This document shows positions 1 to 64,000 of a stretch of 64,000 bases of DNA, piece after piece (the stretch's first letter is position 1; each line of letters starts with the position of its first letter). Under the pieces are notes generated by a model. It did no database searches, had not been told where the DNA came from, and saw nothing but the letters and a program-made list of their open reading frames with translations. The translations under genes were made by a program, and so were the position numbers. Origin of the DNA: Gaiella occulta. GTDB lineage: Bacteria; Actinomycetota; Thermoleophilia; Gaiellales; Gaiellaceae. The stretch covers positions 370,001-434,000 of the forward strand of contig NZ_QQZY01000002.1 of NCBI RefSeq assembly GCF_003351045.1, in the 5' to 3' direction.

Positions 1-535
1 CGGCTCCGATCGCGACGGAGTCGTAGGCCTGCATGAGCGGGTAGAGCATCTCCGACAGGGAGATCGGCTCGTGCGCTGCGAAGCGCTTGGCGAAGTCGTC
101 GCGCTCGAGCAGGCGCGCGACGGTCATCGTGCGAGTCAGCCGTACGACCTCGGCGTAGCTCAGCTTGCCGAGCCACTCGCTGTTGAAGCGCACCTCCGTG
201 CGCGACTCGTCGAGCACCCGGAACGCCTGGCCCGCGAAGTGGCGGGCGTTGGCGTCGAGATCCTCGTCGGCGAGCAGCGGCCGCTCCTTCGACCGGCCGG
301 ACGGATCGCCGATGCGGGCCGTGTAGTCGCCGACGATGAGGACGACGGTGTGCCCGGCCTGCTGGAACTCGGCGAGGCGGTCGAGCACGAACGCGAAGCC
401 GAGGTGGATGTCGGGCGAGGTCGGGTCGATGCCGAGCTTGACGCGCAGCGGGCGGCCGGTCTCCAGCTTCTCGTCGAGGCCGCCGCTCGGCAGGAGGTCG
501 ACGACGTGTCGCGTGAGGGCCGGCGGAGCGTCCAT
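1..535 (-). CDS. tyrS: tyrosyl-tRNA synthetase, C-terminus beyond window edge
   Basis: Charges tRNA-Tyr with tyrosine in the cytoplasm. Translating the minus strand from the ATG at 535 gives a class I synthetase N-terminus: LGIDPTSPDIHLG contains the HIGH-type motif near residue 45, followed by IVGDYTARIGDPSGRSK, characteristic of bacterial TyrS. About 178 residues are visible; the KMSKS loop and the RNA-binding C-terminus lie outside. The start is supported by a TACGCT box at 544-549, 8 bases upstream, with no Shine-Dalgarno, so the transcript is probably leaderless. Many open frames on the opposite strand are shadows of this gene. Confidence 0.93.
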   Translation of the reverse strand, partial: MDAPPALTRHVVDLLPSGGLDEKLETGRPLRVKLGIDPTSPDIHLGFAFVLDRLAEFQQAGHTVVLIVGDYTARIGDPSGRSKERPLLADEDLDANARHFAGQAFRVLDESRTEVRFNSEWLGKLSYAEVVRLTRTMTVARLLERDDFAKRFAAHEPISLSEMLYPLMQAYDSVAIGA

Positions 536-664
536 GAGGTGCGAGCGTAGATGATGCCCTGCCCGCCCGACGCCGAACCGGCCGGGCAGCGGGGCCGAAT
601 CAGCAACGTGGCGGCTCTCGCGGACACCCTGGTAGCGTTGCCCGCACCACCGGATCGCCGGTCC

Positions 665-1258
665 ATGCGCAGGCATCTTGCACATCTCTCCGACGAGGCG
701 CTCGTCGCCCTCGTCGCCCGCGGCGACGAGCCGGCGCTCGCCGAGCTCTACGACCGTGTCGGCCGGGTCGCGTACGGCCTCGCCTTCAGGGTGCTGCGCG
801 ACGAGCGCCTCGCCGAGGACGCGGTGCAGGAGGCGTTTCTCGCCGTCTGGCGCACCGCCGCCCGCTTCACGGCGGAGCGGGCGAAGGCGAGCACCTGGAT
901 CCTCACCATCGTGCACCGGCGCGCGGTCGATCTCGTGCGCAGGGAGGAGCACCGCCGCGCCGAGCCGCTCGACGCCGAGCCCGAAGAGGCGGCGGCGACG
1001 GACTCGGCCGAGGAGGCGGCGTGGCTCGGCTTCGAGCGCGACCGCGTGCAGGCGGCCTTGAAGCAGCTCCCCGACGCGCAGCGCGAGGCGATCGAGCTCG
1101 CCTACTACGGCGGCTTCTCGCAGTCGGAGCTCGCCGAGAGGCTCGGACAGCCCCTGGGTACGATCAAGAGCAGGATGTTCGCGGGCCTCGCACGTCTGCG
1201 CGAGCTCCTCGACGAAGGAGCCGAGGAAGGGTCATGGAAGCCGCAATTCACGAGCTGA
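665..1258 (+). CDS. ECF-family RNA polymerase sigma factor
   Basis: Extracytoplasmic-function sigma factor of 197 residues. Region 2 (about residues 20-90) contains RLAEDAVQEAFLAVWR, the usual core-binding and -10 recognition signature. Region 4 (about 135-185) contains LPDAQREAIELAYYGGFSQS and a helix-turn-helix ending LGTIKSRMFAGLARLRE. I start at the ATG at 665; the in-frame region upstream to 551 is not conserved-looking. A TAGCGT box lies at 633-638, giving a leader of roughly 20 bases. The last 25 bases overlap the downstream anti-sigma gene, a typical coupled sigma/anti-sigma arrangement. The SigK/RskA type is likely; the signal sensed is unknown. Confidence 0.9.
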   Translation: MRRHLAHLSDEALVALVARGDEPALAELYDRVGRVAYGLAFRVLRDERLAEDAVQEAFLAVWRTAARFTAERAKASTWILTIVHRRAVDLVRREEHRRAEPLDAEPEEAAATDSAEEAAWLGFERDRVQAALKQLPDAQREAIELAYYGGFSQSELAERLGQPLGTIKSRMFAGLARLRELLDEGAEEGSWKPQFTS

Positions 1259-1944
1259 CGGCGGGCTATGCCCTCGACGCTCTCGATCCCGAGGAGCGCG
1301 ACGCCTTCGAGGATCACCTCGCCGGCTGCCCGCGCTGCCAGGAGGAGCTGGCCGCGTTCTGGGAGGTCTCGAGCGCGCTCGCGGCCGCCGCGGCCGGCCC
1401 GGCGCCGTCGAGCTACCTGCGCGAGCGCATCCTCGAGAGCGCGCGGGCCGAGAAGCGGAACGTGATCCCGATCGCGCCGCGCCGGCGCGCGGCCTTCCCC
1501 GTGCTCGCGTCGGTGTCGGCGCTCGCGGCCGCGGTCGCGATCGGCCTCGGGATCTACGCCCTCTCGCTCGACGCGAAGCTCGACGAGACGCGCGCGGCGC
1601 TCGCGCGGCAGCACGGCGTCGCCGCCGTCCTCGCGGACCCGGCGGCGAAGACCGTGGCGCTCACGCAGGGCGACGGCCGCGTGGTCGTGTCCGGCTCGCG
1701 TGACGCCGTGCTCGTGCTCGACAACGCCGGGCCGCTCCCGCCGGGCAAGACGTACCAGGCCTGGGTCATCGGCGCCGGCAGGAAGCCGCAGCCCGCCGGC
1801 ACCTTCGCGACGAGCGACGGCCGTGCGGTCGTCAGGATCGGCATGCCCGTGCCGGTGCAGGGCGTGGTGGCGGTCACCGTCGAGGACGCGGGCGGCGCCA
1901 CGACCCCCACGCTCCCCCTCGTCGCCGCATCGAAGCCCGTCTAG
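1234..1944 (+). CDS. anti-sigma factor, RskA-like, with zinc-binding motif
   Basis: Membrane anti-sigma factor of 236 residues expected to hold the upstream ECF sigma factor inactive. The N-terminus has the zinc-binding anti-sigma motif HLAGCPRC (H-x3-C-x2-C) near residue 28. One transmembrane segment follows around residues 90-110 (FPVLASVSALAAAVAIGLGI). The extracytoplasmic C-terminal domain contains PLPPGKTYQAWVI and ends in beta-rich sequence, typical of the RskA sensor domain. The gene starts inside the sigma gene, so the two are translationally coupled. Release of the sigma factor by regulated proteolysis is known for this family but cannot be seen here. Confidence 0.88.
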   Translation: MEAAIHELTAGYALDALDPEERDAFEDHLAGCPRCQEELAAFWEVSSALAAAAAGPAPSSYLRERILESARAEKRNVIPIAPRRRAAFPVLASVSALAAAVAIGLGIYALSLDAKLDETRAALARQHGVAAVLADPAAKTVALTQGDGRVVVSGSRDAVLVLDNAGPLPPGKTYQAWVIGAGRKPQPAGTFATSDGRAVVRIGMPVPVQGVVAVTVEDAGGATTPTLPLVAASKPV

Positions 1945-2003
1945 CGCCGGCACCGCCGCAGACGGCACACACGCGTTCCGATCCGGACCGTACACTCGTT
2001 CGC

Positions 2004-3983
2004 ATGCCCGATCTCGCCCCGCAGCTGCGCCGCCTGTTCGGCTTCGACGCCTTCCGCCCCGGGCAGGAGGCGGTCGTGCGCGCCGCGGTCGAAGGACGCG
2101 ACACGCTGGCGCTCATGCCCACGGGCTCGGGCAAGTCGCTCACCTACCAGCTCGCCGCGATGCTGCGGCCCGAGCCGACGCTCGTGCTGTCGCCGCTGAT
2201 CGCCCTCATGAAGGACCAGGTCGACAAGCTGCCCCCGGAGATCGCCGCCACGGCCACGTTCGTGAACTCGTCGCTCGAGCCCGGAGAGGCGGCCGCGCGC
2301 ATCGACGGTGTCGCTTCCGGGCGCACGCGCCTGCTGTACGCGGCGCCCGAGCGGCTGCGCAGCGGCGCCTTCGTCGAGATGCTGAGGCGCATCGGGGTCG
2401 GGCTCGTCGTCATCGACGAGGTGCACTGCGTGAGCATGTGGGGCCACGACTTCAGACCGGACTACCTCTTCATCCGGCGCGCGCTCGCCGAGTTCGGCGA
2501 GCCGGCGGTGCTCGGCATGACGGCGACCGCGACGCCGGCGACGGCGCGCGAGATCGCGGCGGCCCTCGGTCGCGAGCTCGAGGTCGTGCGCACGAGCGTC
2601 GTCCGCACCAACCTGCGCTACGACGTCGCGGAGGTGAGCGGCAACGAGGACCGCCTGCGCGTGCTCGTCGAACGCATCGGCCGTCTCGAGGGCGGCAGCA
2701 CGATCGTCTATGCCCGTTCGCGCGACTCCTGCGAGCGCATCGCACGCACGCTGCGCGGTCACGGCCTGCGCCTCGAGCACTACCACGCGGGACTGGAGGC
2801 CGCGGAGCGGACGCGTGTCCAGGACGACTTCCTCGCGGGACGGATCCAGGGCGTCGTCGCGACGACGGCGTTCGGCATGGGCATCGACAAGCCGGATGTC
2901 CGCCTCGTCTGCCTCGTCAACTATCCCGACTCGCTCGAGAGCTACGTGCAACAGGTCGGCCGCGCCGGACGCGACGGGAGGCCGAGCGACACGCTGCTGC
3001 TCGCGAGCCCGTCCGACGCGACCGCGGTGCGCCGCTTCGCCGTCTCCGACATCCCCGGCCCCGACGACCTCCGCCGTGTCTACCGCGCGCTGCGCGAACG
3101 CGGCGGGATCGCCGAGCCGGAGACGCTCGCAACCGCGATCGGCGGCGACCACGACCCGCGCGTCCTCGTCGGCATGCTCGAGCAGGCCGGCATCGTCCGG
3201 CGCGGATACGACAGCGGCCGGGCCATGCGCGTCGAGCTGCTGCCCGCCGGCGACGGTGCCGGCGCCACGCTCGATGCGCTGCTCGAGCGGTACGCCCGCG
3301 AGGCCGAGGCGCGCGTGGAGCGGATCGTCGCCTTCGCGGAGTCGAGGCGCTGCCGGCACCGGCAGGTGGCCGAGCACTTCGGCGAGACGCTCGAAGCTCC
3401 CTGCGGCGCCTGCGACGTGTGCGACCCGCCCTCGGCCTCGCGTGCGCGGCCCCCGGCCACACCGCTTCCCAGCGACGTCGCGACCGCGATCGTGCGGGCC
3501 GTCGAAAGCCTCGCGTGGCCCGTCGGGCGGCGCTCCCTCGTCGCCATGCTGCGCGGCTCCGTCACGGCGCCGCGCTCGGCCCGTGGCTCCCTCTCGTTCG
3601 GCATCCTCGCACGGGCCTCCGAGGCCGAGGTGAAGCGATGGATCGGCGCACTCGAGACCGCGGGCGCGCTGCTCGAGATCGAGACGAAGGACGGCTACCG
3701 GGTGCTGAAGGCGATCCCGGGCGTGCCGCTGCCCGTGATCGGCCCGAAGGCCTCGAGCCCCGCCGACGACGCAACGGTGGAGCGGCTGCGGGAGTGGCGG
3801 CGCGAGCGCTCCCGCGCCGACGGCGTTCCCGCCTACGTCGTCCTCAGCGACGCGACCCTGCGCGAGATCGCCGCAGCAAGGCCGGCGAGCCGCGCCGAGC
3901 TTGCGGGCGTGAAGGGGTTCGGCCCCGCGAAGCTCGAGCGCTACGGGGACGCCGTGCTCGGGCTGGTCGCCGCGAGCTCGTAG
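2004..3983 (+). CDS. recQ: ATP-dependent DNA helicase RecQ
   Basis: Superfamily 2 3'-to-5' DNA helicase acting in recombination and fork repair. Visible motifs: Q-motif region FRPGQEAVV; Walker A LMPTGSGKS (Lys44); DEVH box with the SMWGHDFRPDY aromatic-rich loop; motif III TATA; motif VI QQVGRAGRDGR. The RecQ-Ct zinc-binding cysteines CRH...CGACDVC follow near residue 450. A C-terminal HRDC domain (about 590-655) ends in GVKGFGPAKLERYG. At 659 residues it is full length. A TACACT box at 1991-1996 sits 7 bases before the ATG, consistent with a leaderless transcript. Confidence 0.96.
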   Translation: MPDLAPQLRRLFGFDAFRPGQEAVVRAAVEGRDTLALMPTGSGKSLTYQLAAMLRPEPTLVLSPLIALMKDQVDKLPPEIAATATFVNSSLEPGEAAARIDGVASGRTRLLYAAPERLRSGAFVEMLRRIGVGLVVIDEVHCVSMWGHDFRPDYLFIRRALAEFGEPAVLGMTATATPATAREIAAALGRELEVVRTSVVRTNLRYDVAEVSGNEDRLRVLVERIGRLEGGSTIVYARSRDSCERIARTLRGHGLRLEHYHAGLEAAERTRVQDDFLAGRIQGVVATTAFGMGIDKPDVRLVCLVNYPDSLESYVQQVGRAGRDGRPSDTLLLASPSDATAVRRFAVSDIPGPDDLRRVYRALRERGGIAEPETLATAIGGDHDPRVLVGMLEQAGIVRRGYDSGRAMRVELLPAGDGAGATLDALLERYAREAEARVERIVAFAESRRCRHRQVAEHFGETLEAPCGACDVCDPPSASRARPPATPLPSDVATAIVRAVESLAWPVGRRSLVAMLRGSVTAPRSARGSLSFGILARASEAEVKRWIGALETAGALLEIETKDGYRVLKAIPGVPLPVIGPKASSPADDATVERLREWRRERSRADGVPAYVVLSDATLREIAAARPASRAELAGVKGFGPAKLERYGDAVLGLVAASS

Positions 3984-4042
3984 ACCCCGCCTGCGCGCGC
4001 GTGCCCGCTGCGCACAGGGCAGCGAGGGCTACAATCCGGGGG

Positions 4043-6517
4043 TTGCGGCTTCGACGAAGAACCGGGGTCCCGCGTCGCCGGGGCCGGATTCGCAAGCTGC
4101 GCCTCCTGGCAGTGCTGACGGTGCTGACGCTGTTGGCGGGCGTGGCGTTCTCGTTCGGTCTCGTTCGCGCGATCGCGAGCGAGATCCCCACACTCGACCC
4201 CGCGCAGCAGCAGGCGTCGAAGCAGGTCGACAGCGTCGTCTACGCGGTCGACCCGGCCGACCCGCGGAACCGGAGGGTGCTGGCGGTGCTTCGCGGCGAC
4301 GAGAGCCGCGTGTTGCTGTCGGACATCGCCGAGGTCGCGCCGATCATGCGCCAGGCGATCGTGTCCGTCGAGGACAGGCGCTTCTACGAGCACAACGGGG
4401 TCGACGTCCGCGGTATCGCGCGCGCCGTGTGGCAGGACATCCGCTCGCAGAGCGTCGTCGAGGGCGGCTCCACGATCACGCAGCAGTTCGTCAAGAACGC
4501 CTACGTGACGAACCGGCGCACGATCGCGCGCAAGGTGCGCGAGGCGGCGCTCGCCTGGCAGCTCGAGCAGCGCTGGTCGAAGGACCGCATCCTGCTCGCC
4601 TACCTCAACACGATCTACTTCGGCAACGGCGCCTACGGCGTCCAGCAGGCGGCCCGGACGTACTTCGGCAAGGGCGCCGCGAGGCTGACGCTCGCCGAGG
4701 CGGCGCTGCTCGCGGGTCTCCCGGCCGACCCGTCGCTCTACGACCCGGTGCAGCATCCGCGCGCATCCAGGCTGCGCCGGCGCTACGTCCTGCAGACGAT
4801 GTTCGACCAGGGGAAGATCACCGAACGGCAGCTGCAGACGGCGTCGGACGCTCCCCTCCCGAAGCCCGGCGACGTGCGGCTGCCGGGGACACGGGGCCCC
4901 GCCCAGTACTTCGTCAACTACGTCAAGGACCAGCTCGTGGCGAAGTACGGCGCCGGGCAGGTGTTCGGAGGCGGTCTCAAGGTAACGACGACGATCGACC
5001 TGCGCCTGCAGGAGCTCGCCCGGCGGGCGATCGACAAGGTGCTGACGCGCCCGGGCGGCCCGTCCGCGGCGCTCGTCGCCATCGACCCCGCTACGGGCGC
5101 CGTCCGCGCGATGGTCGGAGGCACCAACTACCGCGAGAGCCAGTTCAACCTGGCGACGCAGGCCGAGCGCCAGCCCGGCTCGTCGTTCAAGCCGATCGTC
5201 CTCGCCACCGCGCTCCGGCAGGGCATCTCCCCCGTCACGCAGTTCGAGTCGAAACCCGTCGAGATCGACGCCGGCGACCGCATCTGGCGCGTCACGAACT
5301 ACGAGGGCTCGTACCTGGGGCGGGTCGACCTCGCCCGCGCGATGGTCTCCTCCGACAACGCCGTGTACGCACAGCTCACGAAGCTCGTCGGACCGAAGGG
5401 GATCGTCGCGACAGCGCACGCCCTCGGCATCCGCAGCCCCCTCGACCCCTACTTCTCGATCGGGCTCGGCGCCGTCGCCGTCAATCCGCTCGACATGACA
5501 CGCGCCTACGCGACGTTCGCAAACGACGGCAAGCGCGTCGACGGGACGCTGACCGGCGACAAGCCGCGGGTGATCGAGCAGGTGGAGTTCGCCCGCTCGG
5601 GCCGCGTCCTGAGGAACGAGCCGGTGGGAGAGCAGGTGCTGCCCCCTCCGGAAGCGCAGCTGCTGACATCGATCCTCGAGCGTGTCGTCGCGCAGGGCAC
5701 CGGCAAGCGCGCGGCCCTACCGGGACTCCCCGCGGCGGGCAAGACGGGCACCACCGACAACTACGGCGACGCCTGGTTCGTCGGCTACACGCCCCAGCTC
5801 GCGGTCGCCGTCTGGGTGGGGTATCCCGACGAGCTCAAGCCGATGCTGACGGAGTTCGGAGGGAAGCCGGTCACGGGCGGCACGCTGCCCGCGGAGATCT
5901 GGAAGGCGTTCATGGAGGCGGCGCTGAAGGAGCGCAAGCAGACGCCGCAGCAGTTCGCGCCGGCGCCGTACATCCCGGCACAGGAGCGGCGCATCGTCTG
6001 GCGCGGCGGCTCCTACAAGCTCGACAACGGCCTCTGCCGCGACACGCTCACGGTCGCCTACTTCGCCGGGCGCGGGCCGCAGACACAGGCGACGTGCTAC
6101 GCGAACGAGGTGGCGGTGCCGCTCGTCGTCGGTCTCACCGCCGCGGCGGCGCAGTCGCGGCTCGCCGCGCAGCCGCTCGACGCGGAGATTATCGGCGTAC
6201 CGGCGCAGGCGGGCAAGCGGCCCGGGTACGTGCTCAGGCAGGAGCCGCGCTCGGGATTCCTCTCCGCACGGGACAGCGTGCGCCTCTACGTGACGCGCCC
6301 GGACCCGCGCTACGGGCTGCTGCCGAATCTCGTCGGCTCGAGCGTGAAGGCAGCGCGGGAGCGGCTGCGGCGGCTGCAGGCGAGACCGCGGATCGCCTTC
6401 GCGGCCGGACCCGCGGGCATCGTGCTCGAGCAGTCGCCGGAGCCGGGTGTCGCCGCCGGGCCCGGGTTGCGCGTCACGCTGGTCGTGGCCCCCGCGACAG
6501 CCACGACGAGCCCCTGA
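4043..6517 (+). CDS. class A penicillin-binding protein with C-terminal PASTA repeats
   Basis: Bifunctional peptidoglycan glycosyltransferase/transpeptidase of 824 residues anchored by one N-terminal membrane helix ([19 protein letters not shown]). The GT51 domain carries [14 protein letters not shown] (catalytic Glu) and [12 protein letters not shown]. The transpeptidase domain carries the nucleophile motif PGSSFKP, SSDN and KTGTT. Two PASTA-like repeats follow after residue 690 ([33 protein letters not shown]). The frame is open far upstream, but the TTG at 4043 fits best: it gives a basic cytoplasmic tail before the membrane helix and lies 7 bases after TACAAT at 4030-4035. The 3' end overlaps the opposite-strand glycosylase by 44 bases. 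Confidence 0.93.
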
Positions 6518-7085
6518 GCACGTAGCGCCACGGCAGATCGGCCCCGCTCGTGATGCCGACCCGCGCCGTTGCCGCGATGTCCGCCGTCCCCGCAGGCGGC
6601 TGCAGCGCGAACGGCGGCCGGTCGAGCCGGGCACCGTCGTGCGCGCCGGTGATCGCAAGCGCCTGCGTGAGCCGGCCGGGCCCCGAGCAGAGCAGACCGA
6701 CGTCGTCGACGCCCCGGCGCTCGCGCATCGTCTCGACCCCGTGCGTCGGCTGGAGCGCGCGAATGAGCACGGCCGCCCCGACGCCCTCCGGCTCGCACAC
6801 GATGTTCGCGCACCAGTGGATCCCGTACGAGCGATACACGTACAGCCGCCCGGGCGGTCCGAACATGGCGGCATTGCGGGCGCTAGGGCCGCGGAAGGAA
6901 TGGCTCGCAGGGTCGTCCGGCGCGTACGCCTCCACCTCGACGATCGTCCCGCCGACCCCGTCCACGAGCAGCGTCGCGCCGAGCAGGCTGCGGGCGACCT
7001 CGTGGACGCCGCCGGCGAGCGATCTCACGAGGCGGCCGCCCCCACACGACGTGCCGCGCGCGGCCGCGGCCGCGCGCTCATGCAT
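6474..7085 (-). CDS. DNA-3-methyladenine glycosylase (AAG/MPG family)
   Basis: Base-excision repair enzyme of 203 residues that removes alkylated purines. Family hallmarks are [27 protein letters not shown] with the catalytic Glu of the EAY motif, [26 protein letters not shown] and [10 protein letters not shown]. The length matches the family. The ATG at 7085 lies 8 bases inside the end of the upstream RemA-like gene, so the two form an operon. The 3' end overlaps the convergent penicillin-binding-protein gene. Confidence 0.93.
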
Positions 7086-7338
7086 CGAAGAGCGGATCCT
7101 GGCTGACCTGCGGGCGCCGGGCGCGGGTCGCCGTCTCGCTCTCCCCCGCCGCCCCCATCTCCTCGAGGATCGACTCCTGCGTCCTGGAGGCCACGATCGG
7201 GTCGGGTATCCCCTCGACCCACACGAGCGTGCGACGGCCGTTTCCGCGCTCCTCGCCCGTGATCGGCTCGAGCGCGTAGATGCGGTCGGCGCGCGCGTAC
7301 TTGCCGAAGCCGAGGAACACCATCCGGGACGCAGCCAT
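7078..7338 (-). CDS. RemA-like DUF370 protein
   Basis: Protein of 86 residues. The N-terminal 60 residues, with [20 protein letters not shown] and [12 protein letters not shown], match the DUF370/RemA family, whose Bacillus member is a DNA-binding activator of matrix genes. The rest is a short charged tail. Longer in-frame starts exist, but the ATG at 7338 is preferred because TACTGT (minus strand, 7346-7351) lies 7 bases before it. It overlaps the glycosylase gene downstream by 8 bases. Its role in an actinobacterium is unknown. Confidence 0.8.
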
Positions 7339-7439
7339 CGTCCCCACAGTATGGGCGATGCGGCCCGTGGAGGACGATGCGCGGCGCACGCCGCGAGCGC
7401 CGCGCGAGGAGGCTGCGCCGCCCGGTAGGCTCGCCGTCG

Positions 7440-8567
7440 GTGTCACGCATCTACCTCTCCCCGCCGCATCCGTCCGGCCGCGAGGTCGAGCTCGTCAGAG
7501 ACGCGATCGAGTCGAACTGGCTCGCGCCCCTCGGCCCGCACGTCGACGCGTTCGAGCGCGAGCTGTCCGCGCTGGTGGGGGTCGAGAACGCGCTCGCGCT
7601 GTCCAGCGGCACCGCCGCCCTGCACCTCGCTCTCACCGTGCTCGGCATCGGCGCGGGCGACGAGGTCGCGTGTTCGACGCTGACGTTCGCGGCAAGCGCC
7701 AACGCGATCCGCTACACCGGCGCGACGCCGTTCTTCGTCGACTGCGACGCGGCGACATGGACGATCGACGCCGCCCTCCTCGACGAGGCGATCGCGGGCC
7801 GTCGTCGCGCGGGGGCGCGCGTGCGCGCGGTCGTCGCCGTCGACCTCTACGGCCAGTGCTGCGACTACGACGCGCTGCAGGAGGTCTGCGCGGGTCACGA
7901 GGTCGTTCTCGTGCAGGACGCCGCAGAGTCGCTCGGAGCGACCTACCGCGGCGCCCCGTCCGGAGGACAGGCCGCCCTTGCGGCCTTCTCGTTCAACGGC
8001 AACAAGATCATCACGACGAGCGGCGGCGGCATGCTCGTGGGGGCCGATCCCGACCTGATCGCGCACGCACGGAAGCTGTCGACGCAGGCGCGTGAACCGG
8101 CACCGCACTACGAGCACTCCGAGATCGGGTTCAACTACCGCCTGAGCAACGTGCTCGCCGCGCTCGGCCGCGCCCAGCTCGCCGTGCTCGGCGACCGTGT
8201 CGCCGCCCGCAGGCGCATCAACGCGCGCTACCGAGCGCTGCTCGCCGACGCGCCGGGCATCTCGTTCATGCCCGAGGCGCCCTACGGGACCGGCAACGCC
8301 TGGCTCACGTGCATCCTCGTCGACCCGGAGCGGTTCGGTGCCGACCGCGAGGCGATCCGGCTCGCGCTCGAGGCTGTCGACATCGAGGCGCGGCCGGTGT
8401 GGAAGCCGATGCACCTGCAGCCGCTGTTCTCGGGCTACCCGGTCGCCGGCGGCGACGTGTCCGCGCGCCTGTTCGAGCGCGGTCTCTGCCTGCCGAGCGG
8501 CTCCGCGCTCTCGGACGCCGAGCAGGATCGCGTCGTGGCGGCGCTCCGCTCCGCGTCCTGCCGCTGA
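7440..8567 (+). CDS. DegT/DnrJ/EryC1/StrS family PLP-dependent aminotransferase
   Basis: Sugar aminotransferase of 375 residues, probably modifying a nucleotide-linked keto-sugar for surface glycans. Family features are [20 protein letters not shown] at the N-terminus, [27 protein letters not shown] and the PLP lysine in [15 protein letters not shown]; it ends with [22 protein letters not shown]. The GTG at 7440 follows TAGGCT (7426-7431) by 8 bases. No other sugar genes are adjacent, so the substrate cannot be assigned. It converges on ilvE with only 10 bases between the stops. Confidence 0.9.
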
Positions 8568-8581
8568 GCGCCGCGGCTCAG
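8564..8581. terminator. short hairpin spanning both stop codons of convergent genes
   Basis: CTGAGC (8564-8569) and GCTCAG (8576-8581) form a perfect 6-bp inverted repeat with a 6-base loop. The TGA stop of the DegT gene and the TGA stop of ilvE (minus) both lie within the arms. It could serve as a bidirectional terminator, though it is short and lacks a T tract. Confidence 0.35.
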
Positions 8582-9504
8582 GCCTCCGTCGGCACCGTCT
8601 CGACGACGTCGAGCCAGTGCGACCAGCGCTCGCTGCGCCCGTTCACCGTGTCCAGATAGTGCGTCTGCAGCTCGCGCGTGATCGGGCCGACCCCGAGCTC
8701 CTGGTCGTCGACGGCGCGCACCGGGGTCACCTCGGCGGCGGTGCCGGTCATGAACACCTCGTCGGCCAGGTACAGGTCGGAGCGGATCAGCGGCGTCTCC
8801 TCGACGACGTAGCCGAGATCCTGCGCGATCGTGATCACCGCGTCGCGCGTGAGGCCGGGCAGGATCGACGTCGACAGCGGCGGCGTGCGCACGATGCCGT
8901 TCTTGACGACGAAGATGTTCTCGCCGGGCCCGTCGGCGACGTAGCCGTCGTCGGTGAGCAGGATCGCCTCGTCGTAGCCGGCGCGCCGCGCCTCCGTCGT
9001 CGCCAGCATCGAGTTGAGGTAGACGCCGCTCGCCTTCGAGACGTGCGGGATCGTGTTCGCTCCCACCCGCTTCCACGACGAGATGCTCGCCGTGATGCCG
9101 CGCGCGAGCGCGTCCTCGCCGAGGTAGGCGCCCCACGGCCAGTTCATGATCACCGTCTCGACCGGGTTGCCCTGCGTGGAGACGCCGAGCTGGCCGTAGC
9201 CGTAGAACGCGATCGGGCGGATGTACGAGGCGGGCAGGCCGTTCGCGCGGACGAGCTCGTGGGTCGCCGCGCGCAGCTCCGAGACGGTGTACGGGATCTC
9301 CATGTAGAGGAGCCGCGCGGAGTCGTGCAGGCGCTGCATGTGGTCGCCGAGCCGGAACACCGCCGGCCCCGCGGGCGTCTCGTAGCAGCGGATGCCCTCG
9401 AACACACCCGAGCCGTAGTGGAGACCGTGCACGCCGACGTGGACCTTCGCATCGGCCCAGTCGACGAGCTCGCCGTTCATCCAGATCTTGTCGGTCTCCT
9501 GCAT
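8578..9504 (-). CDS. ilvE: branched-chain amino acid aminotransferase
   Basis: Final transamination of leucine, isoleucine and valine synthesis. 308 residues of fold-type IV: VHVGVHGLHYGSGVFEGIR, IRPIAFYGYGQLGV, the PLP lysine in HVSKASGVYLNS, ADGPGENIFVV and EVFMTGTAAEVTPV. It is the last gene of a probable five-gene minus-strand operon, with 33 bases separating it from ybaK. It has its own Shine-Dalgarno, AAGGAG, about 7 bases before the ATG at 9504. Confidence 0.95.
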   Translation of the reverse strand: MQETDKIWMNGELVDWADAKVHVGVHGLHYGSGVFEGIRCYETPAGPAVFRLGDHMQRLHDSARLLYMEIPYTVSELRAATHELVRANGLPASYIRPIAFYGYGQLGVSTQGNPVETVIMNWPWGAYLGEDALARGITASISSWKRVGANTIPHVSKASGVYLNSMLATTEARRAGYDEAILLTDDGYVADGPGENIFVVKNGIVRTPPLSTSILPGLTRDAVITIAQDLGYVVEETPLIRSDLYLADEVFMTGTAAEVTPVRAVDDQELGVGPITRELQTHYLDTVNGRSERWSHWLDVVETVPTEA

Positions 9505-9537
9505 CGAGGCTCCTTGTCTGCGGTGTCGTCCGTCTGA

Positions 9538-10026
9538 TTATGCGGGTTCCTGCACGAGGTCGGCGACCGCAGCGCGCGTGAGACGCAGGAGCTCCGTCGG
9601 CGCGAGACGGACGAGATGCTGCTCGGAGCCGCCGCCGACCCACACGACGGCGTGCGCGAGCAGCGTGTGCTCGATCAGCACCCGCTCGACGAGCGGGAGC
9701 GGGAACGGCGCCACCGCGCCGGGCTCGAATCCCGTCAGCGCGAGCACCCGCCCGGGCGGCGCGATCGTCGCGCCGCCCGCGCCGGCGGCCCGTGCGATCT
9801 TGCCGGCGTCGCCGCGGCGGTCACCGGGAACGAGGGCGAGGACGGGGGCGCCGTCGCACACGAGCACGAGCGACTTCACGATCTGGTCGAGCGCGCAGCC
9901 GATCGCCTCCGCCGCCTGCCGGGCGCTCGGCGCCCTCTCCTCGAGCTGCTCGAGCCGCGCCTCGGCTCCCGCGGCGCGCAGGAACGACGCCACGCGCTCG
10001 ACAGGTTCCGGCCAGCCGCTCTGCAT
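9538..10026 (-). CDS. YbaK/EbsC-family aminoacyl-tRNA deacylase
   Basis: Protein of 162 residues of the YbaK/ProX superfamily, which hydrolyses misacylated tRNA. ALDQIVKSLVLVCDGAPVLALVPGD includes the conserved lysine of the family, followed by VLALTGFEPGAVAPF, a typical substrate-pocket loop. It lies 17 bases after the methyltransferase gene and 33 bases before ilvE, so it is probably co-transcribed with amino-acid genes. The actual substrate (Cys-tRNA-Pro or another) cannot be read from the sequence. Confidence 0.88.
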   Translation of the reverse strand: MQSGWPEPVERVASFLRAAGAEARLEQLEERAPSARQAAEAIGCALDQIVKSLVLVCDGAPVLALVPGDRRGDAGKIARAAGAGGATIAPPGRVLALTGFEPGAVAPFPLPLVERVLIEHTLLAHAVVWVGGGSEQHLVRLAPTELLRLTRAAVADLVQEPA

Positions 10027-10043
10027 CCGCCCAGGCTATCCCG

Positions 10044-10502
10044 TCAGTACACGAACGGGATGATGCGTGCGCGCACCCGCCGCGTGTAGCCGGCGTACTC
10101 CGGGTAGACCTCGGCGAGCAGCCGCTCCTCGACGCGGGCCTTGCCCGCCCACAGGAGCCCGAGCGCGCCCGTGAGCACGAGCGCCGCGACGCTGGCCGTG
10201 AACAGCGCGTAGCCGCCGAAGAAGAGCAGCCCGCCGAGGTAGATCGGGTGCCGCACGAGCCTGTACGGACCCCTCTCGACGAGACCAGCCGGGACGGGCC
10301 GCGGGAACGGTGTCAGGGAGCGGCCGAGCGTCCGCGCGGCCCAGACGGCGAACACGAGCCCGGCGAGCGCGAGCGACGCGCCCACGACCGCCGTCGCCGT
10401 GCGCGCGCCCTCGGGCCAGCGCGAGGGCACGAAGCCGAGCGCGACGACGAATCCCATCAGCACGAACTGGGCCACCACCCAGCCTTCGCCGCGCCCGCGC
10501 AC
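10044..10502 (-). CDS. isoprenylcysteine carboxyl methyltransferase-like membrane protein
   Basis: Integral membrane protein of about 152 residues of the ICMT/phospholipid methyltransferase fold. Several hydrophobic helices surround the conserved C-terminal signature GPYRLVRHPIYLGGL, where the RHP motif binds S-adenosylmethionine. It starts 2 bases after the serA stop if GTG 10502 is used; GTG 10478 is an alternative start. The position inside a serine/branched-chain operon gives no obvious substrate. Confidence 0.8.
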   Translation of the reverse strand: MRGRGEGWVVAQFVLMGFVVALGFVPSRWPEGARTATAVVGASLALAGLVFAVWAARTLGRSLTPFPRPVPAGLVERGPYRLVRHPIYLGGLLFFGGYALFTASVAALVLTGALGLLWAGKARVEERLLAEVYPEYAGYTRRVRARIIPFVY

Positions 10503-10504
10503 CG

Positions 10505-12079
10505 CTACCCGAGCTCGATGAAGCGCGCGTCGCCGAAGCCCACGTTGCGGAGCTCCTCGATCAGCGCATCGGAGGGAGGCTCGTCGACCGACAGCGCCAT
10601 GAGCGCCTGCGAGCCGTCGCGCGTCCGCGAGACGGCCATGTTCGCGATGTTGGCGCCGTTCTCGCCGAACATCGTGCCGACCCGTCCGATCACTCCCGGA
10701 ACGTCGTCGTAGCGGAAGAACACCATGTCGGAGGCGAGCTCGATGTCGATGCCGAATCCGTACGCGCTCGCGAGGAAGAGGCGCGGCTCGGGCCCGATCG
10801 TCGTCCCGGAGACCTCGACCTCGTCGCCGCCGCCGGCCGGGGTGACGCGCACCTCGACGAGGTTCGTGTAGTCGCGCGAGGCCCGCAACCGCTCCTCGGA
10901 GACCGCGATGCCGCGCTCGGCGGCGAGGAGCGGTGCGTTCACGTAGTTGACGGCCTGGTCGACCCGGCCCTGGAAGACGCCGTTCAACGCCGCCATCGTC
11001 AGCAGTCGCGTGTCGTAGTCGGACAGCGGCCCGTGGGCGGCGACGACGATCTTGCCGGGGCGGCCACCCGCGAGCTCGACCGCGAGGCGCCCGAGCTTGG
11101 AGGCGAGCGGGATGAACGGCCCCAGCACCTCCAGGTCGGCCTGGTCGACGACCGGGATGTTGACCGCGTTCGAGACGAGGCCGCCCTCCAGCGCGGCGGC
11201 GACCTGCTCCGCGATGATGACGCCTGCGCGGTCCTGCGCCTCGTCGGTCGAGGCGGCGAGATGCGGCGTCACCACGACCTCCTCGAGCTCGAGCAGCGGT
11301 CCCGTGTACGGCTCCCGCGAGAACACGTCCAGCGCGGCGCCCGCGAGCTTGCCGGAGCGGATCGCCTCGACGAGAGCGTCCTCGTCGACGAGCGCCCCGC
11401 GGGCCGCGTTGACGAGGCGTGCGCCGTCGCGCATCTTCGCGATCGACTCGCGGTTGATCATCCCGCGCGTCTCGTCGTTGAGCGGCGAGTGCAGCGTGAG
11501 GAAGTCGGCGGCCGCGAGCACGTCGTCGACCGTCGGCGCGTGCTCGACGCCGAGCTCGCGGAAGCGGTCGTCGGTCACGAACGGGTCGTAGGCGACGACC
11601 CGCATGCCGAGGCCGATCGCACGGCGGGCGACCTGCTGTCCGATGCGGCCGAAGCCGAGCACGCCGAGCGTCTTGCCGTCGAGCTCGACGCCGCTCCACG
11701 TCGAGCGCTCCCAGCGGCCCTGCTTCAGCGCGGCGTGCGCCTGGGGGATGTTGCGGGCGAGCGCGACGATGAGGCCGACCGTCTGCTCGGCGGCCGACAC
11801 GACGGTCGACTCCGGGGCGTTCGCGACGACGATGCCGCGGCGGGTTGCGGCCTCGACGTCGACGTTGTCGACACCGACGCCCGCCCGGCCGATCACCTTC
11901 AACCTCTCCGCCCTCTCGATCAGGTCCGCGCCGACCTTCGTCGCCGAGCGGATGACGATCCCGTCGTAGGCCGCGATGATCTCCTCGAGCGGCGACTCCG
12001 TGTCGACGTCGACGTCGAACTTCGACCGCAGCAGCTCGATCCCGGCGTCGGCGATCGGCTCGCGGACGAGGACGCGCAT
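10505..12079 (-). CDS. serA: D-3-phosphoglycerate dehydrogenase
   Basis: First enzyme of serine synthesis, oxidising 3-phosphoglycerate with NAD. It is the long type, 524 residues. The substrate-binding N-terminus is followed by the Rossmann motif LGVLGFGRIGQQVARRA, catalytic Arg in NAARGALVDE, and TPHLAAST with the catalytic His. The intervening ASB domain is residues 320-445, and a C-terminal ACT domain (DVPGVIGRVGTMFGENGANI) suggests serine feedback. It starts 2 bases after the stop of the class V aminotransferase, forming a serine-synthesis operon. Confidence 0.96.
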   Translation of the reverse strand: MRVLVREPIADAGIELLRSKFDVDVDTESPLEEIIAAYDGIVIRSATKVGADLIERAERLKVIGRAGVGVDNVDVEAATRRGIVVANAPESTVVSAAEQTVGLIVALARNIPQAHAALKQGRWERSTWSGVELDGKTLGVLGFGRIGQQVARRAIGLGMRVVAYDPFVTDDRFRELGVEHAPTVDDVLAAADFLTLHSPLNDETRGMINRESIAKMRDGARLVNAARGALVDEDALVEAIRSGKLAGAALDVFSREPYTGPLLELEEVVVTPHLAASTDEAQDRAGVIIAEQVAAALEGGLVSNAVNIPVVDQADLEVLGPFIPLASKLGRLAVELAGGRPGKIVVAAHGPLSDYDTRLLTMAALNGVFQGRVDQAVNYVNAPLLAAERGIAVSEERLRASRDYTNLVEVRVTPAGGGDEVEVSGTTIGPEPRLFLASAYGFGIDIELASDMVFFRYDDVPGVIGRVGTMFGENGANIANMAVSRTRDGSQALMALSVDEPPSDALIEELRNVGFGDARFIELG

Positions 12080-12081
12080 GG

Positions 12082-13233
12082 TCAGACGGCGACGGTGGAC
12101 GCGTACGCCTCGAGCGCGGCCGCCACCGCAGCTCCGCGCTCGACCGAAGCTCCCATCTCGGCGAGCTGCAGCTCGATCGCGCCGAGCGCCGTGGTGATGT
12201 CGAACACGTCGACGTAGCCGATGTGGCCGATGCGGAAGAGCCGGTCGACCACGTCCCCGTGCCCGCCGGCGATCGTGACGCCGTGGCGGTCGCGCAGCGC
12301 GAGGCGCAGCTCGACGGCGTCGATGCCCTCGGGCGTGAGGATGCCCGTGAGCACGGCGGCGCTGTCGTCGTCCGGCGAGTAGAGCTCGAGCCCCATCGCC
12401 CTGGCGCCGGCGCGGCAGGCGCGGCCGAGGGCGACGTGGCGTGCGAAGACGGCGGGGAGACCCTCGGCGAGGATCTGCTCGAGCGCCGTGTTGAGCGCGA
12501 CGATCGTCGACGTCGCGGGCGTGAACGGCGTCTCGTTCCTCTCCTGGTTCGCGCGCGCGCGCGTCCAGTCCCAGTAGAAGCGCGGCAGCGTGGCCTGCTC
12601 GACCTTCGCCCACGCCCGCTCGGAAACCGACGCGAACGCGAGCCCGGGCGGGGTCATCAGCGCCTTCTGCGAGCCGGTGACGACGACGTCGACGCCCCAC
12701 GCATCCGTCTCGAGCGGCACCGCGCCGAGGCTCGAGATGGCGTCCACGACCGAGATCGCGCCGGCATCGTCGCAGGCGGCGACGAGCCGCTCGACGTCGG
12801 ACACGACGCCCGTGGACGTCTCGGAGTGCACGAGCAGCGCCACCAGCGCGCCGCTCGCGGCGAGCGCACGGCGGACGTCGTCGGGGCGCGGTGCCTCGCC
12901 CCAGGCGTACGTGAGCTCGACGACGTCGCAGCCGAAGGCGGCCGCCATCTTCTGCCAGCGGGTGCCGAAGTTGCCGTGCGAGACGGCGAGCACCTTCTCG
13001 CCGGGAGAGAGCAGGTTGACCACGGCGGACTCGAACGCGCCGGTGCCGGAGGCGCTGAACACGAGCACCTCGTTCTCCGTGCGGAACACCTGCCGCAAGC
13101 GGGCGCGCGTCTCCGCGAACACCGCCTTGAAGTCGGGCGAGCGGTGGTGCAGGACGGGCTCGCCCAGCGCCGCGAGCACCTCGGGCGGCACAGGTGTGGG
13201 GCCGGGCGTGAGAAGGTAGCGCTTCCGGGGCAT
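12082..13233 (-). CDS. class V aminotransferase, probable phosphoserine or alanine-glyoxylate type
   Basis: PLP enzyme of 383 residues. It starts YLLTPGPTPVPPEVLAAL, with HHRSPDFKAVF, SASGTGAFESAV, VVDAISSLGAVPLE and the PLP lysine in VTGSQKALMTPPGL. These features fit the serine-pyruvate/alanine-glyoxylate group. Position directly before serA suggests it acts as the phosphoserine aminotransferase of the pathway, as similar enzymes do in some archaea; this is inference. A leaderless start is supported by TAGGCT (minus, 13243-13248), 9 bases before the ATG. Confidence 0.88.
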   Translation of the reverse strand: MPRKRYLLTPGPTPVPPEVLAALGEPVLHHRSPDFKAVFAETRARLRQVFRTENEVLVFSASGTGAFESAVVNLLSPGEKVLAVSHGNFGTRWQKMAAAFGCDVVELTYAWGEAPRPDDVRRALAASGALVALLVHSETSTGVVSDVERLVAACDDAGAISVVDAISSLGAVPLETDAWGVDVVVTGSQKALMTPPGLAFASVSERAWAKVEQATLPRFYWDWTRARANQERNETPFTPATSTIVALNTALEQILAEGLPAVFARHVALGRACRAGARAMGLELYSPDDDSAAVLTGILTPEGIDAVELRLALRDRHGVTIAGGHGDVVDRLFRIGHIGYVDVFDITTALGAIELQLAEMGASVERGAAVAAALEAYASTVAV

Positions 13234-13349
13234 CTGGACGAGAGCCTAGCGAGCCGGGGGCGAGCGACCCGCCGCATCCGTCCGCCGGCACGGACGGGCG
13301 CGGGCGGCAGAAGGCTTCGCGGCGCGGGAGCCCAGTACGCTCCCGTGCG

Positions 13350-14018
13350 ATGGATGCGCTCCTCGCCTTCGCCGCGACGCTCGTGTCGCTGCGCCTCAGC
13401 GCCGACCTGCTGCGCCGCTACCGCGCGCGGCGGGCGCCCGAGCACGCCGCCTGGGCCGCGTCGCTCGCCGCGTTCGCGCTCGGCTCGGGCGCGCTCGCCT
13501 GGGCTGCCGCGGCAGGGTGGGACGATCGCGCCTTTCGCGCCTACTACCTGTTCGGCGGCCTGCTCACTGCGGCGCTGCTCGGCGCCGGCTCGCTGCTGCG
13601 GGCCGGGGTGCGCTGGGCCGGCCCCGCGGCGCTCGTCTACACCGGCATCGCCGTCGGCGTGGCGATCGCGATGCCGCTGGCGGCTCCGGTCGGCGGCGGC
13701 TCGATCCCCGACGCGCAGGCGCATCTCGACCTCTTTCCGGCCAGGATGCTGGCGATCGCCGGCAACTCGGCCGGCACGCTCGCCGCGGTCGCGGTGGCCG
13801 CCGCGGGGCTGCGGCGGCGGCCGCTCGGGAACGGGCTCGTGCTCGCCGGGCTCGCGGTCGCGGCACTCGGGAGCGCGCTCGCGGGGCTCGGGGAGGCCGA
13901 GTCGGCGCTCTTCTCGGCCGCCGCGGCGGTGCTCCTGTATGTGGGATTCGTGCTCCCTACGCGTCCCGCATCGACGCCGGCGGGCGGCTCCGACGGGCGC
14001 GCCGCCGCCGCTCCCTGA
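13350..14018 (+). CDS. conserved membrane protein of unknown function
   Basis: Protein of 222 residues with about seven hydrophobic helices and no recognised catalytic motif. The N-terminus MDALLAFAATLVSLRLSADLL leads into repeated Ala/Leu/Gly helices. Only the loop around VGGGSIPDAQAHLDLFPARM is polar. TACGCT (13336-13341) lies 8 bases before the ATG. It diverges from the serine operon, and its 3' end overlaps the convergent small membrane protein at 13957-14127. I do not recognise the family. Confidence 0.75.
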   Translation: MDALLAFAATLVSLRLSADLLRRYRARRAPEHAAWAASLAAFALGSGALAWAAAAGWDDRAFRAYYLFGGLLTAALLGAGSLLRAGVRWAGPAALVYTGIAVGVAIAMPLAAPVGGGSIPDAQAHLDLFPARMLAIAGNSAGTLAAVAVAAAGLRRRPLGNGLVLAGLAVAALGSALAGLGEAESALFSAAAAVLLYVGFVLPTRPASTPAGGSDGRAAAAP

Positions 14019-14127
14019 GCCAGACGACGGCGAGCGCCACCGCGACGACGAGCGCGATCGAAGTCTCGGCGAGGAGGCCCGCCGTGCCGCCGTGGCCGAC
14101 GACGTCTAGCCTCGCGACAGCAGCCAC
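13957..14127 (-). CDS. small single-span membrane protein
   Basis: Possible 56-residue protein starting at GTG 14127, inside the last codons of the upstream membrane protein gene. It has one membrane helix (SIALVVAVALAVVWL) followed by a highly basic tail (RERRRRARRS). A tail of this kind fits an inside-positive topology. The overlap with the upstream gene suggests coupling, but its 3' part overlaps the convergent gene at 13350-14018. It could be spurious. Confidence 0.45.
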   Translation of the reverse strand: MAAVARLDVVGHGGTAGLLAETSIALVVAVALAVVWLRERRRRARRSRPPASMRDA

Positions 14128-15482
14128 AGGCCGGCGACCGTGTAGAGCACCATCAGCGCGAGCATCGCGTACTGGCTGCGCAGCGCGTCCGTGCGCGCCG
14201 CGAAGATCGCGACCGCGCGATCGTGGGCGACCGCGAGCCCCGCGACGTGCCCGAGCACGAGCGCGGCCGCCTGCACGTACCAGATCGTGTTCGGCGTCAG
14301 CGCCGCGAGGTTCGGAGCCACGTCCGCCGTCCCCAGCAGGTCCCATCCCTTGCCGAGCGGGTCGGAGAGCAAGGGGGCGAGGAACTGCCCTTGCAAGACG
14401 AAGAGGGAGAAGTAGTGGGCGACCTCGTAGACGAAGGCGATCGGCACGAGCGAGAGCGTGAACTCGTGCGCGAGCGTGCGCGGCGCGTTCACGGTCCAGC
14501 GGGCGAGCGCGCAGGCGCCGAGATAGGCGAGCCCGACGATCGCGACCGCACCGAGGAGCCCGGCGAGGTTGAGGCCGGTGGCGACGATCTCGCCGAGCCC
14601 GGGCCGATCGACGACGTAAGGGGCCTCGACGCGGGCGAGCAGGTCCTGCCAGGTCGTCGTACGGCTGAAGCCGTCGAAGCCCACGGTGCCGAGCGCGACG
14701 GCGATGAACGGCACCGAGCCCGCCAGAGACTCGCTGCCGCCGAGACCGGCGAGCGGCGGCCGCAGGGAGAGCCTCCCGTCCCGCGCGGCGAGCGGCGACA
14801 TCCGCGCGAGGTAGGCGAAGAGGATCGCGAACCCCTCCCCGCGTCCGCTCCACGTCTCGCGCCCGAACGCGGCCATGCCGAAGAGCGTGATGTACGTGTA
14901 GAGGGCGATCGCGAAGGCGAGCGCGCGCGGGCCAGACGGATCCGCGTAGGCGAGCTCGAGCGCGGCGAACGCGAACAGCGCCGCCGCGCCGGGCAGACGC
15001 CCGTAGCGTTCGGGATAGACGGCCAGCGGGCGGGCCTCGCGCCCGCTGCGCTCCCACGCCCACACGAACGCGTCCGCCAGCGCGCGCCACGGGCTGAAGG
15101 CGCGCCACACGTTCCCGAACAGGATCGAGAGAACCGGCATCCCGAGCCAGAACGCCACGTAGACCCACGTCGGCGCGAGGTTCTCGAGCGGATCCGTGCT
15201 GCCGAGGAGGGCGGCAGCGAAGACGAGCGCGAAGAGCGCCGCCGACGCCGCCTGCGCAACGACCCGCCCGGGCCCGAGCACGAGCCGCGAGAGGCGCCGC
15301 GGCAACGCGAGGCCGCCCGCGCGCCGGGCGAGCTGCGGCTCCCGCCAGAGCACGCCCAGCGCGACGAACGACGCGACGAGCACCGCCGCGCCGCCCCAGT
15401 AGAACAACCACCGCGGTACCGGGAGATCCTGGACGCCCCCGATCCCGTGCGCGAGCAGACGCGCGGACGGCACGAGGCTCAC
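14106..15482 (-). CDS. multi-span membrane protein, fenitrothion hydrolase-like by family resemblance
   Basis: Integral membrane protein of 458 residues with roughly ten helices, coupled by a 4-base GTGA overlap to the cupredoxin-like gene upstream. The polar loop FGNVWRAFSPWRALADAFVW and the segment GTVGFDGFSRTTTWQDLL are distinctive. From memory, similar proteins in actinobacterial genomes carry the name fenitrothion hydrolase, but no hydrolase motif is visible and the name may mislead. Pairing with a cupredoxin-like secreted protein suggests a copper or redox role; this is inference only. Confidence 0.6.
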   Translation of the reverse strand: MSLVPSARLLAHGIGGVQDLPVPRWLFYWGGAAVLVASFVALGVLWREPQLARRAGGLALPRRLSRLVLGPGRVVAQAASAALFALVFAAALLGSTDPLENLAPTWVYVAFWLGMPVLSILFGNVWRAFSPWRALADAFVWAWERSGREARPLAVYPERYGRLPGAAALFAFAALELAYADPSGPRALAFAIALYTYITLFGMAAFGRETWSGRGEGFAILFAYLARMSPLAARDGRLSLRPPLAGLGGSESLAGSVPFIAVALGTVGFDGFSRTTTWQDLLARVEAPYVVDRPGLGEIVATGLNLAGLLGAVAIVGLAYLGACALARWTVNAPRTLAHEFTLSLVPIAFVYEVAHYFSLFVLQGQFLAPLLSDPLGKGWDLLGTADVAPNLAALTPNTIWYVQAAALVLGHVAGLAVAHDRAVAIFAARTDALRSQYAMLALMVLYTVAGLWLLSRG

Positions 15483-15823
15483 GGTCTCACCGTGAGCCGG
15501 GCGAGCAGCGCGTCGGGCCGGTGCATCTCCAGCTCGAAGCGCCCGACCAGCCGCGCCCTGAACTGGATCACCGCCGGCTTGCCCTTCCGCAGCGGACGCT
15601 CGATGTCGTAGCCGTGGAGATGCACTTCCCGGCCGGCGTTCGAGGTGACGACGATGCGCACGAGCGTGCCCTTCCTGACGGTGGGGCGCCCGATGCCGCC
15701 GGCGGGGCGACCGTTCTCGACCCTGATCGGGATCACGACGGGCTTGACCGCCGAGGGTGCGGCGGCGGCCGCGAGCGGCGCGGCTACGGCCGCGACGACG
15801 AATGCGCACGCGAGTCGCTTCAT
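15479..15823 (-). CDS. secreted cupredoxin-like protein
   Basis: Protein of 114 residues with a clear signal peptide (MKRLACAFVVAAVAAPLAAA). The mature domain has cupredoxin-type strands: GTLVRIVVTSNAGREVHLHGYD and GRFELEMHR. Histidines and a methionine could bind copper, but the usual cysteine ligand of blue copper sites is absent, since the only Cys is in the signal peptide. A good Shine-Dalgarno (GGAGG) precedes the ATG at 15823. It overlaps the downstream membrane protein gene by 4 bases. Confidence 0.72.
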   Translation of the reverse strand: MKRLACAFVVAAVAAPLAAAAAPSAVKPVVIPIRVENGRPAGGIGRPTVRKGTLVRIVVTSNAGREVHLHGYDIERPLRKGKPAVIQFRARLVGRFELEMHRPDALLARLTVRP

Positions 15824-15880
15824 TGCAAATCCTCCAATATGCTCGTGTTTCCGCCGGCAGGCGGCGGCGTCGGCGTGGAG

Positions 15881-16402
15881 CTACCGGAGCATGGAGGGGG
15901 GCCCGCGGGCGGGGACGTTGCCGCGCGGAGCGTGGTCGGCGACGAGCGCGGGGCGCTCGAGCCAGGCGAGCGGGAGCAGCGCGAGCGCAGGCGGGAGCCG
16001 CCGCGGCTGCCTGCGAAGCCCCGTGAGGAGCCGGCGCGCGAGCAGCCAGAGGAGGACGGCGAGCGGAGCCTGCAACCCGAGGCCGAGCAGGAAGGTGGGC
16101 GTTGAGAGCAGGAACGGGAGGTCGCCCGTGTGGGCGATCCGCTCGACGTGCTCCTGCACGGCAAACGCCGTCGCGCCGAAGAGGGCGATCGGCAGCGGCG
16201 AGAACCGCTGCCTGCGACCCTCGGCGGCGGCGCCGAGCAGCGCCAGCAGCGCGACGACGGCGACGATCTGCGGCGCGTGCGCGAGGTAGTCGTGGCCGGA
16301 GCCGAGCGAGGCTCCCGTCAGCGCGTAGGCCGCTGCATGGCCGGCGAGCACGCCTACCGCCGCGAGCGGGACGATCAGGGCCCAGGCGAGACCACGGCGC
16401 AC
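15881..16402 (-). CDS. conserved membrane protein of unknown function
   Basis: Protein of 173 residues with about four membrane helices and polar histidines in the second and third (GSGHDYLAHAPQIVAV and FAVQEHVERIAHTGDLPF). The histidine-rich helix HVERIAH could bind metal, fitting its place directly upstream of the cupredoxin-like gene. The GTG at 16402 is preceded 6 bases upstream by TACACT (minus, 16409-16414), so it probably heads the transcript of this three- or four-gene cluster. The family is not recognised. Confidence 0.7.
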   Translation of the reverse strand: MRRGLAWALIVPLAAVGVLAGHAAAYALTGASLGSGHDYLAHAPQIVAVVALLALLGAAAEGRRQRFSPLPIALFGATAFAVQEHVERIAHTGDLPFLLSTPTFLLGLGLQAPLAVLLWLLARRLLTGLRRQPRRLPPALALLPLAWLERPALVADHAPRGNVPARGPPSMLR

Positions 16403-16436
16403 GCTTCCAGTGTACGAGACCGCGCTGCGCGGGTGG

Positions 16437-17846
16437 TCAGGCGAGCAGCTTCGCGCGCACGAGATCGGAGACGACGCGGGGGTTGGCGCTGCCGCCGGTC
16501 TCCTTCATCACCTGGCCGACGAAGAAGCCGAGCAGGCCCTCCTTGCCGCCCCTGAACGCCGCCACCTGGCCCGGGTTCGCGGCGAGGACTGCGTCGATCA
16601 GCGGGTCGAGCTCCGACGCGTCGCTGACCGCCTCCCGGGCGAGGTACGGCGCCGCCGCGAAGCCGGCGTCGCCCGCCCGGGCGATCGCCTCGTCGAAGGC
16701 CTGGCGCGGGATGCGATCGCGTGCCGCGACGAGCTTCGCCAGCTCGGCGGCGTCGACGGCTCCCGGGTCGACGCCGGCGCCGACGAGGTTGTTCGCGATC
16801 ACGTTCGCCGCGGCAAGACGATCGGCTCCGGCGGCCACGGTCGCCTCCCAGAGCCGGTCGAGCCCCCCGGTCACGAGCACCGCGGCGCGCTCGAGCTCGA
16901 GCGCGCGCGCGAGGCGCACGATGCGCGCGGCCGGCGGCTCCGGCAGCTCGGCGCGCAGGCGCTCGATCATCTCGGCGGGAGGCTCGACGGGAACGAGGTC
17001 GGGCTCGGGGAAGTAGCGGTAGTCGTCGGCCTCCTCCTTCGCGCGGCGCGGCGTCAGCCGCCCCGAGCCGGCGTCGAAGTCGAAGGTCTCCTGGCGCACC
17101 TCGCCGCCCGACTCCCAGACCTCGATCTGGCGCGCCGCCTCGGCTTCGATGCCGCGCGCGATGTAGCTGAACGAGTTGAGGTTCTTGATCTCGCAGCGCG
17201 TGCGCATCTCGTCCGACCCCCGCGGGCGGACCGAGACATTGGCGTCGACGCGCAGCGTGCCCTTCTCCATCTCCGCGTCGGAGATGCCGAGCTCGACGAC
17301 CGTCTGGCGCAGCAGCTGCAGGAACCGCTTCGCCTCCTCGGCCGAGCGGATGTCGGGCGCGGTCACGATCTCGACGAGCGGCGTGCCGCCGCGGTTGTAG
17401 TCGACGAGCGAGTAGTCGGCGCCGCCGATGCGCCCCGAGTGGCCGCCGACGTGCACCGTCTTCGCGGCGTCCTCCTCCAGGTGCGCCCGCACGATGCCGA
17501 CAGCGAGCTCGCCCTCCGGCATCGGTACTAGCATCCTGCCATCCGTGCAAGAAGGCATATCGTACTGGGAGATCTGATAGCCCTTGGGCAGATCGGGGTA
17601 GAAGTAGTTCTTGCGCGCGAACACGGCCCGCGGCGCGATCGCGCAGCCGAGCGCGAGGCCGAGCTTGATCGTCCACTCGACCGCCGTGCGGTTCATCACC
17701 GGCAGCGCGCCCGGGAATCCCAGGCAGACGGGGCAGGTCTGGGTGTTCTCGCCCGCGCCGAAGCCGGCCGGGCAGCGGCAGAACATCTTCGTCCTCGTCT
17801 TCAGCTGTACGTGGATCTCCAGCCCGACGACGGTCTCCCAGCTCAT
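16437..17846 (-). CDS. gatB: aspartyl/glutamyl-tRNA amidotransferase subunit B
   Basis: Subunit B of the GatCAB complex, which phosphorylates the misacylated Glu-tRNA-Gln or Asp-tRNA-Asn before amidation. 469 residues: VGLEIHVQL at the start, zinc ligands in FCRCPAGFGAGENTQTCPVC, PKGYQISQYDMP, VDYNRGGTPLVEIV, CEIKNLNSF and the C-terminal YqeY-like tail. The ATG at 17846 overlaps the gatA stop by 4 bases. The organism therefore uses the indirect amidation pathway. Confidence 0.97.
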   Translation of the reverse strand: MSWETVVGLEIHVQLKTRTKMFCRCPAGFGAGENTQTCPVCLGFPGALPVMNRTAVEWTIKLGLALGCAIAPRAVFARKNYFYPDLPKGYQISQYDMPSCTDGRMLVPMPEGELAVGIVRAHLEEDAAKTVHVGGHSGRIGGADYSLVDYNRGGTPLVEIVTAPDIRSAEEAKRFLQLLRQTVVELGISDAEMEKGTLRVDANVSVRPRGSDEMRTRCEIKNLNSFSYIARGIEAEAARQIEVWESGGEVRQETFDFDAGSGRLTPRRAKEEADDYRYFPEPDLVPVEPPAEMIERLRAELPEPPAARIVRLARALELERAAVLVTGGLDRLWEATVAAGADRLAAANVIANNLVGAGVDPGAVDAAELAKLVAARDRIPRQAFDEAIARAGDAGFAAAPYLAREAVSDASELDPLIDAVLAANPGQVAAFRGGKEGLLGFFVGQVMKETGGSANPRVVSDLVRAKLLA

Positions 17847-19261
17847 GTGCGGAGCCTCGCCGGGACGGTGTCGAAGCCGAGCGCCCGCTCGAGCGCGTGG
17901 CCGGTGCGGAAGAGCGTGTTCTCGCCGAACTGGCGGCCGATCAGCTGCAGGCCGACGGGCAGCCCCTGGGAGAGGCCCGACGGCACGTTGAGCCCCGGCA
18001 GCCCCGCCAGGCAGGACGGGATCGTGAGCAGGTCGCAGGCGTACATCGCAAGCGGGTCGGATGCCTTGTCGCCGAGCGGGAACGCCACCGTCGGCGAGGT
18101 CGGGGTGGCGAGCACGTGGAAGCGCTCGAGCGCATCGCGGTGCTCGCGGATGAGCAGCGTGCGCACCTTCTGCGCTTGTCCGTAGAAGGCGTCGTAGTAG
18201 CCCGCCGAGAGCGCGTAGGTGCCGAGCATGATGCGGCGCTTCGGCTCGTCGCCGAAGCCCTCGTCGCGCGTGCGCTCGACCATCTCGCGGTAGGTCGCCG
18301 CCTCCACGCGCGGCCCGTAGCGGACGCCGTCGTAGCGCGCGAGGTTCGACGACGCCTCGGCCGGGGCGATCAGGTAGTAGCAGGCCATCCCGTAGGCGAA
18401 CGAGAGCGGCAGGTCGCACTCGCCGACCTCGGCGCCGAGACCGCGGGCGAGATCGACGGCGGCCTCGAACGAGGCGCGCACGCCGTGCTCGATGCCCGCA
18501 AGCTCCCACACCTGCTTCGGGATGCCGATGCGCAGGCCGTCGAGACGCTCGTCCTCGGGGAGCCGCACGGGCTCGGGCAGCTGGACGGTGGTGGAGTCGT
18601 TCGCATCGCGTCCGGCGATGATCGAGTAGAGCAGCGCGACGTCGCGCACCGTCTTCGCCACCGGCCCGATCTGGTCGAGGCTGGAGGCGAACGCGACGAT
18701 CCCGAAGCGCGACACGGTGCCGTAGGTGGGCCGCAGGCCGACGTTGCCGCACAGCGCCGACGGCTGCTTGATCGAGCCGCCCGTGTCGGAGCCGAGGCCC
18801 CACGGGGCGAGGCCCGCCGAGACGGCGGCCGCGGTGCCGCCGCCGGAGCCGCCCGGCACGCGCGCGGGGTCCCACGGGTTGTGCGACGGCCCGTAGGCGG
18901 AGTTCTCGGTCGACGAGCCCATGGCGAACTCGTCGGTGTTCGTCTTGCCGATCACCGGCATCCCGGCCGCCCGGCAGCGGGCGGCCACCGTCGCGTCGAA
19001 CACCGGCACGTAGCCGGCGAGGATCCTCGAGCCGGCGGTCGTCTCAACGCCCTTCGTCGAGATCACGTCCTTGAGCGCTATCGGCACTCCGCCGCCCTCG
19101 CCATCCTCGCCGTCCTCGACGAGGCGCAGGTAGGCGTGGATCTCGCCGTCGCGCGCGGCGGCGGCCTCGAGGTAGGCGCGGTGCAGCTCGGCCGAGGAGA
19201 CCTCCCTGCGCTCGAGCATGCCGAGCGCCTGCTCGGCCGTGAGGCGCAGCGTGTCGATCAC
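17843..19261 (-). CDS. gatA: aspartyl/glutamyl-tRNA amidotransferase subunit A
   Basis: Amidase-signature subunit, 472 residues, which generates ammonia from glutamine for GatB. The Ser-cisSer-Lys triad is visible: Lys in PIALKDVI, the serines in SSTENSAYGPSHNPW and SDTGGSIKQP, and the glycine-rich VPGGSGGGTAAAV. It starts at GTG 19261 overlapping the gatC stop by 4 bases and ends overlapping the gatB start by 4, so all three genes are coupled. Confidence 0.97.
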   Translation of the reverse strand: MIDTLRLTAEQALGMLERREVSSAELHRAYLEAAAARDGEIHAYLRLVEDGEDGEGGGVPIALKDVISTKGVETTAGSRILAGYVPVFDATVAARCRAAGMPVIGKTNTDEFAMGSSTENSAYGPSHNPWDPARVPGGSGGGTAAAVSAGLAPWGLGSDTGGSIKQPSALCGNVGLRPTYGTVSRFGIVAFASSLDQIGPVAKTVRDVALLYSIIAGRDANDSTTVQLPEPVRLPEDERLDGLRIGIPKQVWELAGIEHGVRASFEAAVDLARGLGAEVGECDLPLSFAYGMACYYLIAPAEASSNLARYDGVRYGPRVEAATYREMVERTRDEGFGDEPKRRIMLGTYALSAGYYDAFYGQAQKVRTLLIREHRDALERFHVLATPTSPTVAFPLGDKASDPLAMYACDLLTIPSCLAGLPGLNVPSGLSQGLPVGLQLIGRQFGENTLFRTGHALERALGFDTVPARLRT

Positions 19262-19560
19262 GCGCTCACCTCGGGCCCAGCCGTGGGAGGCACGCGGAAC
19301 AGGTCGCCCTCGCGCGACGGCGCATTGGCGAACGCCTCGTCGAGGGGGAGCGGCGCGTGCGGCTCGTCGTCGGCCCAGACGTTGACGACGTCGAGCGGAT
19401 GGGAGGTCGGCGGGACGCCGGCGAGGTCGAGCTCGGCGACCTTCGAGACGGCGTCGAGGATGGCACCGAGCTCGCCGGTGAGCCGGTCGGCCTCGTCGTC
19501 GCGCAGCTCGAGCCGCGCGAGCCGCGCCACCCTCAGCACCGTATCCCTGTCGATCGCCAC
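19258..19560 (-). CDS. gatC: aspartyl/glutamyl-tRNA amidotransferase subunit C
   Basis: Small stabilising subunit, 100 residues, first gene of gatCAB. The family pattern is clear: VLRVARLARLELRDDEADRL followed by the belt region ending TSHPLDVVNVWADDEP. The ATG at 19560 lies downstream of the csp terminator hairpin. Confidence 0.95.
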   Translation of the reverse strand: MAIDRDTVLRVARLARLELRDDEADRLTGELGAILDAVSKVAELDLAGVPPTSHPLDVVNVWADDEPHAPLPLDEAFANAPSREGDLFRVPPTAGPEVSA

Positions 19561-19580
19561 CGTCGTCCCATCCTCTCATG

Positions 19581-19608
19581 GCGACGGGCCCCTCCCGGGG
19601 CCCGTCGC
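19581..19608 (-). terminator. GC-rich hairpin downstream of the cold-shock gene
   Basis: A perfect 12-bp inverted repeat, GCGACGGGCCCC (19581-19592) and its complement (19597-19608), with a TCCC loop. It lies 24 bases beyond the csp stop codon on the minus strand and upstream of gatC. There is no U tract, as usual in very GC-rich actinobacteria. Confidence 0.75.
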
Positions 19609-19631
19609 TCGAAGCTCGAATCCGGAAGGCT

Positions 19632-19838
19632 CTACGCCGCCGTGACGTTCGCCGCCTGGGCGCCCTTCGGCCCCTGAACGACCTCGAACTCCACCCTCTG
19701 TCCCTCAGTGAGGGTCTTGTACCCGTCCATGGCAATCGCCGAGAAGTGGACGAACACGTCTTCCCCGCCCTCGCGCTCGATGAACCCGAAGCCCTTCTCG
19801 TTCGAGAACCACTTGACGGTGCCGATCTCTGCAGACAA
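19632..19838 (-). CDS. cold-shock protein, CspA family
   Basis: Single-stranded nucleic-acid binding beta-barrel of 68 residues. RNP1 (KGFGFIE) and RNP2 (VFVHFSAI) are both present after the conserved start GTVKWFSNE. The start is a TTG at 19838 with a strong Shine-Dalgarno, AGGAGG, about 7 bases upstream, unlike the leaderless neighbours. That gives a 5' leader where family members often have temperature-dependent control. Confidence 0.95.
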
Positions 19839-19911
19839 CGAACGTCCTCCTACAAACGTGCGGCGGCCCGGTACGAACCGTCGCGACTACGAAGCGGCGG
19901 AAACGGTACCG

Positions 19912-20766
19912 CTACGCACCGGGGAACGCAAGCAGCCCGCGCCGGTAGCGCGCCGCCTTGAGCGTGCTCTGCAGCAGGCAGGCGATCGTCATCGGTCCCG
20001 TGCCGCCCGGCATCGGGGTCAGGTGCCCGGCGACCGAGGCGACGGAGGCGTCGACGTCGCCGCGGATTCCCTCGTCGGTACGCGTCAGCCCGACGTCGAG
20101 GACGGCCGCGCCCGGCTTCACCATCTCGGCGTTGACGATGCCCGGACGGCCGACCGCGGCGACGACGATGTCGGCGCGCGAGACGTGCGCGGCGAGGTCG
20201 CGCGTGCGCGAGTGGCACACCGTGACCGTTGCGTTGGCGTGCATGAGCAGCATCGCCATCGGGCGGCCGACGATCTCGCTGCGCCCGATCACGACCGCCT
20301 CCTTGCCGGCGGGGTCGACGTCGTAGGCGGCGAGCAGCTCCATGCAGCCGGACGGCGTCGCCGGCACGTGGATCGGCGTACCGAGGTACAGGTTGCCGGC
20401 GTTGACGGGATGGAAGCCGTCGACGTCCTTGGCGGGGGAGACGGCGTAGGTCACCTTCGTCTCGTCGAGGTGCCCGGGGAGCGGGAGCTGCACGAGGATG
20501 CCGTCGACCTCGTCGTCGTGGTTGAGCCGGTCGACGAGCGCGAGCACGTCCTCCTCGGAGGTGTCCGCCGGCAGCCGCACGTCGCGGGCGTCGATCCCCG
20601 CCTCGGTGGCAGCCTTGTGCTTCGCGGCGATGTACACGTGCGACGCCGGGTCGTCGCCGACGAGGACGGTCGCGAGGCCCACGTGTCCGAGCGCCGCGAC
20701 ATCGCGCGCCACGTCCGCGCGCACCTTCGCGGCGAGCGCCTTCCCGTCCATCAGCACGGCGGTCAT
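19912..20766 (-). CDS. folD: bifunctional methylenetetrahydrofolate dehydrogenase/cyclohydrolase
   Basis: One-carbon metabolism enzyme of 284 residues. The catalytic YxxxK is in SHVYIAAKHKAATEAGI, followed by DGILVQLPLPGHLDE, SPAKDVDGFHPVN, the NADP-binding VIGRSEIVGRPMAMLL and TPMPGGTGPMTIACLL near the end. A TAGAGT box (minus, 20774-20779) lies 7 bases before the ATG, so a leaderless transcript is likely. Confidence 0.97.
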   Translation of the reverse strand: MTAVLMDGKALAAKVRADVARDVAALGHVGLATVLVGDDPASHVYIAAKHKAATEAGIDARDVRLPADTSEEDVLALVDRLNHDDEVDGILVQLPLPGHLDETKVTYAVSPAKDVDGFHPVNAGNLYLGTPIHVPATPSGCMELLAAYDVDPAGKEAVVIGRSEIVGRPMAMLLMHANATVTVCHSRTRDLAAHVSRADIVVAAVGRPGIVNAEMVKPGAAVLDVGLTRTDEGIRGDVDASVASVAGHLTPMPGGTGPMTIACLLQSTLKAARYRRGLLAFPGA

Positions 20767-20818
20767 GACGGCGACTCTACCCTGACGCGGCGCACGGCGG
20801 CGCGGTTCGACGCGCGTC

Positions 20819-20844
20819 TCGAGCCCGCCGCGCGGGAGGCTCGA
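20819..20844 (-). terminator. possible hairpin terminator after the agmatinase-family gene
   Basis: TCGAGCC (20819-20825) and GGCTCGA (20838-20844) form a perfect 7-bp stem with a GC-rich loop, about 75 bases beyond the stop of the ureohydrolase gene on the minus strand and before folD. Its function is inferred from position only. Confidence 0.4.
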
Positions 20845-20920
20845 CGGGGGGGATTCAAGCGTCCCTCGCCGCCTGCCGACCTGCTCGCGCCGACGCCGAG
20901 CACCTGACCCGGAGCCGCGG

Positions 20921-21889
20921 TCAGCCGCGCCGGCGCAGCGCGATGCCCGTGAGCGCCTCGCGCACGATGCGGTCGGCGACGAGCGCCGTGATGTCGGCCG
21001 ATGCGACCGCGGTCGGGATCACCTCGACGACGTCCATGCCGACGAGGCGCAGGCGCGCCGCGAGCTCGCGGCAGGCCCACAGCAGGTCGATGCTCGTCAT
21101 CCCACCCGGCTCGGGCGTGCCCGTTCCCGGCGCGAAGGCCGGGTCGAGCACGTCGACGTCGACCGTCAGGAACACGGGGCCGTCGCCGACGACCGCGATC
21201 GCGTCCTCGACGACGGCGCGGATGCCGCGGTCGCGGACGTCGTGCATGAAGAAGCTCGTGATGCCGCGCTGCGCCTGCCAGCCGAGCTCGCGCTCGCCCG
21301 GCCAGTAGCCGCGCAGGCCGATCTGCACGTAGCGCCGTGGGTCGACGTGGCCGTCGCGCACGAGCCGGTACATCGGAGTGCCGTGCGAGACCTCGACGCC
21401 GAACACCTCCTCGCCGGTGTCCGTATGGGTGTCGAAGTGGACGAGGCCGACGGGGCCGTGCACGGCGGCGACGGCCTTGACGTCCGGCTCGCTGATCGAA
21501 TGGTCGCCGCCGAGGACGACCGGTATCGCACCGGCGGCGACGACCTGGCCGACGACGCGCTCGATCGCCGCGTGGGTGCGCGCGACGTCGGCCGGGACGA
21601 CCGCAGCGTCGCCGAAGTCGACGACGCGCAGCTCGGCGGTCGCGTCCACCTTCGCCTCGAGGTGCGGCCCGGGCGGGCAGCTCGCGGCCCGTATCGCGCG
21701 CGGGCCGAAGCGCGTGCCGGGGCGGTCGGAGACGAGATCGTCGCTGGGAGCGCCGACGATCGCGACGTCGACGCCCTCGAGCTCCGCCGGCTCCTCGGTG
21801 AAGGGCAGGCCGGCGAACGTCAGCAGCCCGGCGAAGTCGGGCTTGTCCGGAAGCCCCATCTCCTTCCAGCGGCGCAGCGGGTCGACCAC
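20921..21889 (-). CDS. agmatinase/ureohydrolase family protein
   Basis: Binuclear manganese hydrolase of 322 residues, releasing urea from agmatine or a related guanidino compound. All metal-binding segments are present: LGGDHSIS, HFDTHTDTGEE, LTVDVDVLDPAFAPGTGTPE and PGTRFGPRAIR near the N-terminus. Substrate specificity cannot be read from sequence; no other polyamine genes lie nearby. The GTG at 21889 follows TAGGAT (minus, 21897-21902) by 7 bases. It diverges from the metalloprotease-like gene, the two promoters lying within 30 bases. Confidence 0.88.
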   Translation of the reverse strand: MVDPLRRWKEMGLPDKPDFAGLLTFAGLPFTEEPAELEGVDVAIVGAPSDDLVSDRPGTRFGPRAIRAASCPPGPHLEAKVDATAELRVVDFGDAAVVPADVARTHAAIERVVGQVVAAGAIPVVLGGDHSISEPDVKAVAAVHGPVGLVHFDTHTDTGEEVFGVEVSHGTPMYRLVRDGHVDPRRYVQIGLRGYWPGERELGWQAQRGITSFFMHDVRDRGIRAVVEDAIAVVGDGPVFLTVDVDVLDPAFAPGTGTPEPGGMTSIDLLWACRELAARLRLVGMDVVEVIPTAVASADITALVADRIVREALTGIALRRRG

Positions 21890-21932
21890 GGCGTGGATCC
21901 TATGCGGCAGCGGCGGCGTCTACGCTGGGCAG

Positions 21933-22847
21933 GTGGCGGCACCCGGCCGTGGGCGGGCGCAGGGCGCGCTCCGCGTCGCGGGGCTCGTCTTCGTCGGCGC
22001 CTGGCTGCTCTCGGGAGCCCTGCAGGCGGCGGTGCCGTTCTGGCTGCCGTTTGCGATCCTCGCCGCGAGCGAGCTCGAGTTCCTCGCGCGGGGCCGGCGC
22101 GAGTCGCGGGCGCCGCGGGCAGCCGGCGCGCGCGCGAGCGCCCTCGAGCGGCGGCTGCCGGGCGCGCCCGACGCGGATCTGGGCTGGGTGGAGGCGACGG
22201 GCGACGACGGCGAGACGATGCTCGTCGCCGCCGCGAGCGCCGCCCGCCGGCGCTCGCGGCCGCTGCGGCTGCTCGTTGCGGCGGTCGCGCTCGTCCTCCT
22301 CGCCGCCGCCTACCGGGCCGATCGCAGGCTGTCGTGGTCGTCGCTTGCGCCGGCGCAGCGGCTGCGCGCCGAGCAGCGGTTCACGCGTGAGGCGTCGGTC
22401 GTCGCGGGGCGCCCGGTGCGCGTGCGCTGCGACGAGGGCTACGTGTTCACCGGCGTCGGCTCCGACGCGGCAGGCGTCGCCTTTCCCCGGCGCGGGCTCG
22501 CATTCCTCGAGCCGGGCATCTGCCGGACGCTCCGGCGCCTCGCCTTCGAGGGTGCGACCGCAGCGGGCGCCGACGCCGGCTGGGCCGTCGTCGTGCTCGC
22601 CCACGAGGCGGTGCACCTGCGCGGCGTGCTCGACGAGGCGCGCGCCGAGTGCTTCGCGCTGCAGGAGGGAGTGCGACTCGCGACCCGCCTCGGCGTCGAG
22701 CCCGCTCGCGCGCGGGCGCTGATGCGGCGCCAGCTCGACCGCGCCCTCTCCGACACGAGCGTGCAGCGGCTCGACTACCGCCTGCCCGCGGAGTGCAGGA
22801 ACGACGGCGGGCTCGATCTGCGCCCGGCCGATCCCTCGTTCCCGTAG
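21933..22847 (+). CDS. membrane protein with HExxH metallopeptidase-like motif
   Basis: Protein of 304 residues. The N-terminal half has two to three membrane helices (VAGLVFVGAWLLSGAL; FWLPFAILAASELEFLA; LLVAAVALVLLAAAY). The C-terminal extracytoplasmic or cytoplasmic domain contains LAHEAVHLRGVLDEARAECF, an HExxH zinc site with a possible third ligand in the downstream DEARAE. Two further cysteines may form a disulphide. No known peptidase family is recognised. TACGCT (21921-21926) lies 6 bases before the GTG. Confidence 0.7.
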   Translation: MAAPGRGRAQGALRVAGLVFVGAWLLSGALQAAVPFWLPFAILAASELEFLARGRRESRAPRAAGARASALERRLPGAPDADLGWVEATGDDGETMLVAAASAARRRSRPLRLLVAAVALVLLAAAYRADRRLSWSSLAPAQRLRAEQRFTREASVVAGRPVRVRCDEGYVFTGVGSDAAGVAFPRRGLAFLEPGICRTLRRLAFEGATAAGADAGWAVVVLAHEAVHLRGVLDEARAECFALQEGVRLATRLGVEPARARALMRRQLDRALSDTSVQRLDYRLPAECRNDGGLDLRPADPSFP

Positions 22848-22855
22848 AGGGTCTG

Positions 22856-23498
22856 CTACCGCAGCACCTGCTCGAGGCGGCGGCGCACGAGCGCCACGCT
22901 CGCCCCGGCGACCTGCTCGCCCAGCACCGCGGAGGCGAGCGCGGCTGCCTCGCTCACGATCCGCTCGCGCTCCGCCTCCAGTCCGTCGCGCACGACGAAC
23001 AGCGCCGCGTGCGCGCGGGCCCCCCACTCCTCGACCTCCGGCAGCGAGCCGCCCGGGTCGGCGCGCCCCGACTCCGACACGCGCGGCGTGCCGGCGATGC
23101 CGGCGGCGACGTCGCGCGCGGCGGGCGCGCAGGCGCTCGATGCGCGCCGCCGCGTCGAGCAGCGCCTGACGCGCCCGGCGCACGTCGCGCTGCGCCCGTG
23201 CCCGCGCCTCGTCCCCGGCCCGCCTGCTGTGGGCGATCTCGTCCGCGCGGCGCTCGGCCTCGGCAAGATCGACCCGCGCGGCCGCCTCGTGGTCGCGCGC
23301 CTCCATCTCGGCGCGCTCCACGACGGCGAGCTCGGCGGGAAGCGCCGCCAGCGCCTCGCGCACCTCGGTCGCCCGCCCGCGCACCTCGTCGACGCGCCGC
23401 AGCAGCTCGACGACGGCATCGATCCGCGCCGCGACGGAGCCGTCACGGCGCTCGAGCTCCGCCGTCCGGGAGAGCACTGCGTCGACGCGGGAGCCCAC
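22856..23498 (-). pseudogene. coiled-coil protein gene with an apparent frameshift
   Basis: From GTG 23498 one frame gives about 125 residues of heptad-rich helix (VDAVVELLRRVDEVRGRATE and on to LLDAAARIERLRAR). Near 23120 the coding character passes to another frame reading AARDVAAGIAGTPRVSESGR and ending ASVALVRRRLEQVLR at 22856. The two halves join into one plausible alpha-helical protein of about 213 residues. The shift lies in a GC-only stretch, so a sequencing error is as likely as a real lesion. GATACT lies 6 bases before the start. The family is not recognised. Confidence 0.6.
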
Positions 23499-23550
23499 GA
23501 CGTCAGTATCGCCGATGGGGCCGGTCGAGCGGCCCGGCGACGCCCGCCGG

Positions 23551-23985
23551 CTAGCGCGCGCCGATGTAGTCGGTCAGGTACTGGATCTGGAAGCTCTGGC
23601 GCTTCGAGATGAACTTGACGAGGTCGCCGATCGAGATCATGCCGACGAGCGTGCCGCCGTCCACGACGGGCGCGTGCCGGATGCGCCGGTCGCTCATGAT
23701 GGCCATGCTCTCGTCGACGCTCGTCTCCGGCTTCACGCAGACGACGGGGGACGTCATCACCTCGCGCACGAGCGTGTCGCGCGAGCGGCGGCCCTCGACG
23801 GCGATGCGGCGCAGATAGTCGCGCTCCGTGAAGATCCCGGCGATCGTGTCGCCCTCCGTGACGAGCAGCGCACCTACGTTCGCCTCGACCATCGCCTTGA
23901 CCGCCTCGAACACGGTGGCGCCGCCGCCGATCCGGATCACGTCGCCGCCCTTCTCGCGCAGGATCTCGGCCACGGTATCCACCAC
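23551..23985 (-). CDS. CBS-domain protein
   Basis: Protein of about 144 residues made of a tandem CBS pair, a module that binds adenine nucleotides. First repeat: ATVFEAVKAMVEANVGALLV with IAGIFTERDYLRRI. Second: SVDESMAIMSDRRIRHAPVV with LVGMISIGDLVKFI. Such stand-alone proteins end, as here, in a short helix (SKRQSFQIQYLTDYI). The frame is open to a TTG at 24018, but GTG 23985 matches the family's start. A TTGACA sequence at 24013-24018 may be its -35 box. Confidence 0.85.
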   Translation of the reverse strand: MVDTVAEILREKGGDVIRIGGGATVFEAVKAMVEANVGALLVTEGDTIAGIFTERDYLRRIAVEGRRSRDTLVREVMTSPVVCVKPETSVDESMAIMSDRRIRHAPVVDGGTLVGMISIGDLVKFISKRQSFQIQYLTDYIGAR

Positions 23986-24096
23986 CCGATCGTGCGACGC
24001 GGCACATGCTCTTGTCAAGAGCGCCGCAGCACCCGTCCGCGCACGACCCGCGTTCGGCAGGGCAGGCCGGGCGCCGCGGCTACGATGCGGCCGTCC

Positions 24097-24167
24097 GGCG
24101 ACGTGGCCGAGTGGTTAGGCAGAGGCCTGCAAAGCCTCGTACAGCGGTTCGAATCCGCTCGTCGCCT
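24097..24167 (+). tRNA. tRNA-Cys (GCA)
   Basis: Cloverleaf read directly: acceptor GGCGACG pairs with CGTCGCC at 24160-24166, the anticodon stem GAGGC/GCCTC encloses CTGCAAA with anticodon GCA, and the T arm is AGCGG/CCGCT. The discriminator is T, as expected for tRNA-Cys. CCA is not encoded. A TACGAT box (24081-24086) lies about 10 bases upstream. Confidence 0.95.
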
Positions 24168-24243
24168 TCAGCATGACGACTCCAGCGCCGGCGGTCGCCG
24201 CGGCGCCGGGAGTCACGTCGGCCGGCACCTCTACGATTCGCGC

Positions 24244-24417
24244 ATGAGCACGCCGGCTGCACACGACGACCCTCGGCAGCCCGCGCGGCCCGAGCCGTGC
24301 TGGCGCTGCGGCGCCGCGATGGAATGGCGTCACGCCACGCTCCAGTGCCCGCGCTGCCGCTTCAAGATCGGGTGCTGCGAGGGGAACACCGCCGAGTGCT
24401 CGTCGCGCGATCGCTAA
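24244..24417 (+). CDS. small zinc-ribbon protein
   Basis: Protein of 57 residues with CWRCGAAMEWRHATLQCPRC, two CxxC pairs spaced as a zinc ribbon, then GCCEGNTAECSSRDR. Seven cysteines in 57 residues, directly after the tRNA-Cys gene. The ATG at 24244 lies 6 bases after TACGAT (24232-24237), so it looks leaderless. The function is unknown. Confidence 0.7.
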   Translation: MSTPAAHDDPRQPARPEPCWRCGAAMEWRHATLQCPRCRFKIGCCEGNTAECSSRDR

Positions 24418-24459
24418 CGTCGGCGGCATGACCGCTCTCGCCGCCATCCTTGCCGCCGC

Positions 24460-24984
24460 ATGAGCGACGCGGCCGCGGTGACGATCCGGCCGGTGCGCGC
24501 CGACGAGTGGCAACGCTGGCGTGACGTGCGCCTGCGCATGCTGCGCGACGACGCCGACTACTTCTCCACCCGCTACGACGACATGGTGCGCGAGCCCGAC
24601 GCGTACTGGCGCGACTGGGCAGCGGACGCCGCCGCCGGCGTCGACAAGGCGCTGTTCGTGGCCGAGGAGGGCGGCCGCTGGCTCGGCGTCGTGGGCGCCT
24701 TCGCGCGCGTCGACGCGCGCGAGGTGCAGCTCGTCTCGATGTGGGTCGATCCCGACGGCCGCGGCCGGGGCGTCGCGCGGCGGCTCATCCGCGCCGTCGC
24801 GACCTGGGCCGCGGGGCGGGGCTCGACCAGGGTCGTCCTCTTCGTGCAGGAGGCGAACGCCCCCGCACGGCGGCTGTACGAGCGCGCCGGCTTCCGCCCC
24901 ACCGGCGACCGCACGCCGGCCGGCGGCGGCCGCAGCGCCTTCAAGCTCGTGCTCGCCGCCTCGGTGCACGATCTGCTCGCGTGA
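24460..24984 (+). CDS. GNAT-family N-acetyltransferase
   Basis: Acetyl-CoA dependent acetyltransferase of 174 residues. The core is VQLVSMWVDPDGRGRGVARRL, containing the acetyl-CoA pyrophosphate loop (R/Q-x-x-G-x-G/A), then VVLFVQEANAPARRLYERAGF, the classic motif B of the family. The substrate is unknown. No regulatory site is evident upstream. Confidence 0.92.
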   Translation: MSDAAAVTIRPVRADEWQRWRDVRLRMLRDDADYFSTRYDDMVREPDAYWRDWAADAAAGVDKALFVAEEGGRWLGVVGAFARVDAREVQLVSMWVDPDGRGRGVARRLIRAVATWAAGRGSTRVVLFVQEANAPARRLYERAGFRPTGDRTPAGGGRSAFKLVLAASVHDLLA

Positions 24985-25140
24985 GCGGCGCGATCGTCCG
25001 CACCGTTCTCGGCGTTCCCTCGTCGCGCCGCCGGACATGCCGATGAGACGGCGGCAGCCGGCCCTCGCCGTCGCCGTCGCCCCGCGGGCGCGGCCGCAGC
25101 CCCGTCACGATTCTCGCCGCCATCGCGCCCGCGCTCATAT

Positions 25141-25154
25141 GGTACATTTGTACC
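25141..25154. promoter_or_regulatory. palindromic operator overlapping the -10 box of the SMR-tetR operon
   Basis: GGTACATTTGTACC is a 6-bp perfect inverted repeat with a TT centre. TACATT within it (25143-25148) is the best -10 hexamer, 9 bases before the ATG at 25158. A TetR-family protein bound here would block RNA polymerase. It is the most AT-rich spot in the local sequence. Confidence 0.65.
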
Positions 25155-25157
25155 ACT

Positions 25158-25478
25158 ATGGTCTTCGTCTATCTCGCGCTCGCCATCGCGACCGAGGTCG
25201 CCGGCACCGTCGCGCTCAAGTTCGCCGACGGGTTCTCGCGGCTCGTGCCGAGCGTCGTCGTCGTCGTCGGCTACGCGCTCTCGTTCCTCTTCCTCTCGCT
25301 CACGCTGCGCGGGCTCTCGCTCGGCGTCACCTACGCGATCTGGGCCGGGACCGGCACCGCGGCGATCGCCCTCATCGGCGTCGCCGCGCTCGGCGAGCCG
25401 CTCACGCCGGTGAAGGCCGGCAGCGTCGTGCTGATCATCGCCGGCGTGATCGGGCTCAACCTCGCCGGTGGCCACTAG
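25158..25478 (+). CDS. small multidrug resistance (SMR) family transporter
   Basis: Four-helix proton-coupled exporter of 106 residues, inner membrane. The essential membrane glutamate is Glu13 in LALAIATEVAGTVALKFA. The conserved LGVTYAIWAGTGTAAIALIG and LGEPLTPVKAGSVVLIIAGVIG are those of EmrE/QacE members. The adjacent TetR regulator and operator indicate drug- or guanidinium-type inducible export. The last 11 bases overlap the tetR gene. Confidence 0.93.
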   Translation: MVFVYLALAIATEVAGTVALKFADGFSRLVPSVVVVVGYALSFLFLSLTLRGLSLGVTYAIWAGTGTAAIALIGVAALGEPLTPVKAGSVVLIIAGVIGLNLAGGH

Positions 25479-26061
25479 CAACGCCCGCCCGCGCGGCGCG
25501 CTGCGCCGCCGGGCCATACTCGAGGCGACCCTGCGTGTGGTGGGCAGGGACGGCGCCGGCGCGCTCACCCATCGAGCGGTCGCGCGGGAGGCCGGCGTGC
25601 CGCTCGCCGCGACAACCTACTACTTCGCGTCGAAGGACGACCTCGTCCGCGAGGCGTTCGCCTTCGCGATGGCCGAGGACGTCGCCGCGTTGCAGGCCGA
25701 GTCGCTCCTGCCCACGCGCGGAGAGCTCACGGCGGGCGCGCTCGCGCAGCGGCTGACCGCGCTGATGGCGTCGCGCATCGGCGACGACCGCGCGACGCTG
25801 CTCGTGCAGTACGCGCTCGAGCTCGAGGCCGCGCGCCGCAGCGAGCTGACCGCGCTCTCCCGCGCCTGGACCGCCGCCTATGTCGGGGCCGTCGCCCCGG
25901 CTCTCGCGGCGCTCGGCAGCGCCGACCCGAAGCTCGACGCCTGGATCGTCGTCACGGCGCTCGCGGGCATGGAGCTCGAGTCGCTCGCATCGGGCGAGGT
26001 CGACGCGGCGACGGCGCTGCTGCCGGCCGTCGAGCGCCTCCTCGTCTCTCTCGTCGGGTAG
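25468..26061 (+). CDS. TetR-family transcriptional regulator
   Basis: Repressor of 197 residues. The N-terminal helix-turn-helix reads RRRAILEATLRVVGRDGAGA to THRAVAREAGVPLAATTYYF, canonical for TetR, followed by a helical ligand domain. It starts at GTG 25468 inside the SMR gene, so it is co-transcribed and coupled. It probably represses its own operon through the palindrome at 25141-25154. Confidence 0.9.
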   Translation: MATSNARPRGALRRRAILEATLRVVGRDGAGALTHRAVAREAGVPLAATTYYFASKDDLVREAFAFAMAEDVAALQAESLLPTRGELTAGALAQRLTALMASRIGDDRATLLVQYALELEAARRSELTALSRAWTAAYVGAVAPALAALGSADPKLDAWIVVTALAGMELESLASGEVDAATALLPAVERLLVSLVG

Positions 26062-26076
26062 AGCAGGACGGCTCGA

Positions 26077-27171
26077 TCAGTCGACGGGCACGCCGCCGAG
26101 CAGCACGCGCTCCACGGCAAAGGCGTCGTCGAGCACGACGACGTCCGCCTGCGCGCCGGGGCGCAGCACCGCGATCTCGCCCGCGCGACCGAGCACGCGC
26201 GCGGGTGTGCGCGTGACCGCGTCCACCGCCTCGACGACCGGCACGCCGAGCTCGACGAGCGCCAGCAGCCCCCATGCGAGGGGCCGCACGGCGCCGGCGA
26301 GCGTGCCGTCTTCGCTCCGCGGGACACCGCCGGCCACCGTCACCTCGACGGCGCCGAGGCGGAAGCTCCCGTCGCCCAGCCCGGCCGCCGCGATCGTGTC
26401 GGAGACGAGCACGATGCGCCCGCGGGATGCCCGCCATGCGGTCAGGATCGCCTCCGGCGCGAGATGGACGCCGTCGGCGATGAGCTGCACGACGATGTCG
26501 TCGCGCGCGAGCGCAGCGCCGGCGACGCCGGGGTCGCGGTGCGCGAACGGGCGCATCGCGTCGAAGAGATGGGTGACTGTCCGTGCGCCGCGGCCGAAGG
26601 CCGCCTGCGCCGCGGCCGCGCTCGCATCGGTGTGGCCGAGCGAGACGACGACGCCCCGCGCGACGAGCGCGTCGATCATCTCCCCCGCCCGCTCCAGCTC
26701 CGGCGCCAGCGTCACGGTCGTCACGGGACAGCCGCTGAGCAGGAACGACGCGAGCAGGTCGAGGTCGGGCGCGCGCAGATGCTCGCGCGGATGAGCGCCC
26801 GCGCGCCGCGGCGACAGGAACGGCCCCTCCAGGTGCGCGCCCACGATCCGCGCGCCCGGCCCGCCGATCGCCTCACCCAGCGTTGCGAGCGCGAGCCGCG
26901 TCAGCCGCGGCGGCGCCGTGATCAGCGTCGGCTGGTACCAGAGCACGCCCGTGCGCGCCAGCGCGACGCCGACGGCGTGGACGTCGCCGGCGGTCGCGTG
27001 CAGGAGATCGACGCCGGCGAATCCGTTCACCTGCAGGTCGACCAGGCCGGGGATCGCGATCCCGCTCCCACCGCCGCCGAGCCCGACGGCGCCGACGAGA
27101 TCGCCGTCGATCTCGACGTCGCCGCGCACGAGCGTCCCTTCGACCACCGCAGCTGCGACACCGAGCCTCAC
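26077..27171 (-). CDS. nagA: N-acetylglucosamine-6-phosphate deacetylase
   Basis: Amidohydrolase of 364 residues, cytoplasmic first step of amino-sugar phosphate catabolism. PGLVDLQVNGFAGVDLLHA, AHLEGPFLSPRRAGAHP (metal-binding Glu), SLGHTDA, VTHLFDAMRP and catalytic Asp in LVSDTIAAAG are all present. Normal length. The GTG at 27171 lies 8 bases after TAGTGT (minus, 27180-27185). It diverges from the SDR/DUF4432 pair, so the region may be a small sugar-catabolic locus. Confidence 0.93.
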   Translation of the reverse strand: MRLGVAAAVVEGTLVRGDVEIDGDLVGAVGLGGGGSGIAIPGLVDLQVNGFAGVDLLHATAGDVHAVGVALARTGVLWYQPTLITAPPRLTRLALATLGEAIGGPGARIVGAHLEGPFLSPRRAGAHPREHLRAPDLDLLASFLLSGCPVTTVTLAPELERAGEMIDALVARGVVVSLGHTDASAAAAQAAFGRGARTVTHLFDAMRPFAHRDPGVAGAALARDDIVVQLIADGVHLAPEAILTAWRASRGRIVLVSDTIAAAGLGDGSFRLGAVEVTVAGGVPRSEDGTLAGAVRPLAWGLLALVELGVPVVEAVDAVTRTPARVLGRAGEIAVLRPGAQADVVVLDDAFAVERVLLGGVPVD

Positions 27172-27271
27172 GGGCTCCTACACTACGCACCCGCCGGGCG
27201 GTTGAATCGTGGCTCGACCGCCGGTAGCGTCGTCCCCAGTCGATCGAGACGCTCGAGAGCGCCGAGTACCC

Positions 27272-28060
27272 GTGACCGTGTCCCCAACGTCACCCTACGA
27301 CCTGCGCGGTCGCGTCGCGGCCGTCACCGGCGCTTCGAGCGGGATCGGGCAGGCGATCGCCGCCGCGCTCGCACGGGCCGGAGCCGACGTCGCGGGGCTC
27401 TCCCTCGACGACGGCGGCGAGACGCACGAGATGGTCGTGGCGCTCGGCAGGCGCTCCGTGCAGCTCAGCGGCGACACCGGCGACCCCGCTGCCGCCGAGC
27501 GGCTCGCCGACGTCGCGGTCGCCGAGCTCGGACGGCTCGACATCTGGGTCAACAACGCGGCGCGGTTGCTCGTCAAGCCGTTCCTCGAGACGAGCGAGGA
27601 CGACTGGCGCGACCTGCTCGCTCCCAACCTGCTCGGATACGTGTGGGGCTGCCGGGCCGCCGCGCGCCGCATGGTCGCCGCGGGCGGCGGACGCATCGTC
27701 AACGTCAGCTCTGCCGCCGACGTGCAGCCGCTCGCCGACCTGTCCGCCTACATCACGGCGAAGGGGGGCATCGTCGGGCTCACCAAGGCGCTCGCGGTGG
27801 AGCTCGCGCCGTACGGCATCACGGTCAACGCGCTCGCGCCGGGCGCCACCGACACGCCGCTGAACAAGAGGGCGTACACGCCGGAGGTGCGCGCGACCTA
27901 CGAGCGCCGCATCTCGCTCGGCCGCATCGGGACGCCCGAGGAGGTCGCCGACGCCGCCGTCTTCCTCGCCTCCGACGCCTCCCGCTACGTCACCGGCCAC
28001 GAGCTCCTCGTCGACGGCGGGCTCACCATCAACGGCTCCGTCGGCCACGCCCGCACATGA
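27272..28060 (+). CDS. short-chain dehydrogenase/reductase
   Basis: NAD(P)-dependent oxidoreductase of 262 residues. Visible motifs: cofactor motif VTGASSGIGQAIAAAL, NNAA, catalytic Ser in NVSSAADVQ, Tyr/Lys in SAYITAKGG and the C-terminal VTGHELLVDGGLTING. The in-frame GTG at 27272 is chosen over the more distant 27209 because conserved sequence begins about 12 residues later. It overlaps the following DUF4432 gene by 4 bases, suggesting a sugar or polyol substrate. Confidence 0.9.
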   Translation: MTVSPTSPYDLRGRVAAVTGASSGIGQAIAAALARAGADVAGLSLDDGGETHEMVVALGRRSVQLSGDTGDPAAAERLADVAVAELGRLDIWVNNAARLLVKPFLETSEDDWRDLLAPNLLGYVWGCRAAARRMVAAGGGRIVNVSSAADVQPLADLSAYITAKGGIVGLTKALAVELAPYGITVNALAPGATDTPLNKRAYTPEVRATYERRISLGRIGTPEEVADAAVFLASDASRYVTGHELLVDGGLTINGSVGHART

Positions 28061-28992
28061 TCCCGTCCGCGAAGCTCCCCCATCTCGACCAGATCGCGAG
28101 CGCGGTGCAGTCCGTGGTGAGCGACGGCCCCGCGGCCGGCCTGCGCGCGGTCGACGCGCGCGTATGGGGCGGGATCGACGTGCGCCTGCTCCCCGACCGC
28201 GGCCTCGACGTCGGCGCGGCATGGTTCCACGGCACCCCGCTCGCCTGGATCTCGCAGGTCGGCGAGGGGCCGTCGCTGCCGCCCGAGGAGCTCAGCGGGC
28301 GCCGCTGGGCCGACGCCTGGCAGGGCGGACTGATGACGACGTGCGGCCTCTCGAACGTCGGCGCCGCGTCGGAGGGCTTCGGCCTGCACGGGACGTACAC
28401 GACGCGCGCGGCGACCGACGTCGCGGCGCAGCGCACGGCCGGGGGCGTCGTCGTCACGGGCACCGTCGTCGACCCGCCGTTCCGGCTCGAGCGCCGTCTT
28501 GCGACCGCGGTCGGACAGGGGCTGCTGCGGATCGACGACCGTGTCACGAACACGAGCGCGTACACCGCCGCCGCGCCGATGCTCTACCACGTCAACGTCG
28601 GCGCGCCACTGTGGGACGACGGAGCGTGGCTCGAGACCGACGCCGACGAGGTCGTGCCGCGAGACGGCGACGCGGCCGCGGGCCTCGACAGCTGGGACGA
28701 GCCGCCCGAGCCCGTCGACGGCGCACCCGAGCGCGTGTTCGAGCACGTCGGCGCCGGCTGGGCGCGCCTCACGAACGCGAAGCTCGGCATCGAGCTGACG
28801 GTGCGCTCGTCGATGCCGCGCATGTGGCAGTGGGTGCATCCCGCGAGCGGCACGTACGCCCTCGCGATCGAGCCGGCGAACTGCTCGGTGCTCGGACGGG
28901 CGGTCGACATCGCCGCCGGGCGCATGCCGTTCCTCGATCCCGGCGAGGTCCGGGAATCCTGGCTCACGATCGAAGCGAGGCTGCTGCGGTGA
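28057..28992 (+). CDS. DUF4432 / aldose 1-epimerase-like protein
   Basis: Protein of 311 residues with the galactose-mutarotase-like beta-sandwich pattern of the DUF4432 group: VRLLPDRGLDVGAAWFHGTPLAWIS, GGLMTTCGLSNVG, FGLHGTYTTR and MLYHVNVGAPLWDDGAWL. Members are thought to act on sugars or sugar acids. The ATG at 28057 overlaps the SDR stop by 4 bases. A GTGA overlap at its end leads into a degenerate remnant, so a third gene of the operon has been lost. Confidence 0.82.
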   Translation: MIPSAKLPHLDQIASAVQSVVSDGPAAGLRAVDARVWGGIDVRLLPDRGLDVGAAWFHGTPLAWISQVGEGPSLPPEELSGRRWADAWQGGLMTTCGLSNVGAASEGFGLHGTYTTRAATDVAAQRTAGGVVVTGTVVDPPFRLERRLATAVGQGLLRIDDRVTNTSAYTAAAPMLYHVNVGAPLWDDGAWLETDADEVVPRDGDAAAGLDSWDEPPEPVDGAPERVFEHVGAGWARLTNAKLGIELTVRSSMPRMWQWVHPASGTYALAIEPANCSVLGRAVDIAAGRMPFLDPGEVRESWLTIEARLLR

Positions 28993-29170
28993 AGGGCATC
29001 CGCGCGTCGCGGGCCGGCGTCGTCGCCTCCACGCCGGAAGGGGCGGCCCGTCGCACGAGCCCGACCACCCGACGCTCGTCGACGGCCACGCGGCGGGCGT
29101 GATCCGCGAAGCGGCCGCGGCGTCCCACAGCGGACGACGACGGTGGAGCTGCCGGAGGCGATGCGGGCGA
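28989..29170 (+). pseudogene. remnant of a deleted gene, C-terminus resembles Gfo/Idh/MocA oxidoreductases
   Basis: GTG 28989 overlaps the DUF4432 stop and opens a short frame (VKGIRASRAGVV). From about 29054 another frame reads HEPDHPTLVDGHAAGVIREA, and after 29140 a third reads TVELPEAMRAISGS. Together these resemble the end of a Gfo/Idh/MocA oxidoreductase, where a helix precedes GRxVELP. The body of the gene is missing. The identification is tentative. Confidence 0.35.
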
Positions 29171-30754
29171 TCAGCGGCTCCCTCCCGCGGCCTCCGGGCG
29201 CAGATCGCCGCCGGCGCCGTCGAGGAACGCCTGCACGGCGGGGCGCGCGGCCGCCTCGAGGCCGCGCAGCGCGACCGTCGTCCGCCGCCGCAGGATGTCG
29301 TCGGGGGTGAGCGCGAGCTCGCGCTCGACCGCGTACAGCGCCTGCGCACGAATGTCCGGCGCGCCCTCGACGATCGGCTCGTACAGCGAGTGGTCGGCGG
29401 CGGCCGGCTCGAGCACCTCGTGCGCGAGCGAGCCGTACAGACCGGCGAGGTGCGCGCGGACGTCCGCGGGCAGGCCGGGGTGAGAGCGGGCGAGGTCGTC
29501 GGCGACCCGCGCCGGGTCGGCGGCGCCGGCGACCGGAGCCGGACGGCCGTCGGGGACGGGGAGCCCGACCGTCTCCAGCGCCCGGGTCGCCACGTCCACG
29601 CCGATACGGCGCCACGTCGTGAGCTTGCCGCCGGCGACGCTCACCATCCCATGGGGGCCGACGGTCACCACCGTCTCGCGCTTCGTCGCGGCCGTGCCCG
29701 CCCCGGAGAGCGGGAGCACGCGCAGGCCGGCGAACGACGCGCGCACCCGGTCGGAGCGGATCGCCCGGGCGTCGAGGGTCGTCGCCGCCTCCGCGAGGAT
29801 CTGCGCCTCGTCGGCGGGCGTCGCCGCGACCGTCGCGGGGTCGCCCTCGAACGCCTCGTCCGTCGTGCCGAGCAGGAGCATCCCGTGCCACGGGATCGCG
29901 AACGACACCCGCCCGCCCGGCAGCGGCGACGTCACCGCCGCACTCCACGGCTGCTCCGGCTCGAGCACGAGGTGAGCGCCCTTCGACAGCCGCACGCTCG
30001 TGCCGGCACCGGGGTGCTCGAGCGCCCGGATCGTGTCGAGCCACGGCCCCGTCGCGTTGACGACGACCCGCGCCCGCACGGAGACCGCTTCCCCGTCGAT
30101 CGCGTCGCGCACCTCGGCGCCGGCCACGCGACCGGACTCCGTCCGCAGCGACAGCACCTCCGCGTAGTTGAGCCATGTCGTGCCGAGGTCCTCGGCCGTG
30201 CGCAGCGCCGCGAGCACGAGCCGCGCATCGTCGGTCTGGTGATCGTGGTAGGAGACGAACGAGGTGCCCGGGTCGAGGCGAAGCCCGGGCGCGAGGCGGG
30301 CTGCCTCGGCCGGCGCCATCTTCCCGGAGCGGCCGTCGCGGAATCCCGACAGCGCCCCGTAGAGGAACACGCCGAGACGGAGCTCGCTCTCGCGGTACGG
30401 CGAGTCGGGCCGCACGGGCAGCACGAACGAGAGCGGCCGTACGAGGTGCGGCGCGACGACGCTCGCGTTCCAGCGCCGCTCGCGATGCGCCTCGCGTACG
30501 AGCCGCACGTCTCCGAGCCGGAGGTAGCGCAGCCCGCCGTGCACGAGCTTCGACGAGGCGCTCGACGTGGCCCCGGCCGCGTCCCTCCGGTCGACGAGCG
30601 CGACGCGCGCACCGGTGCGCGCCGCCGCCCAGGCGGTGGCGGCGCCGGTGGCGCCGCCACCGATCACGAGCACGTCGAACACCGTGCTTCGCAGCCGCTC
30701 GAGACGATCGGCACGGGAGCCACGGCCGACGGCCACGGACGCCGGCGGTCTCAT
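29171..30754 (-). CDS. glpD: aerobic glycerol-3-phosphate dehydrogenase
   Basis: FAD flavoprotein of 527 residues feeding electrons from glycerol-3-phosphate into the quinone pool at the membrane. It has FDVLVIGGGATGAATAWAAA (FAD site), TSSASSKLVHGGLRYL, NATGPWLDTI, FAIPWHGMLLLGTTDE and VAGGKLTTWRRIG, plus the C-terminal helical domain. The ATG at 30754 overlaps the upstream permease remnant by 4 bases. It faces glpK across 500 bases, so glycerol catabolism is complete at this locus apart from uptake. Confidence 0.95.
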   Translation of the reverse strand: MRPPASVAVGRGSRADRLERLRSTVFDVLVIGGGATGAATAWAAARTGARVALVDRRDAAGATSSASSKLVHGGLRYLRLGDVRLVREAHRERRWNASVVAPHLVRPLSFVLPVRPDSPYRESELRLGVFLYGALSGFRDGRSGKMAPAEAARLAPGLRLDPGTSFVSYHDHQTDDARLVLAALRTAEDLGTTWLNYAEVLSLRTESGRVAGAEVRDAIDGEAVSVRARVVVNATGPWLDTIRALEHPGAGTSVRLSKGAHLVLEPEQPWSAAVTSPLPGGRVSFAIPWHGMLLLGTTDEAFEGDPATVAATPADEAQILAEAATTLDARAIRSDRVRASFAGLRVLPLSGAGTAATKRETVVTVGPHGMVSVAGGKLTTWRRIGVDVATRALETVGLPVPDGRPAPVAGAADPARVADDLARSHPGLPADVRAHLAGLYGSLAHEVLEPAAADHSLYEPIVEGAPDIRAQALYAVERELALTPDDILRRRTTVALRGLEAAARPAVQAFLDGAGGDLRPEAAGGSR

Positions 30755-30948
30755 CCCCTGTGCGCCCCGAGCGTGAGCCCGCCGATGCACTGCCGCAGGA
30801 CGCCGAACACGAAGATGGTCGGGATCGCCACCACGGCCGGAAGCGGGATCCCGATCATGAGCGGGACCACGATCCTGTCGCGGACCGATAGCCGCGCCAT
30901 GCGGCGCCGCGCCGGGCGCTCGCGCTGCGGAGCGACGTCAGCGGTCAT
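30751..30948 (-). pseudogene. fused remnant of two ABC sugar-permease genes (MalF start, MalG end)
   Basis: An open frame of 65 residues. Residues 1-37 look like the cytoplasmic start and first membrane helix of a MalF/UgpA-type permease (ARLSVRDRIVVPLMIGIPL). Residues 38-65 look like the end of a MalG/UgpE-type permease (VVAIPTIFVFGVLRQC, then GGLTLGAHRG). Each intact gene would need about 280 codons. An in-frame internal deletion covering most of both genes explains this, and the chimera still ends in a 4-base overlap with glpD. Confidence 0.6.
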
Positions 30949-31143
30949 CGGCCCGCCTCGCCAGGGGGCGCACGACGGCCGGGTCAGGGACGGACTCGTT
31001 GACATACGCGACTCTCGACAATTCCGACACGGCAGAACACGCTCCCCACGAACGGACGCTCCACACTGGCACAATCGCGGCGCGCCTGTCGGGGCGGTGC
31101 GGCCGATTGCGTGAAATGTACGGATACCGGCACGTGTGCGGCG

Positions 31144-31269
31144 ATGTCGAGGAAGGGGAGGCGGTCAGTCAACGTGGGCGAGCTCGGCTCGGGCGTGTTC
31201 TTCAACCCCGTCGCGCCGGAGGAAGCGGCACGGGCGCTGCGGGAGGCGGTCGAGCGCCCGCGCGCGTGA
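31144..31269 (+). CDS. short reading frame coupled to glpK, probably a gene remnant
   Basis: A 41-residue frame from ATG 31144 whose end, GELGSGVFFNPVAPEEAARA, has real-protein character, stopping with a GTGA overlap at the glpK start. It looks like the C-terminus of a larger lost protein rather than a complete gene. No Shine-Dalgarno is present. Together with the permease chimera it suggests that the glycerol locus has lost several genes. Confidence 0.35.
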   Translation: MSRKGRRSVNVGELGSGVFFNPVAPEEAARALREAVERPRA

Positions 31270-32771
31270 GCCGCCACGACCTCGTTCTCGCGCTCGACCA
31301 GGGCACGACCGGCACGCGGGCCGCGCTCGTCGACGCATCGGGCGCACGGGTCGCCGAGGCCTATCGCGCGCACGAGCAGCACCATCCCTCCCCCGCCCTC
31401 GTCGAGCACGACCCGGACGAGATCCTCGCATCCGTCCGTGCGGTGCTCGCCGAGGTGCTCGGCACCGTCGACCCGGAGCGCGTCTCCGGTCTCGGCATCA
31501 CGAACCAGCGCGAGACGATCGTGCTCTGGGAGCGCGACGGCGGGCGGCCGCTCGCCCGCGCCGTCGTCTGGCAGGACGGCCGCACCGCCGAGCGCTGCGC
31601 GGAACTCGTCGCGAGCGGCGCCGGAGAGCTCGTGCGCGTGCGCACCGGCCTGCCGCTGCAGCCCTACTTCTCCGCGACGAAGCTCGCCTGGCTGCTCGAC
31701 AACGTGCCCGGCGCACGCGGGCGCGCGGAGCGCGGCGAGCTCGCGGCGGGCACGATCGACTCCTGGCTCGCGTGGCAACTGACGGGGGCGCACGTCAGCG
31801 ACGTCACGAACGCCTCGCGCACGCTGCTGTTCGACATCGACCGGCTCGACTGGGACGACGAGCTGCTGGCGCTCTTCCACGTGCCCCGCGCCGTGCTGCC
31901 CGACGTCGTGCCGTCGTGGCGCCCGGGCGGTCTCGCGCTCACGACGGCCGCCGGCCCCGCCGGGCGCGAGCTCGCGCTGCTCGCACTGCTCGGCGACCAG
32001 CAGGCCGCCCTCCTCGGGCAGGCCTGCACGGACGAGGGCGACGCGAAGTGCACCTACGGCACCGGCGCCTTCCTGCTCGTCAACGCAGGCGCGAACCGGC
32101 CCGCCGGCGTGCGCGGCCTGCTCACCTCGCCCGCCTACCAGGAGGGCGGCGAGGCCGCCCGCTACTGCCTCGAGGGCGCGATGGCCGTCGCCGGCCGCGC
32201 CATCCAGTGGCTGCGCGACGAGCTCGGGTTGATCGCCGGCGCAGCCGAGACGGCGGCGCTCGCCGCGAGCGTCGAGTCGAGCGGAGGCGTCCGTGTCGTG
32301 CCCGCCTTCCAGGGCCTCTACGCGCCGTGGTGGGAGGCCGACGCCCGCGGCGCCGTCATCGGGCTGACGCTGCACTCGACGAGGGCGCACGTCGTGCGCG
32401 CGACGCTCGAGGCGCTCGCCTTCCAGACGCGGGCGGTCGTCGAGGCGGCGGAGCGCGAGGGCGGCATGCGCGTCGGCGAGCTGCGTATCGACGGCGGCGT
32501 CAGCGGCAACCCGTTCTTCGCGCAGACGCTGGCCGACGTCCTCGGCCGGCCGGTGGTGCGCGCGACGGACGCGGAGGCGACGGTGCGCGGCGCCGCCTTC
32601 GCAGCCGGGCTCGCGGCGGGTCTGTGGCCCGACGTCGCCGCGCTCGCGCCCCTCGTCGGCGAGACCGAGCTGATCGAGCCCCGGTGGAACGACGACCGCC
32701 GCGAGGCCGAGTACGCCGACTGGCTGCGCGCCGTCGAGCGGGCTCTGCCCGACGCCACGCCCGATGGCTGA
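31266..32771 (+). CDS. glpK: glycerol kinase
   Basis: FGGY-family kinase of 501 residues producing glycerol-3-phosphate. It has LALDQGTTGTRAALVD at the N-terminus, ITNQRETIVLW, VWQDGRTAERC, GDQQAALLGQAC, CTYGTGAFLLVN and RIDGGVSGNPFFAQ, in the order expected for GlpK. The GTG at 31266 follows the small coupled frame. It diverges from glpD. Confidence 0.93.
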   Translation: MSRHDLVLALDQGTTGTRAALVDASGARVAEAYRAHEQHHPSPALVEHDPDEILASVRAVLAEVLGTVDPERVSGLGITNQRETIVLWERDGGRPLARAVVWQDGRTAERCAELVASGAGELVRVRTGLPLQPYFSATKLAWLLDNVPGARGRAERGELAAGTIDSWLAWQLTGAHVSDVTNASRTLLFDIDRLDWDDELLALFHVPRAVLPDVVPSWRPGGLALTTAAGPAGRELALLALLGDQQAALLGQACTDEGDAKCTYGTGAFLLVNAGANRPAGVRGLLTSPAYQEGGEAARYCLEGAMAVAGRAIQWLRDELGLIAGAAETAALAASVESSGGVRVVPAFQGLYAPWWEADARGAVIGLTLHSTRAHVVRATLEALAFQTRAVVEAAEREGGMRVGELRIDGGVSGNPFFAQTLADVLGRPVVRATDAEATVRGAAFAAGLAAGLWPDVAALAPLVGETELIEPRWNDDRREAEYADWLRAVERALPDATPDG

Positions 32772-32808
32772 CGCGGCGCGTGCGGTTCGATCGCTCTCTA
32801 TTTCTTCA

Positions 32809-32822
32809 AATCTTCTAAGATT
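32809..32822. promoter_or_regulatory. palindromic ArsR operator overlapping the -10 box
   Basis: AATCTT-CT-AAGATT is a perfect 6-bp inverted repeat in an AT-rich patch unlike the surroundings. TAAGAT at 32816-32821 is the predicted -10 hexamer, 7 bases before the arsR start at 32829. Binding of the ArsR product here would shut off the arsR-hyf operon. Confidence 0.65.
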
Positions 32823-32828
32823 ATCGGC

Positions 32829-33164
32829 ATGCCGTTCAAAGCCACCCCGGTGTACGTCACCAAGGCTGCGCTCTTCCGCACGCTCGGGCACCCGGCGCGG
32901 GTCCGCATCCTCGAGCTGCTGCGCGACGGCGAGCTCTCCGTCGGCACGCTGCAGGAGGAGCTCGGGATCGACTCGGGCGGCACGTCGCAGCACCTCGCGG
33001 CCCTGCGGCGCATCGGGCTCGTCGACTCGCGACGGGAAGGCACGAGCGTCTACTACCGCGCCGCCGACCCGCAGGTGTTCGCGCTCCTCGAGGTCGGACG
33101 CGCTCTCATCGCCCGCGCCCTCGCCGAGCAGCAGGCGCTGCTCGAGGAGCTCTCGGCGGAATGA
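32829..33164 (+). CDS. ArsR-family transcriptional regulator of the hyf operon
   Basis: Winged-helix repressor of 111 residues: FRTLGHPARVRILELLRDGE, then the recognition helix SGGTSQHLAALRRIGLV and wing SRREGTSVYYRAA. It contains no cysteine at all, so the classic ArsR metal site is absent; the signal is probably not a thiophilic metal. It is the first gene of the hydrogenase-like operon, overlapping hyfB by 4 bases, and probably autoregulates through the palindrome at 32809-32822. Confidence 0.88.
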   Translation: MPFKATPVYVTKAALFRTLGHPARVRILELLRDGELSVGTLQEELGIDSGGTSQHLAALRRIGLVDSRREGTSVYYRAADPQVFALLEVGRALIARALAEQQALLEELSAE

Positions 33165-35101
33165 TCGCGATCTTCCTCGCCGGCGTCGCCGCGGTCGCCC
33201 TCGGCGGCATGCTCGGCGCCGCTCCGAAGCGGCTCGCCGCCGCGCTGCTGCTGCAGGCGGCCGGTGCGCTCGCGATCGGCGTCGCGGGATTCTGGGCGCT
33301 CGCCGACGGCGGCAGCTGGGGCGCCTCCTTCACGAGCACGTTGACGCCCCACTTCGGCGTCGACGGACTCAGCGGGCTCTTCCTCGGCACGCTCGGGCTG
33401 ATCGCGTCTCCGGCGCTCGTGTTCGCCTCGGCCTACCTGCAGCAGGCGGGCCCGGGGCGCGCCACGGGCGTCCTCACGAGCGCGTTCATCCTCGCGCTCG
33501 TCGGCGTGCTCTGCGCCCGCGACGCGATCTCGTTCCTGCTCTTCTGGGAGCTCATGACGCTCGTGCCGGCGGCGATCATCCTCGTCGGCCGCAGCAGCCG
33601 CTCGGCGCGGCACACCGTCTTCACGTACGTCGCGATCACCCACCTCGGAGGGGCAGGCACCTGGATCTCCCTCCTGCTGCTCGCGCGCGAGGGCGCGATC
33701 GGCAACCCTGCCGCGCTCGCCCAAGGCTCCGGCGCCCAGACGCTGATCGCGCTCACGGCGATCGTCGGCTTCGGCACCAAGGCTGGGTTGATGCCGATGC
33801 ACGCCTGGCTTCCCCGCGCCCACCCGATCGCGCCCTCGTACGTGTCGGCGCTGATGAGCGGCATCATGGTCGCCATCGCGGCCTACGGGCTCGTGCGCGT
33901 GCTCGTCGACTGGCTCGGCACCCCGCCGCCGTGGGTCGGCGCGACGGTGCTCGTGCTCGGCGGCCTGTCGGCCGTCGGCGGGATCACCTACGCGCTCTTC
34001 CAGCGCGACCTCAAGCGGCTGCTCGCCTACTCGACCGTGGAGCACCTCGGCATCGTCGCCCTCGGCCTCGGCGCAAGCCTGCTGCTGCGCACCCGCGGCG
34101 CCGACGAATGGGCGGCGTTCGCGCTCGCCGCGGCGCTGCTCCACACCGTCAACCACGCCGTCTTCAAGGCGCTGCTCTTCCTCGGCGCCGGCACGTTCGA
34201 GCGCGCCACCGGCTCGCTCGAGCTCGACCGGCTCGGTGGTCTGCTGCGCCGGCTGCCGTGGAGCGGCGGTGCGTTCCTCGTCGGGGCGCTGGCGATCGCC
34301 GGGATGCCGCTGCTGAACGGCTTCGCCTCGGAATGGCTGACGCTGCAGTCGCTGCTGCACGTCCCCGGCGACGCCGGCGCCTGGGACGGCGCGCTCGCAG
34401 CCGCGGCGCTCGCCGCGCTCGCAGGGACGATGGCGCTGGCGCTGCTCTGCTTCGTGAAGGTGATCGGGCTCGTGCTGCTCGGGCCGCCACGCCGGTCGGC
34501 GTGCGCGGAGGCGGTGGAGCCCCCGGTGGCGATGCGGCTGCCGCTCGTCGCGCTCGCCGCGGTCACGGTCGTCCTCGGCGCCGTGCCCGGTCTGCTCTTC
34601 TCCCGTCTCACGGGCCTCGCGCCGTGGGGCGGCGACCTGCCGGCCCGCGCAGGACTGTCGCTGCCGGGGACGGGCGGGCTTCCCACGCTCGGCCTGCTCG
34701 TCGTCGTCGCCGGCCTCGGCGGCCTGCTGTGGCGTCTGCGCGGAGAGCGGCGCGCCGCCCCGAGCCCGACGTGGGCGAGCGGCCAGGCCGTCGAGCCACA
34801 GCTTCTGTGGACGAGCGCCGGCTTCACGAAGCCGCTGCGGCTCGTCCTCGAGGCGGTGCTGCGGCCCGAGCGCGAGATCGAGGTGACGCAGCGCCGAGGC
34901 GTCGTCCAGGAGGTGTCCTACAGCGGCCGCGTTCCCCACCTGATCGACATCCACCTCTACCGGCCGGTCACGGACGGCGCCCTCGTCGCCGCGGCATTTG
35001 CACGCCGCCTGCAGAGCGGCCGGCTCGGCACCTACGTCACCTACCTCGTCGCCCTCGTCGTCGCACTGCTGATCGCCGTGCGCATCGGGGTGATCGGATG
35101 A
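33161..35101 (+). CDS. hyfB: hydrogenase-4 component B-like proton-pumping membrane subunit
   Basis: NuoL/Mrp-type membrane subunit of 646 residues with about 14-16 helices. The antiporter-like core shows DAISFLLFWELMTLVPA, GFGTKAGLMPMHAWLPRAHP with the conserved Lys and His, LKRLLAYSTVEHLGIVALGL and NHAVFKALLFLGAGT. The C-terminus is the HyfB-type tail (VSYSGRVPHLIDIHLYRPV). It probably conducts protons when coupled to HyfG/HyfI redox chemistry. Confidence 0.9.
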   Translation: MIAIFLAGVAAVALGGMLGAAPKRLAAALLLQAAGALAIGVAGFWALADGGSWGASFTSTLTPHFGVDGLSGLFLGTLGLIASPALVFASAYLQQAGPGRATGVLTSAFILALVGVLCARDAISFLLFWELMTLVPAAIILVGRSSRSARHTVFTYVAITHLGGAGTWISLLLLAREGAIGNPAALAQGSGAQTLIALTAIVGFGTKAGLMPMHAWLPRAHPIAPSYVSALMSGIMVAIAAYGLVRVLVDWLGTPPPWVGATVLVLGGLSAVGGITYALFQRDLKRLLAYSTVEHLGIVALGLGASLLLRTRGADEWAAFALAAALLHTVNHAVFKALLFLGAGTFERATGSLELDRLGGLLRRLPWSGGAFLVGALAIAGMPLLNGFASEWLTLQSLLHVPGDAGAWDGALAAAALAALAGTMALALLCFVKVIGLVLLGPPRRSACAEAVEPPVAMRLPLVALAAVTVVLGAVPGLLFSRLTGLAPWGGDLPARAGLSLPGTGGLPTLGLLVVVAGLGGLLWRLRGERRAAPSPTWASGQAVEPQLLWTSAGFTKPLRLVLEAVLRPEREIEVTQRRGVVQEVSYSGRVPHLIDIHLYRPVTDGALVAAAFARRLQSGRLGTYVTYLVALVVALLIAVRIGVIG

Positions 35102-36024
35102 CCGCGCAGACGGTCGTGGCGGGGATGGAGCAGGTCGTCGGCGGCGTCGCCGCGGCACCGCTGCTCGTCGGGTTGACGCAGCAGGGGAAGGCCCTGCTGC
35201 AGGGGCGCCGCGGACCCGGGCCGCTGCAGCCGTACCGCGAGCTGCGGCGCCTGTGGGGCAAGAGCGCCGTCGACGTCGACGGGTCGACGATCGTGTATCG
35301 CCTCGCCCCCGTGCTCGTCGCGGCGGCGACGGGGGCGGCGATCCTGCTCGTCCCCGCCGCCGACCGCGCGCCCGGCTTCGGCGTCGGCCACGACGCGCTC
35401 GCGCTCGCGGGCCTGCTCGCGCTCGCGCGGCTCGCCGTCTGCGCGGCCGCCTGGGACGTCTCCAACGGGTTCGCGCTCCAGGGCGCGAGCCGTGACCTGA
35501 CGCTGTCGGTGTTCGTGGAGGCGGCGCTCGTGCTCTCGCTCGCCGTCGCGGCGCTCGTCGCCGGCACGACCGACCTGCGCGGCGTCGTCGCGGGCAACGC
35601 CGGCTTCGAGCCGTGGTCGACGCCTGCTCTCGCGCTCGGCGCCGCTGCGTTCCTGCTCGTCGTGATCGCCGAGACGGGACGGCAGCCGGTCGACAACCCG
35701 GACACCCACCTCGAGCTGACGATGATCCACGAGGGGCCCGTGCTCGAGTTCGGCGGGCGCGACCAGGCGCTCTTGCAGTGGGCCGTGGCCGCCCGGCACT
35801 GGATCGTGCTCGTGCTCGCCGCGGAGGTGTTCCTGCCCCATCCGCGGGGCACGTGGTGGCAGCTCGTGCTGCTGCCGCTCTCGCTCGCGCTCCTCTGCGG
35901 CGTGCTCTCCGTCACGGAGACGCTGCTCGCCAAGATGCGCATCCTGCTCGTGCCGCGCCTCATCGGCGTCGGCGCGGCCATGGCGCTGCTCGGCATCGTC
36001 ACCCGGCTCGTGGAGGGCACGTGA
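35098..36024 (+). CDS. hyfC: hydrogenase-4 component C-like (NuoH-like) membrane subunit
   Basis: NuoH/HycD-type membrane anchor of 308 residues linking the hydrophilic redox arm to the proton-pumping arm. The family marks are KALLQGRRGPGPLQPYRELRRLWGK at the N-terminus and GRQPVDNPDTHLELTMIHEG in the middle loop, corresponding to the quinone-cavity loop of NuoH. About eight helices. The ATG overlaps the hyfB stop by 4 bases. Confidence 0.9.
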   Translation: MTAQTVVAGMEQVVGGVAAAPLLVGLTQQGKALLQGRRGPGPLQPYRELRRLWGKSAVDVDGSTIVYRLAPVLVAAATGAAILLVPAADRAPGFGVGHDALALAGLLALARLAVCAAAWDVSNGFALQGASRDLTLSVFVEAALVLSLAVAALVAGTTDLRGVVAGNAGFEPWSTPALALGAAAFLLVVIAETGRQPVDNPDTHLELTMIHEGPVLEFGGRDQALLQWAVAARHWIVLVLAAEVFLPHPRGTWWQLVLLPLSLALLCGVLSVTETLLAKMRILLVPRLIGVGAAMALLGIVTRLVEGT

Positions 36025-36632
36025 GCGGAGGTCTCGCATGGGCCCTCGTCGCGCTCGGCATCGGCGTCGTCGTCGTCCGCAGGCGGTCGGTCGCGGTCGG
36101 GCTCGTCACCGCGCAGGCGCTCCTGCTCGGTGCCTCGGCCCTGCGCGACGGCGTCTCGGGCGAGGCGGCGCCGGCCGCCGGGGCGCTGGCACTGCGCGGC
36201 CTCCTGCTCGCCGGGCTGTTCCTGTTCCTCGTCCGCCGCACGCGGGAGACGCGGCCGGTGCGAGCCGGTGTCGCGCCGCTCGCCCGCGCCGCGGCGGCGG
36301 TCGTGCTCGTGCTGGCGCTGATCTGGCTCGTCCCGACGATCGGGCTCGACTCGCAGCAGGCGGAGCGGGCCACGCTCGCCCTCGTGGCGATCGGGCTCGT
36401 GACCGCGGCGACGCGCCGGGCGACGCTCTTCCAGGTGCTGGGCATCGTCCTCGTCGAGAACGGGCTCGCGCTCGCGGCGCTCTCGCTGCCGGGCACGTCG
36501 TCTCTCGCGATCGAGATAGGCGTCGCGGTCGACCTGCTGCTCGTCGCCCTCGTCGCGGGCGTGTTCCACGACCGCATCTTCGCCGAGTTCGGCGCCGGCG
36601 ACTCCGCGGTGCTGAGGAGCCTGCGTGACTAG
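36021..36632 (+). CDS. hyfE: hydrogenase-4 component E-like (NuoK-like) membrane subunit
   Basis: Membrane protein of 203 residues with six or so helices, matching HyfE in length and operon position. The conserved part is VLVENGLALAALSLPGTSSLAIEIGV, which carries the NuoK-like membrane glutamates. It starts at GTG 36021 with a 4-base overlap from hyfC and overlaps hyfF by 8 bases. Confidence 0.82.
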   Translation: MSGGLAWALVALGIGVVVVRRRSVAVGLVTAQALLLGASALRDGVSGEAAPAAGALALRGLLLAGLFLFLVRRTRETRPVRAGVAPLARAAAAVVLVLALIWLVPTIGLDSQQAERATLALVAIGLVTAATRRATLFQVLGIVLVENGLALAALSLPGTSSLAIEIGVAVDLLLVALVAGVFHDRIFAEFGAGDSAVLRSLRD

Positions 36633-38088
36633 CCGCGAGTGGCTCGCTGCCGCGGTGCTCGCCGCGCCGCTTCTCGGGATCGCCGCGGTCGCGGCGGCGC
36701 CGCGCCGCCTGCTCGCACGCACCTGCGTCGCGGCCGCGATCGTCACCGCCGCGGCCGCGGCGGCGCTCTCCGCCGTCGCGCTCGCGACTCCCGGGCAGCG
36801 GGTGCTGGGACGGTGGCTCGTCGTCGACGCGGCGGGCGGGCTGCTCGTCGGCGTGATCGGCGTCGTCGGGCTCGCGAGCGCGCTCGTCTCTCCTCCGTTC
36901 CTCGCCGGCCGGCGGGGATCGCTCTTCCGTGCAGACCGGGCCGAGCGCGTCTACTGGGCGACGCTGTTCGCGTTCTGGGCCGTCCTGCTCGCCGTCCCGC
37001 TCGCGGGCAACCTCGGCGCCGCCTGGCTCGCGATCGAGGCGACGACCGCGGCGTCGGCGCTCCTCGTCGGCTTCAGCGGCCGTCCCCGCGCCCTCGAGGC
37101 CGGATGGAAGTACCTCATCCTGACCTCGCTCGGCCTCGGCGTGGCCCTGCTCGGCATCGTCGTGCTCGGGGCGGCCGCCGGCGGCGGCGGGCTGGAGACG
37201 CTCACCTGGCGCTCGCTCCCGCACGCGACGCTCGAACCGGATGTCACACTCGTCGCCTACGTGCTGCTGCTCGCGGGGCTCGCGGCGAAGATCGGCTGGG
37301 CGCCCGTCCACAACTGGCTGCCGGACGCGCACTCGGAGGCGCCCGCCCCGGTGTCGGCGCTTCTCTCGGCGGCGCTCCTGCCGGCGGTGCTGCTCGTCGC
37401 ATGGCGCTCGCAGCAGGCGCTCGCCCCGACGATCGGCGCGGGCACCGGCGGCGGCGTGCTCGTCGCGTTCGGGCTGCTCTCGCTCGCCGTCGCGGTGCCG
37501 TTCCTGTGGCGGGCGCAGGCGTGGAAGCGTCTGCTCGCGTACTCGAGCCTCGAGCACATGGGTGTGATCGCGCTCGGGATCGGCTTCGGCGGGCCGCTCG
37601 CGCTGGCAGGGGTCGCTGTCCACATCGCCGGGCACGCGCTCGCGAAGGCGCTCGGCTTCTACGCCGCGACGCCGCTGCTCGGGCACGAGCCGCGCGCGGC
37701 CGGCCACGCCGCGGGCGGGATCGGGCGTACGCAGCCGGCGCTCGGAGCCTCGCTCGGCATCTCGCTGGGCGCGCTCGCCGGGCTGCCGCCGTCGCCGCTC
37801 TTCGTCAGCGAGGTGCTGATCGTGGCGGGAGGCTTCCAGGTGGGACGTCCGTGGGCAGCGGGAGGGGCAGCCATCCTGCTCGCGCTCGGCTTCCTCGGCC
37901 TCGCCCACGCCCTCGTCGAGACCGTGATCGGCAAGGCGCGGCGGCGCGACCGCCGCATCGCGCCCGGGCTCGCCCCGGTCGTCGCGCTCACGGCCGTCGC
38001 GGCGGCGGCGCTGCTCGCACTCACCGCCGTCGCGGTGTGGCTGCCGGGCTCGGCTATCGTCGACGGTCTCCTGCGGGGGCTCGCATGA
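36625..38088 (+). CDS. hyfF: hydrogenase-4 component F-like (NuoN/M-like) membrane subunit
   Basis: Second antiporter-like subunit, 487 residues. WLAIEATTAASALLVGF, LAAKIGWAPVHNWLPDAHSE (with conserved Lys) and WKRLLAYSSLEHMGVIALGI follow the NuoM/HyfF pattern, then HIAGHALAKALGFYAATPLL. The start at GTG 36625 lies within the end of hyfE. With HyfB this gives the complex two potential proton channels. Confidence 0.88.
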   Translation: MTSREWLAAAVLAAPLLGIAAVAAAPRRLLARTCVAAAIVTAAAAAALSAVALATPGQRVLGRWLVVDAAGGLLVGVIGVVGLASALVSPPFLAGRRGSLFRADRAERVYWATLFAFWAVLLAVPLAGNLGAAWLAIEATTAASALLVGFSGRPRALEAGWKYLILTSLGLGVALLGIVVLGAAAGGGGLETLTWRSLPHATLEPDVTLVAYVLLLAGLAAKIGWAPVHNWLPDAHSEAPAPVSALLSAALLPAVLLVAWRSQQALAPTIGAGTGGGVLVAFGLLSLAVAVPFLWRAQAWKRLLAYSSLEHMGVIALGIGFGGPLALAGVAVHIAGHALAKALGFYAATPLLGHEPRAAGHAAGGIGRTQPALGASLGISLGALAGLPPSPLFVSEVLIVAGGFQVGRPWAAGGAAILLALGFLGLAHALVETVIGKARRRDRRIAPGLAPVVALTAVAAAALLALTAVAVWLPGSAIVDGLLRGLA

Positions 38089-39494
38089 CAACGGCGCTTC
38101 TCGGCGGCAAGGCCTATCGCGAGGCGGTCGCGGCGGCGCTCGCGGACGGCTGGCGCTTCGCCGGCCTCCACGCCACGGCCGCCGCAGACGGCCCGGTGGT
38201 GCACGCGCTGCTCGTCTGCCCCGCCGGCGAGACCCGCATCGAGAGCGTCGCCGCGCACGAGGGAACGGTGCCGACGATCGTCGACCTCGCTCCCGCCGCC
38301 GGATGGGACGAGCGCGAGGCGCACGACCTCTACGGTGTCGGCTTCGACGGCCACGAGCCGCTACGCCCACTCGTCGACCACGACGTGCCGCTCGAGCGCT
38401 TTGCGACGCCGGTACGCGGCCCAGATCCCTATCAGGTCGCGGTGGGACCGATCCACGCAGGCGTGATCGAGTCGGGCCACTTCCGCTTCCACGTCGTCGG
38501 CGATCGGATCCTGCACGTCGACGTGCGCCTGTTCTACAAGCACCGCGGGCTCGAGCGCGCAGCGGAGGGGCTCCCGCTCGCCGACGGGCTCCGTGTCGCG
38601 TCGCGCGCCTGCGCCGCCTGCTGGGTGACGAACGCCGTCGCCTACGCGCACGCGTGCGAGGAGCTGCTCGGACTGACGCCGACGCCCGAGCTCGCGCGGG
38701 CGCGGACGATCCTGCTCGAGCTCGAGCGCGTCTGGAACACGCTCAACGACATCGGCGCCGTCTGCGCGGGCGTCGGGCTCGCTGCCGGCAACACCCGCTT
38801 CGCGGCGCTCGTCGACGACGCCCGCAGGCTCAACGCACGGCTCACCGGGCATCGCTTCCTGTTCGGCTCCGTCGCCGTCGGCGGCAGCGCGCTCGACCTC
38901 GACGCGCACGCGGTCGCCGACGCGCGGGAGACGCTTGCCCGCATCCGCGCGGAGTCGTCACGGGCGTGGCGGGAGCTCCTCTTCAACGGATCGTTCATGG
39001 ACCGCATGCCCGACATCGGCGTCGTCGACGCGGAGGCCGCACGCACGCTCGGGGTCGTCGGCCCGGCGGCACGCGCGGCCGGCCTCGCCGAGGATGCGCG
39101 CACGACGAGCCCGCGTCTCGCCTACGACGGCTTCGCGCCCGCAGCACTGCGGCGCCAGGCGGGCGACGTCCAGGCGCGCCTCGAGCAGCGCGCGCTCGAG
39201 CTGCTGCCCTGTCTCGACATCCTCGATCGCCTGCTTGCCGAGCCGGTGCGGCCGGCCGCGGCCCGCCCCGGCGGCACGGGCTCGGCGATCGGCGTCGGCC
39301 GCGTGGAGAGCGCGCGCGGGGTGACCTCGTGCGTCGTCGAGCGTGACGGCGACCGCATCGGACGTCTGCGGCTGCGCACCGGCTCGTACGCGAACTGGCC
39401 CGCGGTCGCCCACGCGGCGGCGCACAACCTGCTCCCCGACTTCCCGCTCATCAACAAGAGCTTCGAGCTCTGCTACGCCTGCGCCGACCGCTGA
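38085..39494 (+). CDS. hyfG: group 4 [NiFe]-hydrogenase large subunit (NuoC-NuoD fusion type)
   Basis: Catalytic large subunit of 469 residues. The first 120 residues form a NuoC-like domain (GWDEREAHDLYGVGFDGH). The NuoD-like domain has KHRGLERAAEGLPLADGLR. Both NiFe-ligand pairs are present: Cys176/Cys179 in RACAACW and Cys463/Cys466 in the terminal CYACADR. The protein stops exactly at the Arg where relatives such as HycE are cleaved during maturation, so no C-terminal extension exists and no processing peptidase should be needed. The usual Asp before the last pair is missing (ELCYAC). Confidence 0.88.
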   Translation: MTTALLGGKAYREAVAAALADGWRFAGLHATAAADGPVVHALLVCPAGETRIESVAAHEGTVPTIVDLAPAAGWDEREAHDLYGVGFDGHEPLRPLVDHDVPLERFATPVRGPDPYQVAVGPIHAGVIESGHFRFHVVGDRILHVDVRLFYKHRGLERAAEGLPLADGLRVASRACAACWVTNAVAYAHACEELLGLTPTPELARARTILLELERVWNTLNDIGAVCAGVGLAAGNTRFAALVDDARRLNARLTGHRFLFGSVAVGGSALDLDAHAVADARETLARIRAESSRAWRELLFNGSFMDRMPDIGVVDAEAARTLGVVGPAARAAGLAEDARTTSPRLAYDGFAPAALRRQAGDVQARLEQRALELLPCLDILDRLLAEPVRPAAARPGGTGSAIGVGRVESARGVTSCVVERDGDRIGRLRLRTGSYANWPAVAHAAAHNLLPDFPLINKSFELCYACADR

Positions 39495-39949
39495 TGCTGG
39501 CCCTGCTCAGAGATCTGCGCAGCCTCCGCCGCACGACCGGCCTCCCGGCCGCGGCCCGCGGCCGCTCGCTCGCCGTCCGGCACGTCGACTGTGGTTCCTG
39601 CAACGGCTGCGAGCACGAGCTGACGCTGCTGCAGAGCCCCACCGTCGACCTGTCGCGCTTCGGCATCGGCATCGTCGCCTCCCCGCGCCACGCCGACGTC
39701 CTGCTCGTCACCGGCCCCGTCACGACCCGCATGCGCGAGGCGCTGCTGACCGCCTACGCGGCGATGCCGGAGCCGCGGCGCGTGGCGGCGCTCGGCGACT
39801 GCGCCCTCGGCGTGAGCGTGCTCGGCTGCGACGACGAGATCGTGGGGCCCGTCGAGTCGGTGCTCCCCGTCGACCTGCGCATCCCGGGCTGCCCCGCGAC
39901 GCCGGAGCAGATCGCGTCGGCCCTGCTCGAGCTCATCGACAGGCGCTGA
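39494..39949 (+). CDS. hyfI: hydrogenase-4 small subunit-like (NuoB-like) iron-sulphur protein
   Basis: Protein of 151 residues that should carry the cluster nearest the NiFe site or quinone. The cysteines lie in DCGSCNGCEHELTLL (residues 33, 36, 39), LGDCALGVSV and IPGCPATPEQI, the NuoB/HyfI arrangement. The start ATG overlaps the hyfG stop by one base (TGATG). It is the last gene of the operon. No NuoI/HyfH-type ferredoxin subunit follows. Confidence 0.9.
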   Translation: MLALLRDLRSLRRTTGLPAAARGRSLAVRHVDCGSCNGCEHELTLLQSPTVDLSRFGIGIVASPRHADVLLVTGPVTTRMREALLTAYAAMPEPRRVAALGDCALGVSVLGCDDEIVGPVESVLPVDLRIPGCPATPEQIASALLELIDRR

Positions 39950-40019
39950 CGGAACGTCGAGCACGCAGACGGCCGGCACCTCGCCGAGCTCACCGATGCT
40001 CTGCGACTACGGTGGACGT

Positions 40020-40406
40020 GTGCGCCTGTCCCTCTCTCCCCCGCTGCGCCCGGCCACGCTCGCGGCCGCCGACACGCTGGCGATCGTGGCGTTCGCGGCG
40101 GCGGGGATCGTCTCCCACACGGGCGCTGTGTCGCTGCGCGCGGTGGCCGAAGACGTGGTGCCGCTGCTCGCCGGCTGGTTCGCGGCCGCCGCGCTGACGC
40201 GGCTCTACCGCGCGCGCACCGTGCGGGCACTGCTCCTCACGTGGGCGGTCGGGATCCCGGCCGGGGTGGCCGTGCGCGCCGCCGCGCTCGGCCGCCTCGA
40301 CGAGCCGCGGCAGCTCGCGTTCCTCGCCACCACGCTCGTGCTCACGCTCGCGTTCGTCGCGTCCGCGCGGCTCGTCCTCTCGGCCGCCACGCGCGCTCCC
40401 GCGTAG
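40020..40406 (+). CDS. DUF3054 membrane protein
   Basis: Protein of 128 residues with four membrane helices, matching the DUF3054 family in length and in the pattern AADTLAIVAFAAAGIVSHTG, PLLAGWFAAAALTRLY and LTWAVGIPAGVAVRAAALGR. Its function is unknown. The GTG at 40020 lies 6 bases after TACGGT (40008-40013), so it has its own leaderless promoter and is separate from the hyf operon. Confidence 0.8.
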   Translation: MRLSLSPPLRPATLAAADTLAIVAFAAAGIVSHTGAVSLRAVAEDVVPLLAGWFAAAALTRLYRARTVRALLLTWAVGIPAGVAVRAAALGRLDEPRQLAFLATTLVLTLAFVASARLVLSAATRAPA

Positions 40407-40464
40407 GGGCAGGCAACCGATACGCCTCGAATCCGCGGCACCTCGAGCCCTCCGCGCGCGAAGC

Positions 40465-40619
40465 GTGCAGAGCAGTGAGCCGATCGTCCGGCTTGCCCAA
40501 CGCTACATCGACGAGGGAATGCGCCTCGACCGCCACCGGGGGTCATCTTCCGCGACGCCCCGGCCGGACGACGCGCCGTCGTCGGCGGACCCGACGTCTG
40601 CGACGTCGTAACCGCCGTC
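40465..40619 (+). pseudogene. frameshifted DUF433/antitoxin-like gene fragment
   Basis: From GTG 40465 one frame reads PIVRLAQRYIDEGMRLDRH; after about 40540 the next frame reads GVIFRDAPAGRRAVVGGPDV. Restoring a single base in the run at 40537-40542 joins them as DRHPGVIFRDAPAGRRA, a pattern known from DUF433-type antitoxins. The fragment then runs without a stop into the IS256-like tail at 40620. It is inactive as it stands. Confidence 0.5.
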
Positions 40620-40770
40620 CGCAGCCTCGACCCTACGGGACGAGGCCAACGACGCTGGATCAACCGATGGAAGCCCGCCCTCAACGCGTTCGCAGTGACA
40701 TTCGAAGGACGAATCGAGATCAATGATTAACAAAATAGACAACAGGACTTACACCGAACATCCCAGATCC
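40620..40770 (+). mobile_element. 3' end of an IS256/Mutator-type insertion sequence
   Basis: The reading frame to TAA 40728-40730 gives RSLDPTGRGQRRWINRWKPA then LNAFAVTFEGRIEIND, resembling the C-terminus of IS256-family transposases. After the stop, the stretch TTACACCGAACATCCCAGA (40749-40767) resembles the right terminal repeat of such elements. The remaining 350 or so codons and the left end are absent, so this is a deletion remnant. Confidence 0.55.
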
Positions 40771-40837
40771 TTCTTCAGACGGACCCCAAGGCTCGGCGGG
40801 CGGCCCTCAACCCGCGCGTAACCCTCGCCGCCATGGC

Positions 40838-40963
40838 GAGCGGCTCGGGCGACAGCTCGAGCGCGCAGGCGCCATCGCTCGCGAGAATCGCGTCGTCGAG
40901 GGCGTCGACCCCGGGCTCGTCTTCAAGGTTCGCGCCAGCGGGCGACACAGCGACGAGGACTGG
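40838..40963 (+). other. coding-like fragment of unknown origin
   Basis: One frame reads ERLGRQLERAGAIARENRVV and continues VEGVDPGLVFKVRASGRHSD to EDW at 40963, then loses protein character. It lacks a clear start and stop. It may be the beginning of a small gene whose end was replaced when the DUF4160 remnant was joined. The family is not recognised. Confidence 0.3.
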
Positions 40964-40967
40964 GGGA

Positions 40968-41176
40968 GCACACGCTCGGCCGCATTTCCATGCCCGCTAC
41001 GCGGATCACGCCGCGTCGATCGGGCTCGACGGCGAGCTCGTCGCTTGGGTCGCTGCCGCACCGGGCGCTGGCTTTGGTCGTCGAGTGGGCTGCACTCCAT
41101 CGAGAGGAGTTGCTCGGAAACTGGGAGCGGGCTCGACGCGAAGAGCCCGCTCGAGCCGATCGACCCGCCGCCGTGA
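40968..41176 (+). pseudogene. DUF4160 gene with two frameshifts
   Basis: Three frames together give a DUF4160 protein: AHARPHFHARYADHAASIGL in the first, LPHRALALVVEWAALHREEL then NWERARREEP in the second, and LEPIDPPP ending at TGA 41174-41176 in the third. The HARPHFHARY start is missing its N-terminal 10-15 residues. DUF4160 and DUF2442 genes are commonly neighbours and are suspected toxin-antitoxin partners. Two shifts in 200 bases indicate decay rather than a single sequencing error. Confidence 0.65.
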
Positions 41177-41194
41177 GATGTGGGTGTGGACCAG

Positions 41195-41462
41195 ATGGTC
41201 GACATCACGGGAGTCGATGTCCTCGGTGAGTACCGCCTCCGGCTCACGTTCGAGGACGGCACGGTCGGGGATGTCGACTTCGCCGGTCGCGAGTGGCGCG
41301 GCGTCTTCGAGCCGCTCAACGATCCGGCTGAGTTCGCACGGGTCGAGGTCCGATCCGGAGGCGGGGACGGCTACCTGGTCCGGCGGCCTAGACATGGCCC
41401 CCGAGCCGCTCTACGGCGAAGCACGCCGCCACCGAGTCCAAGGCGCTCGAGCTACCGGCTAA
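41195..41462 (+). pseudogene. DUF2442 gene with one frameshift
   Basis: From ATG 41195 (or GTG 41186) the frame reads MVDITGVDVLGEYRLRLTFE and DVDFAGREWRGVFEPL, the DUF2442 N-terminus. Near 41350 the family sequence continues in another frame as DPEAGTATWSGGLDMAPEPL and YGEARRHR, stopping at 41460-41462. The shift removes the conserved C-terminus from the protein. It starts about 10 bases after the DUF4160 stop, as expected for a pair. Confidence 0.65.
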
Positions 41463-41567
41463 GCAGCCCCTCAGCGCTGCGTGAATCGCGTGGCGCGCTG
41501 AGGACGGCTGCGAGAGACTCGGCCCGCGCGCGTCGCAGCCGGGGGGACGTCGCCCGGCGCGCGAGCT

Positions 41568-42002
41568 TCAATCTCGGTCGTGCCCGGCGATGAGCTCGTC
41601 GAGCACCTCATTGAAGGTAGCCATGCGCTTGCGGTCGATGCGCGCCGCCCACGATCGCTCGACGTTGCGACCGGCTGCCCAGACGGCTGCGTCGAGTTCG
41701 TGGCCGCGTTTGGTGAGTTTCATGATGCGCGCGCGGCCGTCGGACGGGTCGGGATGGCGCTCGACGTAGCGTAACCGCTCGAGTTCCCTCAGAAAGTCAT
41801 TGGTCGCCTGCTTTGACAGGCGTGCGGTCGCCGCGATCTCACCCGGTCGGCGCTGGTCAATGCCGGTGAGCCGGAAGAGGGTGATCATCGCCCCGGTGAC
41901 ATCCGGGTGGCCGGCCTCGCGGACGAGGGCGAGCATCTCGTCGCGGGCGAGGTCGTAGGCGACACGAAGTCGACCGACGAGGCTGGGCGCCCGCTGCTGC
42001 AT
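41568..42002 (-). CDS. MarR-family transcriptional regulator
   Basis: Winged-helix regulator of 144 residues (ATG 42002; GTG 42020 is an alternative). The DNA-binding domain reads LFRLTGIDQRRPGEIAATAR then LSKQATNDFLRELERLRYVE and wing HPDPSDGRARIMKLT. It diverges from the SnoaL-like gene across a palindrome at 42036-42053 that covers both -10 boxes, so it probably represses both genes. Confidence 0.88.
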   Translation of the reverse strand: MQQRAPSLVGRLRVAYDLARDEMLALVREAGHPDVTGAMITLFRLTGIDQRRPGEIAATARLSKQATNDFLRELERLRYVERHPDPSDGRARIMKLTKRGHELDAAVWAAGRNVERSWAARIDRKRMATFNEVLDELIAGHDRD

Positions 42003-42035
42003 AGCAGGGGTTGTTGACACTGCTCGTACGGTCGA

Positions 42036-42053
42036 CGTACTATATGTAGTACG
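42036..42053. promoter_or_regulatory. MarR-type operator within divergent promoters
   Basis: CGTACTA-TATG-TAGTACG is a perfect 7-bp inverted repeat, with a further CGTACTA half-site at 42059-42065. On the plus strand TTGACA (42014-42019) and TACTAT (42038-42043) are spaced 18 bases, a good sigma-70 promoter for the SnoaL-like gene. On the minus strand TATAGT (42039-42044) can serve the marR gene. Binding would block both. Confidence 0.7.
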
Positions 42054-42083
42054 CGTCACGTACTAAACCTAGCAGGAGGTCAC

Positions 42084-42518
42084 ATGGAACGCAGCGAGAT
42101 GGACAGGCTGATCGGGGAACACCTCGCCGCCGAGAAGGCCGGCGATCCCGTAGGTTGCGTCGCAATGTACACAGACGACGTCGTGCACGATGTCGTCGGC
42201 ATGCCCTCTGGACCGCTGACCGGCGTCGAGGCGGCTCGCGGCTTCTACCAGTTCCTCACCCAGAACATCAAGACGGAGCGGATGGACGTCAACCGCACGT
42301 GGTACGGCGAGGACTTCTGCGTCATCGAGCACCAATGGCACGGCCCCGTCACCGGCGAGTTCCTCGGGGTCCCCGGCCACGGCCGCGAGATCTCGTTCCG
42401 GATGCTGCACGTCTGGGAGTTCAAGGACGACCGGATCTCGCGCGAGAACGTGTGGCTCGACGGAGGTGCCATCATGGCGCAACTGACCGCACCGGAAGCA
42501 ACTCCGGCCTCAGCCTAG
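42084..42518 (+). CDS. SnoaL-like / NTF2-fold protein
   Basis: Protein of 144 residues with the SnoaL/NTF2 cone-fold pattern: LIGEHLAAEKAGDPVGCVAM, YTDDVVHDVVG, GVEAARGFYQFL, CVIEHQWHGPVTGEF and MLHVWEFKDDRISRENVWLD. Members include polyketide cyclases, isomerases and steroid-binding proteins; the reaction is unknown. A strong Shine-Dalgarno (AGGAGG) precedes the ATG. Its stop codon abuts the IS1380 left end. Controlled, by position, by the divergent MarR protein. Confidence 0.85.
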   Translation: MERSEMDRLIGEHLAAEKAGDPVGCVAMYTDDVVHDVVGMPSGPLTGVEAARGFYQFLTQNIKTERMDVNRTWYGEDFCVIEHQWHGPVTGEFLGVPGHGREISFRMLHVWEFKDDRISRENVWLDGGAIMAQLTAPEATPASA

Positions 42519-44187
42519 CCCGGGTCGTTCATTTGCAGGTCGGGCCGTGCGCTCTCGCGGTCGGGTGATGTGCGCCTGGGCAGGGAGGATTGGAGGTGTC
42601 GAAGCCCCATCTCCCTGCCCAGGAGGATCACCATGCAGGTGAAGCGTACGGAGCTGGTTGAGAGCGTACAAATCGTGGCGGACGCCGACCGTTTGACCTC
42701 GCGGGCAGGTACCGCCGTCCTCGCCGGGCTCGCTGACCGGGTCGGTCTGGCCGGGGCGCTCGCGCAGGCGATGGTGGGTGTGCGCCAGCGTCGCTCGCGC
42801 CACGATCCCGGCCGGACGCTGTGTGATCTGGCGGTGATGCTCGCCGATGGCGGCGACTGCCTGGCCGACCTGAGCGCGCTGCGCGACCAGCCGGCCCTGT
42901 TCGGCGAGGTCGCCTCCGATGCCACCGCCTGGCGGGCGCTCGCCGCGCTCGACCCGCAGCGGCTGGTGGCGGTGCGCCAGGCGCGGGCGAAGGCGCGGGC
43001 GCACGTCTGGGAGCTGGCCGGGGCGCCGCGGCGTGTCGTCCTCGACCTCGACGCGACGCTGATCACCGCCCACTCCGACAAGGAGCAGGCGGCCGGCAAC
43101 TACAAGCACGGCTTCGGCTTCCATCCGCTGCTCTGCTACGAGGCGGAGACGGACGAGGCGCGGGCGGGTGTGTTGCGGCCCGGCAACGCGGGCGCCAACA
43201 CGGCCGCTGACCACGTCGCGGTGCTCGACCTCGCGCTGGCGCAGCTGCCCGAGGGGGCGGTCGGGCCGGGGCTGTTGGTGCGGGCCGACTCCGGCGGGGC
43301 GACCCACGCCTTCCTCGACCACGTCGTCGAGCGCGGCTTCCGCTTCTCGGTCGGCTTCGACCTGACCGAGCCGGTCAGGGAGGCGATCCTCGCCGTGCCC
43401 GAGCAGGCCTGGCGGCCGGCGCTCACCCAGGCGGGCGAGCAGCGCGAGGGGGCGGCCGTGGCCGAGCTCGCCCTCGACCTGGAGGGCAACGGCTGGCCGG
43501 CCGGCACGCGGGCGATCTGCCGCCGGGAGCGGCCGCACCCGGGCGCGCAGCTCTCCTTCACCGACGACAACGGTTACCGCTTCCAGGTCTTCATCACCAA
43601 CCAGCAGGGCAGGAGGATCGAGCGGCTCGAGCAGCTCCACCGCCAGCACGCCGTGGTCGAGGACCGGATCCGCTGCGGCAAGGACACCGGGCTGCGCAAC
43701 CTCCCCTTCCGCGCGTTCGCCGCCAACACGGCCTGGCTCGAGCTCGTCCTCTGCGCGCAGGATCTGCTCGCCTGGACGCAGCGGCTCCTGCTCAGCGGCG
43801 AACTCGCCCGCTGCGAGCCGAAGCGGCTGCGCTACCGGCTCCTCCACGTCGCCGGCCGGCTCACCCGCCACGCTCGGCGGCTGCGCCTCCACCTCCCCCG
43901 CGGCTGGGCCTGGGGCAACGAGCTCGTCGAGGCGTTCGCGCGCCTGCGCGCGCTCCCGCAGGCACCATAGGCCCGCAGGCACCATAGGCCGCAGCCAGTC
44001 GCGTTCGCACACTGACCCAGCAGGACAACGGGGCCTCGGCCTGCTCGCGAACGCCGCCCCGACGGCCTCGCGCCTGCTCAACCAACCCACGAGTGCCGAG
44101 CGCCCAACCCGCGAGAGCACACTGCTCGCCCGACCGGCCGAGGGCGCCGCCCGAACGCGGCCTCACCCGCCTATCGAACGATCCGGG
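42519..44187 (+). mobile_element. IS1380-family insertion sequence, apparently complete
   Basis: Element of about 1.67 kb bounded by imperfect inverted repeats: left CCCGGGTCGTTC (from 42519) and right GAACGATCCGGG (ending 44187), matching at 11 of 12 positions. It contains one transposase gene with its own Shine-Dalgarno. The flanks are CTAG on the left and CTAA on the right, so a perfect 4-base target duplication is not present. Roughly 200 bases between the transposase stop and the right repeat hold no gene. Confidence 0.8.
42633..43970 (+). CDS. IS1380-family transposase
   Basis: DDE transposase of 445 residues, intact. Recognisable blocks: SRHDPGRTLCDLAVMLADGG near residue 60, LDLDATLITAHSDKEQAAGNY with catalytic Asp, LLVRADSGGATHAFLDHVVE with the second Asp, and VEDRIRCGKDTGLRNLPFRA with the third catalytic acid and Mutator-like Tyr/Arg context. 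AGGAGG lies about 6 bases before the ATG. Confidence 0.92.
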   Translation: MQVKRTELVESVQIVADADRLTSRAGTAVLAGLADRVGLAGALAQAMVGVRQRRSRHDPGRTLCDLAVMLADGGDCLADLSALRDQPALFGEVASDATAWRALAALDPQRLVAVRQARAKARAHVWELAGAPRRVVLDLDATLITAHSDKEQAAGNYKHGFGFHPLLCYEAETDEARAGVLRPGNAGANTAADHVAVLDLALAQLPEGAVGPGLLVRADSGGATHAFLDHVVERGFRFSVGFDLTEPVREAILAVPEQAWRPALTQAGEQREGAAVAELALDLEGNGWPAGTRAICRRERPHPGAQLSFTDDNGYRFQVFITNQQGRRIERLEQLHRQHAVVEDRIRCGKDTGLRNLPFRAFAANTAWLELVLCAQDLLAWTQRLLLSGELARCEPKRLRYRLLHVAGRLTRHARRLRLHLPRGWAWGNELVEAFARLRALPQAP

Positions 44188-44253
44188 CTAACGAAGGCCG
44201 GCTCTTGTTCGTACGTCCCAAACGCGCTTCCGACAAACGGCCCGCAAAGACAA

Positions 44254-44279
44254 AGAAGCCCCGCAAATACGGGGCTTCT
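44254..44279 (-). terminator. intrinsic terminator of tRNA-Gly
   Basis: AGAAGCCCCG (44254-44263) and its exact complement (44270-44279) enclose a 6-base loop, 4 bases beyond the tRNA-Gly 3' end. On the minus strand it is followed by TTTGTCTTTG. This is the best Rho-independent terminator in the window. Confidence 0.88.
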
Positions 44280-44282
44280 CGA

Positions 44283-44355
44283 AGCGGATGATGGGACTCG
44301 AACCCACGACCTTCTGCATGGCAAGCAGACGCTCTACCAACTGAGCTACATCCGC
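44283..44355 (-). tRNA. tRNA-Gly (GCC)
   Basis: Minus-strand cloverleaf: acceptor GCGGATG pairs with CATCCGC, D arm GCTC/GAGC, anticodon stem TCTGC/GCAGA enclosing TTGCCAT with anticodon GCC, T arm GTGGG/CCCAC around TTCGAGT. The discriminator is T. CCA is not encoded. Confidence 0.96.
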
Positions 44356-44559
44356 GTGGGAGCGCGATTATAGCGACGGCTCGGCGCAGCGGCTCGCGCG
44401 ACGAGCGGGAGGCCCGGCGCGCCGGAGTCGAACCCGATCCGGCGGCGAACAGGATGCGCCGGGTATCGGCTTGGGGCCGCGGCCGGCCCCGCCCTCCGCC
44501 TTCGTCATGCCGTCGTGAACGACGACGCCCGGCGCGATGTCGGCTCCGGGCAGGTCGGG

Positions 44560-46338
<1,779 letters not shown>

Positions 46339-46413
46339 TTAGCGGGGAAGGAGGAGGGCGAGCGCCGGCAGGCCGAGATCGGCATGCGGAGAGGGTCGGC
46401 GCGCGCACTGCAT
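46339..46413 (-). CDS. leucine-rich leader peptide upstream of leuA
   Basis: A 24-residue frame from ATG 46413 to TAA 46339, ending DLGLPALALLLPR. Six of the last eleven residues before the stop are leucine, three of them consecutive. TAAGGT (minus, 46421-46426) lies 7 bases before the ATG, matching the leaderless promoters elsewhere in the window. The position 80 bases upstream of leuA and the leucine codons fit an attenuation leader peptide (LeuL-like). Confidence 0.72.
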   Translation of the reverse strand: MQCARRPSPHADLGLPALALLLPR

Positions 46414-46507
46414 CCACTCCACCTTAGCCGAGCCGGGTCGCGGCGGCAACGGCCGGCGCCGCGACGCAGTAGGATCGTGCCTTCCGCAACGAGAAGAGGA
46501 GACGGAG

Positions 46508-47314
46508 ATGGCGTTCGAGCAGCTCAAGCAACGGCACGCGGAGGTGTGGAGCTCGGCCCCGTTCGAGAACATCGCGGAGACGATCGCCGACACGCACGAC
46601 GAGCTCGCGGAGCGGCTCGGCCCGCGACCGGGCGAGCGCTGGCTCGACCTCGCCTGCGGAGCGGGCGACGTGGCGTTCAGAGCTGCGCGCGGCGGCGCCG
46701 AGGTGACGGGGTCTGACCTCGCCCCGGCGCTCGTGGAGGCGGCGCGGCGGCGGGCGGCGGAGGCAGGCCTGGATATCACCTTGGAGGTGGCCGACTGCGA
46801 GAGCCTCCCGTATCCCGACGCGAGCTTCGACGTCGTCTCCTCCGGTGTGGGCGTCATCTTCGCGCCCGACCATGCGCGCGTCGCAGCCGAGCTCGCCCGC
46901 GTCTGCCGTCCGGGCGGGCGCCTCGGCCTCACCGCCTGGCGCGCGGAGAGTGGCGTCGGCGCCATGTTCAGGACGATGGCGCCGTTCCTGCCGCCGCCGC
47001 CCGACGGGGCCGGATCGCCGTTCCAGTGGGGCGACGAGGCCTACGCCGAGCGCATGCTCGGCCGCTGGTTCGAGCTCGAGTTCGTCGAGCTCGACTCCCG
47101 CTACGAGGGCGACAGCGCCGAGCAGATGTGGGCCGTCTTCCGCGACAACTACGGCCCCACGCACACGCTGTGGTGGTCGCTCGACGAGGAGCGCCGCGCT
47201 CGGCTCGACCGCGACATGGTCGCCCTGATGGAGGAGAGCCGGCGCGCCGACGGCCGCATCAGCGTCGAGCGTCGCTACATCGTCATCCTGGGCGTGCGCC
47301 GGGAGGCCGACTAG
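46508..47314 (+). CDS. class I SAM-dependent methyltransferase
   Basis: Methyltransferase of 268 residues of the UbiE/Coq5-like group. Motif I is WLDLACGAGDVAFRAA, followed by TGSDLAPALVEAARRRA, LPYPDASFDVVSSGVGVIF and RVCRPGGRLGLTAWR. The substrate is unknown. It is a leadered gene: TAGGAT lies about 33 bases upstream and GAGGAGACGGAG provides the ribosome site. Its 3' end overlaps the convergent RNase H gene by 32 bases. Confidence 0.9.
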   Translation: MAFEQLKQRHAEVWSSAPFENIAETIADTHDELAERLGPRPGERWLDLACGAGDVAFRAARGGAEVTGSDLAPALVEAARRRAAEAGLDITLEVADCESLPYPDASFDVVSSGVGVIFAPDHARVAAELARVCRPGGRLGLTAWRAESGVGAMFRTMAPFLPPPPDGAGSPFQWGDEAYAERMLGRWFELEFVELDSRYEGDSAEQMWAVFRDNYGPTHTLWWSLDEERRARLDRDMVALMEESRRADGRISVERRYIVILGVRREAD

Positions 47315-47705
47315 CGTCGAGCGCCTCGTTGACGAGCTGGTCGGCGAGCACGTTGTGCTCGCGCCGCACGGCCGTGTAGGTGACCGAGCCGACGGCGCGA
47401 GCGAGGCGGGCCGCCTCCAGCGACAGCGCCCGCAGGGCGGCGTTCTTGACCTTGTACTCGCCGCGCATCTGCTTGACCATCAACTCCGAGTCGGAGACGA
47501 CCTCGACCTCCGTGAGCCCCAGCTCGGCGGCGCGGCGCAGGCCGTTGAGCAGCGCCGTGTACTCGGCGACGTTGTTCGTCTGCACGCCGATCGCCTCGCC
47601 GCGCGCGTCGAGCACGGCGCCGTCCTCTGCCTCGAGCACGAACGCGGCCGCGGCGGGCCCCGGGTTGCCGCGCGCGCCGCCGTCGGTGTAGAGGCGTGCC
47701 CGCAT
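47283..47705 (-). CDS. ribonuclease HI family protein
   Basis: RNase H-fold protein of 140 residues that cleaves RNA in RNA-DNA hybrids. Catalytic acids are visible: Asp in LYTDGGARGNPG, Glu in TNNVAEYTALLNGL and Asp in VVSDSELMVKQM; VRREHNVLADQLVNEAL supplies the last conserved segment. The sequence is of the short Rnh type common in actinobacteria. TAGGTT (minus, 47714-47719) is 8 bases before the ATG. Confidence 0.92.
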   Translation of the reverse strand: MRARLYTDGGARGNPGPAAAAFVLEAEDGAVLDARGEAIGVQTNNVAEYTALLNGLRRAAELGLTEVEVVSDSELMVKQMRGEYKVKNAALRALSLEAARLARAVGSVTYTAVRREHNVLADQLVNEALDASRPPGARPG

Positions 47706-47757
47706 CGAGCGACAACCTAGCGGGAGCGCGATCGTGGTCGCAGCGCTCTGCGGGCTC

Positions 47758-47781
47758 GGGCGCGCCGTCGGAGACGCGCCC
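47758..47781 (-). terminator. hairpin after the aldehyde dehydrogenase gene
   Basis: GGGCGCG (47758-47764) and CGCGCCC (47775-47781) form a 7-bp stem with a 10-base loop, 6 bases beyond the dehydrogenase stop codon. It is GC-rich without a T tract. Confidence 0.6.
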
Positions 47782-47787
47782 CTCCCC

Positions 47788-49284
47788 TCACGCGTTGTCG
47801 ATCTGCGCCCGCTGCAGCCGGCCGGAGTAGTCGACGTAGATCGACTTCCACTCCGTGAACACGTCGAGCGCCGCCTGGCCCGCCTCGCGGTGGCCGTTGC
47901 CGGTGTCCTTCGTGCCGCCGAACGGCAGGTGCACCTCGGCCCCCGTCGTGCCCGCGTTGATGTAGGTGATGCCCGTCTGCAGGTCGCGCATGGCGCGGAA
48001 GGCGCGGTTGACGTCGCGGGTGAAGATCGACGACGAGAGGCCGTAGCGGATGCCGTTCGTCACCGCGATCGCCTCCTCGAAGCTCCGCACGGGGATGAGC
48101 GCGGTCGTCGGCCCGAAGATCTCCTCCTGCGCGATCCGCATCCGCGGGTCGACACGGGCGAAGATCGTCGGCCGGTAGTAGAAGCCGCGGGCGAGATCTC
48201 CGTCGCTCGCGCGCTCGCCGCCGGTGAGCAGGTCGGCGCCCTCGTCGACGCCGATCCTCGAGTAGGCGTCGATCTTCTCGAGCGCGGCGGCGTTGATGAC
48301 GGGGCCGAGGTCGGTGGAGGGATCCCAGCCGGGGCCGATGCGCATCTTCTCGGCGCGTTCGACGAGGCGCCCGGCGAGCTCGTCGGCGACGTGCTCGTGC
48401 ACGATTACGCGGCTCGCGGCGGTGCAGCGCTGCCCGCTGGTGCCGAACGCCGACCACACGATGCCCTCGACGGCGAGGTCGAGGTCGGCGTCGTCCATGA
48501 CGATGATGCCGTTCTTGCCGCCGAGCTCGAGGTGCACGTGCTTGAGCATGTCGGCCGCGTTCCTCGTCACGAGCACGCCCGTCTCGCGCGAGCCGGTGAA
48601 GGTGATCACCGGCACGTCCGGGTGCCTGACGAGCCGGTCGCCGGCCTCCTCGCCGAAGCCGTGCACGAGGTTGACGACGCCCGCGGGGACGCCCGCCTCC
48701 GCGAGCAGCTCGACGAGGCGCTCGGCGAGCAGCGGCGTGTCCTCCGCGGGCTTGAGCACCACCGTGTTGCCGCACACGAGCGCCGGCGCCAGCTTCCAGG
48801 CCGGGATCGCGATCGGGAAGTTCCACGGCGTGATCGCCCCGACGACGCCGACCGGGTTCCGCACCGACATCTGGAACTTGTCGCGCAGCTCCGACGGCGT
48901 CGTGTGGCCGAACATGCGACGCCCCTCGCCGGCCATGTAGATCGACATGTCGATCGCTTCCTGGACGTCGCCGCCGGCCTCCGCGAGCACCTTCCCCATC
49001 TCGCGGCTCATCAGCTCGCTCAGCTCCGCCTTGTCGCGCTCGAGCAGCTGCGCGAAGCGCAGCAGGATGGTGCCGCGCTGCGGGGCCGGCACGAGGCGCC
49101 AGTCGGCGAACGCCTCCTTCGCCGCGGCGACCGCGCGGTCGACGTCCTCCGCGCTCGAGCGCGGGAACGCGCCCAGGCTCTCGCCGGTGGCGGGGACGAG
49201 GGACTCGAACGTCTCGCCCGAGGCGGCGTCGACCCACGCGCCGCCGATGAAATTCTTGCCTGCTCTCTCCCGGGTGGTTGCCAT
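47788..49284 (-). CDS. NAD(P)-dependent aldehyde dehydrogenase
   Basis: Aldehyde dehydrogenase superfamily member of 498 residues. It has GAITPWNFPIAIPAWKLAPAL (cofactor loop), FTGSRETG, catalytic Glu in HLELGGKNGIIVMDDAD and catalytic Cys in GTSGQRCTAASR. The end, GAEVHLPFGGTKDTGNGHRE, resembles the semialdehyde dehydrogenase subgroup acting in lysine or proline catabolism. Substrate assignment is not possible from context. TACACT (minus, 49292-49297) lies 7 bases before the ATG. Confidence 0.93.
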   Translation of the reverse strand: MATTRERAGKNFIGGAWVDAASGETFESLVPATGESLGAFPRSSAEDVDRAVAAAKEAFADWRLVPAPQRGTILLRFAQLLERDKAELSELMSREMGKVLAEAGGDVQEAIDMSIYMAGEGRRMFGHTTPSELRDKFQMSVRNPVGVVGAITPWNFPIAIPAWKLAPALVCGNTVVLKPAEDTPLLAERLVELLAEAGVPAGVVNLVHGFGEEAGDRLVRHPDVPVITFTGSRETGVLVTRNAADMLKHVHLELGGKNGIIVMDDADLDLAVEGIVWSAFGTSGQRCTAASRVIVHEHVADELAGRLVERAEKMRIGPGWDPSTDLGPVINAAALEKIDAYSRIGVDEGADLLTGGERASDGDLARGFYYRPTIFARVDPRMRIAQEEIFGPTTALIPVRSFEEAIAVTNGIRYGLSSSIFTRDVNRAFRAMRDLQTGITYINAGTTGAEVHLPFGGTKDTGNGHREAGQAALDVFTEWKSIYVDYSGRLQRAQIDNA

Positions 49285-49333
49285 GCGCCGCAGTGTACGG
49301 GCGCTCTCGCGGCGAGCGCGGGCCGAGCGACTC

Positions 49334-49948
49334 CTAGAGACGCTCGATGCTCGGCACGACGCGGCCGTCCTCGGTCGCCGTCGCGTTCCACTCCTGGTAG
49401 CTCAGGGCGAGATCGGCGATGTCCTGCCCGCGCTCGGCGACCCGCACCGGCTGCGGCGCTTCCGGCGAGACACGATACTGGTACCACGAGATCTCCCAGG
49501 CGAACGTGAGCACCATCTCGCTGTTGACGCCCGAGAGCGGCACGATCGAGACGCGCGGCTCGCCGAGCGCCTTGGCGACGCCGGCCACCGTGCGGCGGAA
49601 CTGCGTCTGGTTGAACAGCTCGGCGGCCTCGACGAGGGCCATCTCCTCGTCCCCGAGCCGGCGCAGGGTCGGCTCGGACACGACGGGCTCGACCCGCTCC
49701 TCGCGGGCGCCGAGCAGCGTCTGCCACAACGACTTCTGCCGGCGCCGGCGCGGCAGCTGCTGCAGCGTCGGCGACACGCTCACGCCTTCGCGCACCCAGC
49801 CGTAGTCGAGCGCGATGTCCGGGCAGAGCGGGCAGACGTCGACGAAGCGGTGCCCGTCGGGCGAGAAGCGCAGCGCGTGCTCGCCCTGCAGGAGCGTCCG
49901 CTCGCAGATGGCGCACGTCCGCGCCGCCGTCGTCTTGATCACCCGCAT
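49334..49948 (-). CDS. conserved protein with N-terminal zinc-finger-like motif, function unknown
   Basis: Protein of 204 residues. The first 50 contain two cysteine pairs, ARTCAICERTLLQGEHALRF and DVCPLCPDIAL, resembling a treble-clef or ribbon zinc site. After a basic linker (PRRRRQKSLWQ) a helical region EEMALVEAAELFNQTQFRRT and a beta-like region with EMVLTFAWEISWYQYRVS follow. No known function. TATAGT (minus, 49958-49963) lies 9 bases before the ATG. Confidence 0.75.
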   Translation of the reverse strand: MRVIKTTAARTCAICERTLLQGEHALRFSPDGHRFVDVCPLCPDIALDYGWVREGVSVSPTLQQLPRRRRQKSLWQTLLGAREERVEPVVSEPTLRRLGDEEMALVEAAELFNQTQFRRTVAGVAKALGEPRVSIVPLSGVNSEMVLTFAWEISWYQYRVSPEAPQPVRVAERGQDIADLALSYQEWNATATEDGRVVPSIERL

Positions 49949-50014
49949 GGGCCGCCCACTATAGCCTGCTTGCAGGGGATTTCCACCACGCGCCCGCTCT
50001 GCGGCGCGCGTGGC

Positions 50015-52069
50015 CTATGCGGCGCCCGCCGCCTCGCGGGCCTTGCGCGTCTCCTCGATCACCTTCTGGGCGACGTGCGCGGGCACCTCCTCGTAGCGGA
50101 GGAAGTGCATCGCGTACTCTCCGCGGCCCCCGGTCATCGACGTCAGCGACTGCGCGTACGTGAGCAGCTCGGCAAGCGGCACCTCGGCCTTGATCGTCGT
50201 CATGCCGCCGGCCGGCTCCATCCCGTGCAGCCGCCCGCGGCGGGCGTTGAGGTCGCCGTTGACCGCGCCCACCGCCTCGTCGGGCACCGTCACCTCGAGC
50301 TCCATGATCGGCTCGAGCAGCACGGGGCTCGCCTTGGCGTAGGCCTCCTTCCACGCCATCGAGCCGGCGATCTTGAACGCCATCTCCGACGAGTCGACCG
50401 TGTGGTAGGAGCCGTCGACGAGCTCGACGCGCACGCCCTGCACGGGCGCGCCCGCGAGCTCGCCGTGCGCCATCGCCTCCTGGATGCCCTTGTCGACCGC
50501 CGGCCGGAAGCTCTGGGGGATGACGCCGCCGACGATCTTGTCGACGAACTCGTAGCCGACGCCGCCGTCGATCGGCTCGATCACGATGTGGCAGTCGCCG
50601 AACTGGCCGCGGCCGCCCGTCTGCTTCTTGTAGCGTCCCTGCGCGCGCGCCTGCGCGCGGATCGTCTCGAGGTAGGGCACGCGCGGCGGATGCAGCTCGA
50701 TGTCGACGCCGAAGCGCCGCTTTGCGCGCTCGAGCGCGACCTCGACGTGCATCTGGCTCATGCCGGAGAGGATCTCCTCCCCGGTCTGCGGGTCGCGGCG
50801 CAGGCGCAGCGTCGGGTCTTCCTCCGCGAGGCGGCGGATCGCCGTCGCCACCTTCTCCTCCTCGCCCTTCGTCCGCGGCGTGATCGCGAAGCTCATCACG
50901 GGCTCCGGGAACGCGATCTCGGGCAGCTCTGCCGCGATCTCGCGGTCGCTGAGCAGGTCGCCGGTCTGCACGTCCTTCAGCTTCGCCACGGCGCCGATGT
51001 CGCCCTCGCCGAACTCCTTCGCACTCGTGTGCTCCTTGCCCTGCAGCTGCAGCAGCGTCCCCATGCGCTCCTTGGCATGGCCGCGTGCATCGACGAGCGT
51101 CGAGTCGGCGCCGACCTCTCCCTTGAGCACCCTGAACAGGTTGATGCGCCCTGCGAACGGGTCGGCGAGCGTCTTGAACACGAAGGCGGCCGTCGATGCC
51201 CCCGCGACCTCGATCGGCGCGCCCTTCTTCCCCGGCGACGGCACGCCCTCGACGATGAGGTCGAGCAGCGCGTGGGTGCCGAGGTTCTGCGTGGCGACGC
51301 CACAGGCGACGGGGAACACCTCGCCGCGTGTGACCGCGAGCTTGAGGGCGGCGGTGACGGCGTGCGCGTCCAGCTCGCCTCCTTCGAGGTATTGCTCCAT
51401 GAGCGCCTCGTCGGTCTGGACGACCTCGTCGAGGAGCTTCTCGCGGTACTCCTGCGCGACCTCCGCCATGTCGTCCGGAACGGGCACGGGGTCGCCCTCC
51501 CTGCCGCCGTCCGGCGATAGGTAGGCGCACATGTGGAGCACGTCGACGATGCCGCGCAGCGAATGCTCGGAGCCGATCGGCAGGTGCACCGCCACGCACT
51601 TGGACGAGAACTGCTCCTGGATCTGCGCGAGCGTGCGGTAGAAGTCGGCGCGCTCGCGGTCGAGCATGTTGACGAAGAGGACGCGGGAGAGCCCGAGCCC
51701 GTCGGCGACGCTCTTCACCCTGGCGGTGCCGACCTCGAGCCCCATGACGCCGTTGACGACGACGAGCGCTCCCTCCACGACGCGCAGCGCGCAGTGGGAC
51801 TCGCCCTGGAAGCTCGGGTCCCCGGGCGCGTCGATGAGGTTGATCTTGCGCCCCTGCCAGGAGGTGTGCGCGAGCGCCAGCGAGATCGACATGCGCCGCT
51901 TCTGCTCGTCCTCGTCCCAGTCGCAGACCGTCGTGCCCGCTTCGATCGTGCCGAGGCGGTTCACCTCGCCCGTCTGGTACAGCAGCGCCTCGACGAGGGA
52001 CGTCTTGCCCGTGCCACGGTGGCCGACGACGGCGACGTTGCGGATCTTTCCGGGCTCGATTGCGGCCAT
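50015..52069 (-). CDS. EF-G-like GTPase paralogue (EF-G2 type) with altered G motifs
   Basis: Translation-factor GTPase homologue of 684 residues with the five-domain EF-G layout (domain IV segment GGRGQFGDCHIVIEP; domain V ending SLTSMTGGRGEYAM). G1 is VGHRGTGKTS (Lys22). The G3 motif is DAPGDPSF (residues 80-87) instead of DTPGH, so the catalytic His is replaced by Asp84. G4 is NMLDRE instead of NKMD. These changes resemble the mycobacterial EF-G2 type, reported to lack ribosome-stimulated GTPase activity. The normal fusA would be elsewhere. Confidence 0.88.
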   Translation of the reverse strand: MAAIEPGKIRNVAVVGHRGTGKTSLVEALLYQTGEVNRLGTIEAGTTVCDWDEDEQKRRMSISLALAHTSWQGRKINLIDAPGDPSFQGESHCALRVVEGALVVVNGVMGLEVGTARVKSVADGLGLSRVLFVNMLDRERADFYRTLAQIQEQFSSKCVAVHLPIGSEHSLRGIVDVLHMCAYLSPDGGREGDPVPVPDDMAEVAQEYREKLLDEVVQTDEALMEQYLEGGELDAHAVTAALKLAVTRGEVFPVACGVATQNLGTHALLDLIVEGVPSPGKKGAPIEVAGASTAAFVFKTLADPFAGRINLFRVLKGEVGADSTLVDARGHAKERMGTLLQLQGKEHTSAKEFGEGDIGAVAKLKDVQTGDLLSDREIAAELPEIAFPEPVMSFAITPRTKGEEEKVATAIRRLAEEDPTLRLRRDPQTGEEILSGMSQMHVEVALERAKRRFGVDIELHPPRVPYLETIRAQARAQGRYKKQTGGRGQFGDCHIVIEPIDGGVGYEFVDKIVGGVIPQSFRPAVDKGIQEAMAHGELAGAPVQGVRVELVDGSYHTVDSSEMAFKIAGSMAWKEAYAKASPVLLEPIMELEVTVPDEAVGAVNGDLNARRGRLHGMEPAGGMTTIKAEVPLAELLTYAQSLTSMTGGRGEYAMHFLRYEEVPAHVAQKVIEETRKAREAAGAA

Positions 52070-52226
52070 GGGCGTCCGTTCCTCCTCGCGATGTCTGGGG
52101 TTGGTCGATCTTAGAACCTCTGACACCGCGACCACGCGCATCCCGCGCGGCCGCACGGCACGCTGCTTGCGCGTGTGGGAGGCTCCCGGCCGCGGCCCCG
52201 CCCTGCCAGGACCCTGCCCGCTGCGG

Positions 52227-53015
52227 CTACGTCTCGGCCGGCTCGCGCATGCCGCCCGAAAGGCGTGCCTTGAGGCGCAGCACGGCCTTCGTGTGCAGCT
52301 GCGAGACGCGGGACTCGGTGACGCCGAGCACCTCGCCGATCTCGCGCAGCGTCAGCTCCTCGTAGTAGTAGAGGGTGACGACGAGCTTCTCGCGCTCGGG
52401 CAGGCGTGCGATCGCCTCGCCGAGCGCCTCGCGCATCTCGGACTGCTCGAGCGAGGATTCGGGGTCGGGCGCGCCCTCGTCCTGGATCGTGTCGATGAGC
52501 GCGATTTGGTCGCCGCCGCCGGACGGTGCCCACAGCTCGTCGAGAGCGGCCATCGACGAGCGGGAGATCTCGGACAGGCTCTCCTCGAGCTCGTCGACGG
52601 TGACGCCGACCTTCGCGGCGATCTCCTCGTCGCTGGGCGCACGGTGGAGCGAGCGCTCGAGCTCGGCGATCGCCCGTTCGATCTCCCGTGCGCGGGTGCG
52701 CACGGAGCGCGGCACCCAGTCGAGCGAGCGCAGCTCGTCGATGATGGCGCCCTTGATGCGGCTGATCGCGTACGTCTCGAACTTGATCTCGCGGTCGGGG
52801 TCGAAGCGCTCGATGGCGCCGATCAGGCCGAGCAGCCCGTACGAGACGAGATCCTGCTCGTCCACGTGCGCAGGCAGGCTCGCCCCGAGGCGGCCGGCCA
52901 CGAATTTCACGAGCGGCGCGTAGGTCAGGATCAGCCGATCGCGAAGCGCGCGGTCGCGCGTGCGCCGAAAATCCTGCCAAAGCGCCTGCGTATCGCCCCC
53001 AGGCTTCACAGACAC
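52227..53015 (-). CDS. FliA/WhiG-family sigma factor
   Basis: Sigma-70 group 3 factor of about 262 residues. It has LILTYAPLVKFVAGRLGASL and DEQDLVSYGLLGLIGAIERF (region 2.1-2.2), KFETYAISRIKGAIIDELRS (2.4), WVPRSVRTRAREIERAI (region 3) and LTLREIGEVLGVTESRVSQL (region 4.2). The frame is open to 53075, but GTG 53015 is preferred: TATTCT (minus, 53023-53028) lies 7 bases before it. In actinobacteria this group controls motility, sporulation or stress; no target is visible here. Confidence 0.93.
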   Translation of the reverse strand: MSVKPGGDTQALWQDFRRTRDRALRDRLILTYAPLVKFVAGRLGASLPAHVDEQDLVSYGLLGLIGAIERFDPDREIKFETYAISRIKGAIIDELRSLDWVPRSVRTRAREIERAIAELERSLHRAPSDEEIAAKVGVTVDELEESLSEISRSSMAALDELWAPSGGGDQIALIDTIQDEGAPDPESSLEQSEMREALGEAIARLPEREKLVVTLYYYEELTLREIGEVLGVTESRVSQLHTKAVLRLKARLSGGMREPAET

Positions 53016-53065
53016 GGAATAGAGAATACGCCGTCGGCCGGAAGACTCTTCTATCGCCTCCGCGG

Positions 53066-53230
53066 TCACGGCCACGCCTTGCGCGCCAGGTCGCCCATCC
53101 AGAGCGCGAGGCCCGCGGCCGCCGCCGCGATGACGAGCGCCCGCCCGCCCGCGAGCGCCGAGTACACGGCGATCGCGGCAAGCGACGCCGCGATGGCGAG
53201 GAACAGGAGCGCGAGCGCACGACGCTGCAC
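53066..53230 (-). CDS. small two-span membrane protein
   Basis: Protein of 54 residues with two hydrophobic helices (LALLFLAIAASLAAIAVYSA and GGRALVIAAAAAGLALWMGD) joined by a short turn. It starts at GTG 53230, 7 bases after TAGCCT (minus, 53238-53243). It lies 50 bases upstream of the sigma factor gene on the same strand. The function is unknown. Confidence 0.6.
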   Translation of the reverse strand: MQRRALALLFLAIAASLAAIAVYSALAGGRALVIAAAAAGLALWMGDLARKAWP

Positions 53231-53237
53231 GACACCG

Positions 53238-53247
53238 AGGCTACACT
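53238..53247. promoter_or_regulatory. overlapping divergent -10 boxes
   Basis: AGGCTACACT contains TAGCCT on the minus strand (53238-53243, for the small membrane protein) and TACACT on the plus strand (53242-53247, 15 bases before tRNA-Trp). The two hexamers share two bases, so the polymerases cannot occupy both at once. Confidence 0.5.
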
Positions 53248-53262
53248 CCGTCACTGCAACCC

Positions 53263-53335
53263 AGGGGCGTAGCTCAATTGGCAGAGCACCGGTCTCCAAA
53301 ACCGGGGGTTGCAGGTTCGAGTCCTGCCGCCCCTG
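53263..53335 (+). tRNA. tRNA-Trp (CCA)
   Basis: Cloverleaf: acceptor AGGGGCG pairs with CGCCCCT (53328-53334), anticodon stem CCGGT/ACCGG encloses CTCCAAA with anticodon CCA, T arm GCAGG/CCTGC around TTCGAGT, discriminator G. CCA is not encoded. It marks the left edge of the 53.3-60.4 kb island. Confidence 0.96.
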
Positions 53336-53535
53336 CTGCGAATGGCCCCGCAGGACAGGGGGTTTTCCCCTCTCGGACGCTGGCGCGTTCGGAGCTCGGA
53401 CTGGCACAGGATCGATACACGAACTCCAGGCCAGACGGCGCCGGATGGCGACAGGCCTCTGAGATGCACGGACCGAAGGGGTTACGCCGTCGTGGCCGGA
53501 CGCGCATACTGGAGCCACAAGGAGAGGGAGGAGAG

Positions 53536-53712
53536 ATGGCGTTCGGGTTTCGCAAGTCGTTCAAGGTCGCGCCGGGGCTCAGGCTGAACGTGAGCAAGCG
53601 CGGGCCGTCGCTGTCGGCGGGTCCGCGCGGGGCGAAGGTGTCCGTGAACGCGCGCGGCGAGAAGCGGGCGTCCGCCGGATGGCTGGGGATGTTCTGGCGG
53701 AAGCGGTTCTAG
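53536..53712 (+). CDS. short DUF4236 protein
   Basis: Protein of 58 residues beginning MAFGFRKSFKVAPGLRLNVS then KRGPSLSAGPRGAKVSVNARG, the DUF4236 pattern, a short beta-rich module of unknown function. The end (GWLGMFWRKRF) diverges from the family, where an SxPGTGLSY-like ending is usual. It has a Shine-Dalgarno, GGAGAGGGAGGAGAG, directly before the ATG. Confidence 0.72.
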   Translation: MAFGFRKSFKVAPGLRLNVSKRGPSLSAGPRGAKVSVNARGEKRASAGWLGMFWRKRF

Positions 53713-53736
53713 CTACGCGGCCCGGCGGCCCGGTCG

Positions 53737-54000
53737 ATGCCGACGTTGTCGTCGGCGAACACAGGTAGGTACGCGACGACCGCGCAGATGCAGGCCGCGT
53801 CCACGTGCGGCACGCGTTCGACCGGCACCTCGGCGAGAGCGGCTCCTACCCGCTCGTGCGGCCGAAGTCCCACGCCTCGCGCCGGGACGTGCCGCTTTCC
53901 GACGACGCCGAGCGAATGGCCGGCACCGGGCCGCGGCCGGCAACCCGCCCGAAGGGACGCTCGTGCTCTCGGACGCGCGCCGACGGCCGCTCCCCACTCC
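53737..54000 (+). pseudogene. tyrosine recombinase (integrase) remnant
   Basis: Two frames hold integrase-like sequence: RHAFDRHLGESGSYPLVRPK then SHASRRDVPLSDDAERM (from about 53805), and after a shift EGTLVLSDARRRPLPTPR (to about 54003). The PLVRPKSHASRRDVPLSD block is typical of the catalytic domain of phage-type integrases. The N-terminus and the catalytic Tyr box are gone. Location beside tRNA-Trp suggests a tRNA-targeted element once integrated here. Confidence 0.55.
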
Positions 54001-54052
54001 CCGCGTCCCGGCCGCCGAGATCACGTACGGCCCACGGGCGTACGCTGCGCCG

Positions 54053-54285
54053 ATGGACACCCCGCCTGCTGAGCTGGACAAGGACGCCGTCGGCGAGAAG
54101 TTCGCCGCCCAGTTCGAGGTGGCCGAGAACCTGCCGCGTACGCCTGGACACACCAGCCGCGCGGCCGCGCCGCGGGCGGGAAGCTGTACCGCTTGCTGAT
54201 CTTCGCCATCTTCGCCCGCGCCACCCTCACTTACCGCGCCGTACTGCACCTGTGCCGCGGGGGCTACACCGAGCAGGCGGACAGC
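54053..54285 (+). pseudogene. 5' half of a DUF5677-like gene interrupted by the restriction operon
   Basis: From ATG 54053 (6 bases after TACGCT 54041-54046) the frame reads ELDKDAVGEKFAAQFEVAEN. After a shift near 54140 it continues AYAWTHQPRGRAAGGKLYRL and RAVLHLCRGGYTEQAD, typical of DUF5677 proteins. There it breaks off at the end of the island operon. The missing continuation, SLFEDMAYAHW, is found at 59138. Confidence 0.5.
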
Positions 54286-54288
54286 GCT

Positions 54289-59091
<4,803 letters not shown>

Positions 59092-59131
59092 ACGGTCAGC
59101 CTAGTGCCGAGCCCCGACAGTATGGTGTCCA

Positions 59132-59402
59132 CTCCACTCGCTGTTCGAGGATATGGCGTACGCCCACTGGATCTCCATGCCCGAGCACCAGGAGGAAGCG
59201 ATTGTTCACCTACGGCCGGATCACCCGCCTTCTGCTCTCGGAGACAGGCGGCAAGGTCGAGGAGTTCGACGACTTCTACCGCCGGCAGCTCGACTTGCTC
59301 ACCAAGCTTGCCCAGTCCAAGCGGGACAGGAACCAAATCAGCCGCAACGATCAGTGCCCGTGCGGCTGCGGCAAGAAGTACAAGAACTGCCACGGCGGGT
59401 AG
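59132..59402 (+). pseudogene. 3' half of the interrupted DUF5677-like gene, with SEC-C motif
   Basis: From 59138 the frame reads SLFEDMAYAHWISMPEHQEE, the expected continuation of the fragment at 54053-54285. A shift near 59200 leads to FTYGRITRLLLSETGGKVEE and the C-terminal SEC-C zinc motif RNDQCPCGCGKKYKNCHGG, ending at 59402. The two halves flank the restriction-like operon on either side. Confidence 0.55.
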
Positions 59403-59425
59403 CCACGGCAGAGCTACGCGTATGG

Positions 59426-59725
59426 CTACGCGACGCTGGCCGGCTCGCGGACGAGGGCGAGTCGGGCACCAAGCGCGCCACTGAGCGCCTCAATGGTGGC
59501 CTTCGTGGGGTTCGCGACGCCGCGCTCTATGCGGCTGATCTCGCTTTGCGGGATCCCGGACATCTTGGCGAGTTCCTTCTGTGTCAGCTCGTGCTCGCGC
59601 CGCAACTCGAGGAGCTGGTAGGCCAGGTCGTAGTGCTCCCGGAAGGCGTCCAGGGTCGCGCGGCCCTCCTCGCTGAGGTTCGCCTCGACGTTCTTGACGT
59701 AGTCCTTGAAGTTGGTGGTTGCCAT
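59426..59725 (-). CDS. XRE-family antitoxin (HigA-like)
   Basis: Protein of 99 residues with a C-terminal helix-turn-helix: LRREHELTQKELAKMSGIPQ then SEISRIERGVANPTKATIEA. The N-terminal 35 residues are the toxin-neutralising part by analogy. The palindrome at 59756-59775 lies just upstream, so it probably represses its own promoter. The toxin gene is upstream of it, the reverse of the classical order but typical of HigBA. Confidence 0.88.
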   Translation of the reverse strand: MATTNFKDYVKNVEANLSEEGRATLDAFREHYDLAYQLLELRREHELTQKELAKMSGIPQSEISRIERGVANPTKATIEALSGALGARLALVREPASVA

Positions 59726-59755
59726 TGGTGCCCCCTTCGTCATAGCCCAACCACA

Positions 59756-59775
59756 GTATGGGGTAAACCCCATAC
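59756..59775. promoter_or_regulatory. perfect 8-bp inverted repeat, HigA-type operator
   Basis: GTATGGGG-TAAA-CCCCATAC lies between the toxin stop (59790) and the antitoxin start (59725). A TACTGT hexamer on the minus strand (about 59752-59757) overlaps its edge and could be the antitoxin's own -10 box. Confidence 0.7.
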
Positions 59776-59789
59776 GCGGCGCAACTCTA

Positions 59790-60341
59790 TCATCGGCGCC
59801 GGCGCCGATTCCTTGAGGGCTGCTTTGGAGGCGCCTCGCCCCGGCGCTGGGCCTCCTTCTTCTCCCGCGCTTCCCTGATCTGAAGCTCCTTGAGGCGCTT
59901 CCGGGCGTTCTCGATCTCCTTCTGTTGCCGGCGAGGACTCGGATCCTCGCCCTTGTCGTAGCCTCCGAGGATGAGCAGGATCTTGCCGCCGGGACGAAGG
60001 TGGCAGAAGGCCCGCAGGACGATCTTGGTCGGAGACTTCTTCGCCTTCTCGCCGCGCCTACTGACGACTTCGGCCGCAACCTTCGCCCCGAGTTCCGGCT
60101 GCTCGGGAAACATCGCCTTGATCTCTTCGAGGGTATGACGGACGCGGAACTCGAAGATTGAAGCGCCGAGCTTCCTTCCCCACTCCGAGCCGCATACCCC
60201 CGGCCCAAGCTTGACAAGAATCCGCTCGGTCGCAGCGATCATCGCGAGCCGCTTCGGCTCGTTGAGCTTGTCGAGCCACTCGCGAAAGGGCACGCGCCCG
60301 TTCACGTCGGCGTAGAACTCGATCTCCAACTCGTCTGCCAC
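59790..60341 (-). CDS. RelE/HigB-like (Gp49-type) toxin
   Basis: Protein of 183 residues. The N-terminal 120 carry the phage Gp49/HigB pattern: EIEFYADVNGRVPFREWLDK, LGASIFEFRVRHTLEEIKA and KIVLRAFCHLRPGGKILLIL. Relatives cleave mRNA on the ribosome. A lysine/arginine-rich helical tail (KEIENARKRLKELQ to the end RNRRRRR) is longer than usual. The GTG at 60341 lies 6 bases after TATCCT (minus, 60348-60353), so it is leaderless. Confidence 0.82.
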   Translation of the reverse strand: MADELEIEFYADVNGRVPFREWLDKLNEPKRLAMIAATERILVKLGPGVCGSEWGRKLGASIFEFRVRHTLEEIKAMFPEQPELGAKVAAEVVSRRGEKAKKSPTKIVLRAFCHLRPGGKILLILGGYDKGEDPSPRRQQKEIENARKRLKELQIREAREKKEAQRRGEAPPKQPSRNRRRRR

Positions 60342-60353
60342 GAAGCGAGGATA

Positions 60354-60741
60354 GGGACCGATGCGGGCGGAGCCGCGAGGGTGCGTATGCAAGTCGGCGC
60401 TGAAGAGCGTCCTCGGCTGCGCGTGAGCCCGCGGCTGATCGCAGCTGGCCCTGCCGATCGTAATCTGGCGGCTCTTTCACGGCTGCAGGGTTGCAGATGC
60501 CGGCCGGAGGGCGATACTGAGACATGCGCGACCGCCCGCTGCGGTCGCGGAAGGCCGAGCAACGTTTGGGGAGACGGGTGATCGGGCGGCGGCCGCGCGC
60601 TGGGGGAGCATCAACCGACCGTGAGGGGACGCGAACGCGCGTGCCTGGACGGCTGCCGGCGCCCGCGAGGCCGGCCCGCTCGCGCCGGAGATCGTCTCCG
60701 CCGGCACGCGCTCGCTCCGCGCAGCGCCCGAGGACGAGTTC
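60354..60741. other. 388-base stretch without a convincing gene
   Basis: An arginine-rich frame from ATG 60524 to 60745 ends with a GTGA overlap at the next gene and has GATACT just upstream, but its composition is that of a shadow frame. Nothing else with protein character is seen on either strand. Confidence 0.4.
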
Positions 60742-61917
60742 GTGAGCGGTCAGGGCCCGCAGCGGTATGTCTTCGACGTCCTGCGCAGCGACGAGGAGCT
60801 GCGCGGGATCGAGGCGGAGTGGCTCGAGCTCTTCGGCCGCTCTCTCACGCGGAACCCGTTCGCCCATCCCGCCTGGGTCACCTCGTGGCTGCGGCACTTC
60901 GTCGGCGACGAGCGGCGGCGTCTCGTCCTCACGGCGCGGAGCGGCGGCGAGCTCATGGGCGTCGCCCCCTTCTACAAGCGGACGTACAGGCTCGGTCCCA
61001 TCCGGGCGCGGTGCCTCCAGGTCGCCGGTGGGAGCCCCCGGCCGGAAGATCCTCTCACCGAGATGAGCGAGATCCTCGTCGCGCGCGAGAGGTGGCGGAC
61101 GACGATGCGCGCCCTCGTGCAGCACGTGATCGTAGGGAACCTCGGCAGCTACGACTGGATCGGCCTGACGATGACGCCCGAGCAGGGCTGGTTCGACGAC
61201 GAGTGGGTTCCGGAGGCCTGGCAGCGCCGAGGGGTGTTCGCGGCCCACAAGGGGATTCGCCCGTTCGTCCTGCTGCCCCTGCCGGCGAGCTGGGAGGAGC
61301 TTGCGCTCAAGCGCAACCTGAAGGAGGCCATCCGGCGCAGCAAGAACCGGCTCGCGGCGCTGGACGGGAGCTCCGAGGTCGTCTTCGCCGAGGGCGAGGC
61401 GGTGCCGGAAGCCGTGCGCCGGGTCCAGGCTCTCCACCGGAGGCGGGCGGCGATGCGCGACCACCTCCCGCACAGCGACTACTTCGACGAGGAAGCCTAC
61501 GCACGGTTCGCCCGCGACGCCTCCGCGGGGCTCGCCGCTACCGGCCACGCCTCCGTCGCCCTCTGCCACGTCGACGCGAATCCCGTCGCGGGCCGCGTGG
61601 TGCTGCGCGCGCACGGTGACGTCTTCCTGTCGTTCTCAGGCGTCGATCCTGCCTACTGGCACCTCGGCGCGGCCACGGCGCTGATCGTGGCGTCGATCCG
61701 TGAGGCGATCTCGCGGCGTGAGCGGACACTCAATCTGTCGCTCAATCCCGATCCGGCCAAGCTTCGCTGGAGCAACCAGCTGGAGTTCCACAACGAGTTC
61801 CTCGTCGTCGCCCCCTCGCGCCGGGCGCGGGCGGCGCTGCAGCTCTTCTGGCAGGTCCGCGCCGGAAAGTCGCTCGCGGGCCGCCGGCAGGTGATCAAGC
61901 AACGTGGCCGCTCATGA
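60742..61917 (+). CDS. FemAB/CelD-type GNAT acyltransferase
   Basis: Protein of 391 residues with the double-GNAT architecture used in exopolysaccharide or peptidyl-transfer enzymes: NPFAHPAWVTSWLRHFVG at the start, LKRNLKEAIRRSKNRLAALD in the middle and VDPAYWHLGAATALIVASIR near the end, the acyl-CoA binding stretch of the second domain. With the ATP-grasp protein at the window's right edge it may modify a surface glycan; this is inference. The start is GTG 60742. Confidence 0.82.
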   Translation: MSGQGPQRYVFDVLRSDEELRGIEAEWLELFGRSLTRNPFAHPAWVTSWLRHFVGDERRRLVLTARSGGELMGVAPFYKRTYRLGPIRARCLQVAGGSPRPEDPLTEMSEILVARERWRTTMRALVQHVIVGNLGSYDWIGLTMTPEQGWFDDEWVPEAWQRRGVFAAHKGIRPFVLLPLPASWEELALKRNLKEAIRRSKNRLAALDGSSEVVFAEGEAVPEAVRRVQALHRRRAAMRDHLPHSDYFDEEAYARFARDASAGLAATGHASVALCHVDANPVAGRVVLRAHGDVFLSFSGVDPAYWHLGAATALIVASIREAISRRERTLNLSLNPDPAKLRWSNQLEFHNEFLVVAPSRRARAALQLFWQVRAGKSLAGRRQVIKQRGRS

Positions 61918-61995
61918 GCATCCGGGCGCGGGCGCGTGGGGCGCGACGCGATCGACGGCGACGCGCCGCAGAGGCGTCGCAGCGGGGTTCCTCAC

Positions 61996-63264
61996 GTGAC
62001 TGAGCGGCTCGGGCTCGCTCGGGCCGGTGGGCGTCGCCGCACCGACGCCGCCGCCCCGCCGGAGGGCCTCCTGCGGGAGCACTGGCCCGCCGCGGTCGTG
62101 CACGGCGACCAGCTCGCTGTCCCCGCCGTCGTCATGCGCGGCGGCACGAGCAGGGGCGTCTTCTTCCACGCCGACGACCTGCCCCTCGACCCGCTCGTGC
62201 GCGACCGGGTCATCCTCGCGGTGTTCGGCAGCCCCGACACGCGCCAGCTCGACGGCATCGGCGGCGCCACGCCGCTGACGAGCAAGGTAGCGATCGTCTC
62301 CAGGTCGAGCGCCGACGACGCCGACGTCGACTACCTCTTCGGTCAGGTCGGCACCGACGAGCCGCGAATCGACTACGTCGGCAACTGCGGCAACATGCTC
62401 GCCGCCGTCGGGCCGTTCGCCGTCGACGAGGGCCTCGTGCGACCACGGTCGCCGGCGACGTCCATCCGTATCCGCGTGGTCAACAGCGGCCAGACGGTCG
62501 TCGCGCACGTGCTCACCGCCGGCACGAAGGCCCGCACCGCCGGAACCACCGCGATCGCCGGCGTGCCCGGAACCGGTGCGTCCGTGGCGATGGAGCTGAC
62601 GGGGCTCGGCGCAACGCTGGGCCGCGGCCTGCTGCCGACCGGTCTCCGCCGCGAGACGATCACGTCGCTCGGGCGCCGGCACCCGGTGTCGCTCGTCGAC
62701 GCCGGCAACCCGACCGTCTTCGTCGAGGCCTCGCAGATCGGCCTCGACGTCGAAGTGCTTCTCGCCGACCGGCTCGACGGAGTCGTGCTCGAGCGCCTCG
62801 AGGCGCTCCGCGCGGCGGGCGCCGTGCGGCTCGGCCTCGTCCGCCGGGTCGAGAGGGCGCGGGCGGACAGTCCGACGATCCCCAAGATCTACGTCGTTCA
62901 TCCTCCTGCGGCGTACGTCGACCGCGGCGGCGGGCGCGTCGAGGCCGCGGACGTGAGTCTCGTCGTGCGCGGGCTCTCGATGGGTGTTCCTCACCCCGCC
63001 GTCGCCACGACGGTCGCCGCCTGTGTCGGGGCCGCCGCGCGGATCCCCGGGACGGTCGTGGCGGACGCCCTCGTCGCGGCGGCCTCGGGCCCGATCCGGA
63101 TCGGGACTCCGAGCGGGGTCGTCGAGATCGAGAGCGTCGTCGACCTCACGGGCGAACCGCGCCTCGTGCATGCCCGCATCGAGCGCACCGCCCGCCGGCT
63201 GATGGCGGGCCTTGCTCACGTGCCGCTGTCGGTTCTCGCAGAGAATCGACGCGCCGCGCGCTGA
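61996..63264 (+). CDS. PrpF-family isomerase
   Basis: Diaminopimelate-epimerase-fold protein of about 422 residues (GTG 61996; GTG 61936 is a longer alternative). Family hallmarks are VPAVVMRGGTSRGVFFHADD, DTRQLDGIGGATPLTSKVAI, YVGNCGNMLAAVGPFAVDEG and DAGNPTVFVEA. Members isomerise aconitates, oxalomesaconate or related unsaturated acids. No propionate or aromatic pathway genes are in the window. Confidence 0.85.
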   Translation: MTERLGLARAGGRRRTDAAAPPEGLLREHWPAAVVHGDQLAVPAVVMRGGTSRGVFFHADDLPLDPLVRDRVILAVFGSPDTRQLDGIGGATPLTSKVAIVSRSSADDADVDYLFGQVGTDEPRIDYVGNCGNMLAAVGPFAVDEGLVRPRSPATSIRIRVVNSGQTVVAHVLTAGTKARTAGTTAIAGVPGTGASVAMELTGLGATLGRGLLPTGLRRETITSLGRRHPVSLVDAGNPTVFVEASQIGLDVEVLLADRLDGVVLERLEALRAAGAVRLGLVRRVERARADSPTIPKIYVVHPPAAYVDRGGGRVEAADVSLVVRGLSMGVPHPAVATTVAACVGAAARIPGTVVADALVAAASGPIRIGTPSGVVEIESVVDLTGEPRLVHARIERTARRLMAGLAHVPLSVLAENRRAAR

Positions 63265-63303
63265 TACGGCAGAGCCGCCCGAGAGGGCGGCGGCGGAGGT
63301 GCC

Positions 63304-64000
63304 CTACGCGCTCTTCGCCGGCTGGGCGGGATCCGGCGCGCTCGGCAGCTGCCTCGGCGAGCCTCGCCGGGCCGCCGTGAGGGCCGCGAGCGTCGGCAGC
63401 GGATCGGTGACGTCGAGCGGCGCCAGCTGCCGACCGGGCGCGACCACGGCGACTGCGAGCCCCGCGGCGATCCTCGCCGCCGAGCGGCCGACGCAGACGC
63501 CGCCGAGGGCGTCGCGAAGCGCAAGCACCTCCCCGTTCAGCTGCACGTGGCGTAGCGGCCGCGGTCGAGCCGATGCGAGGTCGGGAACGCGCCCGAGGGC
63601 GATCTCGACGGCAAACCGCGGCATGTCCAGACCTGCGGCGATGGTGGCGTCGACCGAGGACGGCATGCGCAGGTTGACGTCGTGCACGTACCAGACGCCT
63701 CCGCGCTCGACGTACTGGATCACGCCTGCGCCCTCGTATCCGCCCGCTTCGAGCAGGGCCACGCTGACCTCGACGAGCTCCGGCGGGCTCGGCAGGAACT
63801 GGGAAACCGTCGACTGGCCGACCCGGAACGGGTAGTTGGCGAGGGTGCGCGCTGCCAGGTGCGCCATCTTGCCGTGACGGCGCACGAAGTGGAAGCGCAG
63901 CTGACGGCCGACGACCTCTTCCTGGATCAGCACCACCTCCCCGCGCTCGACGAGACGGCGTACCTCCCGCTCGCACGACTCTGCGTCGCCGACACGCACG
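63304..64000 (-). CDS. ATP-grasp protein, N-terminus beyond window edge
   Basis: The last 231 residues of an ATP-grasp ligase-type protein. LIQEEVVGRQLRFHFVRRHG includes the nucleotide-binding Gln-Glu strand; VWYVHDVNLRMPSSVDATIA and GLDMPRFAVEIALGR supply the metal-binding Asn region. The C-terminal 70 residues are not conserved-looking. The reading frame is open through position 64000, so the gene continues to the right. Confidence 0.75.
   Translation of the reverse strand, partial: VRVGDAESCEREVRRLVERGEVVLIQEEVVGRQLRFHFVRRHGKMAHLAARTLANYPFRVGQSTVSQFLPSPPELVEVSVALLEAGGYEGAGVIQYVERGGVWYVHDVNLRMPSSVDATIAAGLDMPRFAVEIALGRVPDLASARPRPLRHVQLNGEVLALRDALGGVCVGRSAARIAAGLAVAVVAPGRQLAPLDVTDPLPTLAALTAARRGSPRQLPSAPDPAQPAKSA

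What the first reader, a model, noticed from the sequence alone, without database searches (positions are those of the whole stretch)
13957..16402. Uncharacterised membrane and cupredoxin-like gene cluster
A His-containing membrane protein, a secreted cupredoxin-like protein lacking the usual Cys ligand and a large multi-span protein (named after fenitrothion hydrolase in some genomes, from memory) are adjacent on one strand, the last two overlapping by 4 bases. A small one-span protein may follow. The arrangement suggests a copper-handling or membrane redox unit rather than pesticide hydrolysis.
Basis: inference. Interest (0 to 1): 0.5.

Follow-up and report, generated by a model that had tools for sequence, protein, structure and literature searches.

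The report
Unnamed bacterial copper-handling membrane unit
Four neighbouring genes in an actinobacterium appear to form a copper-capture unit built around a widespread, never-named membrane protein that seems to do the job of a known copper importer with a different predicted shape.

Summary
In detail: A (173 aa, about 4 spans), B (114 aa secreted cupredoxin without the Cys ligand), C (458 aa, about 10 spans, 4-base overlap with B) and a small one-span D lie on the minus strand between gatB and an aminotransferase/serA. B-C linkage is phylum-wide: 48 of 56 strong B matches sit directly 5' of a C. C matches no Pfam or NCBIfam model (66 members scanned), no PDB sequence, and its confident AlphaFold model (pLDDT 94) has no PDB fold match. 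Every C keeps four His; in 45 of 45 members with a long N-terminus the first is predicted to become the mature N-terminal residue, as in CopC-type Cu(II) proteins. Related loci carry SCO1, YcnI/DUF1775, CopCD or CtaG within 5 kb (33 of 80). In four related genomes CopC takes B's place, once with the same 4-base overlap; one locus runs CopC-C-...-A-YcnI. Best reading: an extracytoplasmic Cu(II)-capture and membrane import or delivery unit in which C stands where CopD stands in YcnJ. Copper binding and transport are inferred, not shown; iron or haem redox remain possible. The name 'fenitrothion hydrolase' was not found on any relative listed.

The parts
15881..16402 (-). Gene A: 173 aa, about 4 membrane spans; invariant H22, H37, E84, E87 (predicted outer side, inference) and a C-terminal R-x-P-P
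   Evidence: 11 rows; no Pfam/NCBIfam match above cut-off; 5' of C in 18 of 71 named loci with enough flank
15479..15823 (-). Gene B: 114 aa secreted cupredoxin-fold protein, HxHGYD motif, invariant E99, no Cys in the mature part
   Evidence: 43 rows; AlphaFold pLDDT 91.7; Foldseek to EfeO, FtrB, CuA domains, CupA, Cupredoxin_1
15605..15622 (-). B residues 68-73, HLHGYD, in the first cupredoxin ligand loop
   Evidence: H68, H70, G71 invariant in 43 rows; loop aligned with that of nitrosocyanin
14106..15482 (-). Gene C: 458 aa, about 10 membrane spans, N-terminus out (inference); unnamed family with no known fold match
15479..15482 (-). 4-base overlap of B stop and C start
   Evidence: sequence
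15447..15449 (-). C codon H12, the invariant N-terminal His (predicted mature residue 1 in relatives with a long N-terminus)
   Evidence: 66 of 66 rows; [AVSGT]xA directly before it in 45 of 45 long N-termini
14415..14417 (-). C codon H356 (AHY), helix 338-365
   Evidence: invariant in 66 rows and in 11 rows including proteobacteria and haloarchaea
14223..14249 (-). C codons H412 to H420 (GHVxxLxxAH), helix 397-426
   Evidence: both His invariant in 66 rows and 11 rows
13957..14127 (-). Gene D: 56 aa, one span, HGG motif before the span; overlaps the end of C
   Evidence: tblastn relatives in place in L031, L034, L041; a small LAHxGH one-span ORF follows C on its strand in 24 of 78 named loci, linked to the window's D by position and motif only

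Best explanation
A-B-C-D is an extracytoplasmic copper acquisition unit. Shown: a co-directional, partly overlapping gene set whose B-C core is conserved across Actinomycetota and whose large protein C is also found in proteobacteria and haloarchaea; B has a predicted cupredoxin fold; C is a multi-span protein with an invariant N-terminal His and three invariant membrane His; copper genes cluster round it in relatives, and CopC replaces B in some. Inferred: B (HxH, Glu) captures Cu(II) outside the cell and passes it to the outer-face site of C (N-terminal His, with E176, D270, H356 towards the outer side of the membrane); C moves it inward past H412 to H420-D421 near the inner face, or hands it to membrane cuproenzymes (cytochrome oxidase; copper monooxygenase in some mycobacteria); A and D add outer-face His/Glu sites. 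C thus works like the CopD part of YcnJ, with an N-terminal His of its own, but is not a CopD by sequence.
For: Linkage: 48 of 56 B matches (E<=1e-10) directly 5' of C in 47 genomes; 45 of 64 full-length C have B. Copper company: SCO1 within 5 kb of C 5 pairs against 0.13 expected, CopC 5 against 0.33; SCO1, YcnI, CtaG or CopCD within 5 kb in 33 of 80 named loci, 18 of 40 with full flanks; Pfam identity of representatives. Displacement: CopC directly 5' of C in four genomes where no adjacent B was found, with an ATGA overlap in L186; L183 reads CopC-C-small protein-GNAT-A-YcnI. Plasmid relatives: hmoCAB copper monooxygenase, CopC plus cytochrome oxidase genes, PCu(A)C, heavy-metal P-type ATPase, multicopper oxidase and plastocyanin. 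Ligands: H12, H356, H412, H420 in 66 of 66 C, the last three in 11 of 11 across phyla; predicted mature N-terminal His in 45 of 45 with long N-termini; B HxH and E99 invariant; A H22, H37, E84, E87 invariant. Fold of B.
Against: No metal was measured. The window's own flanks (gatCAB, aminotransferase, serA) hold no copper gene. 8 of 17 annotated plasmid contexts show no metal gene; three of four annotated alphaproteobacterial ones lie by nicotinate/molybdopterin dehydrogenase and ABC-transporter genes. The CtaG link alone is not significant (2 against 0.39). The window's C has only 11 residues before H12 and no signal peptide, so its His is not a freed N-terminus. Haloarchaeal relatives sit near DUF7350/Iron_transport proteins, and B's best fold matches include iron-uptake cupredoxins EfeO and FtrB. 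Side-chain distances in the model of C were not available to me.
Confidence: 0.6

Rival explanations
1. C is an assembly factor that inserts copper into cytochrome oxidase or copper monooxygenase at the membrane, without importing it.
For: SCO1 and CtaG neighbours; hmoCAB; oxidase subunit III and assembly gene in M. gallinarum.
Against: Only 1 of 80 C-bearing genomes has an AMO-family gene, on another contig; oxidase structural genes are not regular neighbours in the clusters.
Confidence: 0.25
2. The unit handles iron (or several metals): B is an FtrB/EfeO-like cupredoxin and C an iron permease.
For: Foldseek ranks EfeO and FtrB first and second for B; haloarchaeal C loci lie near proteins with the Iron_transport domain PF10634; a Dyp peroxidase near one (88).
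Against: Neighbours in Actinomycetota are copper genes; CopC, a Cu(II) protein, replaces B. Motifs of known iron permeases were not looked for.
Confidence: 0.12
3. C is a membrane haem or redox protein whose invariant His ligate haem b, and B/A/D feed it electrons.
For: H356, H412 and H420 lie on neighbouring predicted helices; redoxin-like, SCO1 and VKOR genes occur near C.
Against: By helix position H356 and H412 lie about six residues apart in depth and H420 deeper (inference), which does not suit one bis-His haem; no cytochrome fold match was listed.
Confidence: 0.12
4. C is a fenitrothion (organophosphate) hydrolase.
Against: No annotated relative listed bears the name; no hydrolase family match in 66 members; searches found only three papers with the phrase, none on this gene by title (listings only).
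Confidence: 0.01

Closest known systems
YcnJ/YcnI copper uptake system of Bacillus subtilis (CopC-CopD-YtkA fusion plus DUF1775 protein)
   Same: Extracytoplasmic Cu(II)-binding partner plus multi-span membrane protein; CopC and YcnI genes occur beside C in relatives. YcnJ needs a CopC histidine brace and a second putative copper site in the membrane domain (abstracts of PMC12154828, PMC13344008).
   Different: C has no CopD domain by Pfam (66 members) or profile comparison; B is a cupredoxin, not CopC; A and D have no counterpart known to me.
CtaG (Caa3_CtaG, PF09678) oxidase assembly membrane proteins
   Same: Multi-span, actinobacterial, found next to C in some loci
   Different: No Pfam match and no profile similarity
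Cupredoxins lacking the blue-copper Cys: Cupredoxin_1, FtrB, EfeO N-domain, CupA, nitrosocyanin-like loop
   Same: Fold of B; first ligand loop position; 17 of 43 B family members hit Cupredoxin_1 weakly
   Different: HxHGYD plus invariant Glu, no C-H-M loop; fixed partner of C. (Nitrosocyanin itself does have a Cys ligand; recalled.)
sco operon of Streptomyces lividans (Sco with two other copper genes)
   Same: Actinobacterial copper chaperone gene set serving oxidase (abstract of PMC3603459)
   Different: A Sco gene is only a neighbour of C in some relatives, absent from the window unit

Membership tests
CopD (PF05425) | Sequence match of C to the CopD domain | tested here: not met
   No CopD among families matched by 66 members; hhalign with four CopCD proteins E 0.18
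CopD / YcnJ-type importer (works like) | Genetic partnership with CopC and YcnI | tested here: met
   CopC directly 5' of C in L183, L185, L186 and YcnI in L183 by Pfam; L184 by whole-genome search. Met in relatives, not in the window itself
CopD / YcnJ-type importer (works like) | Copper transport across the membrane | not testable with these tools
   needs an uptake assay
CtaG (PF09678) | Sequence match of C | tested here: not met
Cupredoxin fold (B) | Greek-key beta sandwich of the cupredoxin type | tested here: met
   AlphaFold pLDDT 91.7; 59 PDB matches at E<=0.001, the 50 listed being proteins with cupredoxin-type domains by name
Type 1 (blue) copper protein (B) | His-Cys-His(-Met) ligand set | tested here: not met
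   no Cys in mature B; of possible ligands only the HxH loop and E99 are invariant
Histidine-brace copper proteins (C) | Mature N-terminal His | tested here: inconclusive
   predicted in 45 of 66; the window copy has no signal peptide
Histidine-brace copper proteins (C) | Second His ligand next to the N-terminal one, Cu(II) bound | not testable with these tools
   coordinates of the model not available
Known membrane fold in the PDB (C) | Structural match | tested here: inconclusive
   Foldseek best E 0.027 with TM 0.13; VIA-align best Z 8.1 (rmsd 5.4, 128 aligned) to a helical domain
Fenitrothion hydrolase | Hydrolysis of fenitrothion | not testable with these tools
   no annotated relative listed bears the name

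The most novel reading that the evidence does not exclude
C founds a new family, and perhaps a new membrane fold, of copper importers spread over Actinomycetota, Pseudomonadota and haloarchaea, that takes Cu(II) at a mature N-terminal histidine and passes it along a ladder of transmembrane histidines, with interchangeable outside donors (B cupredoxin or CopC).
Probability: 0.35. Interest if true: 0.8.

Novelty: new variant of a known kind. Interest (0 to 1): 0.6.

Why it matters
Bacterial copper import is poorly defined (abstract of PMC13344008). A 450-residue family present in 82 of 396 sampled genomes of the phylum has no name in Pfam or NCBIfam, yet keeps the company of SCO1, CopC, YcnI and, in two mycobacteria, the copper hydrocarbon monooxygenase. 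If it imports or delivers copper it supplies a missing part for copper enzymes in many actinobacteria, and gives a direct knock-out test. It would also correct a pesticide-hydrolase label, if that label is in use.

Tried and rejected
Pfam and NCBIfam on A-E and on all 66 C: nothing above cut-off for A-E and only scattered chance-level scores for C. Homology of C with CtaG and CopD by hhalign: none. PDB sequence search with the C profile: none up to E 1. PDB fold search with C: no match; the VIA-align rows are talin-like and other helical bundles and membrane proteins at Z up to 8.1, within what its own note calls common. AMO/PmoA as a general partner: only 1 of 80 genomes, other contig, so the monooxygenase link is a special case. 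CtaG linkage alone: not significant. Paper searches for the label and for the family: fenitrothion hydrolase + gene cluster, 0 papers; fenitrothion hydrolase, 3; fenitrothion, fedA, fedB, 13, none relevant by title; none describes this family as far as the listings show. Passages on hmoCAB in PMC8784404 and on H. mediterranei copper genes in PMC9240420 do not mention these genes in the passages shown. Motifs of iron permeases were not tested.

The linkage statistics assume a flat genome size of 3.6 Mb and independent genomes; the SCO1 pairs come from four genomes of one class and four of the five CopC pairs from one family, so the P values overstate independence. For one search I left the weakest, mostly fragmentary C places out of the list; C fragments under 1150 bases were left out of the 64. 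Searches used 80 of the 82 C-bearing genomes. Gene calls beside C come from a simple codon-usage script of mine, not a standard gene finder; two of 80 named loci (L118, L128) gave no C gene call and were left out of the 78.

Full report
What is there. The window is part of a Gaiella-like genome (G000; the closest named relatives are Gaiella sp. and other Thermoleophilia). On the minus strand, after gatB (ends 16437), come A (16402..15881), B (15823..15479), C (15482..14106) and D (14127..13957); then a divergent 222-aa membrane protein (13350..14018 +), an aminotransferase and serA (gatB, aminotransferase and serA named by eye). B and C overlap by 4 bases.

Conservation of order. In the 20 relatives' stretches fetched, B lies 5' of C in 14 and A by tblastn in 7; one of these (L031) repeats the entire order gatA-gatB-A-B-C-D-(divergent E)-aminotransferase-serA. 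B and C stay together away from gatB. Over 80 C-bearing genomes of the phylum, 48 of 56 B matches at E<=1e-10 lie directly 5' of a C, and 45 of 64 full-length C have such a B. Among 80 named loci, B lies within 600 bases 5' in 40 of 76 with enough flank, A within 1.5 kb in 18 of 71.

The proteins. C has no Pfam or NCBIfam match in 66 members beyond chance-level scores, no PDB relative by profile, and an AlphaFold model of high confidence (pLDDT 94.1, pTM 0.91, residues 1-15 low) without a PDB fold match. From helices and charges of the loops I read ten spans with both ends outside (inference). Invariant polar residues in 66 rows include H12, E176, D270, H356, Q366, Q404, H412, H420, D421 and Q437; no Cys is among the invariant columns and the only Met is M444, which suits Cu(II) rather than Cu(I) (inference). 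H356, H412 and H420 persist in 11 of 11 relatives from actinobacteria, alpha- and betaproteobacteria and haloarchaea. In 45 of 45 members with 15 or more alignment letters before the invariant His, a signal-peptidase-like [AVSGT]xA stands exactly before that His; one residue off it is 3 of 45 and 0 of 45 (two residues earlier it is 32 of 45, from alternating Ala). The other 21, the window's among them, have short N-termini. B is a cupredoxin by model and fold search with invariant H68, H70, G71, G94, E99 in 43 rows and without the Cys-His-Met loop. A has invariant H22, H37, E84, E87 and a C-terminal RxPP in 11 rows.

Company in relatives. Gene clusters beside C in the named loci were identified by Pfam on representatives: SCO1-SenC, DUF1775 (YcnI), Caa3_CtaG, CopC-CopD, VKOR. 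At least one of SCO1, YcnI, CtaG, CopCD lies within 5 kb in 33 of 80 loci, or 18 of the 40 with 5 kb on both sides. Against whole-genome copy numbers in 80 genomes, SCO1 (5 pairs against 0.13) and CopC (5 against 0.33) are enriched, CtaG (2 against 0.39) is not. In four genomes CopC is directly 5' of C on the same strand where no adjacent B was found; I fetched all four: L183, L185 and L186 show CopC by Pfam, L186 with a 4-base ATGA overlap, and L183 continues C - small LAH..GGPD protein - GNAT - A relative - YcnI. So CopC and B occupy one slot. These C keep E176, D270, H356, H412 and H420 at 27-28% identity to the window's C.

Plasmid relatives. A tblastn search found 54 plasmid records with C relatives. 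I opened 18 regions; 17 had annotation. Seven show copper genes: hmoCAB monooxygenase in M. dioxanotrophicus and M. chubuense NBB4, CopC with oxidase genes in M. gallinarum, PCu(A)C in Sulfitobacter, heavy-metal P-type ATPase in Haloferax mediterranei and Haloarcula, multicopper oxidase and plastocyanin in Halobaculum. Two more show an 'iron transporter' (Haladaptatus, Halorientalis). Eight show none. The window genome itself carries CtaG, CopC and SCO1 elsewhere, not near this unit.

Reading. The four genes most likely capture Cu(II) outside and pass it to or through C. What it works like: YcnI/YcnJ, where an outside Cu(II) protein exchanges metal with a membrane importer and supports oxidases under copper limitation (abstracts of PMC12154828 and PMC13344008). 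What it is: not CopD and not CtaG by sequence. Shown are linkage, predicted folds and conserved residues; metal, direction of transport and client are inferred.

Noticed in passing
window 53800-60400: GC falls to 0.62-0.64 beside tRNA-Trp (53263-53336); ORFs read like a helicase, DNA methyltransferases and a HigB/HigA-like pair (by eye), i.e. a probable mobile or defence island.
   Followed up: no
window 13350-14018 (+): 222-aa multi-span protein of no Pfam family, divergent to the unit; a relative lies between C and the aminotransferase on the opposite strand in near relatives (cluster in 7 of 78 named loci).
   Followed up: partly
L066, L081, L088 and others: A 247-aa redoxin-like protein (19 named loci) and a secreted 240-aa protein of no family (13 loci) recur beside C in Solirubrobacterales.
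   Followed up: partly
L164, L165, L171: Alphaproteobacterial C relatives sit by nicotinate/molybdopterin dehydrogenase or 6-hydroxynicotinate reductase genes and branched-chain ABC transporters, unexplained by the copper reading.
   Followed up: no
L183 1804-2322 (-), L185, L186: Small protein after C with LAH..GGPD start, one span and, in L183, an outer GHLHIYVDG-type domain; its place recalls the YtkA domain of YcnJ, resemblance only.
   Followed up: no

Follow-up and report, generated by a model that had tools for sequence, protein, structure and literature searches.

Whether a protein that carries both cysteine pairs of a [NiFe] site is thereby the catalytic subunit of a hydrogenase is the question raised by an open reading frame at positions 38085-39494 (+ strand) of the window, that is, of the whole 64,000-nucleotide stretch of DNA analyzed here. 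The frame encodes a group 4-type large subunit of 469 amino acids with two CxxC pairs, Cys176/179 and Cys463/466, and a C-terminus that reads ...NKSFELCYACADR*, with CYACADR as the last residues. The original prediction regarded it as a [NiFe] subunit that skips C-terminal processing. Judged from sequence, we consider it instead, with a probability of about 0.75, to belong, as the large subunit, to an Ehr-like, redox-driven ion pump of six subunits that derives from a hydrogenase, is independent of Hyp maturation proteins, and is probably not a hydrogenase itself. The complex was found in one actinobacterial class, probably Thermoleophilia.

The top sequence match of the protein among solved structures is Escherichia coli HycE, over residues 94-469 (E 8.7e-50), and an AlphaFold model with a mean pLDDT of 85.5 also has HycE as its best solved structural match (TM 0.90); it scores below the cut-offs that NCBIfam curates for NuoD and for the hydrogenase 4 subunits. 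HycE/HyfG of the E. coli formate hydrogenlyase (group 4a) shares the domain layout but differs in having a cleaved extension, a DPC motif, and CGICxxxH. The last residue of our protein aligns with the R of HycE CYSCTDR, which we take to be the residue after which the HycE precursor is cut, and falls at the same place in Pyrococcus furiosus MbhL. The two ligand pairs and a stop exactly at the HycE-type cleavage point are therefore present as predicted and, as the subunit has no C-terminal extension, no HycI-type endopeptidase would be needed. The proposal that this end is a special trait did not survive comparison: all relatives read to the end, Cys-bearing "group 4f-like" proteins and Cys-less Ehr proteins alike, end at this position and carry no extension. 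The missing extension is thus a trait of the wider family, and the idea that it is peculiar to this protein was rejected.

Some residues around the pocket are those of a hydrogenase and others are not. Arg411 of the PRG motif is present, as is Glu129, which aligns with MbhL Glu21. The L1 motif is abnormal, RACAACWVTN, with Asn where His is usual, and does not match the RxCGxCxxxH signature of [NiFe] hydrogenases. Glu461 occupies the -2 position of the last Cys pair, where Asp is usual; the absence of this Asp, pointed out in the original prediction, extends to all 48 aligned members of the clade described below and to 9/9 compared Cys-bearing relatives. A further cysteine, Cys416 (window 39330-39332), follows the PRG motif in 45 of 48 clade members, the compared Cys-bearing relatives having mostly His there; it is possibly an extra thiol near the pocket.

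The gene overlaps the stop of the preceding gene and the start of the next one by a few bases, and therefore belongs to a tight operon, whose order is ArsR, HyfB, HyfC, HyfE, HyfF, HyfG, and HyfI (Table 1).

Table 1. Features of the operon and of the large-subunit gene (window positions).
Feature	Position	Strand	Remarks
ArsR/SmtB-family regulator	32829..33164	+	NCBIfam HTH_metalloreg 9.5e-26
HyfB-like antiporter-type membrane subunit	33161..35101	+	PF00361; hydrogenase 4 subunit B model 2e-136, under curated cut-off
HyfC/HycD/NuoH-like membrane anchor subunit	35098..36024	+	PF00146 6.9e-36
HyfE-like membrane subunit	36021..36632	+	hydrogenase 4 membrane subunit model 1.6e-12, under cut-off
HyfF-like antiporter-type membrane subunit	36625..38088	+	PF00361; hydrogenase 4 subunit F models ~1e-75, under cut-off
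HyfG-like large subunit	38085..39494	+	NuoC-like domain + NuoD/HycE-like domain, 469 aa, no C-terminal extension
L1 pair codons, Cys176-Ala-Ala-Cys179	38610..38621	+	position 183 = Asn, not His
L2 pair and protein end codons, Cys463-Tyr-Ala-Cys466-Ala-Asp-Arg469	39471..39491	+	
HyfI-like small subunit, 151 aa	39494..39949	+	PF01058 2.6e-26

The membrane arm has the make-up of a pump. The residues Glu130, Lys207, Lys285, and Lys336 of HyfB, Glu192, Glu206, and Glu212 of HyfC, and Glu138, Lys222, Lys301, and Lys341 of HyfF are invariant in 19 clade loci. HyfI keeps the ligands of the proximal [4Fe-4S] cluster, Cys36, 39, 103, and 133, and the proximal-cluster cysteines are likewise invariant (19/19 clade loci). 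Its N-terminal ferredoxin-type 2x[4Fe-4S] domain is absent in 23/23 clade loci; most relatives have this domain, whole or in part, with the exception of L131 and L144, which are without it, and of L132, where it lies in a separate frame.

With crude gene calling, no gene for a formate dehydrogenase (FDH), a ferredoxin or a peptidase turned out to be conserved next to the operon in the clade loci, which sets the complex apart from formate hydrogenlyase, and the window is free of hyp genes, as had been stated. Only the ArsR gene recurs: it adjoins the operon in almost every clade locus whose flanks extend far enough, varying in position and strand, and also stands beside the operon in Chloroflexi relatives and in one actinobacterial Ehr locus (L113). 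The latter, of the Rv0081-Rv0087 type, combines ArsR with the same subunits, but the mycobacterial-type large subunits that were read (L020, L021, L191; M. tuberculosis lay outside the set) lack all four cysteines, even though Rv0082-Rv0087 of M. tuberculosis has been described as a putative NiFe hydrogenase complex. Elsewhere in the window, a 466-aa frame at 42570-43970 resembles an IS1380-type transposase, as judged by eye.

A search of the phylum yielded a tight clade of proteins with 53-62% identity, and a search of one actinobacterial class (probably Thermoleophilia; 399 genomes, most of them MAGs) placed the clade in 52/399 genomes. Cys176, Cys463, and Cys466 are invariant in the 48 aligned members. 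Cys179 is kept in 43 of them and replaced by Asp in four, which form one sub-clade, and by Gly in a single member. None of the 48 has the L1 His (Asn in 45, Ser in two, Thr in one), which is present in 9/9 compared Cys-bearing relatives. Scanning a genome collection brought up further Cys-keeping relatives in Bacillota, Chloroflexi, Planctomycetes, Acidobacteria, and Myxococcota, together with many Cys-less Ehr proteins.

In a tree from which the ligand columns were excluded, computed by a quick method with no bootstrap, the clade forms one group (support 100) on a long stem of 1.23 changes per column, and is nested among Cys-bearing relatives, those from Chloroflexi being nearest (SH-aLRT 87-95 for the enclosing branches). 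The Cys-less Ehr proteins lie outside, save for one Nitrospiraceae pair near the base. The cysteines of the clade are therefore most simply retained and not regained. For the [NiFe]-hydrogenase phylogeny proposed earlier, this places the subunit among Cys-bearing, extension-less relatives.

We apply the label "group 4f" to these relatives by inference, from their hosts and from published descriptions (PMC9888536, PMC7248197, PMC9431212), one of which treats group 4f as hypothetical formate-coupled hydrogenases (PMC9431212). With group 4f (HydDB; Desulfitobacterium, Desulfosporosinus) the clade shares an operon of HyfB-, C-, E-, F-, G-, and I-like genes, the four cysteines, the end FELCYxCxDR without an extension, and its nesting among the Cys-bearing relatives, for which the 4f label is inferred. 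It differs in having Asn for the L1 His and often CAxC for CGxC, in lacking the HyfI ferredoxin domain, and in its independence of hyp genes. Ehr complexes, which are without CxxC, close to group 4f and of unassigned function in the literature (PMC10284858, PMC7304191, PMC6349859), share the subunit set, NuoB/NuoCD-like subunits included, the pump-type membrane arm, the protein end, and the dispensability of Hyp proteins; they have no ligand cysteines, whereas the clade keeps four and lies outside the Cys-less clades.

The genome search suggested in the original prediction found hypC, hypD, hypE, hypF, and a HycI-type peptidase gene on contig C1 of the same genome, beside a separate NiFe hydrogenase whose large subunit has the L1 motif RACGVCGGVH, a normal DPCMPCTTH end, and a C-terminal extension. 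By its make-up this second enzyme is of group-1h type; its locus (L003:13332-16657 and L004, contig C1:265331-277548) lies near CooC-like, AAA, and VWA genes. We judged it unlikely that these hyp genes and HycI serve the 38085-39494 subunit, since they flank the group-1h-type subunit with its extension, and it is apparently that separate hydrogenase that brings them into the genome. Their presence nevertheless counts against our reading, because the gene content alone is compatible with a NiFe cofactor in this organism.

Beyond this genome, HypC, HypD, HypF, and HycI were the maturation proteins scored across carriers, HypE being seen in the own genome only. HypD occurs in 17/52 carriers of the clade and 101/347 non-carriers of the class sample (399 genomes; Fisher p 0.63), so the two are not associated. 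Among 56 genomes examined for both, HypD instead tracks canonical NiFe large subunits (18/20 with versus 2/36 without), and the patterns of HypF_C, HypC, and HycI agree with that of HypD with few exceptions. HypC, HypD, HypF, HycI, and a canonical NiFe hydrogenase were all not found in the closed or near-closed carriers G078 (one contig, 99% complete), G480 (three contigs, 100%), and G497 and G658 (one contig each). With no HypD association, and with closed carriers that lack HypC, HypD, and HypF, the clade does not show dependence on Hyp maturation proteins.

It is very improbable that these results are artefacts of incomplete MAGs. Most genomes are indeed drafts, and two give reason for caution, G521 having HypC and HycI, and G311 a canonical NiFe subunit and HycI, in both cases with no HypD. 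However, several of the carrier genomes are closed or almost closed, the four genomes named above contradict this explanation, and HypC, HypF_C, HycI, and canonical NiFe subunits are for the most part absent from the same genomes.

The same data bear on whether the protein could be a true [NiFe] hydrogenase of the group 4f-like type without an extension, which would be matured in trans by hypC-F of the group-1h-type hydrogenase and need no peptidase. The four cysteines, Arg411, and Glu129, together with the hypC-F genes of the own genome, speak for such an enzyme, as does the HypD distribution among Cys-bearing relatives with an intact L1 His, which are mostly in HypD-positive genomes (12/15, versus 17/52 for the clade). 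We nonetheless consider it improbable, as the same protein and its cysteines persist without HypD, HypC, and HypF, closed genomes included, HypD association is absent, the L1 His is lost clade-wide, and the ferredoxin entry domain is gone. What stands of the proposed "[NiFe] subunit that skips processing" is thus the group 4 lineage, the four cysteines, and the lack of need for a peptidase; its status as a working [NiFe] subunit does not, given that the cysteines persist in many genomes without HypC, HypD, HypF, HycI, and a canonical NiFe hydrogenase. The absence of hyp genes, which the original prediction had linked to a cofactor-less complex, does not apply to the own genome, with its hypC-F, and does apply to most sister genomes.

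If the complex is a Hyp-independent pump, its pocket may be either empty or occupied. An ordinary cofactor-less Ehr-type pump, with cysteines left over or kept for packing, would be a sub-case of our main reading that competes with a metal site, and we regard it as a realistic though somewhat doubtful possibility. In Ehr relatives without cysteines the C-terminal motif is otherwise preserved (DFPLxNKSFNLSYxGNDL), and this segment therefore matters without cysteines; moreover, one clade member has Gly at 179. In the sulfane sulfur reductase MBS, two cysteines left from the former NiFe site can be removed without loss of activity in vitro (PMC7684303), because of which conserved cysteines are no proof of a metal. 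The conservation within the clade argues the other way: in the 32 HypD-minus members that were read, Cys176, Cys463, and Cys466 are each kept in 32/32, although the tree spans about 15 changes per column. Cys179 is kept in 27/32; all its losses are in HypD-minus members and amount to only two events, the Asp sub-clade and the single Gly, which are too few to serve as a test of a link with HypD. The sole stable replacement is Asp, which could possibly still serve as a metal ligand.

We suggest, tentatively and at somewhat less than even odds, that the NiFe ligand set (four Cys, or three Cys and Asp) has been taken over by a Hyp-independent metal center in a redox-driven ion pump, and that the clade may represent an extant transitional form linking group 4 hydrogenases to the Cys-less Ehr/complex I type. 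Under our main reading, which is the more probable one, a complex no longer dependent on Hyp proteins would have descended from extension-less group 4f-like [NiFe] hydrogenases. In sequence, its membrane arm has the Lys and Glu residues of redox-driven pumps and its small subunit a complete proximal [4Fe-4S] site. Since the usual ferredoxin entry domain is gone, electrons would have to enter or leave through another partner or directly at the pocket. The four-Cys pocket (three Cys and Asp in one sub-clade) would dispense with Fe(CN)2CO chemistry and either bind a metal independently of Hyp proteins or supply redox-active or structural thiols. A redox change at the pocket or at the proximal cluster would then power the movement of ions, in the manner of MBS and complex I.

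A further parallel is the MBS/Mbx sulfane sulfur reductase of P. furiosus, a hydrogenase-derived pump without NiFe that retains part of the ligand set (PMC7684303). MBS has two of the four cysteines, ferredoxin-type clusters, and a three-Cys proximal cluster, whereas the clade has four cysteines (or three and Asp), has lost the ferredoxin clusters, and keeps all four proximal-cluster cysteines. A view stated for MBS (PMC7684303) is that complex I arose as group 4 hydrogenases lost their four NiFe cysteines step by step. The clade shows another step, in which dependence on cofactor assembly would be lost with the ligands still under selection. It offers a defined protein for asking what replaced the NiFe site and what the widespread Ehr-like pumps react with, and it warns that four conserved cysteines are insufficient to annotate a gene as a hydrogenase. 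In a limited search of the open-access literature, we found no description of the four-Cys form in genomes without hyp genes.

Several relatives outside the clade deserve mention. The large subunits L094 and L095, with a canonical L1 and no extension, are identical at 499/500 residues in MAGs of different genera; they were not used as evidence for the class because such near-identity may reflect transfer or a shared contaminant. Five Negativicutes-type relatives (L125, L127, L129, L144, L189) also have Asn for the L1 His, and HypD is missing in three of their five genomes. In the Desulfosporosinus relative L124, each pair begins with Ser instead of Cys (ERISGIC ... YELSYAC), apparently a half-lost ligand set.
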